From a virus, in the IMG/VR virus record IMGVR_UViG_3300021142_001969, positions 1-51,610 of that record: a stretch of DNA of 51,610 bases; one strand, given 5' to 3'. Each line of letters begins with the position of its first letter. Position 1 is the first letter of the stretch. The notes under the pieces are model-generated. The model ran no database searches. It saw only the letters and a list, made by a program, of their open reading frames with translations, and was not told where the DNA came from. Shown one piece after another: positions 1 through 51,610 of this stretch. Made by a program: the position numbers and the translations under genes.

Positions 1-118
1 AACTAAGTGTTTTGACTGTATCACCGATATTAATGGTATCAATCCTTCCAAGCAAAAATAATCCTCGTAAGAGTATTAACGAGGATTCAATTAAAGAGCT
101 TGCTGATAGTATGCAAGT
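1..118. repeat. Left copy of the 118-bp end redundancy (circular closure)
   Basis: Bases 1-118 match 51493-51610 with one mismatch (G at 18, A at 51510). The repeat lies wholly inside the ParB-like reading frame, which continues in frame across the junction. This fits an assembly overlap of a circular or circularly permuted molecule better than a functional direct terminal repeat. The mismatch changes Val to Ile in codon 18 and suggests reads from a mixed population. Confidence 0.9.
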
Positions 119-1538
119 TAATGGATTGCTTCAACCTATAACCATTCGTCCTGATGCTGATGGATTCGAGATAGTAGCAGGAGAACGCAGATGGAGAGCA
201 GCTAAGTTGTTGAGATGGGAAACTATACCTGCAATTGTAAGGCACGTATCTGATGAGGATATGCTCGAGATTCAGGTATTAGAGAACTTACAGAGAGAGG
301 ATATGAGTCCATTGGATGAAGCATTAGCATTTCAAACCCTTCTGAAGAAAGAAAGCCTGGACTGGTTATCATCTAAGATTCACAAATCAAAGAAGTATGT
401 ACTGGATAGAATTAAGCTAAATGACTTATGTCTGGAGGCGAAGCTGTACCTTACTAAAGGCGTGTTGCCTTTAGGTCACGCAGTGATGCTATCAAAGATT
501 AAGGAAGAAGAACAGGAGAAAATACTTAAAGGCATAATCACAATTCCTTATAACGATAAAAGCGAAAAAGATATCAGTTTGAGTTACTGCTTTAAAACTT
601 TAAATGAACTGAAAAGCCTTATCAGTTCAACATTCTCTTCATTTTCAAACGCTCCTTTCAGTCTATCAAGTTCAGATTTAATAGATGGTGTTCCTTCTTG
701 CAACGAGTGCGATAAAAGAACCTGCAACCAGAATCTTTTATTTGGGGATATTACGAGTAAAGATGAGTGTACTGATGTATCCTGCTTCAAAAGCAAAATA
801 AAGGCTCATGTGGATGAAAAGATTCAGGAAGCTAAATACAAATATATTGGTGTGCAAAGTGGAGAATCTGATCCTTATGCAAGTTGTAATATTAAGGTTA
901 AAGGTCAGTCACTTCGATATGAAGAAAAACAGAAAGATGGTCTTATCCCGGTAGTTATTACTAAAGCTGATAACTGGAGACAAAAAGACCTTGGTAAAAC
1001 TGTTTGGGTTAAGATGCCTGAGAAAGAAGAAATTGAAAAGACTAAAGAAGAGAAATCTTCAAATAACAATCGGAACTGGAAGGAAGAACAAAAGGAGCTT
1101 TTCTATGCTGAAGTTGAATTGCTAAATAAAATATTACCATCAGTAGTTACTGGTATACCTAAAATTAATAGATCTGCTATACTTGATGACTTATTTGTTT
1201 CTCTTTTAAGTGAAATTGATTTATGTTATATAATGGTTTTTGCTCACTCTATGGGTATTGAAATATCTACAGAAGTTAATAATATTTATGACTATATAGA
1301 GAGTTTAACGTGGGGAGAAAAAGACGAATTGAAACCTGAGCTTATTAAAAGCATTTGGGGTAAATGTAACGCAGATAAGGATAGAGATTGTGTTCTTAAA
1401 GTTATGTCGAATTTATATTATATCGGTAAAACTATCGATCAAAGAGATTCTGAAGAAGAATATGAATTTGGAATATTGACATGGAAGGGTTACTCTGACT
1501 TAATTAATATTGACAAACTTATTAACCCTGAAGATTAG
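1..1538 (+). CDS. ParB-like protein with C-terminal Cys cluster (5' end lies at 51459)
   Basis: This is the main part of a 523-residue protein whose true ATG is at 51459, across the circular junction; an internal TTG at 12 should not be used as the start. In full-length numbering the ParB N-terminal fold shows NNPRK (31-35), the CTP-binding box GERRWRA (72-78) and ENLQRED (106-112), followed by an HTH-like helical region. A Cys cluster C-x2-C-x4-C-x14-C-x4-C (245-273) probably binds zinc. ParB proteins are CTP-dependent DNA clamps. No parA lies nearby, so a partition role is not supported. Its place at the head of the replication genes suggests DNA binding near the origin or gene control. The SNF2 helicase gene follows after one base. 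Confidence 0.85.
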   Translation, partial: LSVLTVSPILMVSILPSKNNPRKSINEDSIKELADSMQVNGLLQPITIRPDADGFEIVAGERRWRAAKLLRWETIPAIVRHVSDEDMLEIQVLENLQREDMSPLDEALAFQTLLKKESLDWLSSKIHKSKKYVLDRIKLNDLCLEAKLYLTKGVLPLGHAVMLSKIKEEEQEKILKGIITIPYNDKSEKDISLSYCFKTLNELKSLISSTFSSFSNAPFSLSSSDLIDGVPSCNECDKRTCNQNLLFGDITSKDECTDVSCFKSKIKAHVDEKIQEAKYKYIGVQSGESDPYASCNIKVKGQSLRYEEKQKDGLIPVVITKADNWRQKDLGKTVWVKMPEKEEIEKTKEEKSSNNNRNWKEEQKELFYAEVELLNKILPSVVTGIPKINRSAILDDLFVSLLSEIDLCYIMVFAHSMGIEISTEVNNIYDYIESLTWGEKDELKPELIKSIWGKCNADKDRDCVLKVMSNLYYIGKTIDQRDSEEEYEFGILTWKGYSDLINIDKLINPED

Positions 1539-1539
1539 T

Positions 1540-3258
1540 ATGCTTGACATTCAACCAACACATAACGGCTTTGAGGTTTCCTTCCAGTACAAACCTTGGT
1601 TAGTGGCTGCTATTAAGCAGATATCTGGAGTAAGGTTTAACGGTGGCAAGAAGAACTGGTGGGTGCCTGAAACTTCTGGTCCTGCTCTACTGAATTGGGC
1701 TAAAGGCTTAAATGCTAACATAGCAACTACACAAAAAGTGGATATCGGAGAAATAGATCCTCTACCGGAATTGACTGTTGAAATTCCTATGAAGAGAACT
1801 ATGTTTCCATATCAGGCAAACGGTGTGGCTTATAATCTGATTCATGAGCGTGTAATTATTGGCGATGAACCTGGATTAGGTAAGACCGGGCAAAGTATCG
1901 CTACCATGCTAGGTGCCGGAGCTAAATGTATTCTGGTAATCTGCCCTGCTACACTAAAGGAAAACTGGAAGGTTGAGATTGAACAGAAGTGGACATGGGA
2001 TAAAGCAATGATCCTAAATGACAGAGTTAAATCTACATGGCCTCAATATTATAAGGTTGGGATTGTTAAGTGGTTCATCATTAATTATGAGAGTCTAAAA
2101 AAATTCTTTGTAACTAAAATTGATACTGTTTATGATAAAGATGGAAAGAAAATGCCGCTCCGCTTAAATCATATCCACTTTAATGACAATATCAGTCTGT
2201 TTGATGGTATCATCATTGATGAGATTCATAGGTGTAAGGATGGGAAAACACAAACCAGCAAGTTCTGTATGGGTGTTGCAAGAGGAAAGAAGTGGGTTCT
2301 TGGTCTTACTGGAACACCTGTTATGAATAAACCGAACGATCTTATTCCACAGCTTCACATTATCAATCATCTGCATTCACTTGGTGGATATAAGTATTTC
2401 AATGACCGGTATTGTGATGGGCCAAATGGTTCATCCAATCTGAAGGAGTTGAATTATTTCCTGAATAAGAATTGCTTTTACAGAAGATTGAAAAAAGAAG
2501 TACTGAAGGATTTGCCGGATAAAATAAGATCTGTTATTAAAGTGGATATTACCAACATGCCTGAGTACAAGAAGGCTGAAGACAATTTTATTGATTACTT
2601 ACGGGATAACCTGAAGAAGAGTGAAGGAGAAATAGATACAGCCCTAAGAGGACAAATAATGGTGCAGATTGGAATACTGAAGAAGATAGCAGCCAGAGGA
2701 AAGATTGAAGCGATAATTGAGGCAGTTGAAGAAGTGACGGATGCTGGAGAAAAGCTGGTATTGTTTGCGTGGCATAAGGAGATAGTGCATGAACTGAAGA
2801 AGTATTTTCCTAAAGCTGTATCTATTGTAGGAGATGATGATATGGAAACCCGTAACAGATCAGTATATGAGTTTCAGAAGTGTAAGAGTTGCGGAGTGAA
2901 GTTTGAGGATCATGACAATAGTCATGAATATGTAGGGAGTGATACTGGTCTGATTATATGTAACATTAAGAGTGGTGGTGTGGGAATTACCCTGACAGCA
3001 GCTTCCAGGGTGTACTTTATTGAGTTACCATGGAACAGTGCTCAGTCTGATCAGTGTGAAGACAGGTGTCACCGTATTAGTCAAAAGAATAATGTGCAGG
3101 CTGGTTTCTTCTTAGGTAGGAATACTATTGATGAATATATCTATGATATCATTGAGAAGAAGCGTGTAATTGCTAATGAGGTGACCGGGGATGAGAATAC
3201 AGTGGAGACTAGCGTAATTAACGAGTTTATCAACCAATTTACCAAGGATAAGTTTTAA
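1540..3258 (+). CDS. SNF2-family DNA helicase/translocase (first of two)
   Basis: This 573-residue ATPase has all the main SNF2 motifs: Walker A GDEPGLGKT (108-116), DEIH (227-230), LTGTP (256-260), motif V GGVGITLTAAS (479-489) and motif VI QCEDRCHRISQ (505-515). The first 50 residues, with a KNWWVPE element, resemble the small N-terminal domain seen in SMARCAL1/HARP-type annealing helicases; that resemblance is an inference. Such enzymes move on double-stranded DNA without full unwinding. The ATG at 1540 starts one base after the ParB stop and is preferred to a TTG 30 bases upstream. A second, divergent SNF2 protein lies at 9972. Likely roles are replication or fork remodelling. Confidence 0.85.
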   Translation: MLDIQPTHNGFEVSFQYKPWLVAAIKQISGVRFNGGKKNWWVPETSGPALLNWAKGLNANIATTQKVDIGEIDPLPELTVEIPMKRTMFPYQANGVAYNLIHERVIIGDEPGLGKTGQSIATMLGAGAKCILVICPATLKENWKVEIEQKWTWDKAMILNDRVKSTWPQYYKVGIVKWFIINYESLKKFFVTKIDTVYDKDGKKMPLRLNHIHFNDNISLFDGIIIDEIHRCKDGKTQTSKFCMGVARGKKWVLGLTGTPVMNKPNDLIPQLHIINHLHSLGGYKYFNDRYCDGPNGSSNLKELNYFLNKNCFYRRLKKEVLKDLPDKIRSVIKVDITNMPEYKKAEDNFIDYLRDNLKKSEGEIDTALRGQIMVQIGILKKIAARGKIEAIIEAVEEVTDAGEKLVLFAWHKEIVHELKKYFPKAVSIVGDDDMETRNRSVYEFQKCKSCGVKFEDHDNSHEYVGSDTGLIICNIKSGGVGITLTAASRVYFIELPWNSAQSDQCEDRCHRISQKNNVQAGFFLGRNTIDEYIYDIIEKKRVIANEVTGDENTVETSVINEFINQFTKDKF

Positions 3259-3270
3259 AAATTATCAGAG

Positions 3271-4107
3271 TTGAAGCTTAAAATTAATTATATAACCGAG
3301 ATCAACATGTTCTACGATTGGCTCGAAACAAATCAAGTTCCTAAATCCTCCATAGCACTATGGCACGCTTTAATGCACATAGGAAATAAGACAGGATGGG
3401 AAGAAGTATTTGCAGTAGCCGTATCAACTATTGAATCTAAAACAGGATTCAAACGGTCTGAATTGTTTGACGCTCGGAATATTTTAGCACAGAAAGGTAG
3501 AATCATTTGGTATCAAAGAGGCGGTAATCTATGTGCAGAATATTCTATAATTCCTTTTTGCGTCCATAATACGGACACAAGTGCGGACACAAGTGCGGAC
3601 GCAAACAGGAACACAAACACCTACACAAATCCGACACAAACACCTACTATTAATAAACTAAACAATACTAAACTAAACAATAAATCTTTTGTCGGCGATA
3701 AACCGCCAACAAAAAAAAAGAAAAAGGATGATTTTAGTAAAAGTTTGTTTTGGACAGAATTTGTTCAGGTGTGGAATTTGTTTTATGAAGGGAAAAATAA
3801 ATCAAAGTATTTGTATCAGCAGAAGGATTTTGGTTGCCTGAAGAAGATTTATGATTTTCTGAAAAAACGATCAGAGGAAAAGAAATGGGAGTTTACAAAA
3901 GAAAATCTAGTAAAGGCATTTAATATCCATTTGGATAACGCATACAAAAAAGACGAATGGTTGCGGAATAATTTCACTATTCCCAATATCCTTTCACAAT
4001 TTAATCAAATAGAAAATTCAAAACAACAGGAAAATGGCAGAAGTAAAATTAATACGGGATCTGCTCCCGATCCGGCAAGACCAGGAAGGGAATATACAAA
4101 GCTATAA
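3271..4107 (+). CDS. Replication initiator, winged-helix/DnaD-like organisation
   Basis: This 278-residue protein has an N-terminal winged-helix-like domain (1-95, with FYDWLETN and ALWHALMHIGNKTGW), a low-complexity Thr/Asn/Asp linker (100-140), a Lys-rich patch (KKKKK near 148-152) and a C-terminal helical domain of the type found in phage replisome organisers. It directly precedes a DnaC-like loader, the usual initiator-loader pair. The start is uncertain: TTG at 3271 gives a conserved-looking EINMFYDWLE leader, while the first ATG is at 3307. The linker DNA is a six-fold 12-bp iteron array followed by AT-rich DNA, so the gene probably contains the origin, as lambda O does. Confidence 0.7.
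   Translation: MKLKINYITEINMFYDWLETNQVPKSSIALWHALMHIGNKTGWEEVFAVAVSTIESKTGFKRSELFDARNILAQKGRIIWYQRGGNLCAEYSIIPFCVHNTDTSADTSADANRNTNTYTNPTQTPTINKLNNTKLNNKSFVGDKPPTKKKKKDDFSKSLFWTEFVQVWNLFYEGKNKSKYLYQQKDFGCLKKIYDFLKKRSEEKKWEFTKENLVKAFNIHLDNAYKKDEWLRNNFTIPNILSQFNQIENSKQQENGRSKINTGSAPDPARPGREYTKL
3572..3643 (+). repeat. Six 12-bp iterons inside the initiator gene, candidate origin
   Basis: Six consecutive 12-bp units run from 3572 to 3643. Units 1 and 2 are identical (CGGACACAAGTG); the later units keep a core of ACACAA or ACGCAA. AT-rich DNA (about 3645-3690) follows at once. Iterons in the linker of an initiator gene next to an AT-rich stretch is the lambda ori arrangement. The protein reads the array as a four-residue Thr/Asp/Asn period. 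Origin function is inferred. Confidence 0.6.
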
Positions 4108-4108
4108 A

Positions 4109-4942
4109 ATGATTCTTACTCCACATGAACAAGAATCAGCAATTGAGTATGCTGTTAATGTTGCAAAAAAAGCATTCATACAGCGAAAACTAAATGCCGG
4201 AATAACAGAAGCAAGAATTGCGCTAATACTTGCACAAAAAGATTTCTTAAAAGAGCTTGGAGGAGTTGATAAAATATTAGCTTCTGCTAACGAAAGAAAG
4301 CATTGGCAATTAGAACATGAGGAGAATAGGAAAAATAGATTGGAAAAAGATCAAATAGAAAAAGAAACGTTACTTAAAGTTTGGGATGCAAATAAATTCT
4401 ACAATCTTATCCGGTATTATTTCAGGGTTGAAGCAAATAAAGAGTTTATTACAGATGAAAATAATTTGCCATTAGTAAAAGCAGTTTGCTTCTTCATGTC
4501 TTGCGATAGTAGATTCGAAACAGAATTAGGATATAGTTTGAAAAAAGGTTTGTTATTGCTAGGACCGGCTGGAGTCGGTAAAACAGAAATAATAAAAGGA
4601 GTATGGGATAATCCTGTAAAATCTATTGCAATTTATTCTCTTTTAGCAATCACTGAGAACATAAGAACATTTGGCGAACATAAAATTGATTATTCTAATA
4701 CGATCGCTTTGGATGATGTCGGTAGTGAAGAGCCTACTGTAAAACATTATGGTACCGATATCAGCTGGTTTAAAGACTTCATAGAAAGTTATTACTTAAA
4801 ATTCAATAATTATTCAAAATTAATCATTACCACAAATTGTGATGGTGATGAAATAGAAAGATTATACGGTTTAAGAGTTCGTGATCGTATGAGAGAGATG
4901 TTCAATGTGATAGAAGTAAAAGGTGAATCTAGGAGGAAATAA
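4109..4942 (+). CDS. DnaC-like AAA+ helicase loader
   Basis: This 277-residue protein has a Lys/Glu-rich N-terminal helical region and a C-terminal AAA+ domain: Walker A GPAGVGKT (152-159), Walker B region ALDDVG (200-205), sensor-like ITTN, and RVRDRMREM near the end as a probable arginine-finger region. DnaC/DnaI proteins place the replicative helicase on single-stranded DNA. No phage helicase or primase gene is seen, so it probably recruits the host DnaB. The ATG at 4109 starts just after the initiator stop. An in-frame ATG at 4034 would overlap the initiator by 74 bases and is less likely. Confidence 0.8.
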   Translation: MILTPHEQESAIEYAVNVAKKAFIQRKLNAGITEARIALILAQKDFLKELGGVDKILASANERKHWQLEHEENRKNRLEKDQIEKETLLKVWDANKFYNLIRYYFRVEANKEFITDENNLPLVKAVCFFMSCDSRFETELGYSLKKGLLLLGPAGVGKTEIIKGVWDNPVKSIAIYSLLAITENIRTFGEHKIDYSNTIALDDVGSEEPTVKHYGTDISWFKDFIESYYLKFNNYSKLIITTNCDGDEIERLYGLRVRDRMREMFNVIEVKGESRRK

Positions 4943-4944
4943 TT

Positions 4945-5172
4945 ATGCCACAATTAAAACTTTTCATCAATAACTATTTACAGCCGTACGCAAAGATGAA
5001 TATTGATTTTGACGACTGCGAAACACTAATCGAAAGAGAAGAGCATTGTAAGGATGTTGCCACATTGCTTTATTGGCAATATGCACCAAAAATACATAGC
5101 CTGAAACTTGATTGTACTGTTTATCTATACCATGAAAGTAAAATGAACGATAAAAATTTTATAACCAAATAA
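4945..5172 (+). CDS. Hypothetical protein, 75 aa
   Basis: Not recognised. The protein is mixed alpha/beta in appearance, with an aromatic-rich middle (LLYWQYAP) and an acidic N-terminal half. It starts two bases after the loader stop and lies in the replication operon, so it is cotranscribed with it. No signal peptide or membrane segment is visible. Confidence 0.6.
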   Translation: MPQLKLFINNYLQPYAKMNIDFDDCETLIEREEHCKDVATLLYWQYAPKIHSLKLDCTVYLYHESKMNDKNFITK

Positions 5173-5180
5173 ATAATAAA

Positions 5181-5528
5181 ATGAGTAACTCAAATATTAT
5201 AAATGGAATTATTGAACTTAAAAAAGCAAAGGACTTATTTGAGGATGTTGTAAGGCAATCAGGTGATGGTACTAAATTAATAAGCAATGTGATTAAAAGG
5301 ATTGAACAAACTAAAAATGTATTTACTACATCTTCTTTGTTCCCTGACGTTGTTATTGAAGGTATCAGAAAAGAATGGGCTGCAGATAGTTTTACTGTGG
5401 ATGCTATTACTGAAAAGATAGCATTACTATCACCAGAGCAGCGCGAAGCAATTGAAAATGTAATTGATAAAGTCCTGGAAGGAGAGAGTTTAGAAATTGA
5501 ATATCACGAAAATAAAGATAATGGCTAA
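5181..5528 (+). CDS. Hypothetical helical protein, 115 aa
   Basis: Not recognised. It is largely helical and acidic at the C-terminus (EGESLEIEYHENKDNG). The last eight bases overlap the start of the DUF1064 nuclease gene, which suggests translational coupling. The replication/recombination neighbourhood suggests a DNA-metabolism accessory, but nothing in the sequence shows it directly. Confidence 0.6.
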   Translation: MSNSNIINGIIELKKAKDLFEDVVRQSGDGTKLISNVIKRIEQTKNVFTTSSLFPDVVIEGIRKEWAADSFTVDAITEKIALLSPEQREAIENVIDKVLEGESLEIEYHENKDNG

Positions 5529-5916
5529 AGCAAGAAAAATAGGATCACTGGATTTATCAAAAGTGCTGCACCTGAATCCATCGCTGGCAATGCCGGCACC
5601 CGCAAAGAAGAAATCGAAGTATCGCAACCAGCGGACAGAAGTTGACGGTATAAAATTCGATAGTAAAAAGGAAGCAGAATATTACGGTATTCTAAAAATG
5701 CGAATGAAAGCCGGTGAAATATCAGATTTAAAGCTTCAGGTAGAATTTAAGTTGCTATCCTTCTCCTATATAGCTGACTTTGTTTACTTCGAAAATAAGT
5801 CAATAAAGCTGGAAGTGGTAGATGTTAAGTCTGATATGACCAGACGGCTACCCGTCTATCGGATGAAGAAGAAAGCAATGTTTAACGAGTTGGGAATTGA
5901 AATAAAGGAGGTATAA
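5521..5916 (+). CDS. DUF1064 endonuclease I-like protein (Holliday junction type)
   Basis: The 131-residue protein matches the DUF1064 pattern: KYRNQRTEVDGIKFDSKKEAEYY in two pieces (YRNQ, then DGIKFDSKKEAEYY), a G-x-I turn, YIADF, and EVVDVKS followed by a lysine-rich helix. The family is related to phage T7 endonuclease I and the PD-(D/E)XK fold. The Glu of SKKEAE, the Asp of YIADF, and the Asp-x-Lys of VVDVK would be the metal and catalytic residues. Likely role: cutting branched recombination or replication intermediates. The ATG at 5521 overlaps the previous gene by eight bases; a further upstream ATG at 5497 would lengthen that overlap and is not preferred. Confidence 0.75.
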   Translation: MAKARKIGSLDLSKVLHLNPSLAMPAPAKKKSKYRNQRTEVDGIKFDSKKEAEYYGILKMRMKAGEISDLKLQVEFKLLSFSYIADFVYFENKSIKLEVVDVKSDMTRRLPVYRMKKKAMFNELGIEIKEV

Positions 5917-5917
5917 T

Positions 5918-6127
5918 ATGGCATTTGAATGTTTAGACAACTTCACCAACGAAATAGCAAATAAGTGTAGAAGACGAGAGAATCCTATTCTATTAAACGT
6001 TTTAGCAGATTATTATGCTTATGGATTGCAAAATGCAAAATTCAGAGCACAAAGAGAGCATTGTAAGAATGTAATAAAAGAATTAAGCCCGTCATTTTAT
6101 GATGGATATTTTAAAAATAAAAAGTAA
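5918..6127 (+). CDS. Hypothetical protein, 69 aa
   Basis: Not recognised. Basic helical protein with CRRRENP and RAQREHCKNVIKEL segments. It starts two bases after the DUF1064 stop, so it belongs to the same transcript. It could bind nucleic acid, but no defined motif is present. Confidence 0.55.
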   Translation: MAFECLDNFTNEIANKCRRRENPILLNVLADYYAYGLQNAKFRAQREHCKNVIKELSPSFYDGYFKNKK

Positions 6128-6131
6128 AAAA

Positions 6132-6410
6132 ATGGACTATCAAGGTAAAATTTATGGTAAAGTTGGATACATATATTTCCCTTTACAAATGACTTCAGAA
6201 GAAGTTGATGAGTTAGTAAAATTTAAAGAAACTGCTTTAAAGGAAATTGAGGAATTAAAAAATAAAGCTGAAAAATGGGATAAACTGAAAGCTAAAGTAG
6301 ATAAATTCTATTTGAATAAAAAAGGTGAATATGATGAGGAAAACCCCGAAGAAGAAGGCGACCTGATTACAATAGGAGAAATAGCTGCTACAGAAGTAGG
6401 TTGGCTTTAA
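6132..6410 (+). CDS. Hypothetical coiled-coil protein, 92 aa
   Basis: Not recognised. After a short beta-like N-terminus (KIYGKVGYIYF) comes a charged helix (about 28-65) with heptad spacing and an acidic tail (DEENPEEEGD). The ATG at 6132 follows the previous stop by four bases; a possible start at 6099 would overlap the upstream gene. Confidence 0.5.
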   Translation: MDYQGKIYGKVGYIYFPLQMTSEEVDELVKFKETALKEIEELKNKAEKWDKLKAKVDKFYLNKKGEYDEENPEEEGDLITIGEIAATEVGWL

Positions 6411-6438
6411 TTAATCATTTTAAAAAGTAAAAAAATAT

Positions 6439-7083
6439 ATGGAACACAAATTCACAGTAAATTCAGATGGTAGTATCTCCTATAATGGAGAGGTATTTGT
6501 AAAGGGCGAAATGAAGCCTACAATTGACAAAGAAGCCCTACTAAAAGAAGCAAGAGAAAGATATCCTATCGGGACTAAGTATAAAGATTTATTAGAAGGA
6601 GGTATAGAAGAAGTTAAAGGAGAGTTTAAATTTTATGTTTATAAAAATGTTGTTTATATAACAGATGGATATGGTGGTGAAGTTTATAAAGATGGAGTTT
6701 GGGCAGAGACCACTATCCCAACCTTAGAAGATATATATAATGAGGTTAAGCCTGAATGGTTTGTTGTAAATGTTGACATAGTAGATTCAGAATATGAAAA
6801 CTATGAAGTTGACAACGACCAATTACCTACTAAAGAAGATGCAGAACACCACCTTGCAGCTATGCAATTAACAGTATTAGCTAAATATTGGAATGGGAAG
6901 TTTAAGGATGAAGAAGCAGACTGTTATTTTTTCTTATTAAATAAAGATTCAAATAACATCATTGCAACATCAATAGTTTCTATAATTACTTATGGTCAAC
7001 CCTTGTTTACCTTATCGGCAGCAAAAACAATCCTTACCCACTATAAAGATGTGCTTAATAAATATTTTAGAATAAAAAATTAA
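6439..7083 (+). CDS. Hypothetical phage protein, 214 aa
   Basis: Not recognised. The N-terminus forms short beta strands (KFTVNSDGSISYNGEVFVKG), then a RYPIGTKY motif of the kind seen in many small phage proteins, then a second alpha/beta half with KEDAEHHLAAMQLTVLAKYWNG. No catalytic motif or membrane segment is visible. It begins a run of accessory genes between replication and modification functions. Confidence 0.55.
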   Translation: MEHKFTVNSDGSISYNGEVFVKGEMKPTIDKEALLKEARERYPIGTKYKDLLEGGIEEVKGEFKFYVYKNVVYITDGYGGEVYKDGVWAETTIPTLEDIYNEVKPEWFVVNVDIVDSEYENYEVDNDQLPTKEDAEHHLAAMQLTVLAKYWNGKFKDEEADCYFFLLNKDSNNIIATSIVSIITYGQPLFTLSAAKTILTHYKDVLNKYFRIKN

Positions 7084-7090
7084 TACAATT

Positions 7091-7471
7091 ATGTATAAGA
7101 AAGTCTTATTAAAAGATGAATTACCCCCTATTGGTGTTTATATTACAACTATTGATTCTAATAATAATCATGTTGTATATAAAATGAATGAAGATAAATC
7201 ATTCACCATGAAAGGTACTTACGAGAATAATAATTCACCAATCATATATTGGTTGAAGGAAGGCGGATATTATCTATTTAGTTATCATTTAGGTTGCAGA
7301 ATAGATGAAGGTTGGGGTAACATGGCATTAGTGTTTGCTAGTAATCAAGACGAAGCAAAAGAGATATTAATTAAAGAAAAGACTATAAGTAAAGAAACTG
7401 CAAGTATTGGGCTTGCTTTTGGGTGGAATAAAGATATAGTGCCTGATAATATCTATTGTTTAAATTTATGA
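7091..7471 (+). CDS. Hypothetical protein, 126 aa
   Basis: Not recognised. Rich in Tyr, Asn and Gly with several short beta strands. The stop TGA overlaps the ATG of a 32-codon gene at 7468, an ATGA junction typical of coupled translation. Confidence 0.5.
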   Translation: MYKKVLLKDELPPIGVYITTIDSNNNHVVYKMNEDKSFTMKGTYENNNSPIIYWLKEGGYYLFSYHLGCRIDEGWGNMALVFASNQDEAKEILIKEKTISKETASIGLAFGWNKDIVPDNIYCLNL

Positions 7472-7566
7472 AATATATTAAATCAATAAGATGGTATCTG
7501 AAATGCTACGGTCTTCTGAAAGAAAAGAAGACAGTAAGAAGGTTTTTCAGGAAGATAATTAAATAA
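7468..7566 (+). CDS. Small basic protein, 32 aa
   Basis: A short frame begins at the ATGA overlap with the preceding gene and encodes MKYIKSIRWYLKCYG plus a strongly basic tail (KEKKTVRRFFRKIIK). About 40 percent of residues are Lys or Arg. The overlap and the composition favour a real small nucleic-acid-binding or membrane-surface peptide, but it has no recognised family. Confidence 0.4.
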   Translation: MKYIKSIRWYLKCYGLLKEKKTVRRFFRKIIK

Positions 7567-7567
7567 A

Positions 7568-7575
7568 TATTTTTG
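7568..7575 (+). promoter_or_regulatory. Possible TAnnTTTG promoter box
   Basis: TATTTTTG matches the Bacteroidota -7 box. No clear -33 TTTG is found about 19 bases upstream. A 12-codon frame (7592-7630) then overlaps the next ATG as ATGA. This may be an internal promoter with a leader peptide; chance is also possible in AT-rich DNA. Confidence 0.25.
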
Positions 7576-7626
7576 AATTATAAATTAAGTTATGCAAAAA
7601 GAATACACATACAAAAAAAATAAACC

Positions 7627-8022
7627 ATGAACAGAGAAGAGTTAGAGAATAGAATTTTCAAAGAGCTTTGTTTAGTCAGAGGTGGATTATGGGGAAGCGC
7701 AAGGGTAGCTGCCGACATAGCAGAAGCCTACGCTGCTGAAAAGGTTAAGGAAGCAGAAGAGAGTAGATGGGTGAGGGTTGATAGCGGTATTTTACCAACT
7801 GACCATAATGGAAGACTATGTATATTAGAAGATGGAGGCTATTGTATCGCATTTTATACTAAGGGTGGAGATTATGATAGTACTATTATAAATGAAGACC
7901 AAGAGCCACAAGAAACATTTTTAAATGAAGGATGGTATGAATTATGTGAGCAAGAAGACGACTCTTATGGAGATGCTGCATTTAAAAGAAACGTTGTTAA
8001 ATATCAAACAATACAACAATAA
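7627..8022 (+). CDS. DUF551-like small phage protein
   Basis: The 131-residue protein has an N-terminal helix with EAYAAEKVKEAEESRW and then a WVRVDSGILP start to a beta-rich domain with ILEDGGYCIAFYTKGG and GWYELCEQ. This is the pattern of DUF551 and related phage proteins (W-x-V-x-LP, then paired strands and a closing W). The family's function is unknown. It lies among accessory early genes and probably shares their transcript. Confidence 0.5.
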   Translation: MNREELENRIFKELCLVRGGLWGSARVAADIAEAYAAEKVKEAEESRWVRVDSGILPTDHNGRLCILEDGGYCIAFYTKGGDYDSTIINEDQEPQETFLNEGWYELCEQEDDSYGDAAFKRNVVKYQTIQQ

Positions 8023-8033
8023 AATAAACAACT

Positions 8034-8249
8034 ATGAGTAACGAATTATTTGAATCAGAACCACAAAGGAAAGGAGTCAATTTAGATACTTGCCGTCACT
8101 GTGAACATAGACAACGACATCAATGTGGAGGTTCTATTATCCAGTATTGCGGAGTAAGGAAAAGCAATCGGACTGAAAATGGGCTATTAAAAATTAAAGT
8201 TACTGATGATGCCTGTATAGCGTTTAAACTAATCAAACCAAAAATATGA
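8034..8249 (+). CDS. Small Cys-rich, probably zinc-binding protein
   Basis: This 71-residue protein has a CRHCEHRQRHQC element, a YCGVRK element and a final Cys in DDACIAF. The C-x2-C plus later Cys residues and nearby His residues look like a small zinc-binding unit of the kind common in phage accessory proteins. The stop overlaps the ASCH gene start by four bases (8246-8249). Confidence 0.5.
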   Translation: MSNELFESEPQRKGVNLDTCRHCEHRQRHQCGGSIIQYCGVRKSNRTENGLLKIKVTDDACIAFKLIKPKI

Positions 8250-8689
8250 AAGTAATAAGCATTTTACAGCCATGGGCATCACTGGTAGTCCTCGGCCACA
8301 AGAAAATTGAAACCCGTTCCTGGAATACGAAGTATCGGGGTGAGCTGCTGATCCATGCGAGTGCAAGCGTAAAATCTTGGCAGGGATTATGGCATCAAGA
8401 ACCTTTTAAATCAGTATTGAATGATTATGATGTGCCTCCTTTTGGTGCAATTATCGGGAAAGTGAATCTGATTCATACAATTAAAACTGAATATTGTATT
8501 GCTGGTAGTGAATTTGGTAATCATGAAGATGCAGATCCAAAAATTTGGGAAATGACAGATCAGGAACTTGCATTCGGTGACTATTCCCCTAATCGCTATG
8601 CCTGGTTGTTCTCAAATTCTGTTTCATTAGATAAGCCAATTCCCGCAAAAGGACAGTTGGGAATTTGGAATTGGGAGGGGGAAAAATAA
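8246..8689 (+). CDS. ASCH/PUA-like domain protein
   Basis: The 147-residue protein opens with KVISILQPWASLVVLGHKKIETRSW, the signature of ASCH domains (the QPWA and KxIExRSW elements), and keeps the later G-x-I-x-G-x-V strand and FGDYSPNRYAWLF. ASCH domains share the PUA fold, bind RNA, and in some cases hydrolyse acetylated cytidine. It is a compact stand-alone domain without fusion. Common in phage accessory regions; a role in RNA or nucleoside handling is inferred. Confidence 0.8.
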   Translation: MKVISILQPWASLVVLGHKKIETRSWNTKYRGELLIHASASVKSWQGLWHQEPFKSVLNDYDVPPFGAIIGKVNLIHTIKTEYCIAGSEFGNHEDADPKIWEMTDQELAFGDYSPNRYAWLFSNSVSLDKPIPAKGQLGIWNWEGEK

Positions 8690-8704
8690 AATAAAAAATA
8701 TTTT

Positions 8705-8743
8705 GTTCCAAATTTGGAACTTCGGAAAGAAGTTGTATATTTG
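8705..8743 (+). promoter_or_regulatory. Promoter with 16-bp perfect palindromic operator
   Basis: GTTCCAAATTTGGAAC (8705-8720) is a perfect palindrome. It contains TTTG (8713-8716), which lies 19 bases before TATATTTG (8736-8743), an ideal Bacteroidota -33/-7 pair. A repressor bound here would cover the -33 box. The predicted transcript start, near 8749, serves the gene at 8798. An apparent longer reading frame from a TTG at 8714 is therefore excluded. Confidence 0.7.
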
Positions 8744-8797
8744 CAGTATCAAATAACAAAACACAACCTCAAGTGTATAACATGGAGACCGAAAGTT

Positions 8798-9691
8798 ATG
8801 GAAAATATTTTAATTGAAACTTTAGCAGAAAAATTAGGTGGTAAACTTTGGATCAAAGAAGATAAGAAAAGAATCTATCTTGATTGCGGCTACAACACTA
8901 AGAAAATGAGTACTAAGACTTATGTGTATCAACGTGAAGACGGCACATTTGGAGTTAGTTGTTACATCGATTGTCCTTCTCAACCTTATGCCTGGATTCA
9001 ATCTCAGCAAGCAGAAGTAATTGAAGGTGTAGAAAGAAGAATCGAAGATGTATTAGCAGATACAGTCTATTTAATTACAGACGATTCGACTGGTAAGGTT
9101 ATTAATGATAATGGCAATCCATGTGAATTAAATGACCTATATGATAGTGCTTATTTTTTAAGTAAATCCGCTGCTGAAAAGTACATATCGAAGGAATTAG
9201 GTAAAGGATATTCTATTAAGGAAATGAATAGAGAAGAGTTCAATACAGAAGTTGACAGACTTAATGAAATTGAAAGAAATTTACCACTTAGCGTTAAGAT
9301 TGAAAGAGGAGATTCTATTTCATTTCACAAAGGAAATTTTGAAGAAGTAAAGCTTAAATTAGAAGCTGATGGTATAATGGATTTGCTTACTGTGAATCTT
9401 TATAATGACTGGTCTGGTTCATTTAAAAAGAAAGGTGAAAATGATAGGTTAGCTATTGACGTAATTAATGATAAAATCAGTAAGGATAAAATCATCAAAG
9501 AAGAGGCTCTTATTATAAAGAGTGCCGGCAAAACATCCGTTGACTTAAAAAATGGTAATAGAGTTTCTCATAAGGTGTTTGGAGAAGGTACTATTATTTC
9601 AGATGATAATAAAATCATTGAAATAAAGTTTGATTCTATAGATGAAGTAAAGAAATTGATTAAGGCTTACGCTAAACTTGAAAAACTTTAA
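8798..9691 (+). CDS. Unknown protein with UvrD/PcrA-type Tudor-like C-terminus
   Basis: The 297-residue protein starts at the ATG (8798) downstream of a clear promoter. Most of it is unrecognised alpha/beta sequence. The last 45 residues (GNRVSHKVFGEGTIIS, then IKFDSIDEVKKLIKAYAKLEKL) match the small Tudor-like C-terminal domain of PcrA/UvrD helicases, which docks on RNA polymerase and other partners. Having this docking domain without a helicase is notable: it could tie the phage protein to the transcription machinery. It has its own operator-controlled promoter. Confidence 0.6.
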   Translation: MENILIETLAEKLGGKLWIKEDKKRIYLDCGYNTKKMSTKTYVYQREDGTFGVSCYIDCPSQPYAWIQSQQAEVIEGVERRIEDVLADTVYLITDDSTGKVINDNGNPCELNDLYDSAYFLSKSAAEKYISKELGKGYSIKEMNREEFNTEVDRLNEIERNLPLSVKIERGDSISFHKGNFEEVKLKLEADGIMDLLTVNLYNDWSGSFKKKGENDRLAIDVINDKISKDKIIKEEALIIKSAGKTSVDLKNGNRVSHKVFGEGTIISDDNKIIEIKFDSIDEVKKLIKAYAKLEKL

Positions 9692-9694
9692 GCA

Positions 9695-9991
9695 ATGCCA
9701 ATTAAATCACTTATGCTTCGATTTGATAAATTTCTTCATGCTACTGAAAAAGCCTACCTGATAAGAGTAGGCTCAACAGAGCATTGGATACCAAAGAAAC
9801 TTTGTCGTAATTTTATTACAAACAAAAAATTAGGAGGGAATGTATCAATTCCAGCTTTCTTATATGAAAGAATAACAGGTGAGAGTATTGAAGATGCGCC
9901 TATATCTGATGCCGACTTTATAGTAGAAAAACATATACCTGAGCGTAAAGAACCTATTAAAATCGAAGCCGATGCAACCCTTATTAAGTAA
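9695..9991 (+). CDS. Small conserved phage protein, 98 aa
   Basis: It has the pattern EKAYLIRVGSTEHWIPKKLCRN, found in small phage proteins of unknown role encoded near helicases, and a Lys/Glu-rich C-terminus. It overlaps the second SNF2 gene by 20 bases, so the two are probably translated together and may act together. Confidence 0.55.
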   Translation: MPIKSLMLRFDKFLHATEKAYLIRVGSTEHWIPKKLCRNFITNKKLGGNVSIPAFLYERITGESIEDAPISDADFIVEKHIPERKEPIKIEADATLIK

Positions 9992-11186
9992 TCAGTTGTC
10001 AAAAATTGACAAGTTTAAAAACTTGAAGGTAGGTGCTGATTTCGGAGAGCCTGGCACCGGTAAGACCAGAAGCACAATGGAATTGGTAAAGGCTACAGAA
10101 TCTACACTATGCGTTTGGATTGCTCCTTACAGAACCATTCACCCACCCGAAGGTATGAATGGCATTCAACAGGAGGTTGGAAAGTGGGGAGGTTTAGGTA
10201 TTGAAACGATATTTATTGCTCCTGAAACGATCAGTATGAGCGATAGGCAGTACCTACAGTTATTTAATAAAATTCGTACAGCATTGTGTACATTCATAGT
10301 GGTAGACGAAAGCCTGAAAATTAAGAATAGCGAAGCCAAAAGAACCAACAGGATTATTGATTTAGGAAAGATGGCAGAATACAAGTTCATCCTGAATGGG
10401 ACTGCTCTGAGTAAGTCATTACTGGATATTTGGGCACAAATGCAGTTTCTATCTCCTCTTATACTTAGGATGTCACAGGCTGAATATAAGAATACTATTT
10501 GTGAATATACTACGGTAAAGAAGAGAATCGGTTACAAATGGTATTCAAAGGAGTTTATAACAGGATACCATAATGTGGATTACCTTTTCTCTATCATCGA
10601 GCCTTATGTGTTTGATTGCAAACTGGATATTGAAGCGAAGAAGCAGTACTTTGATTATAGTTACATTCTGAGCGAAGAACATAAAGAAGAGTATCGGCGA
10701 TTGAAAGAGAAGTATTTGGATGATGAAACTTTGCAGTGGAAGAATAATAACATATTTTTGGAGTTAACGCAGAAAATGCAACATTTGTATTGCTGTACTG
10801 AGGATAAGTTCGCTGTTGTAGATGAGATTTTAAAGAATTGTGACAGGAAGAAAGTTCTCATATATCGGAAGTTTATCGAAAGCGATATTGAACTGAAGAA
10901 GCGTTACCCTGATATTCCTATAATGAGTATTCAGAGCCATAGTTATAGTTTGAACTTGCAGGAGTACGATACGATTATAGAATGGGATAAGACCTGGGAC
11001 TATGCCTTGGTTGACCAGCGGGAGCATAGAATTTACAGGACTGGTCAGGAGCATACCTGTAAGTTCTATAAGTTGACAGGTAGTGCAAATCTGGAAGGAT
11101 TAATGAATACTAACAATGAAACTAAAGGTAAATTATTACAATATTTTAAAGAAAAGGGTTATAAAGAAATAATGAAAAAGTTATGA
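9972..11186 (+). CDS. SNF2/DEAD-like helicase (second copy, divergent)
   Basis: This 404-residue ATPase has Walker A GEPGTGKT (25-32), a VDES motif II (111-114) in place of DEAH, LNGTA (141-145), and motif VI QREHRIYRTGQ near 346-356. It is shorter than the first SNF2 protein (573 aa), lacks that protein's N-terminal domain, and differs throughout, so it is not a recent duplicate. It overlaps the ParB-like gene at 11183 by four bases (ATGA). Function is probably DNA translocation in replication or protection; the partner is unknown. Confidence 0.75.
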   Translation: MQPLLSNQLSKIDKFKNLKVGADFGEPGTGKTRSTMELVKATESTLCVWIAPYRTIHPPEGMNGIQQEVGKWGGLGIETIFIAPETISMSDRQYLQLFNKIRTALCTFIVVDESLKIKNSEAKRTNRIIDLGKMAEYKFILNGTALSKSLLDIWAQMQFLSPLILRMSQAEYKNTICEYTTVKKRIGYKWYSKEFITGYHNVDYLFSIIEPYVFDCKLDIEAKKQYFDYSYILSEEHKEEYRRLKEKYLDDETLQWKNNNIFLELTQKMQHLYCCTEDKFAVVDEILKNCDRKKVLIYRKFIESDIELKKRYPDIPIMSIQSHSYSLNLQEYDTIIEWDKTWDYALVDQREHRIYRTGQEHTCKFYKLTGSANLEGLMNTNNETKGKLLQYFKEKGYKEIMKKL

Positions 11187-11734
11187 GTACAAAATTTAAA
11201 AGTCCGGTTTATAATGTCATTGCCGTACCAATTGACAAAATAGAAGCAAATGATTACAATCCTAATCATGTGGCTAAAAGAGAAATGGATTTGCTGTATC
11301 AGAGTATTAAATGTGATGGCTACACAATGCCTATTGTCTGCTTCTATGATAAGGACAGAGATAAGTATGTGATTGTTGACGGCTTCCATCGCTACACCAT
11401 TATGCTTAAATACAAGAATATTTATGAGCGTGAAAATGGTATGCTTCCTGTTTCTGTTATTGAGAAGGATATTAGCGATCGTATGGCATCTACTATTCGA
11501 CACAATCGTGCAAGAGGTAAACATGAGGTTGAGTTACAGGCATCTTTAGTAGGAATGCTAAAAGCCGGATGGGATGAAATTAAAATCATGAAAGAACTCG
11601 GCATGACACTTGAAGAAGTTCAAAGGCTTATTGGATTGAAAGGAATCGCTTCCGAAATTGCTGGTGTTCCTTATTCAATTGAACGACAAATTATTGAAGC
11701 TGGAGAAGATATTCCTGATGAAGATTTCAATTAA
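11183..11734 (+). CDS. IbrB-like ParB/sulfiredoxin-fold protein
   Basis: The 183-residue protein has a ParB N-terminal fold with DYNPN (24-28), DGFHRY (66-71) and RHNRARGKHE (106-115). The DGFHR form replaces the GERR of CTP-binding ParB clamps and is typical of IbrB-type proteins. A short HTH-like helical tail follows. It lies directly before a PAPS-reductase-like gene, the IbrB-IbrA arrangement known from enterobacterial prophages and mobile elements. The real biochemical task of such pairs is not settled; regulation and DNA modification are both discussed. Confidence 0.7.
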   Translation: MSTKFKSPVYNVIAVPIDKIEANDYNPNHVAKREMDLLYQSIKCDGYTMPIVCFYDKDRDKYVIVDGFHRYTIMLKYKNIYERENGMLPVSVIEKDISDRMASTIRHNRARGKHEVELQASLVGMLKAGWDEIKIMKELGMTLEEVQRLIGLKGIASEIAGVPYSIERQIIEAGEDIPDEDFN

Positions 11735-11740
11735 TTAACT

Positions 11741-12880
11741 ATGGCAAGAACAGTAGTAAGAGGTGTAATTGATGTTTTAGAGGCTGCAAAAAAACGAATC
11801 AATTTCATTTTTGATAATTACGATAATATTTCTCTGTCTTTTTCCGGAGGTAAGGACAGCACTGCTCTTTTCCATTTGATTAATACTGAAGCAATCAAAA
11901 GAGATAGAAAGTTCATGCTTTACTTTCAGGATCAGGAAGCAGAATATCAAGGAACTATCGATTTTGTTGAATGGGCAATGTCGCAGCCAAATGTTATTCC
12001 ATTATGGTATCAAGTCCCAATATTTATGACAAATGCCGCCAGTCAGCAACAATTATTCTTATGGGCATGGGGTGAAGGTGAAGAATGGGTAAGGGAAAAA
12101 CACCCGATTGCAATTCATAAGTTGGATAAAAAATATCCTAAGCGTTTCCATAAGTTCAATTTGTGGGTAGGTCAAAACCTTAAGCAGTTACAGGGTAAGA
12201 GTATTTCTATTATCGGATTGCGAGCCGAAGAAAGTCCGGATAGAAGATTTGTAATGTTTGGTGAAAACAGTGAATTATTTTGGATAAGGAGAAAAAACAT
12301 AGCAGACAAACCTCATAGAGCCTACCCTATTATTGACTGGTCTTATACTGATGTCTGGAAGTATTTAATTGAAAACAATCTCAAATACAATCGGGTTTAT
12401 GATAAAATGTATATGCTTGGTGGAAATTTGAGATATTTCCGAGTATCGAATTTGGTGCATGAAAAAGCTTTCCGGTGTCTTACCGACCTTCAGGAGCTTG
12501 AACCGGAAACATACGATAAATTAGAAAGGAGATTGAAAGGTGTGCATACTGCCGCTATTTATGGTAAAGAGGATTTAATGTATTCTATTAAGTCTTTGCC
12601 AGATAATTTTAATACTTGGAAAGAGTATAAGGACTTTCTTTTAAACTCAATTCATCCCGACTTAAAGCGAATATTTGAATATCAATGGAGTAGATTTGCA
12701 GATACTGACGATGTGGGAGCGAATAAATATATGGTGAAAAGGATATTACTTTGCGACTGGGAAGGGAGTATTACCTGGAATAGAGATTATGATTTTAACT
12801 ATACTAAAGACCAGATTCTACATAAGAATAAACTGAAAAGAGAGGATGAGATTATAAAAAAATGGACTCAATTATTATAA
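11741..12880 (+). CDS. IbrA-like phosphoadenosine phosphosulfate reductase family protein (DUF3440)
   Basis: The 379-residue protein has the PP-loop SGGKDS (35-40) of the PAPS reductase/ATP pyrophosphatase superfamily, an internal GLRAEESPDRR element, WSYTDVWKYL, and the C-terminal DUF3440 region. Family members activate a substrate as an adenylate. The IbrA branch is found paired with IbrB-like ParB proteins, and here the partner ends six bases upstream. The canonical CGLH tail of true sulfate-assimilating reductases is not seen, so classical sulfate reduction is unlikely. A nucleic-acid modification or signalling role is an inference. Confidence 0.75.
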   Translation: MARTVVRGVIDVLEAAKKRINFIFDNYDNISLSFSGGKDSTALFHLINTEAIKRDRKFMLYFQDQEAEYQGTIDFVEWAMSQPNVIPLWYQVPIFMTNAASQQQLFLWAWGEGEEWVREKHPIAIHKLDKKYPKRFHKFNLWVGQNLKQLQGKSISIIGLRAEESPDRRFVMFGENSELFWIRRKNIADKPHRAYPIIDWSYTDVWKYLIENNLKYNRVYDKMYMLGGNLRYFRVSNLVHEKAFRCLTDLQELEPETYDKLERRLKGVHTAAIYGKEDLMYSIKSLPDNFNTWKEYKDFLLNSIHPDLKRIFEYQWSRFADTDDVGANKYMVKRILLCDWEGSITWNRDYDFNYTKDQILHKNKLKREDEIIKKWTQLL

Positions 12881-12889
12881 AATAAAAGT

Positions 12890-13219
12890 ATGGACAAATT
12901 TGTATTAGCAGAAAACCCAATGCGAGAAGGAGCAGATTTATTTATCTGCCATCTTTTAAACCCAATTGCAATATTTCAGGCACACGAAGGACATATTCAG
13001 TTTAAAGATAAGATATGCAATCACTTTGAATTCGTAAATAGTGATGGAGTATTAGAGCTTTGGACGCTTTCAACTCACCATTTCTTTACCACTAATTTTA
13101 TAGAAGAACCTGAAAAACAGATACCTAAAGTAATGGATAAAGCATGGAGATGGTATAGATCTTACTTAGAATGGGAGGATAAAAACATAGATTTAGACGA
13201 TTATGCAGCAGAAAATTAA
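12890..13219 (+). CDS. Hypothetical protein, 109 aa
   Basis: Not recognised. The sequence is rich in aromatic and His residues (ICHLLNPIAIFQAHEGH, STHHFFTTNF) and ends in an acidic tail. It follows the IbrA-like gene by nine bases and overlaps the next HTH gene by 17, so it may be a third member of the IbrBA unit. Confidence 0.5.
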   Translation: MDKFVLAENPMREGADLFICHLLNPIAIFQAHEGHIQFKDKICNHFEFVNSDGVLELWTLSTHHFFTTNFIEEPEKQIPKVMDKAWRWYRSYLEWEDKNIDLDDYAAEN

Positions 13220-13391
13220 CGATGAACAACTACGGGAATGGTTTTCTGAACGCCCAGCGCTAAGATTAACAAAGTTAGAAGAAGAAGCTAATATGCCTGC
13301 AAGAACCCTACAAAGATTTATTGATGGTAGAAGTATGCCCGATAAACACTACACTTCACTAATATTAATACTCAAAAAATACGGTTTATAA
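13203..13391 (+). CDS. Small HTH DNA-binding protein, 62 aa
   Basis: It contains a likely helix-turn-helix (LTKLEEEANMPARTLQRFIDG, about 23-43) followed by a short C-terminal helix. Size and layout fit a phage regulator. It is the last gene before two terminators and the late region, so it is one candidate for the protein that binds the 19-bp late palindromes; that link is only positional. Confidence 0.6.
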   Translation: MQQKINDEQLREWFSERPALRLTKLEEEANMPARTLQRFIDGRSMPDKHYTSLILILKKYGL

Positions 13392-13427
13392 ACATATAGA
13401 GTTTTTATAATATGTTCTTGTTTTTTT
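13391..13427 (+). terminator. Terminator 1 at end of early operon
   Basis: AACATAT and ATATGTT (13391-13397, 13410-13416) form a stem, followed by a run of seven T after CTTG. It starts at the stop codon of the early HTH gene and is backed up by a second terminator. Confidence 0.55.
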
Positions 13428-13436
13428 ATTACACTT

Positions 13437-13465
13437 AACCCTTTGTTGTATTGCAGAGGGTTTTT
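13437..13465 (+). terminator. Terminator 2 at end of early operon
   Basis: AACCCTTTG pairs with CAGAGGGTT (one T-G pair) around an eight-base loop and is followed by TTTT. The tandem pair insulates the early operon from the late region. Confidence 0.75.
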
Positions 13466-13512
13466 AGTTCAAACGGATTCAGTATTTATTTACGTATGTG
13501 CGTAGTAATACG

Positions 13513-13520
13513 TATATTTG
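13513..13520 (+). promoter_or_regulatory. Promoter -7 box for the 77-aa gene
   Basis: TATATTTG fits the Bacteroidota -7 consensus and lies 24 bases before the ATG at 13545. Two TACGTA palindromes lie just upstream (about 13490-13514, 12 bases between them) and look like a two-site operator different from the late palindrome. Confidence 0.55.
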
Positions 13521-13544
13521 AACACTAAGTTATTTTCGATTTAA

Positions 13545-13778
13545 ATGGATTTATCCAACTTCACTATATCAGAATTAGAAGGTACTTTCAACAAAGACAA
13601 GGTTGATTCTATTACTATAAACATTACCAAAGATGCATATAGTAAAACTGGTATGAGTTGTGCTGCTTCTATAAGATTTGCCAATGGCAATACGTCAGGC
13701 AGACATGCTATTGGTTCTTATGATAACCCAACAAAGTTGATAGAAGAATTGAAACAATTTATTTCCGCACTAAAGTAG
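13545..13778 (+). CDS. Hypothetical protein, 77 aa, with its own promoter
   Basis: Not recognised. The small alpha/beta protein (SITINITKDAYSKTGMSCAASIRFANGN in two parts) has no clear HTH. It stands alone between the early terminators and the first late promoter. This isolated, separately controlled position is typical of a regulator of late transcription, but nothing in the sequence proves that. Confidence 0.5.
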   Translation: MDLSNFTISELEGTFNKDKVDSITINITKDAYSKTGMSCAASIRFANGNTSGRHAIGSYDNPTKLIEELKQFISALK

Positions 13779-13798
13779 TAGTTAATTTATTTTTTAGA

Positions 13799-13825
13799 TT
13801 GAAATACATATTGTATGTATTTTTG
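13799..13825 (+). promoter_or_regulatory. Late promoter 1 with 19-bp palindrome
   Basis: AATACATA-TTG-TATGTATT (13803-13821) is a perfect 8+8 palindrome. Its right arm runs into TATTTTTG (13818-13825), a perfect TAnnTTTG box; a TTG at 13799-13801 may act as a -33 element. It drives the methyltransferase and terminase genes. Three related copies occur at 17280, 17370 and 35308. Confidence 0.75.
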
Positions 13826-13846
13826 TTTAATAAATATATTATCTGA

Positions 13847-15307
13847 ATGTCAAAACAAATAGGAATAAGAATTATTAAGACCGAGCCAATTAATTGGCGT
13901 GAATTGCAATTTATTCAGCAGGATGATTTTAAAGAAATACCAGAAGAAGCACGTCATAAACTCAAAGCTTCATTAGTCGGGAATAACTTCATACAGCCTT
14001 TTTACGTGTGGCAGTCTGATGATGGCATTACTTATTGTCTAGATGGAAAGCATCGAACCATGTTTCTGGAAGAGCTGATAAATGAGGGTTATGATGTACC
14101 TTATGAGTTACCAGCAACATTTGTAAGTTGTACTGATAAAAAAGAAGCAGCTCGTTTAGTTCTGGTTTTTAGTTCTGCATATGCGAAAATAACACAGACA
14201 GGACTTAGATCATTTATTGAATTAAATGATCTAAATTGGTCTGAAATAAAGGGAGAGATTGATTTACCTGAGTTTAGTGTTGAGAGGTTTGAACAGAAGT
14301 TTGATTTCTTTGGTGTACAGGATTCATCAAATGACGAGGATCCTGAATTTGGAAAAGAAGATATTGAGATTGTAGTTAAGCCTGGAGATGTGTTTCAGTT
14401 AGGCAGTCATCGTTTATTCTGTGGAAGTTTTAAGGATGATGAAGGAGTGGAAGAGCTGATGGAGAACCAGAAGGCAAGAATTGTTTTTTGTGATCCACCT
14501 TATAATCTGCCAGCTAATTTCTTTACCAATAAGGATGAGAAGAAGCATAAGGACTTTGCGGAAGGTGCCGGTGAAATGACTGATCAGGAGTTTTCCGAGT
14601 TTCTTGCATTGATAATGACCAAATCAAAAGAGAACACAGTTCCTGGAGCAATCCACTATATATGCATGGATTTTCGCCATTGCTGGCACATGACAGATGC
14701 TGCCCGGGTTGTTTATGGTAATCCTGAACCAAAGCAAGTATGTGTCTGGAATAAGGACATGATGGCGAATGGTAGTTTCTACCGGGCCAAGCAAGAACTT
14801 GTATTCGTTTTCCAGAATGATAATGCAATGCATTTGTGGAATAATGATTTGTTAGATGAAGGTGGTTTTTATAAAAATGAGAATGAGTTAGTTTTTATCT
14901 TTAAGAACAGTGATGGAGCAAAGCACTTATCACACCTTGAATTAAAAAACAGGATTCGTTCTAATGTCTGGAATTATCCTTCTGCTATTTCTACTGCTAA
15001 TCCTGACCGTTACGAGCTTAAAAACCATCCTACACCTAAGCCAGTGGTAATGGTAGCTGATGCCATCCTGGATACAACGAATGAAGGAGATATTGTAATT
15101 GATTGGTTTTTGGGTTCTGGTACCACATTGATAGCTGCAGAAAAAACAAACCGTATTTGTCATGCAACTGAGATTGACCCCGGATATGTTCAACATATCA
15201 TTTGCCGGTATTACAGATATTGTGAGAAAACTGGAAGAGAGTTTAATTTTAAACATGTTAATGGTTCATTATCAATAAATCAAATTTTACAAACAGAAAC
15301 TGTATAG
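13847..15307 (+). CDS. ParB-domain/DNA methyltransferase fusion
   Basis: The 486-residue protein joins an N-terminal ParB-like domain (about 1-115, with CLDGKHRTMFLEEL) to an N6-adenine/N4-cytosine methyltransferase: motif IV CDPPYNL near 215 comes before motif I DWFLGSGTT near 418, the beta-type order. The region between holds a tandem duplication: GSFYRAKQELVFVFQN (near 309) and GGFYKNENELVFIFKN (near 339), spaced 30 residues apart. Such fusions are common just upstream of phage terminases. Likely function: methylating phage DNA against host restriction or marking packaging sites. It is first in the late operon, under late promoter 1. Confidence 0.85.
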   Translation: MSKQIGIRIIKTEPINWRELQFIQQDDFKEIPEEARHKLKASLVGNNFIQPFYVWQSDDGITYCLDGKHRTMFLEELINEGYDVPYELPATFVSCTDKKEAARLVLVFSSAYAKITQTGLRSFIELNDLNWSEIKGEIDLPEFSVERFEQKFDFFGVQDSSNDEDPEFGKEDIEIVVKPGDVFQLGSHRLFCGSFKDDEGVEELMENQKARIVFCDPPYNLPANFFTNKDEKKHKDFAEGAGEMTDQEFSEFLALIMTKSKENTVPGAIHYICMDFRHCWHMTDAARVVYGNPEPKQVCVWNKDMMANGSFYRAKQELVFVFQNDNAMHLWNNDLLDEGGFYKNENELVFIFKNSDGAKHLSHLELKNRIRSNVWNYPSAISTANPDRYELKNHPTPKPVVMVADAILDTTNEGDIVIDWFLGSGTTLIAAEKTNRICHATEIDPGYVQHIICRYYRYCEKTGREFNFKHVNGSLSINQILQTETV

Positions 15308-15311
15308 TAAT

Positions 15312-15332
15312 TTCGCTAAAAACATTAGCGAA
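15312..15332 (+). promoter_or_regulatory. Hairpin reaching into a start codon
   Basis: TTCGCTAA (15312-15319) pairs perfectly with TTAGCGAA (15325-15332) around AAACA. The last stem base is the A of the ATG at 15332, so the hairpin could limit ribosome access to the first gene of the terminase set. Confidence 0.5.
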
Positions 15333-15565
15333 TGAGTACGGAAGAAAAATTAAGAATTATGGTAGAGGTTAAACAAAGTATTATTGATTATCTACAGGAA
15401 GAAATAAAGATTAATGCTGATGCTCTTAAATCGTATGAAGAAAGGGATAACCCTATTCAGAATAGCGATACTGAGATTAAACGTATCAGAGAAATTGAAG
15501 CTGTTAAGTTACGGGATAGAATTCATGAACTTACCAGACATATTGCTGTAATTAAACGCATGTAA
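15332..15565 (+). CDS. Hypothetical coiled-coil protein, 77 aa
   Basis: Not recognised. Nearly all helical with heptad-like spacing, highly charged. It lies between the methyltransferase and the small terminase subunit and shares one base with the latter (TAATG), so it is probably coupled to packaging genes. A hairpin covers its start codon. Confidence 0.55.
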   Translation: MSTEEKLRIMVEVKQSIIDYLQEEIKINADALKSYEERDNPIQNSDTEIKRIREIEAVKLRDRIHELTRHIAVIKRM

Positions 15566-16008
15566 TGCGAGAAAAAAAAGATATAGCGGATAAATTAAAA
15601 AAGGACACCAGAGTAAGATCTGTTATGGAATGGTATCTGCAGGGATACATGACAAAGGATATTATTACTCAGTGTTTCGCTAAATGGGAGATTGGCGAGA
15701 GGATGGCTTATAAGTATATTAAAGAATGTAAAGCCATTCTTGCTGCTGCCAGAAAAGGTGAGGTATCAGAAAGAATAGATTTCTATATGGCTGCTAAAAT
15801 GAAGCTATACAATGAGATGAAAGATAAGGTTACTCCAAAAGGTGCAGCAGTAGCAAATGATATTCTGGATAGCATGGCAACTTTGGAGGGAATAGTTACA
15901 AATAAAATTGATATTACAAGTGATAAAAAGCCGTTAGCCTCTCCACAAATAATAGTTAATCAATTTACTATTGACTCCACTCTTGATATAAAAGAAAATG
16001 AAGAATAA
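15565..16008 (+). CDS. Terminase small subunit (probable)
   Basis: The 147-residue protein has an N-terminal HTH-like region (SVMEWYLQGYMTKDIITQCFAKWEIGERMAYKYIKE in parts) and a helical middle suited to ring formation. It lies directly before the large terminase and overlaps it by 11 bases. Small terminase subunits recognise the pac or cos site and load the motor. The call rests mainly on the HTH, the size and the position. Confidence 0.7.
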   Translation: MREKKDIADKLKKDTRVRSVMEWYLQGYMTKDIITQCFAKWEIGERMAYKYIKECKAILAAARKGEVSERIDFYMAAKMKLYNEMKDKVTPKGAAVANDILDSMATLEGIVTNKIDITSDKKPLASPQIIVNQFTIDSTLDIKENEE

Positions 16009-17248
16009 TGAACTTACAGTTGGCCCACTTTATTCAAAAATAGCGGCATGTAAGTCAAAGTATGTCATTTTACAAGGCGGTAAATGGTCATCTAAAACAG
16101 TTAATACACTTATTCATCTTGGTATAATAGCCTGTCAATCTAAGTCAGTTATTACAGTTATTGGATCAACTGTACCAAACCTTAAAAAAGGAGCGCTACG
16201 AGATTTTAAAACTCATGTTGCACCTAAAGACGGTATAAAAGAATACATTAAAAGCTTCAACGAATCGGAACGTACTTACTACTTTAAAAATGGAAGCATC
16301 ATTGAGTTTACTTCTTATTCAACAGCTTTAGAAGCTACTTCCGGTAAAAGAGACTATGCCTTTTTCAATGAGGTAAATGGTATATGTTATGATATCTTTT
16401 ATAATGTAGCTATATCCACTGATAAGCAGATTTATATGGACTATAATCCTACTGCTAAATTCTTTGTACACACTAAGTTTTTCGATTCAAAACCTGGAGA
16501 TCAGTTTTATGGGAAATATACCAGATTTATAACTGATCATAGGCACAATCCTTTCTTATCTAAAGAAAAACACCAAGAGATTGAGAGCATAAGTGATCCT
16601 GAAAAGTTCAGAGTTTATGCGCGTGGACTTACTGGTAATGTAGAGGGATTAATATTCACCATGAAGAAGGTGGATAAAGTTCCGGAAGGATTGCCTTTTG
16701 GTTTCGGTATTGACTTTGGGTATAATAGTGATCAATCAGCAATCGTTAAGGTTTGGTATGATAAACGAGACAGGTATTATAAGGAGCTTTTATACATGAC
16801 AGAGAATGAAATTCTTGATTTAATAATCAAAAATAATCTCGATACAACTCCTGCAGGTTTTATGGCTAAGTTATTAAAGGATAATGGATGTACAACATCT
16901 ACTTTAATTTGGGGCGATCATGACAAAGCTTATTCAGTAGCCTTCAGGAGATTGGGTATACCTTTTAGAATGGCAAGAAAAGGACCGAATAGCCTTGCTG
17001 CAAGCATTAGTAAGGTTAAGGAGTGTAATAATTTTTATATTGATTCTCCAAATCTTGAATCAGAACTTTCAACGTATGAATGGGATAAAGCAATCGATGT
17101 CTTAACAGGTAACGAAATATCAACAAATCAGCCGGTAGATGGTAAACCAGACCATTTATTATCATCAATTCGCTACTTTGATTATAGTTACGGGATGAGA
17201 TTTGGCAACCATCCTGATGATGAGCAAAAACAGGAAAATGAAGTTTAA
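15998..17248 (+). CDS. terL: Terminase large subunit
   Basis: The 416-residue packaging motor has a variant Walker A GGKWSSKT (27-34), Walker B AFFNEVN (121-127) and a DYNPT coupling motif (148-152). The C-terminal RNase H-type nuclease shows D239 in GIDFGYN, D307 in GDHDK, and D385 in KPDHLLSSIRY as probable metal ligands. It matches the Terminase_3 style common in Bacteroidota siphoviruses. It cuts concatemeric DNA and pumps it into proheads through the portal. Whether packaging is cos or pac type cannot be read here. Confidence 0.92.
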   Translation: MKNNELTVGPLYSKIAACKSKYVILQGGKWSSKTVNTLIHLGIIACQSKSVITVIGSTVPNLKKGALRDFKTHVAPKDGIKEYIKSFNESERTYYFKNGSIIEFTSYSTALEATSGKRDYAFFNEVNGICYDIFYNVAISTDKQIYMDYNPTAKFFVHTKFFDSKPGDQFYGKYTRFITDHRHNPFLSKEKHQEIESISDPEKFRVYARGLTGNVEGLIFTMKKVDKVPEGLPFGFGIDFGYNSDQSAIVKVWYDKRDRYYKELLYMTENEILDLIIKNNLDTTPAGFMAKLLKDNGCTTSTLIWGDHDKAYSVAFRRLGIPFRMARKGPNSLAASISKVKECNNFYIDSPNLESELSTYEWDKAIDVLTGNEISTNQPVDGKPDHLLSSIRYFDYSYGMRFGNHPDDEQKQENEV

Positions 17249-17268
17249 TTTTAATGTTAATAAAAATA

Positions 17269-17302
17269 TTTTGTTATCAAATACATATTGTATGTATTTT
17301 TG
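17269..17302 (+). promoter_or_regulatory. Late promoter 2 with 19-bp palindrome
   Basis: AATACATA-TTG-TATGTATT (17280-17298) overlaps TATTTTTG (17295-17302); TTTTG at 17269-17273 lies 21 bases upstream of the -7 box. The 19-bp palindrome and the following TTTG are identical to those of late promoter 1. It lies between terminase and portal and would drive the structural genes. Confidence 0.75.
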
Positions 17303-17369
17303 TATCCTACAATTTAATAAAATAAAATTACTACATTGAAAGCACTTCAAACACTTACTTTAAATTAAT

Positions 17370-17388
17370 AATACATACAGTATGTATT
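17370..17388 (+). promoter_or_regulatory. Third copy of the late palindrome (operator without a good -7 box)
   Basis: AATACATA-CAG-TATGTATT keeps both arms but is followed by TTATTG instead of TTTG. It lies 90 bases after copy 2 and 26 bases before the portal ATG. It may be a second operator for cooperative binding or a roadblock rather than a separate promoter. The rest of 17249-17413 holds no gene. Confidence 0.65.
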
Positions 17389-17413
17389 TTATTGATAATT
17401 GAATATAAAAGAA

Positions 17414-18835
17414 ATGAACAAATACGCCATAGCTGGTAAAGAATTAATTAGGGGTAATATTGGTAATGCTTTTATGGCAATGGCAACTAAATCTCTGACA
17501 TCTGAATTAATTCAGCCATCAAGGTGGAGAAATGGTAATTTCTTTTTTGGTGTTAATGGTGCTGATAAAGCTTTCATCTGGGGTAACTTCAATAGTTCAT
17601 TAATAGCATATCAGCATTGTCCGGTAGTATCATCCATAATTAATAAACAAGCTCAATGTAGAATCAACGGAAAAAGGTCAATTGTTGATTTGGATAATAG
17701 GGAATCTGTCAATCCTAAAGCGATACAGCTACGTAAACTACTATCAAAGCCAAATATTTTACAGAACGGAAAAGAATTTATAGCCCAGGGAAATGTCTAT
17801 AAAAGAATTTATGGGTATTGTCCTGTACTTATTATAAAGCCTATCGGTTTTGAGAATGATTATAGTAAATGGAAGATGTGGAATATTCCACCTTGGATGC
17901 TTCAGATATTAGATTCTCAGGAGTTATTCTATGAAAGTGGAGCAAAACTATTTAAATCTATATGGCTTACTTACATGGGTCATTCTGTACAGATAAATCC
18001 AGACAATTTATTTTTCTTAAAGGAAAATCAGATTAGTACCGGTACTTACATGTACAATAGCAATCAGGCAAATGTTTCATTGTTCCTTCCTGATAGTAAA
18101 TTGTTTTCACTTGAAAAGCCAATCGATAATCTTATTGCATCACTGGAAAGCCGAGGATCACTAACAAGAAACAGAGGCCCGCAATGGATATTGACAAACG
18201 ATTCTACTGATAGCGCTGATAATGGCATTTTCCCAATAGATACAACTGTTAAGGATGATTTGCACAAAGATTTTATGCAATATGGCATCATGGGTGGCCA
18301 GCGTAAAGCAATTATTACAGATGCAAAATTAAAATTACAGACTGTAGGATTTGACGTTGCTCAATTGAAGTTACTCGAGGGTGAAATACAAGATGCTAAA
18401 CTTATCTGTGATGGTTTGAATTATCCTCCATATCTGTTAGGTTTAGTAGATGCTAAGTTCGATAATCAGCAAATAGCAGAACGTAATCTATATACTAATT
18501 CTATAATCCCGGATGCTGAAAGCGAAGATGAACAATGGAGTGATCTGTTTGGATTGACTGAATTAGGATTGAAGATAACTACAGACTATTCACATCTTCC
18601 AGCTTTACAGGAGAATTTAACTGAAAAAGGTAAAGCGCTGTTTTACGCTAATCAAGGTTCTCTTATTTCATTCTACAATAATGTAATTACACTTAATCAA
18701 TGGAGGGAGATTATCAATATTGACAGTGTTGCTGGAGATGATAAATATTACTATCAATTATTGGCAGATGGTAAAGTTTTTGGTGTGGTGCCTAATGCAC
18801 CATTACCCCATGATAACAATTCAAATTCTAATTAA
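17414..18835 (+). CDS. Portal protein (HK97-like)
   Basis: The 473-residue protein shows the portal pattern: an N-terminal domain, a middle with VVSSIINKQAQ, and a C-terminal part with YGIMGGQRKAIITDAKLKLQ, VAQLKLLEGEIQDAKLICDGL and YPPYLLG, the place where HK97-family portals carry the VPP-hllg motif. Twelve copies form the vertex through which DNA passes. The ATG at 17414 is preferred to a TTG at 17399, as the latter sits only ten bases after the palindrome. Position after TerL agrees. Confidence 0.85.
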   Translation: MNKYAIAGKELIRGNIGNAFMAMATKSLTSELIQPSRWRNGNFFFGVNGADKAFIWGNFNSSLIAYQHCPVVSSIINKQAQCRINGKRSIVDLDNRESVNPKAIQLRKLLSKPNILQNGKEFIAQGNVYKRIYGYCPVLIIKPIGFENDYSKWKMWNIPPWMLQILDSQELFYESGAKLFKSIWLTYMGHSVQINPDNLFFLKENQISTGTYMYNSNQANVSLFLPDSKLFSLEKPIDNLIASLESRGSLTRNRGPQWILTNDSTDSADNGIFPIDTTVKDDLHKDFMQYGIMGGQRKAIITDAKLKLQTVGFDVAQLKLLEGEIQDAKLICDGLNYPPYLLGLVDAKFDNQQIAERNLYTNSIIPDAESEDEQWSDLFGLTELGLKITTDYSHLPALQENLTEKGKALFYANQGSLISFYNNVITLNQWREIINIDSVAGDDKYYYQLLADGKVFGVVPNAPLPHDNNSNSN

Positions 18836-19134
18836 TGGGAAAGAAAGCAAAATTAAAAGCCTTAAAAAGTTTAGCTGCTAATCTTCCTGCAATAAATAGA
18901 AGCAGTCATGAAGAGCACCATCTAAAAGGTTCTGAAATATTATCATGGGGAACTGTTAGGGAGATTGATGGTAAACCTATTGATCCTGAAAAAACTTACT
19001 TATACAACTATCCTGTTTTAATGGTTCAGAATAATGCAAGGAGGATTAAACGAGCGTTTCTTAGTAATGGACCAGAGGGGATTAAATCGGTTTTACAAAA
19101 CACTTTAAATATTGTTGAATCAAATCAAAAATAA
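18835..19134 (+). CDS. Hypothetical head-region protein, 99 aa
   Basis: Not recognised. Very basic N-terminus (GKKAKLKALKSLA), His-rich EEHHLKG, and a mostly alpha/beta body. It overlaps the portal stop by one base (TAATG) and the next small gene in the same way. A head assembly role is suggested by position only. Confidence 0.55.
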   Translation: MGKKAKLKALKSLAANLPAINRSSHEEHHLKGSEILSWGTVREIDGKPIDPEKTYLYNYPVLMVQNNARRIKRAFLSNGPEGIKSVLQNTLNIVESNQK

Positions 19135-19247
19135 TGAGTACAGAAGCAACAAAGCAGGAAAAGCCAAAGGTCGATAAAGCAGTAGTAAATCAAGCTATTG
19201 CTGATAAAGATAAAGCTATCAGAGAAAAAACAATTATAAAAAAGTAG
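19134..19247 (+). CDS. Small Lys/Glu-rich protein, 37 aa
   Basis: A frame coupled by TAATG to the upstream gene and ending three bases before the protease ATG encodes a charged helix (KQEKPKVDKAVVNQAIADKDK). The tight packing on both sides supports a real gene. It could be a scaffold-like or minor head peptide; no family is recognised. Confidence 0.45.
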   Translation: MSTEATKQEKPKVDKAVVNQAIADKDKAIREKTIIKK

Positions 19248-19250
19248 ATT

Positions 19251-20207
19251 ATGAAGCCAGCAATAATTCCATCAAATCTTACAGGTAAATCTCTTTTTGA
19301 ATTTCTTGTAAAGAATGAAAGCCTGATAATTCATTCTAAGAAAAGTGAGATTAAAAGAAGTGATAATATTACTTTTTCTACTTTTTTTATTGATGAAAAA
19401 GGAGAATTAGTAAGTAAGGCAAATGTTGTTGAAACTCAGGTTAATCCTAATCAGATTAAAGCGGTTGTGGTTATTAATACGACTAACTGGTATGATAGTC
19501 ATGGAGATGTTCATATCCCTGGTATATGGAAGAAGTCTTTAAGTGATAATAAGAAAAATGGTTTTTATCTTCTGGATAATCATAATAGAGGGTTTGAAGA
19601 TGTTATTGCGGATGAATGCAAAGCAGAAGCAAAACCTATGGCGTGGAAAGATTTGGGTATTCCTGTTTCTGGTACTACTGAAGCTTTGACTTTTACAGCT
19701 ATCATAGATAAAGATCGTAATCCTAAAATGTTTGATCAATACTATAAAAAGTATGTAAAGCAACATAGTGTAGGAATGCGTTATATTAAAATGGTAACGT
19801 GTATAAATGATGATGATTATCCAGTACAAAAAGAAAACTGGGATAAATATTTTCCTATGGTAGCTAATCAGGCTGACTGTAAGGAAGATGGTTATTTCTG
19901 GGCTGTGTTAGAAGCTCAGATAATAGAAGGAAGTGCAGTATTATTTGGTAGTAACTGCATGACACCAACAATTAATGTTACAGACACTGATGACCAGCCG
20001 CTTGATAGCACTGGTAAACACCAGCCGTCATCTACAGATAATAAGTCAATGGTAATTTGCCCGAGCTGTACAACGCACTTTAATGCGACCAGCAACAGCA
20101 ATATCAATTGTCCTAATTGCGGACAGTATGTATCACCTCAGAGCAGTAGCATTGAGACTGACACATTTGATTTAATCGCAGCAATTGCAGGAACAACATT
20201 TATTTAA
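19251..20207 (+). CDS. Prohead maturation protease with zinc ribbon
   Basis: The 318-residue protein has the HK97-type serine protease pattern: His111 in LLDNHNRGF and Ser173 in KQHSVGMRY, separated by about 60 residues. An unusual C-terminal zinc ribbon follows, with C270-x2-C273 and C287-x2-C290. The protease trims capsid and scaffold parts during head maturation. The zinc ribbon may fix it to the scaffold or capsid interior. The capsid gene starts 19 bases downstream, as expected. Confidence 0.8.
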   Translation: MKPAIIPSNLTGKSLFEFLVKNESLIIHSKKSEIKRSDNITFSTFFIDEKGELVSKANVVETQVNPNQIKAVVVINTTNWYDSHGDVHIPGIWKKSLSDNKKNGFYLLDNHNRGFEDVIADECKAEAKPMAWKDLGIPVSGTTEALTFTAIIDKDRNPKMFDQYYKKYVKQHSVGMRYIKMVTCINDDDYPVQKENWDKYFPMVANQADCKEDGYFWAVLEAQIIEGSAVLFGSNCMTPTINVTDTDDQPLDSTGKHQPSSTDNKSMVICPSCTTHFNATSNSNINCPNCGQYVSPQSSSIETDTFDLIAAIAGTTFI

Positions 20208-20226
20208 AAATTTAAATCAGTCGAAA

Positions 20227-21546
20227 ATGACACAAGCAGAATTAGATGCGCTGACCGCCAAAGTAGGTGCGGATGCCAGTGCAGCCATTAAACGTGAGTT
20301 AGATGCTTACGATGTTAAGATGAAAGCGTTTGCTACCGAAGTTGCTAAGCAAAACGGTGGTATAACTAAAGAGCAGTTTGAAGAGTACAAAACTGCTGCT
20401 TCTACAGCTGTAGAAGCAGTAAAAGAAATTGCAGAAAAACAAGGTACAACCCTTGCAGAAATTGCAGTGAAATTAGGAAAGAATGAAGTAGGTACAAAAT
20501 CAATTACCCAAGTACTTTCTGAAGATTCAGAAGAACTAAGAAAAGTATTCAATCAGGGCCAGGGAGTAAAAACCTATATGGTGACAATTGACAAGCATGG
20601 TAACCCTGTTATGAAAGCTATTGATTTAAGTGCAACTAAAACTACAGGTTATGAGGCAAGTGTTGCTGGTATACCTTCTGGTGCAGTTGCATCTATTACT
20701 CAGGCATTAGATTCTGCAACATTATTACGTGTTGGAGCTGGTGCATTGATTAATAATCAATATCGTAACAGTGCATGGATTTTTGATTTATGTAACACTA
20801 TTAATGCAAGCTTTAACAGCCAAATGCCATTTGTTATGTGGTTTGATGAACAGCCACTAATAGGAGGATCATCAACTACAGCTGAAGGTGTAAGTAAACC
20901 ATTGAGTCAGTACAGTTATCAATTGAATTCAGCAACTTATAAAAAAGAAGCTACATTGGTAGGATTTACTAATGAATTCCAAATGGACTTTGCTCAACTG
21001 GAAAGCGACATTATGAATAAGGCTCGTATTGATGTTATCAATCGTGTTAATCAGGCTATTCTTCCTGATATCATTAGCAATGCAACCCCGTATAGTAGTG
21101 GGGTAACATTCCAAGGAGGAACTCCGGTACCTTCACCTAATGACTTTGATGCAATTGCAGCAATGGCAGCACAGGTTGATAATGCAACATTTGGCGCTCG
21201 TGCTAATAGTGCTATCATGAGTACCAATAAGAAGTACAGGATGGGTATTCAGAAAAATACTCAGGGTTCATATTTGAATCCTCCTGATGTATTAAAAGGT
21301 ATTGATTTCGTAGGTAACCCTTCAATGGCAGCAGATAATTTACTGGTAGGCGACTTAAAACAATATAACATCATACTTAGAGGTGGCTTAATTGTTAGAG
21401 TTGGATATAATGGTACTGACTTTGCACAAAATGCCTATTCTGTAGTGCTTGAGCAGTTCTACTTCAATTATATTTCTACTGTTCGTAAAGTAGCTATTGT
21501 AAAAGGTCCTGATTTCGCAACCGTTAAAACAGCTATCAGCGCTTAA
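20227..21546 (+). CDS. Major capsid protein, HK97 fold
   Basis: The 439-residue protein opens with about 120 residues of helical, charged sequence (KRELDAYDVKMKAFATEV), a delta-domain scaffold normally removed by the protease. The HK97-fold body follows, with SGAVASITQALDSATLLRVGA, MPFVMWFDEQPLIGG, and a spine-like region around ESDIMNKARIDVINRVNQA. The ATG at 20227 is chosen; an upstream frame extension overlaps the protease end. It is the most abundant head protein. Position after portal and protease makes the assignment secure. Confidence 0.85.
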   Translation: MTQAELDALTAKVGADASAAIKRELDAYDVKMKAFATEVAKQNGGITKEQFEEYKTAASTAVEAVKEIAEKQGTTLAEIAVKLGKNEVGTKSITQVLSEDSEELRKVFNQGQGVKTYMVTIDKHGNPVMKAIDLSATKTTGYEASVAGIPSGAVASITQALDSATLLRVGAGALINNQYRNSAWIFDLCNTINASFNSQMPFVMWFDEQPLIGGSSTTAEGVSKPLSQYSYQLNSATYKKEATLVGFTNEFQMDFAQLESDIMNKARIDVINRVNQAILPDIISNATPYSSGVTFQGGTPVPSPNDFDAIAAMAAQVDNATFGARANSAIMSTNKKYRMGIQKNTQGSYLNPPDVLKGIDFVGNPSMAADNLLVGDLKQYNIILRGGLIVRVGYNGTDFAQNAYSVVLEQFYFNYISTVRKVAIVKGPDFATVKTAISA

Positions 21547-21581
21547 TCTTAAATTTTATCATTAACTAATAAAACATTTCT

Positions 21582-21983
21582 ATGGCTAAGGCAAAATCTT
21601 CTACAACAGACACTCCTGAAGAGGAAGTAGTTGTTGCTTCACAAGAAGTAGTAACCGATAATTCTACAACAGACACTCCTGAAGAGGAAGTAGTTGTAGA
21701 AGATTCTGCTAAGGCTTCAGATGATGGAGTTACTAAAATTATGACCATTGGTGAAAATCCTGAAGGACATAACATGGAAACTCATACAGTTAGAGTTAGT
21801 ACTTCTGCAGTAAGTTTAGGTAAAGCATATTCTGCAAATTCTAAATTAGTGAAAGTTCTTATCAACTATCCAGAAGGTTGGACAAAAGATAAGTTTTTCA
21901 AAAATGGAGAAATAAGAGAAATGGCACCTGAAACAGCTAATACATTTATCGAAATAGGAATTGCAACATTAACTAAGGAATAA
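21582..21983 (+). CDS. Head-region protein with acidic repeated N-terminus
   Basis: The 133-residue protein has an N-terminal disordered acidic part with two copies of STTDTPEEEVVV 21 residues apart, encoded by a perfect 36-bp DNA repeat. The C-terminal half is compact (KLVKVLINYPEGWTKDKFFKNGEI) and resembles short Mu-like or connector-associated domains. It lies between capsid and head-tail connector genes. Role in head decoration or completion is inferred. Confidence 0.55.
   Translation: MAKAKSSTTDTPEEEVVVASQEVVTDNSTTDTPEEEVVVEDSAKASDDGVTKIMTIGENPEGHNMETHTVRVSTSAVSLGKAYSANSKLVKVLINYPEGWTKDKFFKNGEIREMAPETANTFIEIGIATLTKE
21599..21697 (+). repeat. Two perfect 36-bp direct repeats, 63 bp apart
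   Basis: Bases 21599-21634 and 21662-21697 are identical. The 63-bp period is exactly 21 codons, so recombination between copies would change protein length without shifting frame. Confidence 0.9.
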
Positions 21984-21984
21984 T

Positions 21985-22560
21985 ATGTCATTAATCAATA
22001 CTTCATTTTTTGTTGGTAATCTTCAAATACCTAATGCAACAGAATCATCTGTTGCCAGTGTAATTGTATTTTATATCAACAAATTTGAACCTGAATTTTT
22101 GCAGAATCTATTAGGCTATCCATTGTATAAAGAATTTATAGCCAACCCTTCAGCAGATAGATTTAAGAACATTATTAATGGATGTGAGTTTACTGACTTT
22201 CAGGGATATACTGCAAAATGGAAAGGATTGATAGAAGTATTAGTTCCAGATCCTACACCACCCTCAACAACTCCAATAGGACAAAAGCAAAGTATCATTG
22301 CTAATTATGTTTATTTCCGTTATAGGCAAAGAAACGAAACGCAATTTACTGGAATTGGTGAGGTGAAAATGAAAGCTTCAGAAGGTTCTGAAAGTGTCAG
22401 TCCAAGAAAGAAAATGGCTTTCATCTGGAATGAGATTCATTACAATGTAAAAGTATTAATGCAATTCTTTGAAATGAACCAGGCTACTTATCCGGAATGG
22501 ACTACAAATGATGAAATGAAAGCATTAAGGTTTTTCGGTTTTGCAAATCCAATATTCTAA
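21985..22560 (+). CDS. Head-tail connector-like protein (DUF6712 type, tentative)
   Basis: The 191-residue protein is helical with FYINKFEPEFLQNLLGYPLYKEF and YVYFRYRQRNETQFTGIGEVKMKA, the layout of the adaptor proteins that Bacteroidota phages encode after the capsid gene. It probably extends the portal to form the neck. The call rests on position, size and helix pattern, not on a firm motif. Confidence 0.55.
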   Translation: MSLINTSFFVGNLQIPNATESSVASVIVFYINKFEPEFLQNLLGYPLYKEFIANPSADRFKNIINGCEFTDFQGYTAKWKGLIEVLVPDPTPPSTTPIGQKQSIIANYVYFRYRQRNETQFTGIGEVKMKASEGSESVSPRKKMAFIWNEIHYNVKVLMQFFEMNQATYPEWTTNDEMKALRFFGFANPIF

Positions 22561-22600
22561 AATGAGAAAATTATTAATTCACAAAACAACAATTTATAAA

Positions 22601-23035
22601 ATGAAAAAGATCCTTTTTATTATGCTTTTTGCCGTTGGCTTATTAACGGCTCCTAAAATTGATGCTCAGGTTGCATTAGTTTCTCCTACGTATGGTAATA
22701 CTATTGATACTGTAACAAACACAGGAACTAAGGTTCTATGGAAAAAAGTTACAGGGTATAAGGAAACGATTACCATTACTGCCAATATTACAAGTATATC
22801 TGGCACTTTAGGTGGAACTCTTATTCCTATAGTTAGTAATGATGGAGTTAACTTCTACAATGGTACAGCCGCAACTGTTTCAGATTCTGCATATACTGTT
22901 ACAAATACAGCATCACAGGGAAAGGCTTTTACGTGTAAGCGAGGATTCCAATATTATGGAGTACAATGGACGGGAACCGGTACCATGTCTGGATCGTTCA
23001 CCGGAGTTTTATTAGCAAGAAAGCCTACAGATTAA
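22601..23035 (+). CDS. Exported small protein within the neck gene cluster
   Basis: The 144-residue product starts at the ATG 22601 with a classical signal peptide (MKKILFIMLFAVGLLTAP, cleavage likely at DAQ, before Gln or Val). The mature part is beta-rich with Ser, Thr and Gly (SISGTLGGTLIPIVSNDGVNFYNGT), like a small Ig or jelly-roll domain. Virion neck proteins are normally cytoplasmic, so an export signal here is odd. It may be a surface protein made late in infection or a virion part inserted by an unusual route. Confidence 0.65.
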   Translation: MKKILFIMLFAVGLLTAPKIDAQVALVSPTYGNTIDTVTNTGTKVLWKKVTGYKETITITANITSISGTLGGTLIPIVSNDGVNFYNGTAATVSDSAYTVTNTASQGKAFTCKRGFQYYGVQWTGTGTMSGSFTGVLLARKPTD

Positions 23036-23045
23036 TCATTAATCA

Positions 23046-23576
23046 ATGAATGAGCCACTTTATATAGTTGATGAAATTGCAGAAGTAATTGCCAGGGTAG
23101 ATGCTATTATCTATCCTGGAATTGCTCCATATACCAATGGCAACCATATCAACTTTCAATATGGCAGATCCATTCAGATTAATAAGCTCTTACAGCTAAA
23201 TAAAAATTCAATCCCGGCAAGATCAAACTATCCGTTAATTGCTCTTTTTCAAGACTTACCAGAAGATGCTGGAAAGAAATGGGGTTATACTTATATAACT
23301 ATACCAAGAATCACTATTGCTACAATTACTGATAAAGATGGAACTCCTGCAGATAAATATAATTCGACATTTAAACCGATATTATATCCTATATATACAG
23401 AATTCATTAATCAGTTAAGTAGGCAACCTTCTATTATTGGTTTTTCTCCTAACAAATCTTCATATATGAAATATGATAGACCAGGAACAAGACCGGAAAT
23501 AGAAGGATTCAATGATTACATAGACGCAATTACGATAGAGAATCTTCAGCTAACCTTTTATAAACCAACCAATTAA
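23046..23576 (+). CDS. Tail completion/terminator-like protein (tentative)
   Basis: The 176-residue protein lies between the connector genes and the tail tube gene, the normal place for a tail terminator. It is alpha/beta with KWGYTYITIPRITIATITDKDGTP and a final strand IENLQLTFYKP. No decisive motif was seen, so the call is positional. Confidence 0.45.
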   Translation: MNEPLYIVDEIAEVIARVDAIIYPGIAPYTNGNHINFQYGRSIQINKLLQLNKNSIPARSNYPLIALFQDLPEDAGKKWGYTYITIPRITIATITDKDGTPADKYNSTFKPILYPIYTEFINQLSRQPSIIGFSPNKSSYMKYDRPGTRPEIEGFNDYIDAITIENLQLTFYKPTN

Positions 23577-23602
23577 TTAAATAACAATTTAAACTCAAAA
23601 CA

Positions 23603-24526
23603 ATGAGCGTAAAATTATTAAGTGCGTATGATTTGATTGATTTAACTCAGAATACTGGAGTTGATAAATCAGTCAGCATGGGACCTACTGCTATGATGAT
23701 AGCAGTACCCAAGACTTTTACTCTGGACATCACCGGCGATGTTCAGGCGCAATTACTGACAGCTATTCATGCTGCCAGAGGAAGCCGTGTATTTCCAATG
23801 TTTGGTTATGCATCTCCTGTTGAAGATATCGCTAATGGAAAAGATAGCGATACTATTGAGACAATGGGAAGTGGTGCTAAGCATTTTGTTAAGTATGGTT
23901 TCTTAAACCAGACTCTTACCGCAACTGTAGGAAGTCTTCCGTATGCTAAAAGACTTCGTTCTTTCCTTGAAAGTGGATTATCTGTAATTATGATTGATAA
24001 TGCTGGAAATGTGTTATTAAGAAAAAATGACGATGGCACTTACGGAGGGTTAAGAGTGCAGTTTCAGTATGCGCCTACTCCAGACTTTGCAGATTTCAAA
24101 GGGGTATTTAAATTCTCCTTCCAGGTTAATCTTGACCCTAATGAATTAGTAAAGTATGGTATAATTCTACAAGCTGGTTCCGCATTACTTGATCTGAACG
24201 GATTGAAAAATGTTCAGGTTACAGATGCTACCGGTTCAACTACTACTAAGTTGAAAGTAGGGGTTTCTACAGTTGATAGCAATATTGATTTAGTAGCATT
24301 GTTGTCAACTCCTTTAGCTACTGTTTCAAACTTTGTTGTAACCAATAATACTGGAGTTGTGCAGACTATTTCTGCAGCAGCAATTACAGGTGGTCATATT
24401 GAACTGACAGGAACATTTACTTCTGGTTCTACTTACAATGTGGCATTAGCTGCTCCATCAGTTCTTTATACTAATAGCATAATTGGTTACGAAGGAACTG
24501 TTACAGCTGCTATAGCTATCCCATAA
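23603..24526 (+). CDS. Major tail tube protein
   Basis: The 307-residue protein is beta-rich, begins the tail module and precedes the tape measure by a few genes. The N-terminal two thirds (DITGDVQAQLLTAIHAARGSRVFPMF and FQVNLDPNELVKYG) would form the tube fold. The last 100 residues (TTTKLKVGVSTVDSNIDLV, then TGGHIELTGTFTSGSTYNVAL) look like an Ig-like surface domain, as found on other phage tail tubes. No sheath gene is present, so the tail is non-contractile. Confidence 0.7.
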   Translation: MSVKLLSAYDLIDLTQNTGVDKSVSMGPTAMMIAVPKTFTLDITGDVQAQLLTAIHAARGSRVFPMFGYASPVEDIANGKDSDTIETMGSGAKHFVKYGFLNQTLTATVGSLPYAKRLRSFLESGLSVIMIDNAGNVLLRKNDDGTYGGLRVQFQYAPTPDFADFKGVFKFSFQVNLDPNELVKYGIILQAGSALLDLNGLKNVQVTDATGSTTTKLKVGVSTVDSNIDLVALLSTPLATVSNFVVTNNTGVVQTISAAAITGGHIELTGTFTSGSTYNVALAAPSVLYTNSIIGYEGTVTAAIAIP

Positions 24527-24549
24527 TATTCACTCTTAAATAGTAAAAA

Positions 24550-24813
24550 ATGTATAAGAGAATATTTGGAGTAGATGTTTTGGTAGATGCTTTCAAAGGG
24601 TTCAAAAGTCTTGCATCTCTAAAGAAAGAGGCAGGGCAAATTTTTGAACATCTGAAGGATGATGCTGATAAGGCATATGCTGAATTATGGGCTGAAATAT
24701 CGCCTGACAAAGCAGATTCTAAAGAAACTCCTGCAAATCCTGCGGCTGATCAGGAGCCAGCACCTTCAGTTACTCCGGTAGAAAGTGTAACAGAAACAGC
24801 TACAACAGCTTAG
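24550..24813 (+). CDS. Hypothetical tail-region protein, 87 aa
   Basis: Not recognised. A helical N-terminal half (ASLKKEAGQIFEHLKDDADKAY) is followed by a disordered tail rich in Pro, Ala and Glu. It is the last gene before an internal terminator in the late operon. Confidence 0.5.
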   Translation: MYKRIFGVDVLVDAFKGFKSLASLKKEAGQIFEHLKDDADKAYAELWAEISPDKADSKETPANPAADQEPAPSVTPVESVTETATTA

Positions 24814-24837
24814 TGTAATATTTTTTAATAGTTAAGT

Positions 24838-24873
24838 AAAAAGGCGGTGCTATTTGTCGCCGCCTTTTCTTTT
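24838..24873 (+). terminator. Strong internal terminator between tail tube and tape-measure genes
   Basis: AAAAGGCGG (24839-24847) pairs with CCGCCTTTT (24860-24868), followed by a further T-rich run. It lies in the middle of a colinear late operon with no late palindrome after it. It would lower transcription of minor tail genes relative to capsid and tube. Confidence 0.85.
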
Positions 24874-24878
24874 AAGAC

Positions 24879-25349
24879 ATGGCACTCGATCAGCTACAAC
24901 AATTTATAAGTGATTTGGATGCTTTCGATTTCGAAGCGTCTATGTCAGGAGTAATACTTGATAATAAGGATATTATTAGCGACATGGTTGCAGCTCAATT
25001 AGGTTCTACAAGCCTTGATGGAAATAATAACCCCGTTCTTTTAGATGGAAGTGGTTATGCTGATTCAACAATCAGATACAAACAAGAGCATGGCCAGGGA
25101 TTGGGAGCTATTACTGATCGGGTAACATTATATCAGACCGGAGAGTTGTATAAAATGATTGATACAGAAGTTGTAGTGGATGAAGTACAGACTATGAGTG
25201 ATGTTCCTTATTATGATGAATTGATGCAACGGACCGGTGAAGATGTAATGAAGTTGAACGAGACTAACAGAATTGATTTTGCAACCGAAATATTAATGCC
25301 TGCATTTAGTCAGGAGTTTCTTGAAAAAACAGGCTTACAAATTACTTAG
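24879..25349 (+). CDS. Hypothetical tail morphogenesis protein, 156 aa
   Basis: Not firmly recognised. Acidic, with DGSGYADSTIRYKQEHGQGLGAITDRVTLYQTGELY in parts, which recalls virion morphogenesis proteins that carry D-S-T-I-x-x-K and L-x-x-T-G-x-L motifs. It follows the internal terminator by five bases and precedes the chaperone-like gene. Confidence 0.45.
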   Translation: MALDQLQQFISDLDAFDFEASMSGVILDNKDIISDMVAAQLGSTSLDGNNNPVLLDGSGYADSTIRYKQEHGQGLGAITDRVTLYQTGELYKMIDTEVVVDEVQTMSDVPYYDELMQRTGEDVMKLNETNRIDFATEILMPAFSQEFLEKTGLQIT

Positions 25350-25351
25350 TT

Positions 25352-25981
25352 ATGATTATAGATAATGCCTCATCCTGTACAATTGGTAAGTTTATGAAAT
25401 GTTGGTTTGATAATGATTTATCTGTACTTGTTATAGATGGTGATTTTACTGACGAAGAAAAAAGAAAAGCATTTGAACTAATCCATATTGAATACATTGA
25501 TCTGGCAGGACTATATAAGAATAAGGAGTTTGAAATGCTTGGATATATGAATCATCTGGAAGCTAAGTTCAATGTAATAAGCATGTCAATTGAATTACAA
25601 AGAAAATTTTTAGTCGAATTTGATATCCCTTTTTTAGCTGGTTTTAGAACTTTTAAGGATCATGGGCATTCATTATATTGGGATATATCAAACCCTGATA
25701 AAATATCCTTTCTTGGGATGTTAAATAGAATTGAAGCAAGAAACAAAAATACTAAGGTACAACTGCTTGAGAAGAAAAACGAATTACTGCTACTTCAGAA
25801 AAACAAAGTTGAAAATAAGCATACGACCATACAAAGCAGACAGGAATTCATCAGGACATTAAATGCACTTGGGAAGTATGGGTTTCAGATAAATAAAAAT
25901 GAGACTACAGTTGAGGAGCTGGCATTAATGATTAATGACTGGCAAAAAGAGATAAGCCAACATAATAAATTAAAGAAATAA
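25352..25981 (+). CDS. Tail assembly chaperone-position protein, 209 aa
   Basis: The protein has an alpha/beta N-terminal part and a long charged helix (EARNKNTKVQLLEKKNELLLLQKNKVEN in parts, about 130-160). It sits directly before the tape measure gene and overlaps it by one base (TAATG), the usual place of tail assembly chaperones that hold the tape measure soluble. No slippery frameshift site was found. Confidence 0.45.
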   Translation: MIIDNASSCTIGKFMKCWFDNDLSVLVIDGDFTDEEKRKAFELIHIEYIDLAGLYKNKEFEMLGYMNHLEAKFNVISMSIELQRKFLVEFDIPFLAGFRTFKDHGHSLYWDISNPDKISFLGMLNRIEARNKNTKVQLLEKKNELLLLQKNKVENKHTTIQSRQEFIRTLNALGKYGFQINKNETTVEELALMINDWQKEISQHNKLKK

Positions 25982-28900
25982 TGGCAGGTGTTACAAATAT
26001 TATTGAATTAGGATTTAATGTTCAGGATTTAACCGAGCAAAAACAACAGGTATTAACTGTTCTGCTCGATATGTTTGAACAAATAAAGCAATATGATGGC
26101 ACCCGCATTAATCCAATTAATCTTGGAGGGGTTGCTGAACTTAGAGGAGCTATTCAGCAACAAACTATTATTCTGGAAGAGATAAGAGGTGGATTTGATA
26201 AGTATAATAAAATATTATCAGACAATATTGCACAACAAGCAAGAGTTGCACAAGCAATTAATGACAATGTTTCATCAAATAATAAAAACAAAACCTCTAT
26301 TGATGAAATTACTAAATATACAGAAAAGCTGACTAAGGCGCAATCTGATGAAGCAAAAGCAGTGGCAGAACTTAAAGTACAAATTGCTGCTCAGAATGCT
26401 GAAAATAAAAATACTGCTATAATCAATACTGCTGCTGCAGATTCTTTAGTTCAGCTGCAAGCAAAATTAAAAGCAGCGCAGGCTTCATACGATGGTATGG
26501 ATGCAGCCATTAGAGATAATACAGAAGCAGGAGTAAAAGCTAAAGCTAAAGTTGTTGAACTTACTGCTGCAGTTTCTGCACTTGAACAATCTACTGGAAG
26601 ACATCAGAGAAGCGTAGGTAATTATACAGGAGCATTGAAGCCTTTAGAAGCATTGATGGCTCAATTGAAAGCAAAGATTGATGCTGTAACAAGTTCTGGT
26701 GTGGCTAATGATGAAGTCTTGGCAAAATTGAATCATTCCTATACAGCTGTGGCGAGTATTGTTTCTACTACCAGTGCTGGCTTTACTTCTGTTACTCAAG
26801 AAATAAGACAAAGTGAAAAAGCTTTACAGACATTAAATGCTGCCGGATTAGGAGGAACAGAGGAATTTAAAAAGCTTCAGCAAGAGGTTGCTAATGCCAA
26901 GAGAGAATTTAACGAATTTGCCAAGGGTCAAAAGATAATGGAAAGCCAGGCACCGGTATTGACAGCTCTTACTTCTGCAGCTAAAGGCTTATCTGGAGCT
27001 TATGCAGTTGGAGCAGGTGCATCTGCTTTATTTGCTGATGGAAATGAGAAAGTAGAAAAAGAGTTAGCTAAACTAATGGCCATAATGACTTTTATTCAGG
27101 GATTGAATGAGGTTCATGCACTATTACAGGAAAAAAATACTATCCTTACTGTTATACAGACAGCTGCTACAGCTACTCTAACTAAGGCTAAACAGATGCT
27201 TGGATTGGCTAACATTGAGCAGGCAGAAACGGCAGAAGTAGCGGCAGGAGCAATGGAGATGGAAACAGTGGCCACGGAAGCTGCTACAGGTGCAACATTT
27301 GGTTTAGCAGATGCTATTGTGATGACAGGCATAGGAGCTATAATTATTGCTCTTGTTTGGGGAGTATCCAAATTGGTAGGTGTTGTTGGTAATTGGGTGA
27401 ATGCTGATGAAAAAGCCATTGAAAAGAATAAAGAACTTGCTTCCATCTCTAAGGAATTGAATGAAATATTAAAAGCTCAATCTGAAATAGTATCAGAAGA
27501 TGCGCAGAAGATTATAAATATGTATGAAAATCAATTGAATAAAGCAAAGGCAATTGGTTCAAATCAGATTCAACAGTTTGCAATTGAGAAAAAATTAAAT
27601 GACGCTAAATTATTTCAGGCTGATCAGGTTATTGATAAACTTGGAATAACACACGACAAGGTATTTGACTTAAGTGCTACATATATTGAACAACAAGGTT
27701 GGCTTGAACGATTATTAGAATCTGAAGCAAAGTATATTAAGAATGGAGAAAAGGTTCCTGAAAAATTAAAAAAACAAATCGAAGCTCAAAAGGAAATGAG
27801 CTCTTCCACTAAAACTTTATGGGAGGAAGGGAAAAAGGCTTTGGAAGATAAAGATAAAGCTGAAAAAGCAATTGAAGTACAAAAACTTACTGAGGATAAA
27901 TACAATGCAGATGAGTTTCGTAAGTTGACTTTAGAAACTGCCAAAATAGAAGCTAATTCAGTAATTGAGAAGAATACTTTAATCCTAAATAATGAGCGTT
28001 CTACTTTAGCGCAAAGAGTTTCTGCCTTGAAGAGTAATGCTGCTGAAAATAAGGCTATAGCTAAGGCTGAATATGATGCAATTAAAAGTGATCCTACTCA
28101 ATCAGATGATAGTAAAAAAATTGCTCTTTTAAAATATCAGGCTGATAGAAAGAAGATTACTAATGAAGCAAGGGCAAATGAATTAAAGGTAATTGAGACT
28201 TATAATCAGCGCGAACTTGCTGCTCATTTATCTATCAATGATGCATTAATTTCCATACAAAAGAAAATGTATGACACCATTGCATCTGATAATAAGAACT
28301 CTTTAGAGCTTAGAATATCCGCTTTGCAATCATCTGTAAATGATGAAAAGCAAATATTGCAGAATGAGCTTGAATTTAAGATTCAACAGGCTAAGGTCCA
28401 GGGCAAGACCGATACTGAAATAATGGCAATCAGAACCGAAAATGCTGCTAAACTACAGGAGTTAACGGAGGCAACAGGAAAGAAGGTGTATGATATCACA
28501 ATCAGTTGGGGAGAAAAGACTGCTAAAGATCTTGCAGAGCAGAAAACCAATGCAGCTGCTACAAAGACTACTCAAAACTATGATGCTGAGCTTTCAAAAT
28601 TAAATGAAGGATTAGCAAAACAAAAAATTTCATATTCTAAATATTTGATCGAAAGGAAAAAACTAGATGATAAATATTTGACCGATAAAGACAGTGCTGA
28701 TATTGCAGATGATCAGGCTGAACTGGATAGATTAAAGAAGCATGGAGAAGAGATTGCAGCCCAGAAAAAACAAGCTGAAGCAGAATTGGGTAATGCTCAG
28801 GGAAATGATGATCCAGAAGCTGTTATTAAAGCTCAACAATCTTTATCAGCTTTACTTCAACTTGAAAAAACAAATAATAAATTAATTGCTGATGAAGATA

Positions 28901-29778
28901 AGAAAGCCGCTGATGATAAGAAAAAGCTGGAAGAGGATACTGCAAAGAAGATCCTTGAAATCAGGAAAGTATTAAAACAAAAAGAGGACCAGTTAGCAAA
29001 AGAATCTTATGCACTTGCTACTGAAATGGTTGATGCAAAATTTGAGAATGAAAAGAATGCTATTCAGAATCAAATCAACCTTTCAAATGCTATGTATGAT
29101 AATGAATTGAAAAACATTGCTAATTCTACCTTATCAAACAGGCAAAAAGCAGAACAAACTATTGTTCTTAATTCTCAAAAGGCACAAGCTGAGAAGCAAT
29201 TACAGAAGGAGCAGAAAGATGCAGATATTGCCAAGGCTAAATTTGATAGAGATGCTGCTATAGCAGAAGTTACTTGGCAAACAGCAAGAGCAATTATGAA
29301 AGATACTGCTGGTGTACCATGGCCATTAAGTCTGGAAGTTGGGTTAGCAGATGCCGCATTAGGAGCTGTTCAGGTTGCAGCTATCCTTGCTAAGCAAATT
29401 CCAAAGTATGCTGAAGGTACGGATAGTCACCCTGGTGGATATGCCTTAGTGGGCGAGGGTAAATATGCAGAGTGGGTGCAGACTCCATCAGGAGGATTCA
29501 TGATAGATAAACCAACGTTACTTGATCTTCCTGCTACCACATCCGTAACTCCTCTAACCAATAATACGATTAATGAGATTGTTCTTAATAATATGGTTAA
29601 GAGCAATGAGGTTAACGAGAATAAGACACAAACAGTAAACCCCTGGGAAGTAGCACGTTGGCAAACAGCGCAATTAAAAGCTGCATTTAATAAATCGCAA
29701 ACGGTTAGGGTTCGTAATACAGTGATAATTGATGGCAGAGAACAGGAATGGATTAACAAGAAAATATTAGGAAGATGA
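25981..29778 (+). CDS. Tape measure protein
   Basis: At 1265 residues this is a long coiled-coil protein, rich in Ala, Lys, Glu and Gln, with hydrophobic segments near 330-345 and 438-475 (VMTGIGAIIIALVWGVSKLVGVV). Near the C-terminus it has KYAEGTDSHPGGYALVGEGKYAEWV, a motif common at tape-measure ends. It sets tail length and helps DNA entry through the host membrane. By the usual scale of about 0.15 nm per residue the tail would be near 190 nm; that is an estimate. It overlaps the next gene by four bases (ATGA). Confidence 0.9.
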   Translation: MAGVTNIIELGFNVQDLTEQKQQVLTVLLDMFEQIKQYDGTRINPINLGGVAELRGAIQQQTIILEEIRGGFDKYNKILSDNIAQQARVAQAINDNVSSNNKNKTSIDEITKYTEKLTKAQSDEAKAVAELKVQIAAQNAENKNTAIINTAAADSLVQLQAKLKAAQASYDGMDAAIRDNTEAGVKAKAKVVELTAAVSALEQSTGRHQRSVGNYTGALKPLEALMAQLKAKIDAVTSSGVANDEVLAKLNHSYTAVASIVSTTSAGFTSVTQEIRQSEKALQTLNAAGLGGTEEFKKLQQEVANAKREFNEFAKGQKIMESQAPVLTALTSAAKGLSGAYAVGAGASALFADGNEKVEKELAKLMAIMTFIQGLNEVHALLQEKNTILTVIQTAATATLTKAKQMLGLANIEQAETAEVAAGAMEMETVATEAATGATFGLADAIVMTGIGAIIIALVWGVSKLVGVVGNWVNADEKAIEKNKELASISKELNEILKAQSEIVSEDAQKIINMYENQLNKAKAIGSNQIQQFAIEKKLNDAKLFQADQVIDKLGITHDKVFDLSATYIEQQGWLERLLESEAKYIKNGEKVPEKLKKQIEAQKEMSSSTKTLWEEGKKALEDKDKAEKAIEVQKLTEDKYNADEFRKLTLETAKIEANSVIEKNTLILNNERSTLAQRVSALKSNAAENKAIAKAEYDAIKSDPTQSDDSKKIALLKYQADRKKITNEARANELKVIETYNQRELAAHLSINDALISIQKKMYDTIASDNKNSLELRISALQSSVNDEKQILQNELEFKIQQAKVQGKTDTEIMAIRTENAAKLQELTEATGKKVYDITISWGEKTAKDLAEQKTNAAATKTTQNYDAELSKLNEGLAKQKISYSKYLIERKKLDDKYLTDKDSADIADDQAELDRLKKHGEEIAAQKKQAEAELGNAQGNDDPEAVIKAQQSLSALLQLEKTNNKLIADEDKKAADDKKKLEEDTAKKILEIRKVLKQKEDQLAKESYALATEMVDAKFENEKNAIQNQINLSNAMYDNELKNIANSTLSNRQKAEQTIVLNSQKAQAEKQLQKEQKDADIAKAKFDRDAAIAEVTWQTARAIMKDTAGVPWPLSLEVGLADAALGAVQVAAILAKQIPKYAEGTDSHPGGYALVGEGKYAEWVQTPSGGFMIDKPTLLDLPATTSVTPLTNNTINEIVLNNMVKSNEVNENKTQTVNPWEVARWQTAQLKAAFNKSQTVRVRNTVIIDGREQEWINKKILGR

Positions 29779-32700
29779 GTGGAATAGTATCAAAGAAGAA
29801 ATTAATGTTCCTTTTACTGGATAGCCAGAACCGTTCCTATTACTGGAATGGCACTAATGCTGTTACTTCTGCTCAACCGGTATGGCTTCAACAGAACCCG
29901 GATAACTGGAAAAACATTTCATTAAAGTTTGCGACTAATCAAAAATACTTTTCTACATTAAGAACTTTCAGTGATCCTATTGAGTTGGTTGATGATGGAG
30001 CAAATATTATATTGGATAGATTTCATAATGGTGCCGGTACTGAAGAAATAATGTATCTGGCCATGTTAATTAGCAGACCAGATTTAGGATTGAATTATTA
30101 TAAGCTGGAATATAAATCAAGGATAGATTTTAGCAAGATTAAACAGAATCCACGAACTGGGGTATCGATTAATCTGTTACAGGATGATGTATTTGCTTTG
30201 ATTCAGGCGAACGAGAATGCAGTTTACTCTATTGATTGTAATGCTAGTAATCCTTCTGCTATTCAGGTTCTGTTTGATGGAGTTTCTTTGCAGGATAAGG
30301 CTAATTACGAAATAATATCCTTTACTAATCAATTCGGGAATGGAAGCGACTATACAGTATTGCCAATAAGCTATTTATCGAATGATGGGGATAATGTAAA
30401 TGCTATTCTTTCATCTCAAGAGTTACAAGTATTATCCACGTTAGCTGGGTCTACAAACTATTTATTGAACTACTCTAATTCAGATATAATCGTAACCATA
30501 AAAGGGCAGATTAAATTCAAATGCAATAGCGGCGGGGCTTATCATATTTATCCAACTTATCTAAGTAGTGGAATGCCAAGTAGTGGCCGATTGCCATTTA
30601 TATTTATGAGTAATCCAATTACAGGGCTTATTGCAGGTCAGGTAGAAGATTTCCCAATAAACATTTCATTTAATTTGCCACGAGGTGAAGGGTTATTTAT
30701 AATGGCTGACGGAGGATATCCTAATGGGGCAAATGTTACCCATTATGCTTCTTCTTTATATATTTCATTTCAAACAAAACAGATTCCAACAATCTCTTAT
30801 GCTCTCCGTCCATTGGATTATTTGCAGCAATTAGTAAGTAAAATAACCGACAATCAATTTACTGTTAACAGCAAGTTCTTTTCTGCCAATAATAAAAAAG
30901 TTATTCTTTCTGGCTCTTCAATACGTGGTTACTCAGATGCCAAAATACAATGTTCATTCTCTGATTTTTTTACCTCATACAATGTACCTTATAATCTTTC
31001 GCTGACTGTCAGAGATGGAGTTCTTTGGATAGAACCAAAGGAGGATTTATATAATAATAATCAGGAGCTTTTGGAATTAGGAGAAGTTTCAGCAATTGAT
31101 ATTGAAGTTGCAACAGAATATATTTACAATTCCGTTCAGATAGGATATGTAAAGCAGATTTACAACCAAAGAAATGGTCGTTATGAAACCAATTGCTTAC
31201 ACAACTATAAAACTCCAATCAATAATGTAATCAATAATTTAAGCCTCATTTCTAAATATCGTACTGATTCATTTGGAATTGAATTTATCAGGTCGTTAAA
31301 TGGTCAGGACACTAAAGATGATAAAGGAGATAAAGAAATATTTGCTGTAATGATTACCGATGCAATCGGCACTACAACGGGAGAAACTCCAACGGCTATA
31401 GTATTTAATGTAGACACATTCTTTGTTGATGCTCCTATAATTACTGTTCCTACTATCGGAGCAACTGTTTATAATACCAATCCTACTATTTTTGGAACAG
31501 CACAGCCATTTCACACAATCAATGTTTATGTTGATGGATTTGTTGACGGCACCACCGTTGCAGATGCAAATGGTTACTGGTCGTATAATATCGTTAAGGT
31601 ATTACAGACTAAGACTTTGTTTTTAAATGGACAGCATACCGTTGAAGCTTCTCAAACAGATGTTACAGGTAACACTGGCCCATTGAGTGCGCAGGTAGTT
31701 TTTGTAGTAGATATTTCTCAGTCGAATATTCTTATAATTACAGCACCATCCAATAATAGTTCGCTATATAATAACCTGCCACTTTTAAAAGGATATGGCA
31801 TTTCTGGAGATACTGTTACTTTGAAGGATAATGGAACAACTATTACAACAGTAATTCCTGACAATTCTGGTTATTGGCAATATCAGATAATCACTCCATT
31901 ATCAAATGCAGTTCATACCATTACGGCAATATCTACTTTAAATGGTGCAATTGCTACTATTAATATTACTGTCAATACTGCTGTTTCATCTCCATTGATA
32001 ACTTCAATTGTACAGAATCAAACAATTTACAGTAATACTCCAACAATTAAAGGGGTGGCTGTACCTGGTGCTACAGTAAATATTTATGTTGATGGAGGTA
32101 TAATTACCCCACCATCTGTTGTTCCTACCCCAGATGCAACAGTAACAGCAGATAGCAATGGTGATTGGAGTTGGACCTACAACCTTCAATATAATTTAGA
32201 TAACAGAACGGTCATACCTAATCCGGGAGTAGTAATTCCTTTGCCTGATGGAGGGCATGTATTTTCAACCACTCCGGATAATGCAGAAGTTCAACTTCAA
32301 ATCAGTGGTTATAAACTGATGCGTGGTACTACCGGAGATGGTTCTGTATGTGATTTTGATACTATAATTCTGGATGACAGCTTTGTACCTACAGGAGTAG
32401 ATCCTTCTACATTGCCAGATAGTTTAGGACGCTTTTTGCATACTGAAACCTTGTTTAATATTCTGGATACTTCTCCATTAAGATGTTTGAGAAAATGGGA
32501 TAATTTTATAAACGGAGGTCTTTACAGACAGAATGGCCAGCTAATTACATTCAATGGAGCGGAAATGAACAGTAATCTCTCTACTTCAAAAAATGGAGTT
32601 GTGTTAAATGAGAATGCTAATGTGAATGTTAATGATATGGCAGCTCCTTTCTTTTATCCTTTATGGTTGAATTTTACTACTAAAGTGCCTGACACTTTCA

Positions 32701-33830
32701 ATGATATCATGACTGGTATTAATAACGTAGGTTATTTATCGCTCGAATTTAAAGGGATCCAATTATACGCTTTGCCAATTGGTACAATGCAAATGAGGCC
32801 GGCAACAGATGAAGCGCAACAATGGAAGCTGTTATGTTCTGCCAAGACAACACTTTCAAATTTATTAATACTGAACAATTCAGGACAAACATTTCAAATT
32901 GGAAAGAATATGATATACATATCTGATTTAAATCCATTGCATTTTGTGCAGTACGATTTTACCCCACCAGCACAATACAATAGTGCTAACTTATATCAGG
33001 ACTGGTTTAAGAATAGGTTTTTAAATTGGGTGGGAAATCCTGATTATTTACAGAAGTGGCAAAATACTGATAAGATCAATTTGCAGGTGATCACTAATGA
33101 AACAAGTACATTGACATTGCAGATGTATAACTGTGTAACCCAGAAACTAATCAATACTTATACCTTTTCTGCAGTTTCTTCTCCGGTACAGACCCCAATG
33201 ATATTGCAACAACTATCAATAGATTTATCTGGTGTTGCAGATGGCCAATATGTTTTTGTTCTTTATTCAGGCATTACACCTATTGCGATAGCTGAAAAAA
33301 TAAATTTAGCGGCATCATGGCCAACAACGTATCTGATAGAGTATGGCAAGAGTAAAAATAAAGTTGATTACTTTTTTTCAACTGGTATTAAACCTATGAT
33401 AAGAGTTGAAGCTTTCTGGATGCCTTATGAACCATACAGTGAGGTTAATAATTACGAGGATGAGATGGGAGACTTTGAAATATTGAGAGGAGTGCCATTG
33501 AAAAAGAGGACACTTACTTTGGGTGGTAGTCCGGATTATATTCCTGACTGGATGGTAATTAAGCTGAATCAGATATTATTACTTGATCAATGCTTTATCG
33601 AAAATGAACAGGTTGCCAGGACCAATGATAGTAAGTTGGAGAAAAGCGAAGATGTACCTGGTTATCCAATGAACTATTATAAGATAGAGCTGGTATTAGC
33701 AAATAATGAGACAGGTAATACATTCCTTACACCTGCAGATAATAATAAGAGAACAACATTATTCACATTGGATGCAACTGCTTTTGGACAATCTGACGGA
33801 ACAGTTGATGTACAAATAACCAACAATTAA
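29775..33830 (+). CDS. Large tail tip/fibre protein with three Ig-like domains
   Basis: This 1351-residue protein follows the tape measure, the place of distal tail and receptor-binding proteins. The N-terminal 540 residues form a tail-hub-like part. Residues about 551-845 hold three Ig-like repeats, each with N/D-x-P-x-I/L-x-G, V-x-V-x-x-D-G and a D-x-N/S-G-x-W strand. The C-terminal 500 residues return to tail-type sequence ending in DGTVDVQITNN. The Ig domains look inserted into a longer tail scaffold and may bind cell-surface sugars. No transmembrane segment is seen. Confidence 0.7.
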   Translation: MSGIVSKKKLMFLLLDSQNRSYYWNGTNAVTSAQPVWLQQNPDNWKNISLKFATNQKYFSTLRTFSDPIELVDDGANIILDRFHNGAGTEEIMYLAMLISRPDLGLNYYKLEYKSRIDFSKIKQNPRTGVSINLLQDDVFALIQANENAVYSIDCNASNPSAIQVLFDGVSLQDKANYEIISFTNQFGNGSDYTVLPISYLSNDGDNVNAILSSQELQVLSTLAGSTNYLLNYSNSDIIVTIKGQIKFKCNSGGAYHIYPTYLSSGMPSSGRLPFIFMSNPITGLIAGQVEDFPINISFNLPRGEGLFIMADGGYPNGANVTHYASSLYISFQTKQIPTISYALRPLDYLQQLVSKITDNQFTVNSKFFSANNKKVILSGSSIRGYSDAKIQCSFSDFFTSYNVPYNLSLTVRDGVLWIEPKEDLYNNNQELLELGEVSAIDIEVATEYIYNSVQIGYVKQIYNQRNGRYETNCLHNYKTPINNVINNLSLISKYRTDSFGIEFIRSLNGQDTKDDKGDKEIFAVMITDAIGTTTGETPTAIVFNVDTFFVDAPIITVPTIGATVYNTNPTIFGTAQPFHTINVYVDGFVDGTTVADANGYWSYNIVKVLQTKTLFLNGQHTVEASQTDVTGNTGPLSAQVVFVVDISQSNILIITAPSNNSSLYNNLPLLKGYGISGDTVTLKDNGTTITTVIPDNSGYWQYQIITPLSNAVHTITAISTLNGAIATINITVNTAVSSPLITSIVQNQTIYSNTPTIKGVAVPGATVNIYVDGGIITPPSVVPTPDATVTADSNGDWSWTYNLQYNLDNRTVIPNPGVVIPLPDGGHVFSTTPDNAEVQLQISGYKLMRGTTGDGSVCDFDTIILDDSFVPTGVDPSTLPDSLGRFLHTETLFNILDTSPLRCLRKWDNFINGGLYRQNGQLITFNGAEMNSNLSTSKNGVVLNENANVNVNDMAAPFFYPLWLNFTTKVPDTFNDIMTGINNVGYLSLEFKGIQLYALPIGTMQMRPATDEAQQWKLLCSAKTTLSNLLILNNSGQTFQIGKNMIYISDLNPLHFVQYDFTPPAQYNSANLYQDWFKNRFLNWVGNPDYLQKWQNTDKINLQVITNETSTLTLQMYNCVTQKLINTYTFSAVSSPVQTPMILQQLSIDLSGVADGQYVFVLYSGITPIAIAEKINLAASWPTTYLIEYGKSKNKVDYFFSTGIKPMIRVEAFWMPYEPYSEVNNYEDEMGDFEILRGVPLKKRTLTLGGSPDYIPDWMVIKLNQILLLDQCFIENEQVARTNDSKLEKSEDVPGYPMNYYKIELVLANNETGNTFLTPADNNKRTTLFTLDATAFGQSDGTVDVQITNN

Positions 33831-33832
33831 TT

Positions 33833-35263
33833 ATGAGCACAGTTAACTTAAATATTTATACCAGTGCATGGGCAACCATTACAAATAATATAGTTTGTAA
33901 TGTTTACGCTCAAAGTGACCCTTCTGCAATAGTGGCAACTTTAACCGATACTACTACTGGTCATCCTGCTCGCACATGGAGCTTCCCTGGATTAGCAAGA
34001 GCAAACTATAGATTTGAATTTTTAGAGGTAACAACAAGTGGCATTACAGTTCAGAGCCTTGGTAGCATGGATGTTGTTCCAAGTTCTGAAAATGGGTATA
34101 CCTTCAGGTCGCCTGCATTAATTCAATGTGGAGTTACTACCGGAGTTAGCAGTGGAACTAATTCACTAACATTGGATGGTACCGGTGGTGCTCCAGATAT
34201 AAGAGGATGGGCAATAAATATTGAGCGTATATCTATGGGTACAATAAAGCCTGGTACTGATTATTCATATAACCAGACAACAGGATTAATTACATTACTT
34301 AATTCAGGTGATATATTCCAACCAAATGAATGGTTTAATATTTCCTTTCAGCCTCAGACTAATGTTGTTGCCGATTCTGTTCCATCATTAAACGTGTTTA
34401 ATTCGGCAGCAATAGTTAATGGGAATTATTCGATCCTTACTACTGATTTTGGCACAAAGCTTATCATAAAGCCTACTACAAGTAATGGTTATCTTGAATT
34501 GCAATTGCCTGATATTGCTACGGTGGTGGCAAACAAGGTATTATTTATTGAAATGGATGGTGGTAATTGTGCTAAGTTCATAACCCATAGCGGAAATGTT
34601 ATTAACTGGTTGCAGGGAGGAAGGACGAATTTATTTATATGTCCTAATGAGAAGTTATCAATTTACAAGTTTATTGATACTTCTACAGGTAGTCCTGTAA
34701 GTAGTTGGAGGATTCATGATGCTTATGGCAACTTTATGAATGTTGGTCAGATGACCAGTGATGATCAGATACAAGCGAATGTTTATAATAAAATTGCTCT
34801 TGTAGGTACTCAATGTGATGTATATCAACAAGCCAGACTTTATAACGATTTTGTTCTTGCTCTTCCTTCAGGTCAGGTTTGCAATTATGATGATTGGGGA
34901 ACCGGTAATAATAAATATAAATACTCATTAGCTAATAGTTCAATTTCTTCCAATGCCAATAAGTTTATGGTACCAGACAGAAGAAATTTGTTTGAGCGCA
35001 TGACAAATGGAACAAGAGTAGCAGGGGATTTTCAAGCTGATACCGTAGGAACGCATGACCATATTATGCATGGCAAAGGTTCTATTGGTGGTTCTGGTTC
35101 AAGGAATTTTTTAAGTAAAGGTAATAATGCATACTCAGGAGGTGGAGGAGATAATTTTGGTGGTTCTAATACTCCTGATACAACTTTACGAACTGGTGAT
35201 AATGCCAGTGGTCAGGAAACAGCGCCCAAAAATTATGCTGTTAATAAATATGTTTTAATCTAA
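33833..35263 (+). CDS. Tail fibre with C-terminal collar-type domain
   Basis: The 476-residue protein ends in a phage tail-collar type tip: PDRRNLFERMTNG, a His-x-His site (GTHDHIMHG near 408), a Gly/Asn/Ser-rich loop and PKNYAVNKYVLI as the last strand. In T4-type fibre tips such H-x-H sites bind metal. The N-terminal half is a beta-rich adaptor. It probably binds the primary receptor on the host surface. It is the last gene read from late promoter 2 before late promoter 4. Confidence 0.75.
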   Translation: MSTVNLNIYTSAWATITNNIVCNVYAQSDPSAIVATLTDTTTGHPARTWSFPGLARANYRFEFLEVTTSGITVQSLGSMDVVPSSENGYTFRSPALIQCGVTTGVSSGTNSLTLDGTGGAPDIRGWAINIERISMGTIKPGTDYSYNQTTGLITLLNSGDIFQPNEWFNISFQPQTNVVADSVPSLNVFNSAAIVNGNYSILTTDFGTKLIIKPTTSNGYLELQLPDIATVVANKVLFIEMDGGNCAKFITHSGNVINWLQGGRTNLFICPNEKLSIYKFIDTSTGSPVSSWRIHDAYGNFMNVGQMTSDDQIQANVYNKIALVGTQCDVYQQARLYNDFVLALPSGQVCNYDDWGTGNNKYKYSLANSSISSNANKFMVPDRRNLFERMTNGTRVAGDFQADTVGTHDHIMHGKGSIGGSGSRNFLSKGNNAYSGGGGDNFGGSNTPDTTLRTGDNASGQETAPKNYAVNKYVLI

Positions 35264-35300
35264 AATAATTGACAATGTTAAGAAGTGTGCAAAAAATATG

Positions 35301-35330
35301 TTCGTTAAATACATACTATATGTATTTTTG
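35301..35330 (+). promoter_or_regulatory. Late promoter 4 with 19-bp palindrome
   Basis: AATACATA-CTA-TATGTATT (35308-35326) overlaps TATTTTTG (35323-35330); TTCG at 35301-35304 may serve as a weak -33 box. The expected start of transcription lies within a few bases of the ATG at 35335, so the message is nearly leaderless. Confidence 0.75.
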
Positions 35331-35334
35331 TAAC

Positions 35335-37068
35335 ATGAAGCAAAAGATATTTCTTTTATTATTCGGGTTGTTTCTGATAGTTAGTGGCACTAACGCACAA
35401 TGGTTAAGACCAAACTGGAACTATGGAACTATACAAAATAGAATTAATCTTGATAGTACAATATTACTTCCAACTGGTTGTGGAGTACCTTCTGGTGCTA
35501 CTTCATTAAAATCAGTAGACCTTCATAAATCAGCTTTTTATTATGATAGTTGTGGCCATAATGCTTACTTCTATGATCCTTCTACACATTCGTGGGGAAC
35601 TGCTGGAGGTTCATCAACAGCGACCGGCTGGAACTCAATGCTTCAACAGAATCAACCACAGACTTCATACGGAGCTATTCATCTGGCAAACAATGGATTG
35701 GAGTTTGATAGTGCTACATCTTTTCAAATAGGTACTTGGAATTATCTTTATGGGCTTTTCAATTTAGACCAGATGGGTTTTGTTTCTATTGGCGATAGAA
35801 ATGAAGATGTAAACGGAACTTATATTGAGGTAAATGATAATTACGCATTTATAAGAACCAGAAGTGTCGATAATTACGGTGGAGATTGGTCAGGAGTAAA
35901 TTTAGATTTTGATAGCAAAAGATTTGACATAGGCGACTGGAATAATATCAACAATGGTACATTTATTAGAGTAGACGATGATAATAAATGTATATATATA
36001 ACTGCAAACGACTACGATAATACCGGAGGGATGTTGGGGATAAACCTATCTGAAGATAAAAACGGTAGCCTACATAGCAGAAGTGCGTATTTAGGAGACT
36101 TTAATCAAAATCAAAACGGAAACTATATATGGGTCAATGACGAGGATTCTAAAATATATACAAGTAGTGGAGATACCTATGGCAATAACTTGGTTGGACT
36201 TAGTTTGGACTTTGACAATAAGAAATTTCAACTTGGAGATTTTCAAAATAGAAATAATGGTGCACTGTTTACTATAGATGATGATAATGAAAAGGCGTAC
36301 ACAGATTTTGAAGGACACGGTGGCATAGGACTTAATGTTGATTATAATAATAGAATCTATCAATTAGGAGATTATAATGACAATAATAATTCAAATACCA
36401 TTACCATAGATGATGATAATTCAAGAGCATACATTTCGGGAAATAATTATTTAAATGGATTATTTGCTGCAAATTTTGGAGGAGCAGATGATGGCGCAAA
36501 TACAAATGGTAGTGTTTCAATAGGTGATTGGGATGGAGATAATAACAATACTTATTTAAAAGTAGATGATAACAATAGCGTTATATATACCTTAAATGGA
36601 GGAGGAGAAGAAGGATTTTTTTTAGATTTTAACACAGGAAATTTTTCGTTAGGAGATTATGCCAACAGATTTAATAACAATGTTTTGACCCTTGAAAATG
36701 ACGGAGGTAATGCAATATGGTTAAATAATGGCTCAGGGACTGGTTTGCACATGACTTTCAATGGTTCTTTTCAGTACGACTTAGGTGATTGGAATAGTAA
36801 TAATTTTATTAGGGTAAGTTGTGCAGACCAACAGACTCAATTTTATAACGGGCAAAGTATTGCAGCGTTTGACGGTGATAGTAATATTTATTTTCACTCT
36901 GGAGATAATGGAATACAGACATCAGATATTTATTATGGAGCAGGAACATTGTCACCAGAATGGAAACTGGGTGATTATACGAGTGATTCTGGAGCATTTG
37001 CAGAAGGATATATCAATGTAAGCATAGGAGGGCAGGAGTATTATATACTTGCTGCACATCCTTATTAA
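35335..37068 (+). CDS. Exported Asp/Asn-rich tandem-repeat protein
   Basis: The 577-residue protein starts at ATG 35335, directly after late promoter 4; an upstream frame extension from 35269 is just promoter DNA. It has a signal peptide (MKQKIFLLLFGLFLIVSG, cleavage at NAQ). Residues about 148-560 consist of eight to nine repeats of some 40-50 residues with the pattern LGD-x-N-x4-N-G-T-x-I-x-V-D-D-D-N, then LxLDFDNxxF. The DDDN turns suggest calcium-binding beta-solenoid or fibre structure. No enzymatic motif is visible. A secreted fibre-like or surface protein made late is the simplest reading. Confidence 0.7.
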   Translation: MKQKIFLLLFGLFLIVSGTNAQWLRPNWNYGTIQNRINLDSTILLPTGCGVPSGATSLKSVDLHKSAFYYDSCGHNAYFYDPSTHSWGTAGGSSTATGWNSMLQQNQPQTSYGAIHLANNGLEFDSATSFQIGTWNYLYGLFNLDQMGFVSIGDRNEDVNGTYIEVNDNYAFIRTRSVDNYGGDWSGVNLDFDSKRFDIGDWNNINNGTFIRVDDDNKCIYITANDYDNTGGMLGINLSEDKNGSLHSRSAYLGDFNQNQNGNYIWVNDEDSKIYTSSGDTYGNNLVGLSLDFDNKKFQLGDFQNRNNGALFTIDDDNEKAYTDFEGHGGIGLNVDYNNRIYQLGDYNDNNNSNTITIDDDNSRAYISGNNYLNGLFAANFGGADDGANTNGSVSIGDWDGDNNNTYLKVDDNNSVIYTLNGGGEEGFFLDFNTGNFSLGDYANRFNNNVLTLENDGGNAIWLNNGSGTGLHMTFNGSFQYDLGDWNSNNFIRVSCADQQTQFYNGQSIAAFDGDSNIYFHSGDNGIQTSDIYYGAGTLSPEWKLGDYTSDSGAFAEGYINVSIGGQEYYILAAHPY

Positions 37069-37092
37069 TTAGTCATTTTTAAAACAACAAAT

Positions 37093-37437
37093 ATGAAACG
37101 TTTATTTCTGTCAGTTGCGATTTTACTCGCTTTAGGTGCTACTGCTCAACAGGCACCTCGTCAGGGTGGTAATAATGCCACTAAGTTTACAATTGATAGT
37201 ATCTCTATCACGGGTGTCGAGTTCAACACCTTAGTAATTAACACCCCTACCTTCAATGGTAATGTTGCGAGTGTGAACTACTCGTTGATGTATGTGGGAA
37301 CAGTAAGACAGCAATCTTACGCTCAATTGTCTTACAAAGATGTAGTGACAATTCCAGATACTGCATCTGTAAAATATGCGGTAAATACTATTGCTGTTAT
37401 ACTTGCTAATAAAAGAGGACTTACTATTATACATTAA
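37093..37437 (+). CDS. Small exported protein, 114 aa
   Basis: It begins with a signal peptide (MKRLFLSVAILLALGATA) cut before Gln-Gln. The mature part is about 95 residues, beta-rich, with NNATKFTIDSISITGVEFNT. Not recognised. It follows the exported repeat protein by 24 bases and may be its partner. Confidence 0.6.
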   Translation: MKRLFLSVAILLALGATAQQAPRQGGNNATKFTIDSISITGVEFNTLVINTPTFNGNVASVNYSLMYVGTVRQQSYAQLSYKDVVTIPDTASVKYAVNTIAVILANKRGLTIIH

Positions 37438-37456
37438 TCTTTTTAACCCTTACATT

Positions 37457-37675
37457 ATGAGCCCAACACAATGGCAGGCAATTATAGCAGCGTTTGTGGC
37501 TGCTTTTACTCTATTAATTTTTATCATAAACTTATTTAGTCGGATAAGAACTTTAGAAGTTGAAGTTTCTCAATTAAGAGAAAATGAGAAGAATACTAAC
37601 AGCAAGTTCGATGAAATAATGGTTCTGCTAAGAGAGGTGCTTGTAAAGCTGGAGGGTAAACAAAATAGGATATAA
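37457..37675 (+). CDS. Membrane-anchored coiled-coil protein, holin/antiholin candidate
   Basis: The 72-residue protein has one membrane segment (IIAAFVAAFTLLIFIINLF, about 9-27) and a coiled coil behind it (RIRTLEVEVSQLREN to the end). It opens the lysis cassette. The order is the reverse of XhlA-type proteins but the parts are the same. The ATG at 37457 is preferred; an upstream extension overlaps the preceding gene. Confidence 0.6.
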   Translation: MSPTQWQAIIAAFVAAFTLLIFIINLFSRIRTLEVEVSQLRENEKNTNSKFDEIMVLLREVLVKLEGKQNRI

Positions 37676-37698
37676 TATTCATCATAAAATAAAGTAAA

Positions 37699-37941
37699 AT
37701 GAAAGAGTTTTTAAGTAATCTGGTAAAAATCAAGATTACCGACCTATTGGCAATATTGATTACACTGGGGTCATTTGGTTTTCTGTATGCTCTTCTATTC
37801 ATTAAAGTGCCTGACAGTAACAAAGACATTACCAATATTACTATCGGGTTTGTTCTTGGCTCTTTCGTTGCAGGTGTTGCTGGGTTTTATTTCGGTGCAA
37901 GTAAGAAAGATACACCAATTCAAGACCTACCAAAACCATAG
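37699..37941 (+). CDS. Holin candidate with two membrane segments, 80 aa
   Basis: Two hydrophobic segments (ITDLLAILITLGSFGFLYALLF in parts, and TIGFVLGSFVAGVAGFYFG) are joined by a short polar loop (KVPDSNKD) and followed by a charged tail. Size and layout fit a class II holin that opens the inner membrane to release endolysin, which here has no signal peptide. Confidence 0.6.
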   Translation: MKEFLSNLVKIKITDLLAILITLGSFGFLYALLFIKVPDSNKDITNITIGFVLGSFVAGVAGFYFGASKKDTPIQDLPKP

Positions 37942-37945
37942 TAGT

Positions 37946-38584
37946 ATGAAACATAAAATAATAGTCATAGGGGTATTTATGGCATGGATATTTGTTGTTA
38001 TTTGTGCTTTGTCAAGTTGCAATGTTTCCAAACACATCAATAAGACTAGCACAGATAGCACAAGTGTTGTTAAGAAAGATTCTGCAAATAGTTCAATAGC
38101 TAACCTAAGTAAGTCAGATGGCAGCACTACCAGTGATAGTAGTAGTCTTGATATTGAGCTTTACAATCCTTTGCAAAATGATACTCCTAATGTTCAGACA
38201 GGAGATATTGAACAACCAAAACTAAATCCTGCTAAAGGGAGTTCTGTTCATATTACACCTAAAAAAGATGGAGGATTTGATATTGAATCAAACACTCCGA
38301 TTAAATCAATTAAAACTAAATCGAGCAAAACTACCGAGCAGCATAAGACAACCGATTCATCTAATGTCAAGGTTAATACTATTCATACTTCAGATAGTAG
38401 TCATTTAGTGAAAGATGTTAAGACTGTTGATAAGGTGAGTAAATCGGCTATTAGCTTCTTTGACTGGATAGCTATTGTCATTGGTGGTATTGTAGTGGTT
38501 TATATCGCTGCTGCAATTTATTTGAAAGCTAATCCATTAGCCTGGATATTGGGATTTGTAAGAAAGAAAACAGGGGAGGTATAA
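37946..38584 (+). CDS. Unimolecular spanin (u-spanin) candidate
   Basis: The 212-residue protein starts at ATG 37946 with a lipoprotein signal; the lipobox is L22-S23-S24-C25. It continues through a long Ser/Thr/Lys-rich periplasmic part and ends with a membrane segment (FDWIAIVIGGIVVVYIAAAIY) and a basic cytoplasmic tail (VRKKTGEV). An outer-membrane lipid anchor plus a C-terminal inner-membrane segment in one chain is the defining layout of T1-type u-spanins, which fuse the two membranes in the last step of lysis. An in-frame extension from 37775 overlaps the holin gene in another frame and is rejected. Confidence 0.7.
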   Translation: MKHKIIVIGVFMAWIFVVICALSSCNVSKHINKTSTDSTSVVKKDSANSSIANLSKSDGSTTSDSSSLDIELYNPLQNDTPNVQTGDIEQPKLNPAKGSSVHITPKKDGGFDIESNTPIKSIKTKSSKTTEQHKTTDSSNVKVNTIHTSDSSHLVKDVKTVDKVSKSAISFFDWIAIVIGGIVVVYIAAAIYLKANPLAWILGFVRKKTGEV

Positions 38585-38585
38585 T

Positions 38586-38786
38586 ATGCTATCAATAATA
38601 CTACATGTCTATTTCGTAGTGAATATCTTCTTAACTGGAGTAGCGTTCGATAAATATGATTTTACCAAAGAAGGATTTTCATTTAAAGGATTGTCTCAGT
38701 ATATAGCACTGCTATTCTTTGGCACCCTGATAGGTATTTACATAACAGCAATATTGCCATTAACGGACGATAAAGAATCAAATTAA
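38586..38786 (+). CDS. Small two-segment membrane protein, 66 aa
   Basis: Membrane segments lie at about 3-20 (IILHVYFVVNIFLTGVAF) and 38-57 (YIALLFFGTLIGIYITAIL), with an acidic end. It lies in the lysis cassette directly after the spanin. It could be a second holin, an antiholin, or a superinfection protein. Confidence 0.55.
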   Translation: MLSIILHVYFVVNIFLTGVAFDKYDFTKEGFSFKGLSQYIALLFFGTLIGIYITAILPLTDDKESN

Positions 38787-38791
38787 ACAAA

Positions 38792-39457
38792 ATGAAAAAA
38801 TTACTACTTATCATTTTCCTGATGTCGGGAATATGTTCTTTCGCGCAACATACAATCGAAGTTAAGCACCAGTATTACACCTTAGAATTTGACACAGTTC
38901 TAAAGTCTCCATTAGTAAGTTGGTATATCCAGACTACAGCACATGCAACTTCTACAAATAAAATTGACCGTAAGACTGTTGCTGCTTTCCATCAGGATCC
39001 GTTAATAAATTCAAAGTATCAGGTAGCCAATAATAAGGAATACCTTAGAAACGGCAAGTTCGATAAAGGACACCTATCTCCATATAGTGCCTTTTACTTT
39101 GATTTAACCGCAGCTAAAGAAAGTATGTTCTATACCAATACTGCACCTCAGTACAGCTTCTTTAACGAGCATCCACATGAAAGGTTGGAACAGTACGTTT
39201 TAAAGACATTAGCCCCGGAGCATGATAGTATTTATGTTTATACCGGTTGTTTGTACGGTAATAATAAAATGAAGAATTGCCCAATTCCTGATTACTACTG
39301 GAAGGTAATAGTATATGATAATGGAAGTAAAGTAGAGCAATGGTTAGAGCCTAATGAAATTACCGATAACTCTGATTATACAAGATACTCAGTAAGTATG
39401 GAAATTTTAAAGAAAAAAATATTTGAGTATTACCCCAAACTAAAACTACCGTTTTGA
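38792..39457 (+). CDS. Exported DNA/RNA non-specific endonuclease (NUC1 type)
   Basis: The 221-residue protein has a signal peptide (MKKLLLIIFLMSGICSFA, then Gln19). The beta-beta-alpha-metal nuclease site is D91-K92-G93-H94 (DKGHLSP, a variant of DRGH), with TNTAPQ (115-120) and FFNEHPHERLE (123-133) giving the metal-binding Asn and the last Glu. NucA-type enzymes cut DNA and RNA without sequence preference and need Mg. Secretion to the periplasm or medium at lysis could remove host DNA, reduce viscosity or destroy competing phage DNA. Confidence 0.8.
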   Translation: MKKLLLIIFLMSGICSFAQHTIEVKHQYYTLEFDTVLKSPLVSWYIQTTAHATSTNKIDRKTVAAFHQDPLINSKYQVANNKEYLRNGKFDKGHLSPYSAFYFDLTAAKESMFYTNTAPQYSFFNEHPHERLEQYVLKTLAPEHDSIYVYTGCLYGNNKMKNCPIPDYYWKVIVYDNGSKVEQWLEPNEITDNSDYTRYSVSMEILKKKIFEYYPKLKLPF

Positions 39458-39657
39458 AAATAGAAATACTTTGCGATATAGATAGCAATTTCCCAAATAA
39501 AAGTAAAGGGCATAAAGTGAATTATGCTAAGAAAGGGGAAAAGCTTTTAGCCATCGAAAGAACGGACGGGCAAAGTATTTTAGTCAGACACCCAAAAAAC
39601 AATTTTATTCTATTTAAAACCGAAGAAAATAAAAAGTATAAAATCATACAGCTATGA
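39454..39657 (+). CDS. Hypothetical protein, 67 aa, TTG start
   Basis: Not recognised. The frame starts at a TTG that overlaps the nuclease stop (TTGA), which favours coupled translation; no ATG is nearby. The product is basic, beta-rich and SH3-like in length (KGHKVNYAKKGEKLLAIERTDG). Confidence 0.5.
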   Translation: MKIEILCDIDSNFPNKSKGHKVNYAKKGEKLLAIERTDGQSILVRHPKNNFILFKTEENKKYKIIQL

Positions 39658-39833
39658 CAACAGAATTTAAAAACTACATCAAAGAATTAGAGATTAATAA
39701 ATTCGATTGTAGTTTGGACATTAAGTCTTATTGGCAGCAAATTTAATGGCTGAAGGAAAAGAAGGCAAACGCAATAGGGCAATTAAAAATAGTAAATAGA
39801 CAATTGGAAATAGCAAAAATAAGAAAGAATTAA
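39654..39833 (+). pseudogene. Small gene interrupted by an in-frame TAA
   Basis: An ATG at 39654 (ATGA overlap with the gene before) opens a 30-codon frame ending in TAA at 39744-39746. The same frame then continues without a stop for 28 codons (WLKEKKANAIGQLKIVNRQ) to TAA at 39831, three bases before the endolysin ATG. One C-to-T change (CAA to TAA) would explain it. The combined 59-residue charged helical product would fill the gap exactly. Confidence 0.5.
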
Positions 39834-39835
39834 TT

Positions 39836-40438
39836 ATGGATTTACCATTATCACAACATCAAGCCGTTATGGCAGCAAATTGGATGGAACTTAATTTTGG
39901 AGACAAGATTAAAGCTGCTACATCTAACAGTAAATTCACTCCTGATATTATTATTGCTATCGCTTTGCAAGAATCCGCTATTGATTGGATTGGATGGATT
40001 AAGAAGTACACGCCAGCGCAGATATTAGCACTTTGTATTTCCGACCCGACAGGAGACCAGCCCGATACAGTTAGAAATGTTTTCCCGAAAGATTTGGCAC
40101 ACTTCAAATTAGTGTATCCTGATTTAGCAGATATGTTAGTGGCAGAAGGAAATAAATACAGAGCTGCTAAGGGGTGGAGTCCGAGACAATGGCTTTGCAA
40201 AGCTTACGGAATATTTCAGTATGATATTCAGGCCATAACTACAGATAAAGATTTCTTCGCGAATAAAAGATGGTATGATTTCGATTACTGTCTTAATAGG
40301 CTTATGCAAGAGCTTCACACCAAAATAGAAATGACAGGCGATGTGTGGGGAGCGATAAAGCATTACAACGGCTCAGGGGCTGCCGCTGATGCTTATATGC
40401 TGAATGTAAAACAGTTTCACGACTGGATAACAACATAG
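39836..40438 (+). CDS. Endolysin, lysozyme/SLT-like
   Basis: The 200-residue protein has the order seen in goose-lysozyme and transglycosylase folds: catalytic Glu46 in IAIALQESAI, then KAYGIFQYD, and IKHYNGSG near the C-terminus. It cuts the glycan strands of peptidoglycan. It has no signal peptide, so it needs one of the holin candidates upstream to reach the wall. It is the last gene of the late region. Confidence 0.75.
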   Translation: MDLPLSQHQAVMAANWMELNFGDKIKAATSNSKFTPDIIIAIALQESAIDWIGWIKKYTPAQILALCISDPTGDQPDTVRNVFPKDLAHFKLVYPDLADMLVAEGNKYRAAKGWSPRQWLCKAYGIFQYDIQAITTDKDFFANKRWYDFDYCLNRLMQELHTKIEMTGDVWGAIKHYNGSGAAADAYMLNVKQFHDWITT

Positions 40439-40467
40439 GGTACTTTTACTATACTATACACAATACG

Positions 40468-40495
40468 GGGCTGCTATTCTTAGCGGCCTTTTTTT
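40468..40495. terminator. Terminator between late operon and integrase
   Basis: GGGCTGC (40468-40474) pairs with GCGGCC (40483-40488, one T-G pair), followed by seven T. It ends the late transcript just before the convergent integrase gene. Confidence 0.8.
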
Positions 40496-40497
40496 AT

Positions 40498-41679
40498 CTA
40501 AAACTTATTCCCTACAGCTCTTAATCTCTGATGTATTCTTTCTTTTTCACCAACTGCATAGTGAGCCATGGTTACAACCGTTGTAGTATGTCCAGCCATG
40601 CTAGCTGCTGCCTGTAAATCTAATATTGCTGCAGTCTCATCCAGATTCAAATGTTTAAGGCTGTAGAAGTCTGCTGTAATGCCTAATGGCTTTTTAACTA
40701 ACCGGTACCATCTTTTAGTTATTTGAATTGGGGTAATAGGTAGTGCTCCTGGTTTTAAATCGTAACTAAATATATAATCTCCATCTTTTGAATTTTGGAC
40801 AGAATTAGTCCAAAAGGGTAAAGCCACATCTTTTATAACCTTCATTACTTCTTTCCTGCTCCTACCCTTCTTAACAACTATTTTAAACCGTTGGTTCTTT
40901 AAATCAACATCTTCTTTTTTAATAAGTAGTAGTTCGCTAATTCTTGCGCCTGAATGGAAGAAGATTTGTAAGAAGTTCCAAAATGTAGGATATTTACTTT
41001 CCACATGATCGGTAACCATCTTTCGTTCTTTCTCGGTTAGAGTAGTCCTTATTTTCTTCAGCACTTCTTTTTTAGCTATCCCAATAATCGGATTAAACTC
41101 CATCGCCTCCAGTTCTACCAGCTCTTTAAAAATGATAGACATATACTTCCGGTAATTATTGAAAGTATTATTACTCCAATTGTTCTTACCTCCTAAGTAG
41201 TCAAAGATGGCGCGAATATGTTTGCGCTTGATTTCTCCTATTTGGACCATATCATAGCGAAGTTTTTTAGCTCCAGTTTCGAAGTGCCGGAACATTCCGA
41301 CAATCCCCTGCCTGGTCTTAGGTTCTAAAGTCAGCTTATCGAGAGCTTTGGCCATCGCTTCCAAAAGATAAATCCGGGGGTTAATTTCTTCCTCGCTTGC
41401 AATTATTCCAGTTATAGGGTTATAGCCAGATAAGAGTAAGGAAAGCTCATTATCGATTAATATTTGGGTATCGCTCCTTCTATCTTCCCTGGTCTTGGAG
41501 CTGTTCATCCCTTTAATGATCTTCAGCTTAGGCGCAATCTTACCATTTTTTAAAATTGTTGGGTCGTAGAACCGGTATTGAATATACCAGTCTTTGCTTG
41601 TGGTAGCTCTTAATGTTTTCCAATTTGTCGGGTTAACCTTCAATTCCGAGCAATAACATCCATTAGGTAGTTGTATCAT
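40498..41679 (-). CDS. int: Tyrosine recombinase (phage integrase)
   Basis: The 393-residue integrase has an arm-binding N-terminal part, a SAM-like core-binding region (about 100-200) and a catalytic domain with Arg246 in HSGARISELLLI, a beta-hairpin Lys (VVKKGRSRKE, 268-277), His364 in MAGHTTT and nucleophile Tyr374 in HYAVGE. The box that is normally H-x-x-R reads Y339-S-L-K342, so Arg is replaced by Lys and His by Tyr. It inserts the phage at a tRNA-Arg(TCT) gene; attP lies 107 bases upstream, and an arm-type repeat starts only 14 bases before its ATG, so binding may also control its expression. Confidence 0.9.
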   Translation of the reverse strand: MIQLPNGCYCSELKVNPTNWKTLRATTSKDWYIQYRFYDPTILKNGKIAPKLKIIKGMNSSKTREDRRSDTQILIDNELSLLLSGYNPITGIIASEEEINPRIYLLEAMAKALDKLTLEPKTRQGIVGMFRHFETGAKKLRYDMVQIGEIKRKHIRAIFDYLGGKNNWSNNTFNNYRKYMSIIFKELVELEAMEFNPIIGIAKKEVLKKIRTTLTEKERKMVTDHVESKYPTFWNFLQIFFHSGARISELLLIKKEDVDLKNQRFKIVVKKGRSRKEVMKVIKDVALPFWTNSVQNSKDGDYIFSYDLKPGALPITPIQITKRWYRLVKKPLGITADFYSLKHLNLDETAAILDLQAAASMAGHTTTVVTMAHYAVGEKERIHQRLRAVGNKF

Positions 41680-41692
41680 ACATTCAATATTT

Positions 41693-41711
41693 TGTTAACG
41701 ATTGTGTTAAC
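41693..41711. promoter_or_regulatory. Left arm-type integrase site (candidate)
   Basis: TGTTAACGATTGTGTTAAC matches the right site at 41902 in 18 of 19 bases and in the same orientation. Its centre is about 106 bp from the attP core centre. Each copy contains two GTTAAC palindromes 12 bp apart. Confidence 0.6.
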
Positions 41712-41746
41712 TGTTGATAAAATCTACCGTAAAATTGAGAGGGGTA

Positions 41747-41780
41747 AAAACGCCTGAAAGTCAATGCCAACAGGCGTTTT
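41747..41780 (-). terminator. Terminator between attP and integrase, strong on the minus strand
   Basis: AAAACGCCTG (41747-41756) and CAGGCGTTTT (41771-41780) form a perfect 10-bp stem. Read leftward it follows the tRNA-like attP end after five bases and is followed by a T-run. It would end both the lysogeny operon and the host tRNA transcript after integration. Confidence 0.75.
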
Positions 41781-41785
41781 CGTAA

Positions 41786-41829
41786 TGTGAACCGGATTGG
41801 ATTCGAACCAATGACCTATAGCTTAGAAG
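41786..41829 (-). other. attP core: 3' half of tRNA-Arg(TCT)
   Basis: On the minus strand this stretch reads as the 3' half of a tRNA: anticodon loop CTTCTAA (anticodon TCT, 41825-41827), the 3' anticodon arm, T-arm with TTCGAAT loop, acceptor GGTTCAC and discriminator A. The 5' half is missing, so it is no working tRNA. It rebuilds the host tRNA-Arg gene on integration. Crossover probably falls in the anticodon region. Confidence 0.8.
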
Positions 41830-41869
41830 GGAGCTTTTAGCCCTTGTTTCTCAATATTTACGATAGAGA

Positions 41870-42187
41870 TTATCTCTGTTTTGTCGATTTTGTTGTTTTC
41901 GTGTTAACGATTTTGTTAACCGGCTTATCCCTGAATATATTCTTTTCTAAACCCATAATCCAGTTAGCGTTAACGTTATATATTTTACAGATTGCTTCTA
42001 TATGCGCAATCTTAAATCTTTGTTTGCCGGTTGTTACCTGATGAATATGTTGTTGATGTAATGTACAGTGACCATGTTCAGTTACATACTCGCAGAACTG
42101 CTTTTTCGTTTCAATTTTACCAGATGCCAATAGTTTGTCTATAAGCTCGAGCATTCTTTGATCTGATATGGCTAATTGTAAGGTCAT
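41870..42187 (-). CDS. Small HTH protein of the lysogeny operon, 105 aa
   Basis: The product has an XRE-like helix-turn-helix arrangement (KKQFCEYVTEHG, HQQHIHQVTTGKQRFKIAHIEAICKIYNVNANWIMG in parts) and a basic tail (TKTTKSTKQR). It overlaps the DUF4468 stop by one base (TAATG). It ends next to attP, and its last codons contain the right arm-type repeat. It could be an excisionase-like or second regulatory protein. Confidence 0.6.
   Translation of the reverse strand: MTLQLAISDQRMLELIDKLLASGKIETKKQFCEYVTEHGHCTLHQQHIHQVTTGKQRFKIAHIEAICKIYNVNANWIMGLEKNIFRDKPVNKIVNTKTTKSTKQR
41902..41920. promoter_or_regulatory. Right arm-type integrase site (candidate)
   Basis: TGTTAACGATTTTGTTAAC differs from the left site in one base. 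Its centre lies about 104 bp from the attP core centre, almost a mirror of the left distance. It is embedded in the 3' end of the HTH gene. Confidence 0.6.
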
Positions 42188-42705
42188 TAGAAATTATTAT
42201 CTATAGCTTTTAGCATTGCAGCTTTGAACCTTGAAATTATATCCTTGCAACTTTCATCAATTCTTTGGATAAACTTACTATTACTTCTAGGGTGTTTAAT
42301 AATATTTTCTGCCGGCATATCAATTTTTCCGTGAGCAGAACTAGCTGGTATTGATACATAAATATTGTATAATTGTATTCTGTATTTATTATCCTTTACG
42401 GTTATGTTTATTACATAGTATATATCTTGCTCTAATGGACCAGTCATAAAATTGCCAACAGATTTTTGCGTGTATCCCTTACCCATAATAATACCACCAT
42501 CTTTATCATCAATCTGTAATACATCTTTTCCGCTATTAAAAGTATTTACAAACCAGGCTTTTGCTTTCATAAAAGCTTCAGCTTTATTTAAAGGTGTGCT
42601 GTCTATGGATTCATAGAATACTTTCCCTTCTTTCAGTGGAAGTTCTGTTTGTCCAAATCCATTAACCGAAATTGCGATTAATGCAACTAATAATATGTGT
42701 TTCAT
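42187..42705 (-). CDS. Exported DUF4468 protein, lysogenic conversion candidate
   Basis: The 172-residue protein has a signal peptide (MKHILLVALIAISVNGFG, then Gln19). The mature part matches DUF4468: FYESIDSTPLNKAEAFMKAKAWFVNTF in pieces, DDKDGGIIMGKG, and YYVINITVKDNKYRIQLYNI. DUF4468 is a Bacteroidota domain of unknown role with a TBP-like fold, found in exported host proteins. In the repressor operon it would be made by the lysogen, so it may alter the cell envelope or block other phages. Confidence 0.75.
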   Translation of the reverse strand: MKHILLVALIAISVNGFGQTELPLKEGKVFYESIDSTPLNKAEAFMKAKAWFVNTFNSGKDVLQIDDKDGGIIMGKGYTQKSVGNFMTGPLEQDIYYVINITVKDNKYRIQLYNIYVSIPASSAHGKIDMPAENIIKHPRSNSKFIQRIDESCKDIISRFKAAMLKAIDNNF

Positions 42706-42715
42706 AATTTTTGTA

Positions 42716-42919
42716 TTAAATTTCTGAATCTACTGGCTTATCCTGCGTGAAATAAATAATGGCAATTGCAAAAGGCCACCCAAAGAGTACAGATAATAGA
42801 AGCACAAATGAAAAGCTTATATTCTTTTTTGTTTTCTCTATTCTATCAGCTAAAATTATTCCTGTAATCAGGTTATGTGATAGAATTGCAATGAAAATAG
42901 GACTTGATAAAAATTCCAT
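42716..42919 (-). CDS. Small membrane protein of the lysogeny operon, 67 aa
   Basis: Two hydrophobic segments (PIFIAILSHNLITGIILA and ISFSFVLLLSVLFGWPFAIAIIYF) flank a short basic loop (DRIEKTKKN). It lies between the repressor and the DUF4468 gene. Small two-segment membrane proteins in this position are often superinfection exclusion factors; this is inferred from context. Confidence 0.6.
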   Translation of the reverse strand: MEFLSSPIFIAILSHNLITGIILADRIEKTKKNISFSFVLLLSVLFGWPFAIAIIYFTQDKPVDSEI

Positions 42920-42942
42920 ATTTATTGATTTAGTTTTTAAAA

Positions 42943-43599
42943 TTAAGTTCTCTTGTTTAACCAGCCATGAATTAGCCAGATATTCTTTATCTTATCCTTT
43001 GGTAATTCAAAATCATCATATAGCTCATTCTCCGACTTTAATAAGAAGTGTGTTTGCTCCTTCTTGCTTCTTCTGATATATTTCAGATATCGTCTATTAT
43101 CAATACACACTATACCATAAATCTGACCATATTCCAAGTGACTCATCCAGTCCTCAATCTTAGTGGCAAATACTATACTTCCACTTTTTATAGTTGGCTC
43201 CATGCTGTCGCCATAAGCTCGGAACGAAATAGTTCCTCTAAATTCGGGTATGTCCATTGTATAGGCTGATTGGATCATTTGGGTATCATCGTAAAACTCA
43301 ATAGCATTACCAGCAGAAAAGTCAGCATCTATAAATTGTATCTCATTTTTATTACTACCGCTTAATTTTTTACTATGTAACTTCTCGTGGAAAGTTTGAG
43401 TATTTACATTTGTTTCAATATTCAAATCTTCATTAAACATTTGTTTCCATTTCAAGTAAAACTCAGTTTTTGGGTTTCTATCCCCTCTTTCATATAGCCC
43501 ATATAACTGGCTTGAAATGCCTAATTTTATTGACATTTCAGACTTTGATAACCCTAATAAAGCCCTTTTATTTGCTATATTCACACTTACTATACTCAT
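42943..43599 (-). CDS. CI/LexA-like repressor (HTH plus S24 peptidase)
   Basis: The 218-residue repressor has an N-terminal XRE-type HTH (about 5-50, KSEMSIKLGISSQLYGLYERG) and a C-terminal S24 domain. The self-cleavage site is A96-G97 in DADFSAGNA; the catalytic pair is Ser132 in YGDSMEPT and Lys173 in YLKYIRR. RecA filaments formed after DNA damage would trigger its cleavage and induction. It is read leftward from the shared control region and leads a four-gene operon with the membrane, DUF4468 and HTH genes. Confidence 0.9.
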   Translation of the reverse strand: MSIVSVNIANKRALLGLSKSEMSIKLGISSQLYGLYERGDRNPKTEFYLKWKQMFNEDLNIETNVNTQTFHEKLHSKKLSGSNKNEIQFIDADFSAGNAIEFYDDTQMIQSAYTMDIPEFRGTISFRAYGDSMEPTIKSGSIVFATKIEDWMSHLEYGQIYGIVCIDNRRYLKYIRRSKKEQTHFLLKSENELYDDFELPKDKIKNIWLIHGWLNKRT

Positions 43600-43603
43600 T
43601 ATA

Positions 43604-43611
43604 AAAACATA
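43604..43611 (-). promoter_or_regulatory. Weak leftward promoter box for the repressor
   Basis: On the minus strand TATGTTTT approximates TAnnTTTG and lies five bases from the repressor ATG; no -33 TTTG is found. Transcription would begin at or very near the start codon, giving a leaderless message, and may need activation. Confidence 0.35.
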
Positions 43612-43640
43612 TCAAGTTATCCACATTTTAAAAATAAATG

Positions 43641-43680
43641 AAACATTTGTTTTGCTGTACGAAACATTTGTTTATATTTG
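43641..43680 (+). promoter_or_regulatory. Early rightward promoter with two operators
   Basis: AAACATTTGTTT occurs at 43641-43652 and 43662-43673, exactly 21 bp apart (two helical turns). Each is an AAACA/TGTTT inverted repeat. TTTG (43651-43654) and TATATTTG (43673-43680) are 18 bases apart and form a good promoter. Repressor bound to both sites would cover -33 and touch -7. Confidence 0.75.
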
Positions 43681-43707
43681 CAATGTGTTACAAAGTTACA
43701 ACAAAAT

Positions 43708-43923
43708 ATGAGAATAGCAAATAACAGACAATTAGTTTTAAAAGAGTACTCCGATAAGTTGTTAGCTATCAGGGATTATGTTGAAGGTAAAGACATTATT
43801 CAGGCAGCGGCTAAGGTCGGGGTTGATAAAGTGACAGTTTACAGATACATAAAAGGAGAAGGTAAGAAGCATTTAATAGCTAAGAAGATTTATAATGCTT
43901 TAAGCCCACTAGCTAAAAACTAA
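43708..43923 (+). CDS. Cro-like HTH protein, 71 aa
   Basis: The protein has an HTH (DIIQAAAKVGVDKVTVYRYIKGEG, about 29-52) and is the first gene rightward from the operators, divergent to the repressor. The ATG at 43708 lies 28 bases after the -7 box; a TTG upstream is inside the promoter and is rejected. It likely represses the lysogeny promoter. Confidence 0.65.
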   Translation: MRIANNRQLVLKEYSDKLLAIRDYVEGKDIIQAAAKVGVDKVTVYRYIKGEGKKHLIAKKIYNALSPLAKN

Positions 43924-43926
43924 GCC

Positions 43927-44118
43927 ATGTCAAACGAGCAAGTCATAAAAGAATTAGACAGGATAATAAGAGTATCTAAGTCTGTAATTGATTCAGCCGT
44001 AAGGTTGAGAGGGCAACTGGAGGAGTTATCTCCTCCAGCTCCTACGGGGGCAGTAGTTCACAGGAGAACAGTTTTAAACCACATCCAAAGAAAGAATAAT
44101 AAAATAGTAAAAGCATAG
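43927..44118 (+). CDS. Hypothetical protein, 63 aa
   Basis: Not recognised. A helical N-terminal half (VIKELDRIIRVSKSVIDSAVRLRGQLEEL in parts) is followed by a basic tail (HRRTVLNHIQRKNNK). It is the second gene of the early operon, three bases after the Cro-like gene. Confidence 0.5.
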   Translation: MSNEQVIKELDRIIRVSKSVIDSAVRLRGQLEELSPPAPTGAVVHRRTVLNHIQRKNNKIVKA

Positions 44119-44120
44119 CC

Positions 44121-44372
44121 ATGACACCGAAAACATTAACGATTACAGTAGATATACCGGCAAAGCATAGGGTTAACATTCACAAGCCTGCTGAGGTGGA
44201 AATAGAAGGGATTAGCTACCTAGCAGATAATCAGGTACCAACATTCATAATGACTAAGGCATCCTGGAAGCCGTCACATCTTCATAATGTGTTCAGCATC
44301 CCCTTAGCCTTTAAGTATATCGAAGAGACTTGCAACGCAAAGCATAAAGAATTTTTAAACACCCAAAAATAG
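44121..44372 (+). CDS. Hypothetical protein, 83 aa
   Basis: Not recognised. Beta-rich start (KTLTITVDIPAKHRVNIHKPAEVEIEG) and a helical end. Two bases after the gene before it; tightly packed early gene. Confidence 0.5.
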   Translation: MTPKTLTITVDIPAKHRVNIHKPAEVEIEGISYLADNQVPTFIMTKASWKPSHLHNVFSIPLAFKYIEETCNAKHKEFLNTQK

Positions 44373-44376
44373 AAAC

Positions 44377-44661
44377 ATGAACGTTTACAAATTTAACCTC
44401 GTAAAAATCAACTCCTTAACAGGATTGCTCAATGAGATTATTGATAAGAATAACGCTGGTGCCAAACCCGTGACAGTATCTAACATTATTGGCTTTGTGT
44501 CTTGCATGGCTACTTTATACGATGCAGATTATAGCATCAAATTAAACGAGGATGAAAACAGTGTACATCTTGCTATTTACGAGAATAAAAACATAATAGC
44601 AGCTATTGCACACGATAAAGAGCCTGAATTACAATTACGTAAATCAATTAAAATCTATTAG
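44377..44661 (+). CDS. Hypothetical protein, 94 aa
   Basis: Not recognised. Small alpha/beta protein with SCMATLYDADYSIKLNEDENSVHLAIYE in parts. No motif; shares the early transcript. Confidence 0.5.
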   Translation: MNVYKFNLVKINSLTGLLNEIIDKNNAGAKPVTVSNIIGFVSCMATLYDADYSIKLNEDENSVHLAIYENKNIIAAIAHDKEPELQLRKSIKIY

Positions 44662-44663
44662 TT

Positions 44664-44933
44664 ATGATGATTTTACACTTTGGAGTAATCAATCTACCAA
44701 CAGATGCTGAGATGCTTGCATTTCAAATAGCAAAGTATAGAGAAATAGCATTAACTACTACTGATGAAGATCGTAAGAGATATGCTTTAAAGACACTAAG
44801 AGAAATTGATCATACTAACAAAAGTGGATTGTGTAAGCCATTTTCACAATCAGCAAAGAAGTTTTTTTTAGGGTTTCATGGAATAATGGGTAAAAATACC
44901 CCATCCGTTTCTACGGGTTTGGGGTTTAATTAG
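44664..44933 (+). CDS. Hypothetical protein, 89 aa
   Basis: Not recognised. Helical middle (TDAEMLAFQIAKYREIALTTTDEDRKRYALKTLREI in parts). The start is ATGATG, so either Met may be used. The 3' end of the gene forms a strong hairpin. Confidence 0.5.
   Translation: MMILHFGVINLPTDAEMLAFQIAKYREIALTTTDEDRKRYALKTLREIDHTNKSGLCKPFSQSAKKFFLGFHGIMGKNTPSVSTGLGFN
44898..44927 (+). terminator. Hairpin at the end of the 89-aa gene
   Basis: ACCCCA (44898-44903) and CCG pair with CGG and TGGGGT (44920-44925). The T-run behind it is short, so it is a weak terminator or an RNA-stabilising hairpin. Confidence 0.5.
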
Positions 44934-44965
44934 GATTTATTTAATCATCATATAAAACAAAAAAA

Positions 44966-45205
44966 ATGAAAGTAAAAATGTTCAGAGATTCAGCAGCTAT
45001 CGAAAACAATGGTGCAAGTGCATCTGTTCCACAGGAAACAGCAAATCCTACTCCGGTAGAAGAACCAAAACAAGAGTCAGGTTTTGAAAAACTTGAAGAC
45101 AAGTTGGAGGAGATTGGAGAAGAAATTAAAGAGGAAGTGAAAGAAGTGATTGAGGAAGTGAAGGAATTCATTGAAGGTGATGACGCACCTGAGACAGAAG
45201 AGTAA
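44966..45205 (+). CDS. Very acidic helical protein, 79 aa
   Basis: After a short Ala/Pro-rich start comes a long helix dense in Glu and Lys with heptad spacing (FEKLEDKLEEIGEEIKEEVK, then EVIEEVKEFIEGDDAPE). Glu and Asp are about a third of all residues. Such surfaces occur in DNA-mimic proteins that block nucleases or repressors, but ordinary coiled coils look alike. It is the last gene before the structured RNA block. Confidence 0.55.
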   Translation: MKVKMFRDSAAIENNGASASVPQETANPTPVEEPKQESGFEKLEDKLEEIGEEIKEEVKEVIEEVKEFIEGDDAPETEE

Positions 45206-45430
45206 TTCTTACTAAGAGTTTTTCATATGGCAAGCAATCGTTAACCGCCCTGAGGTTTTTACCTGTAAGGGCTTAATTTAAAAATAGTTCATTGAAGATA
45301 TATTCATCCGTCATTATGTTGAATTGTGGTAGTAAGCGGATAGGACCACAGCCAAGCCCCTACGGCTTATCACGGGAAAACAATTTCCAGAAAGGGGCGA
45401 AATCGTGACAGCCTGGAAAGACAGGCAATA
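45206..45430 (+). ncRNA. Structured, gene-free region 5' of the tRNA
   Basis: No gene is visible here. A hairpin follows the acidic gene (GCCCT/AGGGC 45247-45272 with inner AGGT/ACCT). From 45325 come TGTGGT/ACCACA (45325-45350), AAGCC/GGCTT (45354-45368), GGAAA/TTTCC (45375-45388), TCACG/CGTGA (45370-45408) and GCCTG/CAGGC (45411-45426). GCCCCT (45356-45361) can also pair with AGGGGC (45393-45398), which would cross TCACG/CGTGA as a pseudoknot. The density of exact helices is far above that of neighbouring DNA. Confidence 0.55.
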
Positions 45431-45431
45431 T

Positions 45432-45505
45432 AGCAGGGTGGAGCAGTTGGTTAGCTCAGTAGTCTCATAATCTACAAGTCGCTGGTTCGAGTCCAGCCCC
45501 TGCAA
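45432..45505 (+). tRNA. tRNA with CAT anticodon (Met, initiator-like)
   Basis: A full 74-nt cloverleaf: acceptor 45432-45438/45498-45504 with an A1-A72 mismatch and six good pairs, U8, D-arm GAGC/GCTC with A11-U24, G18 G19, anticodon loop CTCATAA, T-arm GCTGG/CCAGC with TTCGAGT loop, discriminator A. The 1-72 mismatch and A11-U24 are marks of initiator tRNA. The three G-C pairs of initiator anticodon stems are absent and 31-39 is T-T. CCA is not encoded. Confidence 0.85.
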
Positions 45506-45670
45506 CACAACCGGGTAACCGGATAGTAAGCAAAGAGAGATAACTCTATAAAACTGACAAGAACGGAAAGACGTACGACCCTATGGAGGTACATATCCAT
45601 AGTCCCTACGGTTGAGCCGTAAGCATAGATGCAGGGCGCTCTGGTATTGGCTTTAATACTTAGTTCTTAT
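45506..45670 (+). ncRNA. Structured, gene-free region 3' of the tRNA
   Basis: No gene is visible here. Exact helices: CCGG-GTAA-CCGG (45511-45522, a GNRA tetraloop), CTATGGA/TCCATAG (45581-45602), TACGG/CCGTA (45607-45621) and AAGAAC/GTTCTT (45559-45668). ACGGAA (45563-45568) can also pair with TTCCGT (45674-45679) of the next element, so two folds compete. A GGTTG and CGTAAG pair of motifs (45610-45623) resembles the hairpin 1 sequence of elements B and C. Confidence 0.5.
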
Positions 45671-45748
45671 CCCTTCCGTAGTTCACGGCAGTAACTGAAA
45701 AGATATTTCAAAGTAGGTTGACAAGAAACGATAAGCGGAAGGTTTTTT
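45671..45748 (+). ncRNA. Structured RNA element A
   Basis: Closing stem CCTTCCG (45672-45678) with CGGAAGG (45736-45742) and a tail of six T. Inside are AGTT/AACT (45680-45696) and TGAAA/TTTCA (45696-45710) hairpins. A 57-base interior is too long for a simple terminator. Same plan as elements B and C. Confidence 0.55.
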
Positions 45749-45757
45749 AAAACATTT

Positions 45758-45853
45758 AAGCAGGTTGCGCTAACTCGTAAGAATAGCGGTGAATAGACGG
45801 GCAGTTATTTAGCGACAACTGAATCGGATAAAACTTCGAACAACCTGCTTTTT
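45758..45853 (+). ncRNA. Structured RNA element B
   Basis: Closing stem AAGCAGGTTG (45758-45767) with CAACCTGCTT (45841-45850), ten perfect pairs, then a T-tail. Hairpin 1 is CGCTA/TAGCG (45768-45788) capped by C-GTAA-G; hairpin 2 is CAGTT/AACTG (45802-45821). CGCTAA can alternatively pair with TTAGCG (45809-45814), crossing hairpin 2. Ends 12 bases before the next ATG. Confidence 0.65.
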
Positions 45854-45865
45854 AAAATAAAAGTA

Positions 45866-46144
45866 ATGATTGATAAAATTGAAATAACACTCTCTGAAAG
45901 CGGATTTATAAACGTAAATATTGGTGACGTTCATTTTATGCACTCAAATGATACTGGTGAAGTGCTATTAAATATAGCTGCTGCCATTAAGAAGTTAGCG
46001 TATTTCCCAAAAGGAAAGCATGAAAGCACAATGCCTATAACATACGAGGAATTTAAGAATAGATATAAAAAAACAAAAGTGGTTGCTCCTACCCGTAAGG
46101 ATGGAGGCATAAGTACAGAGAGTTCTAAAGAGCTTTCTAATTAA
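45866..46144 (+). CDS. Hypothetical protein, 92 aa, whose 3' end forms an RNA element
   Basis: Not recognised. Beta-rich N-terminal half (DKIEITLSESGFINVNIGDV), a helix (LLNIAAAIKKLAYF) and a basic end. Its last 70 bases double as part of RNA element C, so the coding and RNA functions overlap. Confidence 0.55.
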   Translation: MIDKIEITLSESGFINVNIGDVHFMHSNDTGEVLLNIAAAIKKLAYFPKGKHESTMPITYEEFKNRYKKTKVVAPTRKDGGISTESSKELSN

Positions 46145-46165
46145 ACGACGGACAGCCACTTTTTT
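46076..46165 (+). ncRNA. Structured RNA element C (overlaps gene end)
   Basis: Closing stem AAAGTGGTTG (46076-46085) with CAGCCACTTT (46153-46162; one T-G pair) and T-tail. Hairpin 1 is CTCC/GGAG plus CC/GG (46086-46106) capped by C-GTAA-G; hairpin 2 is a nine-pair AGAGAGTTC/GAGCTTTCT stem. Compared with element B, pairs at three closing-stem positions and three hairpin 1 positions differ but stay complementary. Confidence 0.65.
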
Positions 46166-46177
46166 AAAATAGACTAT

Positions 46178-46384
46178 ATGAATTTAACGACTAAACAAAA
46201 GCAATTTATCAGACTTAACTCAAACAGACCAGCGTCAATGATAGCTAAGGATTTGGGAATAGATGATAAGAAGATTGTAGAAGACTATCAGAAAGAAAGT
46301 AGAAAGAGAAATGTGTTTGATATTATGTGCCCAATCACCGGACACAAACTGATTCATAACAAGAAAGTAAAAGAATTGAATTGA
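46178..46384 (+). CDS. Small HTH-like protein, 68 aa
   Basis: The N-terminal part (TTKQKQFIRLNSNRPASMIAKDLGIDDKKIVEDYQ in parts) has the form of a helix-turn-helix with ASMIAKDLGI as the turn region. A basic tail with MCPITGHKL follows. Possible regulator; no named family. Confidence 0.5.
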   Translation: MNLTTKQKQFIRLNSNRPASMIAKDLGIDDKKIVEDYQKESRKRNVFDIMCPITGHKLIHNKKVKELN

Positions 46385-46385
46385 T

Positions 46386-46565
46386 ATGAAACGTGCTACA
46401 CATTTTATTGAGACTTACAGAAATAGCGAAGGTGAAGTGAAGACTTCAAGGCCTTTCCCTATTGACACAATTAAATGGCACCAGTTAGGAAATAAAGTAA
46501 GAGGTTGGAAAACAATATTAATCGCAAAATTCAGGATAGATGATCGAAGAGATATCAAACGATAA
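46386..46565 (+). CDS. Small basic protein, 59 aa
   Basis: The frame starts one base after the preceding stop and ends four bases before the next ATG. It encodes a basic protein with THFIETYRNSEGEV and GWKTILIAKFRIDDRR. Not recognised; packing supports a real gene. Confidence 0.5.
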   Translation: MKRATHFIETYRNSEGEVKTSRPFPIDTIKWHQLGNKVRGWKTILIAKFRIDDRRDIKR

Positions 46566-46569
46566 AGCA

Positions 46570-46659
46570 ATGAGAATCGGATTAGCCATATTCGGGTTTG
46601 GGGTTCTGATTCTTGTATTAGTTAACGCATTAATACCATATAAGTTATGTGCAGTTTAA
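46570..46659 (+). CDS. Single-pass membrane peptide, 29 aa
   Basis: Nearly the whole product is one hydrophobic segment (IGLAIFGFGVLILVLVNALI). It overlaps the next membrane peptide by 13 bases in another frame. Not recognised; holin-like, toxin-like and exclusion roles are all possible. Confidence 0.4.
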   Translation: MRIGLAIFGFGVLILVLVNALIPYKLCAV

Positions 46660-46769
46660 AAGACCAACTAATCGGTGAATGTATAATTATCGCATTCATG
46701 GCAATAGTAGTAGGATACTATCTGTTCTGGGCTTTGAAAGAAGAGTTAAAAAACAAACATCATGAGTAG
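46647..46769 (+). CDS. Single-pass membrane peptide, 40 aa
   Basis: It has one hydrophobic segment (CIIIAFMAIVVGYYLFWAL) and a charged C-terminus (KEELKNKHHE). It overlaps the genes on both sides, which indicates coupled translation of three tiny frames. Confidence 0.45.
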   Translation: MCSLKDQLIGECIIIAFMAIVVGYYLFWALKEELKNKHHE

Positions 46770-46923
46770 TTACGAAGCTTTTCAAATGGAGAAATACGGC
46801 AACGTTCTGAATGCTAAAGGTGTAATATCAGAAATGTTTGAAAATAGGCTTGAAGAACAGGATCAGTTAACAGAATGGTTTAACCAGCAGGCAGAACTTA
46901 AATTGATAGAAAAAGAGAAATAA
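46762..46923 (+). CDS. Hypothetical acidic helical protein, 53 aa
   Basis: Not recognised. Helical, Glu-rich (EMFENRLEEQDQLTEWFNQQAELK). Its ATG overlaps the membrane peptide by eight bases; it is the last gene before recT. Confidence 0.45.
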   Translation: MSSYEAFQMEKYGNVLNAKGVISEMFENRLEEQDQLTEWFNQQAELKLIEKEK

Positions 46924-46927
46924 AAAA

Positions 46928-46948
46928 GCCGCTGCTACGAACAGCGGC
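46928..46948 (-). terminator. Perfect hairpin before recT, terminator on the minus strand
   Basis: GCCGCTG (46928-46934) and CAGCGGC (46942-46948) pair perfectly. On the minus strand the stem is followed by six T, a textbook terminator. On the plus strand no T-run follows, so there it is only a leader hairpin. No minus-strand gene lies to its right. Confidence 0.6.
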
Positions 46949-46979
46949 ATAGATAACCATAATTAAATAGTAAATCAAA

Positions 46980-47936
46980 ATGAGTACAAATGTAGGAAAA
47001 GTTGGCTTAGTTCAAAAATTAGAACAATCAAGCCCAGTGCAGATAGTAAATCTGCCAGAAGTTGCTAATAGGTTTAAAGACCTATATGCCATCATGAATG
47101 GCGGCAACAATAAGACAGCCGAATTAAAATATGAGGCAGAAAAGTTTCACTTCGCTAAGCTGATTCAGGATAATAAACCATTACAGGAGTGCACCAAGCT
47201 TTCTCTGTATGGATGCTTCCTGGACATGGCGGTAAATGGCTTATCATTTGATACAGCGATGAAGCACGCTTATGTAGTTGCTATGGGCGCAAATGTTGGT
47301 ACTAAAGATAATCCTAAGTGGGAAAAGAGAGCTACACTGATGGTGTCTGGTTACGGTGAGCTTCATATCCGTACAGCTCAGGGTCAGATAAAATATGCTG
47401 ACAATCCAATTATCGTGTATGAAGGTGATATGTTTAAGCATGGCACCAAGGATGGTAAAGTATTTCTGGAGCACGTTGCTGAATTCCCACGCAAGACAGA
47501 CAATATTATTGCCTGCTATATCAGACTGGAGCGTCCGGATGGAACGGTTGATTACAAGGTATTATCTATTGAGGAAATTATGAAGTTGAAGAAGTTCAGC
47601 AAGGATCCTAATAGTAAAGCCTGGACAGATGGATTGCCGGGAATGGTTCAGGCAAAGACGATTAAGCACGCTTTTCGTTCATATCCTAAAGTGAAACTTG
47701 GACAGTTCTCACAACTACAATCTGAAACTATTGATGTAGTGCCTGAAAGAGTAATTGATTATGGTATTGAAGAAGCTGAATTGCCATCAGCTACTGGAAC
47801 ATTCACACCGGTAATGGTAGTTGAACCGGTAAAGCCGCAGCAAGTTAATCAGCCACCAGTTAATGATGATGAATTTGCACAACCACAACAGCAGGCTTCA
47901 GCTAATTCAGTTACTCATTCAGATGATGATTTTTAA
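46980..47936 (+). CDS. recT: RecT-family single-strand annealing protein
   Basis: The 318-residue protein matches RecT: KLSLYGCFLDMAVNGLSFD, KHAYVVAMGANVG, ATLMVSGYGELHIRTAQGQI and GLPGMVQAKTIKHAFRSYP. An acidic, Gln/Pro-rich C-terminal tail (NDDEFAQPQQQ, SDDDF at the end) is of the type used to contact single-strand-binding proteins. It anneals complementary strands after end resection by the RecE-like nuclease at 49364. Used in phage recombination, replication restart and genome circularisation. Confidence 0.88.
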   Translation: MSTNVGKVGLVQKLEQSSPVQIVNLPEVANRFKDLYAIMNGGNNKTAELKYEAEKFHFAKLIQDNKPLQECTKLSLYGCFLDMAVNGLSFDTAMKHAYVVAMGANVGTKDNPKWEKRATLMVSGYGELHIRTAQGQIKYADNPIIVYEGDMFKHGTKDGKVFLEHVAEFPRKTDNIIACYIRLERPDGTVDYKVLSIEEIMKLKKFSKDPNSKAWTDGLPGMVQAKTIKHAFRSYPKVKLGQFSQLQSETIDVVPERVIDYGIEEAELPSATGTFTPVMVVEPVKPQQVNQPPVNDDEFAQPQQQASANSVTHSDDDF

Positions 47937-47960
47937 TTTTTAACCACTCAAATAATTATA

Positions 47961-49361
47961 ATGGAAACTTTACAAAACAATCAGGTAGCGATAATCAATA
48001 ACTCAATAGAGATATTCCGTTCTGCTCCTGAAATTCTAAAGGCTAATCAGGACCGTACAAGCAAAGCATTAGTAGTAGGTAACAGCGTACTGGAGCAGTT
48101 CCAGAATGCCTGGGATATTGAGGATGAAAGCGAAAGAATGGCAGCACTTGCCATTGCAGATGAAAGAGCCAATAAATATCTGGTTAACTGTGGTACAGCT
48201 CTGAAGGAGGAAAAAGAAACGAGAGCGGCCATTACACAAATGATGGATGAGTTTAAAAAGATGTTTACCAATGCAGAGAATGATATTGACAAATCAAAGT
48301 CTAATACTATTCCTGCCAAGATTCAAACGAACCGTGATACTTATGTTGCTGAAGCTGCTAAAATAGCAGACCGTAAACGCAAGGAAGCAGAAAGAGAAGC
48401 AGAAAAGAAAAGAGAGGTGATAAGTTTAAAAGCTGCTGTTGAAACTAGATTTTCTGCATATCTGAACGATCATATCCTGAAAGCTAAACAATGGCTACAA
48501 GAAAAGGTGAACGCATTACAGTTGGAAGGCTTCGCTGATGCAGCAGCAGAGATAAGATTATGGGAACCAACCTATACAGAAAAGCATTTTAATTCCTTTA
48601 ATCCAAGTTTGTATTCTACACTTCAAACAAAGGAAGAACTGGATGCAATTGCTAATGAGGTTTTATCAACTAAGTTTTTAACTGCTAAGGATTCTTATGT
48701 TACTCAGATGATAGAATATAAAAAAGAGCTTGTTGATAAGATTCCTTCTAAGCATCAGGAACTTAAGGAAGCAAAACGTCTGGCAGATGAAAAAGAACGT
48801 CAGAGGATTGAGCGGGAAAAAGCTGAAGCTAAACGTAAGGAAGAACTGGAAAGAGCAAATGCTGAAGAAAGAGAAGCCTTAGCAAAAAAACAAGCTGCAG
48901 AACGCGAGGAAGAAGCTAAAAAGCAGGCTGAATTGAAACTGCAACAGGAAGCGGCTGAAAAAGAAAAGAAGGAAAGAGAGGAAGCTGAAGCTGCATTGTT
49001 ACTTAATCAAACAGAACAGGCAAATAAAGAAGCGGAGCAAGCTATTGAATTGAGCCGTCAGGGTGAGGAAACAATGGTACTATTTGAAAAGGAGGCAACA
49101 CTTGCTGAAGCAGTAAGCACATCTGAATCAAGACAGGGATATGAGATTGTTATCCTTCATCCGGTTGCATGTACTCAAATATTCGCTTTATGGTTTGAGA
49201 ATGAAGGAAAGAATCTGCCAGTTGATAAGATTCTCAATACTAAAATTGATCAGATGAAGACTTGGGCCGAAAAGTTTGCTTTGAAAACAGGTACCAAGAT
49301 TGAGAGCAAGTTACTTCAGTATCAGGATTCATTTAAAGCTGTAAACAGAAAAGCTAAGTAA
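47961..49361 (+). CDS. Long coiled-coil protein between RecT and RecE-like genes
   Basis: The 466-residue protein has a helical N-terminal half, a long Glu/Lys/Ala coiled coil (about 255-350, with EAKRKEELERANAEEREALA) and a compact C-terminal domain (GYEIVILHPVACTQIFALWF). No Walker motif is present, so it is not an SMC ATPase. Its place between an annealing protein and an exonuclease suggests an accessory role in recombination, such as bridging or loading. Confidence 0.6.
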   Translation: METLQNNQVAIINNSIEIFRSAPEILKANQDRTSKALVVGNSVLEQFQNAWDIEDESERMAALAIADERANKYLVNCGTALKEEKETRAAITQMMDEFKKMFTNAENDIDKSKSNTIPAKIQTNRDTYVAEAAKIADRKRKEAEREAEKKREVISLKAAVETRFSAYLNDHILKAKQWLQEKVNALQLEGFADAAAEIRLWEPTYTEKHFNSFNPSLYSTLQTKEELDAIANEVLSTKFLTAKDSYVTQMIEYKKELVDKIPSKHQELKEAKRLADEKERQRIEREKAEAKRKEELERANAEEREALAKKQAAEREEEAKKQAELKLQQEAAEKEKKEREEAEAALLLNQTEQANKEAEQAIELSRQGEETMVLFEKEATLAEAVSTSESRQGYEIVILHPVACTQIFALWFENEGKNLPVDKILNTKIDQMKTWAEKFALKTGTKIESKLLQYQDSFKAVNRKAK

Positions 49362-49363
49362 TC

Positions 49364-50020
49364 ATGGAACTGAACTACTACGCAAGACCAGAAGTGTCCA
49401 ACTCAGAGTTGGGATGGTTGGAGAAATATTTCCTGCCTCAGTCATTCGTGATTGATCTGGAAGCTGCGTATCGTTTTGGTTCATTACTAGATGCTATGAT
49501 TACAGAGCCGGCTTTGGTAGATTACTACAAGTTCACCTGTTCTGGCATCCAGTATTCAAAGGAAGAGTTTCAGAAGGCAGAAGCTATGAAGAAAGTATTT
49601 TTTGCTGACAACTTCTGCAAGTCATTAGCTGCTCAATGTGATATGCAGAAAGTTTCTATCAAGAAGGACTGGCCAATCACTTATGAAGGTTTTCAGTTTG
49701 CTATGGATGTACGTTGCAAGTGGGATTTCTTCGCCCCTAAGATTGATTTATCAGGTGACTTAAAAACAACAGCCTGCACTACTCAGAAGCAATTTGAGGA
49801 AAGTATTCTGCATTACAATTATGATAGGCAGGCAGCCTGGTATATGGATATTGAAAATAAATCAAACTTCATCTTCATAGGTATCAGCAAGGTAAATTTC
49901 AAGATATTCAAAGTGCCATTAAAAAGAGGCAGTGAATTGTATAAAAGTGGAAAGGCTAAGTATCAGGAATTAGCTTTCAGATACTGGTATTTATTCGGTG
50001 ATTTAAAACTTGCTGCATAA
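49364..50020 (+). CDS. RecE-like PD-(D/E)XK exonuclease
   Basis: The 218-residue nuclease has the order of RecE/DUF3799 enzymes: YYARPEVSNSELGWLE, AYRFGSLLDAMITEP (probable D of the helix), MDVRCKWDFF, then GDLKTT with Asp-x-Lys as the PD-ExK core, and YDRQAAWYMD as motif IV (Q-x3-Y). It would chew one strand at double-strand ends so that RecT can anneal. It starts two bases after the coiled-coil gene and overlaps the next gene by one base. Confidence 0.8.
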   Translation: MELNYYARPEVSNSELGWLEKYFLPQSFVIDLEAAYRFGSLLDAMITEPALVDYYKFTCSGIQYSKEEFQKAEAMKKVFFADNFCKSLAAQCDMQKVSIKKDWPITYEGFQFAMDVRCKWDFFAPKIDLSGDLKTTACTTQKQFEESILHYNYDRQAAWYMDIENKSNFIFIGISKVNFKIFKVPLKRGSELYKSGKAKYQELAFRYWYLFGDLKLAA

Positions 50021-50484
50021 TGAGAGAGCTGATAATTTACATGTGCAATAATAGTATTCTTAATATGGATGAGTTTAAACAGCTTTTCTATGGATTGAAG
50101 AATGGTAAATACCATATCACTATTAAGGATGCTAGAAAGAGATCCATTCCACAGAACAGATATTACAGAGGTGTGGTGGTGCCCATTGTCAGAGCAGGAT
50201 TATACGAAGCTGGTTATGATGAAGTAAAAACCAATGAAGATGCACATGAAGTTCTAAAGGGATTATTCCATAAAAAAGATATTGTAAACAAACAGACAGG
50301 TGATGTGATTACAACGGTTCTAAGTACAACAGAGTTCTCAATACCTGAGTTTGATAACTATATTGAAAGGATTTGCAAATGGGCTGCAGAGTTTTTAGGA
50401 GTGGTGATTCCTGCACCTAATCAGGTTTATGTTGAATATATTGATTGGGTAAAAACAATACTGGAGCATGAAATTGAAAAGTGA
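50020..50484 (+). CDS. NinB-like recombination accessory protein (tentative)
   Basis: The 154-residue protein has IKDARKRSIPQNRYYRGVVVP near 36-55, similar to the (K/R)-R-S-x-x-Q-N-R-Y-Y pattern of NinB and related phage proteins, then a helical domain ending in a WAAEFLGVVIPAPNQ element. NinB/Orf proteins bind single-stranded DNA and help recombinases. Later in-frame Met codons (50041, 50065) could be the true start. Located right after RecE-like, which fits. Confidence 0.55.
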   Translation: MRELIIYMCNNSILNMDEFKQLFYGLKNGKYHITIKDARKRSIPQNRYYRGVVVPIVRAGLYEAGYDEVKTNEDAHEVLKGLFHKKDIVNKQTGDVITTVLSTTEFSIPEFDNYIERICKWAAEFLGVVIPAPNQVYVEYIDWVKTILEHEIEK

Positions 50485-50746
50485 TGTTAAGAGTGCATTC
50501 AGTAACAAGCTGTATGGAAAGAAAGGTGACGAGGTTACTGTACTCAGCGATAGAGGTAATGTTATGATAGTTGAAGGCTCTGAAAAGAATCGATTTACAG
50601 TTTTGAAATCACAGCTTACAGACATGCCAGTTGAATTAAAAGAAGAAATAATAACTGTACCTGATGCTACAGTTCAACATAAAATTAATCGGGAACCGGT
50701 ATCAAGAAAAAAGGCGGTGCCCATAAATCAAAAAACACTGTTTTAA
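50468..50746 (+). CDS. Small protein with SH3-like N-terminus and clamp-motif C-terminus
   Basis: The 92-residue protein has a beta-barrel-like start (GKKGDEVTVLSDRGNVMIVEG) and a disordered basic tail ending exactly in QKTLF. Q-x-x-L-F is the consensus by which proteins bind the bacterial sliding clamp DnaN. The neighbour downstream has a similar motif. It may tether to the host clamp. Overlaps the upstream gene by 17 bases. Confidence 0.55.
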   Translation: MKLKSDVKSAFSNKLYGKKGDEVTVLSDRGNVMIVEGSEKNRFTVLKSQLTDMPVELKEEIITVPDATVQHKINREPVSRKKAVPINQKTLF

Positions 50747-50747
50747 A

Positions 50748-51248
50748 ATGAATGTAAAAATTAAAAAGGCAAAAATCAAAGATGATCTGTTCCTTGATGT
50801 GGAGTACACAGAAAATTTAGAAGGGCATACAAAGAAGGACACTAAGCTTTCTTGCACTGTTCCGGTTCATGAAGATTTAAAGGCTTCATTTGACAAGCTG
50901 CACAGACATCTGGCCATACTTTGTGATGAAGTAACCGAGCCTAAGAAAAAAGAGTTTGCAACTTCTTTCTTTCCCGACTTCTCTGCCAGAGGCTTCTCTA
51001 TCGGTGGTAATGATGAGAACGAAGGAGTAACTATTTCAGGTTGGAAAGAAGGAAAGTTTGGTTCCGTTAATCTGAATTCTCCTTTTAAAAAGTATGAGGA
51101 TGCTGATTATCCTTTTATCAGTCAGTTAGGTGAAGATATTGCTGCTGCTATCTATGAGGTTGAACAATATCTGTTTGTCGGCAAGAGAGCACCGGAGAAA
51201 CAGTTATCACTTGAATTCAATAATGGAGCTAATGATGATGGTATTTAA
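50748..51248 (+). CDS. Hypothetical protein with a QLSLEF clamp-like motif, 166 aa
   Basis: Not recognised. The body is alpha/beta with VEYTENLEGHTKKDTKLSCT and GVTISGWKEGKFG. Near the C-terminus, in an otherwise disordered tail, is QLSLEF, which fits the hexapeptide form of the DnaN-binding motif. It lies in the recombination and replication operon next to another gene ending in such a motif. Confidence 0.5.
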   Translation: MNVKIKKAKIKDDLFLDVEYTENLEGHTKKDTKLSCTVPVHEDLKASFDKLHRHLAILCDEVTEPKKKEFATSFFPDFSARGFSIGGNDENEGVTISGWKEGKFGSVNLNSPFKKYEDADYPFISQLGEDIAAAIYEVEQYLFVGKRAPEKQLSLEFNNGANDDGI

Positions 51249-51259
51249 AATAATAACTG

Positions 51260-51490
51260 ATGCAACTATCTCCACAAAAAGTACACCGTAAGATATTAGG
51301 ATTCCTGGATCAGAATGGTTATGTAATTCATATCAATCGGGTGGAAGCTAAACGGTTTGAATTGCAGGAAAACTTCCAGATCATCCGGAAGTACAAGAAA
51401 AGAGATAGTTGCAATAAGTACATCAAAAAATTATACAATAAAATTAAATCTGAACAAGATGGCAAAAGCAAAGAAAACAGTAGAACATAA
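51260..51490 (+). CDS. Hypothetical basic protein, 76 aa
   Basis: Not recognised. Very basic (KVHRKILGF, RKYKKRDSCNKYIKKLYNKIK), likely nucleic-acid binding. Its last 32 bases overlap the start of the ParB-like gene in another frame, linking the recombination genes to the replication genes across the circular junction. Confidence 0.5.
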   Translation: MQLSPQKVHRKILGFLDQNGYVIHINRVEAKRFELQENFQIIRKYKKRDSCNKYIKKLYNKIKSEQDGKSKENSRT

Positions 51491-51610
51491 GGAACTAAGT
51501 GTTTTGACTATATCACCGATATTAATGGTATCAATCCTTCCAAGCAAAAATAATCCTCGTAAGAGTATTAACGAGGATTCAATTAAAGAGCTTGCTGATA
51601 GTATGCAAGT
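51459..51610 (+). CDS. ParB-like protein, 5' part (continues at position 1)
   Basis: The ATG at 51459 gives the natural N-terminus MAKAKKTVEHKELSVL. The frame runs off the right edge, and because 51493 equals position 1, continues as the gene ending at 1538. This recovers 15 residues missing from the left-hand piece and proves that the two edges belong together. Confidence 0.88.
   Translation, partial: MAKAKKTVEHKELSVLTISPILMVSILPSKNNPRKSINEDSIKELADSMQ
51493..51610. repeat. Right copy of the 118-bp end redundancy
   Basis: Matches bases 1-118 with one mismatch (A at 51510 against G at 18). Confidence 0.9.

Follow-up and report, generated by a model that had tools for sequence, protein, structure and literature searches.

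Two diverged copies of a terminator-like element with structured loops bracket a small gene in a probable early phage operon

In an intrinsic (Rho-independent) terminator, a stem stands directly before a T tract, at the border of a gene. In a phage moron, a small extra gene has its own promoter in front and a terminator behind. The GOLLD and ROOL RNAs are phage RNAs that are associated with tRNA genes. Their structures have been described (PMC12286853). In lambdoid phages and mobile elements, successive terminators after a single promoter lead to graded expression or require antitermination (PMC9378689, PMC11658703). The put RNAs of HK022 occur in early phage operons as two similar copies of ~70 nt with two stem-loops, and they render the polymerase resistant to termination (PMC9378689).

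We analysed a 51.6-kb stretch of a temperate phage with a Bacteroidota-type host (the window), in which three elements on the + strand invite comparison with these systems. Element A (45671–45748) has an 8-bp closing stem (45672–45679/45735–45742) around a 55-nt loop, followed by T6 and AAAA. The closing stems of element B (45758–45853) and element C (46076–46165) are each 10 bp long (45758–45767/45841–45850 and 46076–46085/46153–46162) and enclose loops of 73 and 67 nt, respectively. Within each of these two loops lie a hairpin 1 (45768–45788 in B, 46086–46106 in C) and a hairpin 2 (about 45802–45821 in B, 46117–46138 in C), and both elements end in a T tail and AAAA. A sequence-only reading had proposed this anatomy, and our scan for stems followed by T-runs returned the same coordinates: A, B and C were its complete output between 43600 and 48000. 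Because dinucleotide-shuffled whole windows yield only 0–4 such large-loop sites per 51.6 kb (+ strand), the clustering of three within 500 bases is not due to chance.

The three elements share with intrinsic terminators a stem that runs directly into a T tract (T5–T6) and a location at gene borders. Unlike those terminators, they have loops of 55–73 nt, and in B and C the loop holds hairpins whose fold is conserved between the two copies. The earlier reading had set the elements apart from terminators on account of their long interiors; the loops are indeed atypical, but the contrast was drawn too strongly, as the stems lead straight into T-runs and the same operon in related phages holds plain terminators with the same tail. 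B and C resemble the put RNAs of HK022 as paired, similar copies in an early operon, but differ in having an enclosing stem and a T tract, which would act with the opposite sign; the T tract thus argues against a put RNA of the HK022 type. As in a moron, a small extra gene here has a terminator-like element behind it; unlike in a moron, such copies flank the gene on both sides, and no promoter of its own matching the Bacteroidota consensus was found before it. A–C also resemble GOLLD and ROOL in being structured phage RNA close to a tRNA gene, but those RNAs are far larger, and A–C match them at no Rfam threshold.

We found that B and C align over ~100 columns with a score of 44, compared to 40 for the best of 3000 shuffles. 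All 16 pairs shared between the two closing stems and first hairpins are kept, with 6 of the 16 changed on both sides and one turned into G-U. The double-sided changes fall in hairpin 1 (columns 15–33, 17–31 and 21–28) and in the closing stem (columns 6–94, 7–93 and 8–92), exactly the six that had been listed from the sequence, and the conservation of pairing is lost when one strand is shifted by 1–3 columns. The paired changes were matched by 9 of 500 shuffles and come from only two copies; they are good, but not conclusive, evidence for a maintained fold. If A19 pairs with U30 and base 18 is bulged, which is one reading of the alignment, hairpin 1 gains one more pair common to both. Conservation extends to unpaired bases, namely the linker AAAC..CG.ACA and the GTAA loop of hairpin 1, a GNRA tetraloop kept within its C-G closing pair as originally observed.

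By these sequence comparisons, B and C are diverged copies of one element, and their fold is probably maintained. The same does not hold for A, whose core has no significant sequence similarity to that of B or C, so that the proposed family of three loses one member. A has the outer plan of B and C (closing stem, T-run and AAAA) with an interior that is not alike, and is best described as their terminator-like neighbour, unrelated in sequence.

Compared to shuffled sequences, the folding z-scores are −2.5 for B, −3.2 for C and only −1.1 for A. The interior of A folds worse than its shuffles (z +0.7) and that of B no better than its shuffles (z −0.1), and interior stability therefore failed as evidence of structure in both; the claim for B and C stands on covariation, not on energy. 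A selected RNA fold had been suggested for all three; similarity and paired changes support it for B and C, and it is not confirmed for A.

Our searches for further copies covered several sources. In comparisons with Rfam (release 15) at gathering thresholds and at relaxed ones, the window's tRNA was the sole match and A, B and C remained without a named family, in keeping with the earlier impression that no named phage RNA has this layout; a distant DNA comparison with a phage database likewise gave tRNA matches alone. A tRNA-like fold for B was considered and dropped, as ARAGORN and the Rfam tRNA model recognised only 45432–45506. A covariance model built from B and C found B and C only among 51 sources (the window and 50 other loci), and, under strict filters, no real homologue in 398 genomes from a single order of Bacteroidota, where seven weak matches (E 2.5e-4 to 0.1) proved to be a plain hairpin or chance matches. 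In IMG/VR, the exact hairpin-1 pattern had no match, the linker-plus-tail pattern occurred in seven stretches and the loop-linker pattern in one, none of which the model scored. These sources, which may lack near relatives of this phage, thus yielded no homologue with covarying pairs, the outcome that the earlier reading had named as counting against it; a conserved RNA family would have several such homologues in independent genomes. Because neither the model nor the patterns gave a homologue, B and C are so far a two-copy family private to this phage and not yet an RNA class.

The elements lie between the lysogeny genes, an integrase (40498–41679, minus strand) and a CI-like repressor (42943–43599, minus strand), and RecT (46980–47936). 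Using the Bacteroidota promoter consensus (TTTG, TAnnTTTG; PMC7366714), we found a single perfect + strand match between 42.9 and 47.5 kb, a candidate early rightward promoter at 43651–43680 (TTTG-N18-TATATTTG), and no other from 43680 to 47.5 kb even with one mismatch allowed, in a scan whose consensus is known chiefly from Bacteroides and Flavobacterium and which other promoter types could escape. Because the scan gave no other + strand promoter, A, B and C most likely share one early rightward operon. A perfect divergent promoter lies on the minus strand (43691–43721), and the two together (43651–43721) separate the repressor from the early genes in the manner of a PL/PR-like switch region. 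Upstream of A, the + strand carries motif M (45217–45283), in which ATATGGCAAGCAATCGT is followed by a hairpin terminator, and then a tRNA-Met (CAT) gene (45432–45506, identified by ARAGORN and the Rfam tRNA model). Some 390 noncoding bases surround this tRNA (45280–45670); the predicted fold pairs its two flanks, and the 3′ flank appears partly alignable to the closest relative, L002 (RecT 88%). At the tRNA's position, which is also occupied by a tRNA in L013, L002 (~5012–5074) and L015 (~1404–1463) carry shortened tRNA-like sequences with an acceptor stem and T arm, and without normal D and anticodon arms.

We compared the early block across relatives identified by RecT (L002–L004 and L008–L015). 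The tail CTTTTTAAAA follows ordinary hairpins in several of them, and the tail of A, B and C, TTTTTAAAA, also ends ordinary hairpin terminators of these relatives in the same stretch. Across the window and eight relatives, AAAA follows 8 of 30 stem-preceded T-runs, compared to 42 of 882 others (odds ratio 7, p = 1e-4), and at least 7 of these 8 sites belong to the early block that precedes RecT. Just before A, the window shares TTAGTTCTTA with L002, which continues with a plain hairpin terminator (~5165–5199) ending in TTTTTTAAAAC at the equivalent position. Therefore, A occupies a terminator's place, and since the plain hairpins of relatives share their tail, B and C bear the tail of a terminator. 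Immediately before RecT, a hairpin in the window (46928–46948) has its T tract on the minus strand, and hairpins occupy this position in L002, L004 and L008 as well.

We consider it probable, at about 0.6, that A, B and C are intrinsic-terminator elements of the early rightward operon with enlarged loops. Their outer stem would be the terminator stem, and the loop of B and C would have expanded into a conserved head of two hairpins. Transcripts begun in the divergent promoter region, at ~43650, would cross the small early genes and meet terminators in series (M, A, B and C), each of which would free a fraction of the polymerases, provide a 3′ end for the preceding RNA and set the dose of the following gene. 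B would dose ORF 45866–46144 and C would dose ORF 46178–46384, and this setting would be bypassed if the polymerase were made resistant. The two copies would thereby bracket a small accessory gene, their head fold kept by paired changes. The anatomy, the B/C homology, the paired changes, the tail and position shared with relatives' terminators and the reading frame running into C are seen directly; termination, partial read-through and any function of the heads we infer.

The bracketed gene, a 92-aa ORF (45866–46144, + strand), begins with an ATG 12 nt after B and has its stop codon (46142–46144) inside C, which spans its final codons and thus does overlap a gene end, as had been pointed out. 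The only relative found, in L005, ends in ...EEFKKQNRIK, while the window's protein reaches ...EEFKNRYKK and then has 23 further residues, in essence a translation of element C. Because the L005 homologue terminates at the residue where C begins, we conclude that the window's gene reads through C. At its other end, the start codon of the L005 homologue overlaps the preceding gene, where the window has B. The gene looks like a module placed between two copies of the element. No relatives were found for the next small protein.

B and C go beyond what termination by itself accounts for, because a bare terminator needs no conserved hairpin 1, GTAA loop or linker. One alternative, implied by the earlier reading, is that B and C, and perhaps A, are discrete trans-acting small RNAs, each with its own terminator. 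A structured body with a 3′ terminator, the non-coding nature of B and the conserved hairpin 1 with its GNRA loop would all fit, and intra-operonic small RNAs processed from longer transcripts offer a precedent in Bacteroides (PMC7366714). However, no Bacteroidota-type promoter was found between 43680 and C, including immediately before A, B or C; processing would be needed to make the 5′ ends, C lies partly within a gene, and the searches found no homologues. Mainly because of the missing promoter, we judge standalone small RNAs less likely than terminator elements, and unlikely in themselves.

It is more doubtful still that B and C are regulated terminators, whose closing stem would be stabilised or opened when the head binds a protein or ligand, with ORF 45866 and ORF 46178 gated in this way. 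The paired changes in hairpin 1 and the conserved unpaired GTAA and AAAC..CG.ACA exceed what a terminator needs, and B ends 12 nt ahead of an ATG. The loop of A also contains AAGTAGGTTG (45711–45720, + strand), which differs from the 5′ arm of B by one base and could form 10 bp with the 3′ terminator strand of B. This site was picked post hoc as one of three like it in the window, including B's own arm, and its pairing has probability 0 in the predicted fold, so that no mutually exclusive fold is predicted; it is possibly an alternative pairing partner or a relic. Only two copies are at hand, with neither a clue to a ligand nor an Rfam match. That a class of phage gated terminators with a folded receptor domain in the loop exists, with B and C as its first two representatives, is a slim prospect; if so, binding of a protein or ligand would directly set termination before a phage gene.

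Least probable of all are DNA-level repeats at the ends of a gene-swapping module, folding as attC-like single-stranded DNA or serving only as recombination homology: the copies do bracket one small gene and C starts exactly at the end of the L005 protein, but compensatory pairs and a T tail suit RNA better, and both boxes of an integron attC site (GTTRRRY and RYYYAAC) are missing from B and C.

B and C are thus, as far as their sequences tell, real and structurally maintained terminator-like copies. If their heads are functional, they show terminators gaining structured loops within the early operon of a phage, and suggest that early transcription in Bacteroidota phages passes through serial terminators. 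Such an arrangement would require an antitermination system, and to our knowledge none has been described for these phages so far.

A larger point concerns motif M, a conserved 3′-end RNA element common to host genomes and other phages, and thereby shared between hosts and phages of one Bacteroidota family. Its sequence, noted in the window, L079 and L140–L144, takes the forms TTTTTCATATGGCAAGCAATCGT with a hairpin and ATATRGCAAGCAATCGT with a UUCU-loop terminator, with a conserved part of 17 nt. In IMG/VR, 37 stretches contain the exact 17-mer, and with the single exception of L041 they have one layout: the motif, a hairpin whose tetraloop is usually UUCU with a U-A closing pair, and mostly a T run. 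The stem covaries strongly; of the four pairs in the model, three show changes on both sides in 12–24 of 51 sequences. No Rfam family matches M, and we found no relevant paper on its sequence in the open literature. Across the phylum, a model of M has matches in 8 genomes out of 296; in one family, presumably the Chitinophagaceae, it has them in 134 out of 197, with up to 10 per genome.

The host copies lie 3′ of small lipoprotein genes or end tandem units of ~400–900 bp that hold no credible genes. Several units have TATATTTG, a TAnnTTTG promoter, ~95–110 nt upstream of M. Because gene-poor tandem units, upstream promoters and a shared M end form the layout of a small-RNA array, the units look like candidate small-RNA genes that share one 3′ module. 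M merits separate study. Upstream of M in L143 and L144, some unit bodies contain extra copies of GCAAGCAATCG, and in some cases GTTAGAGGCC comes next.
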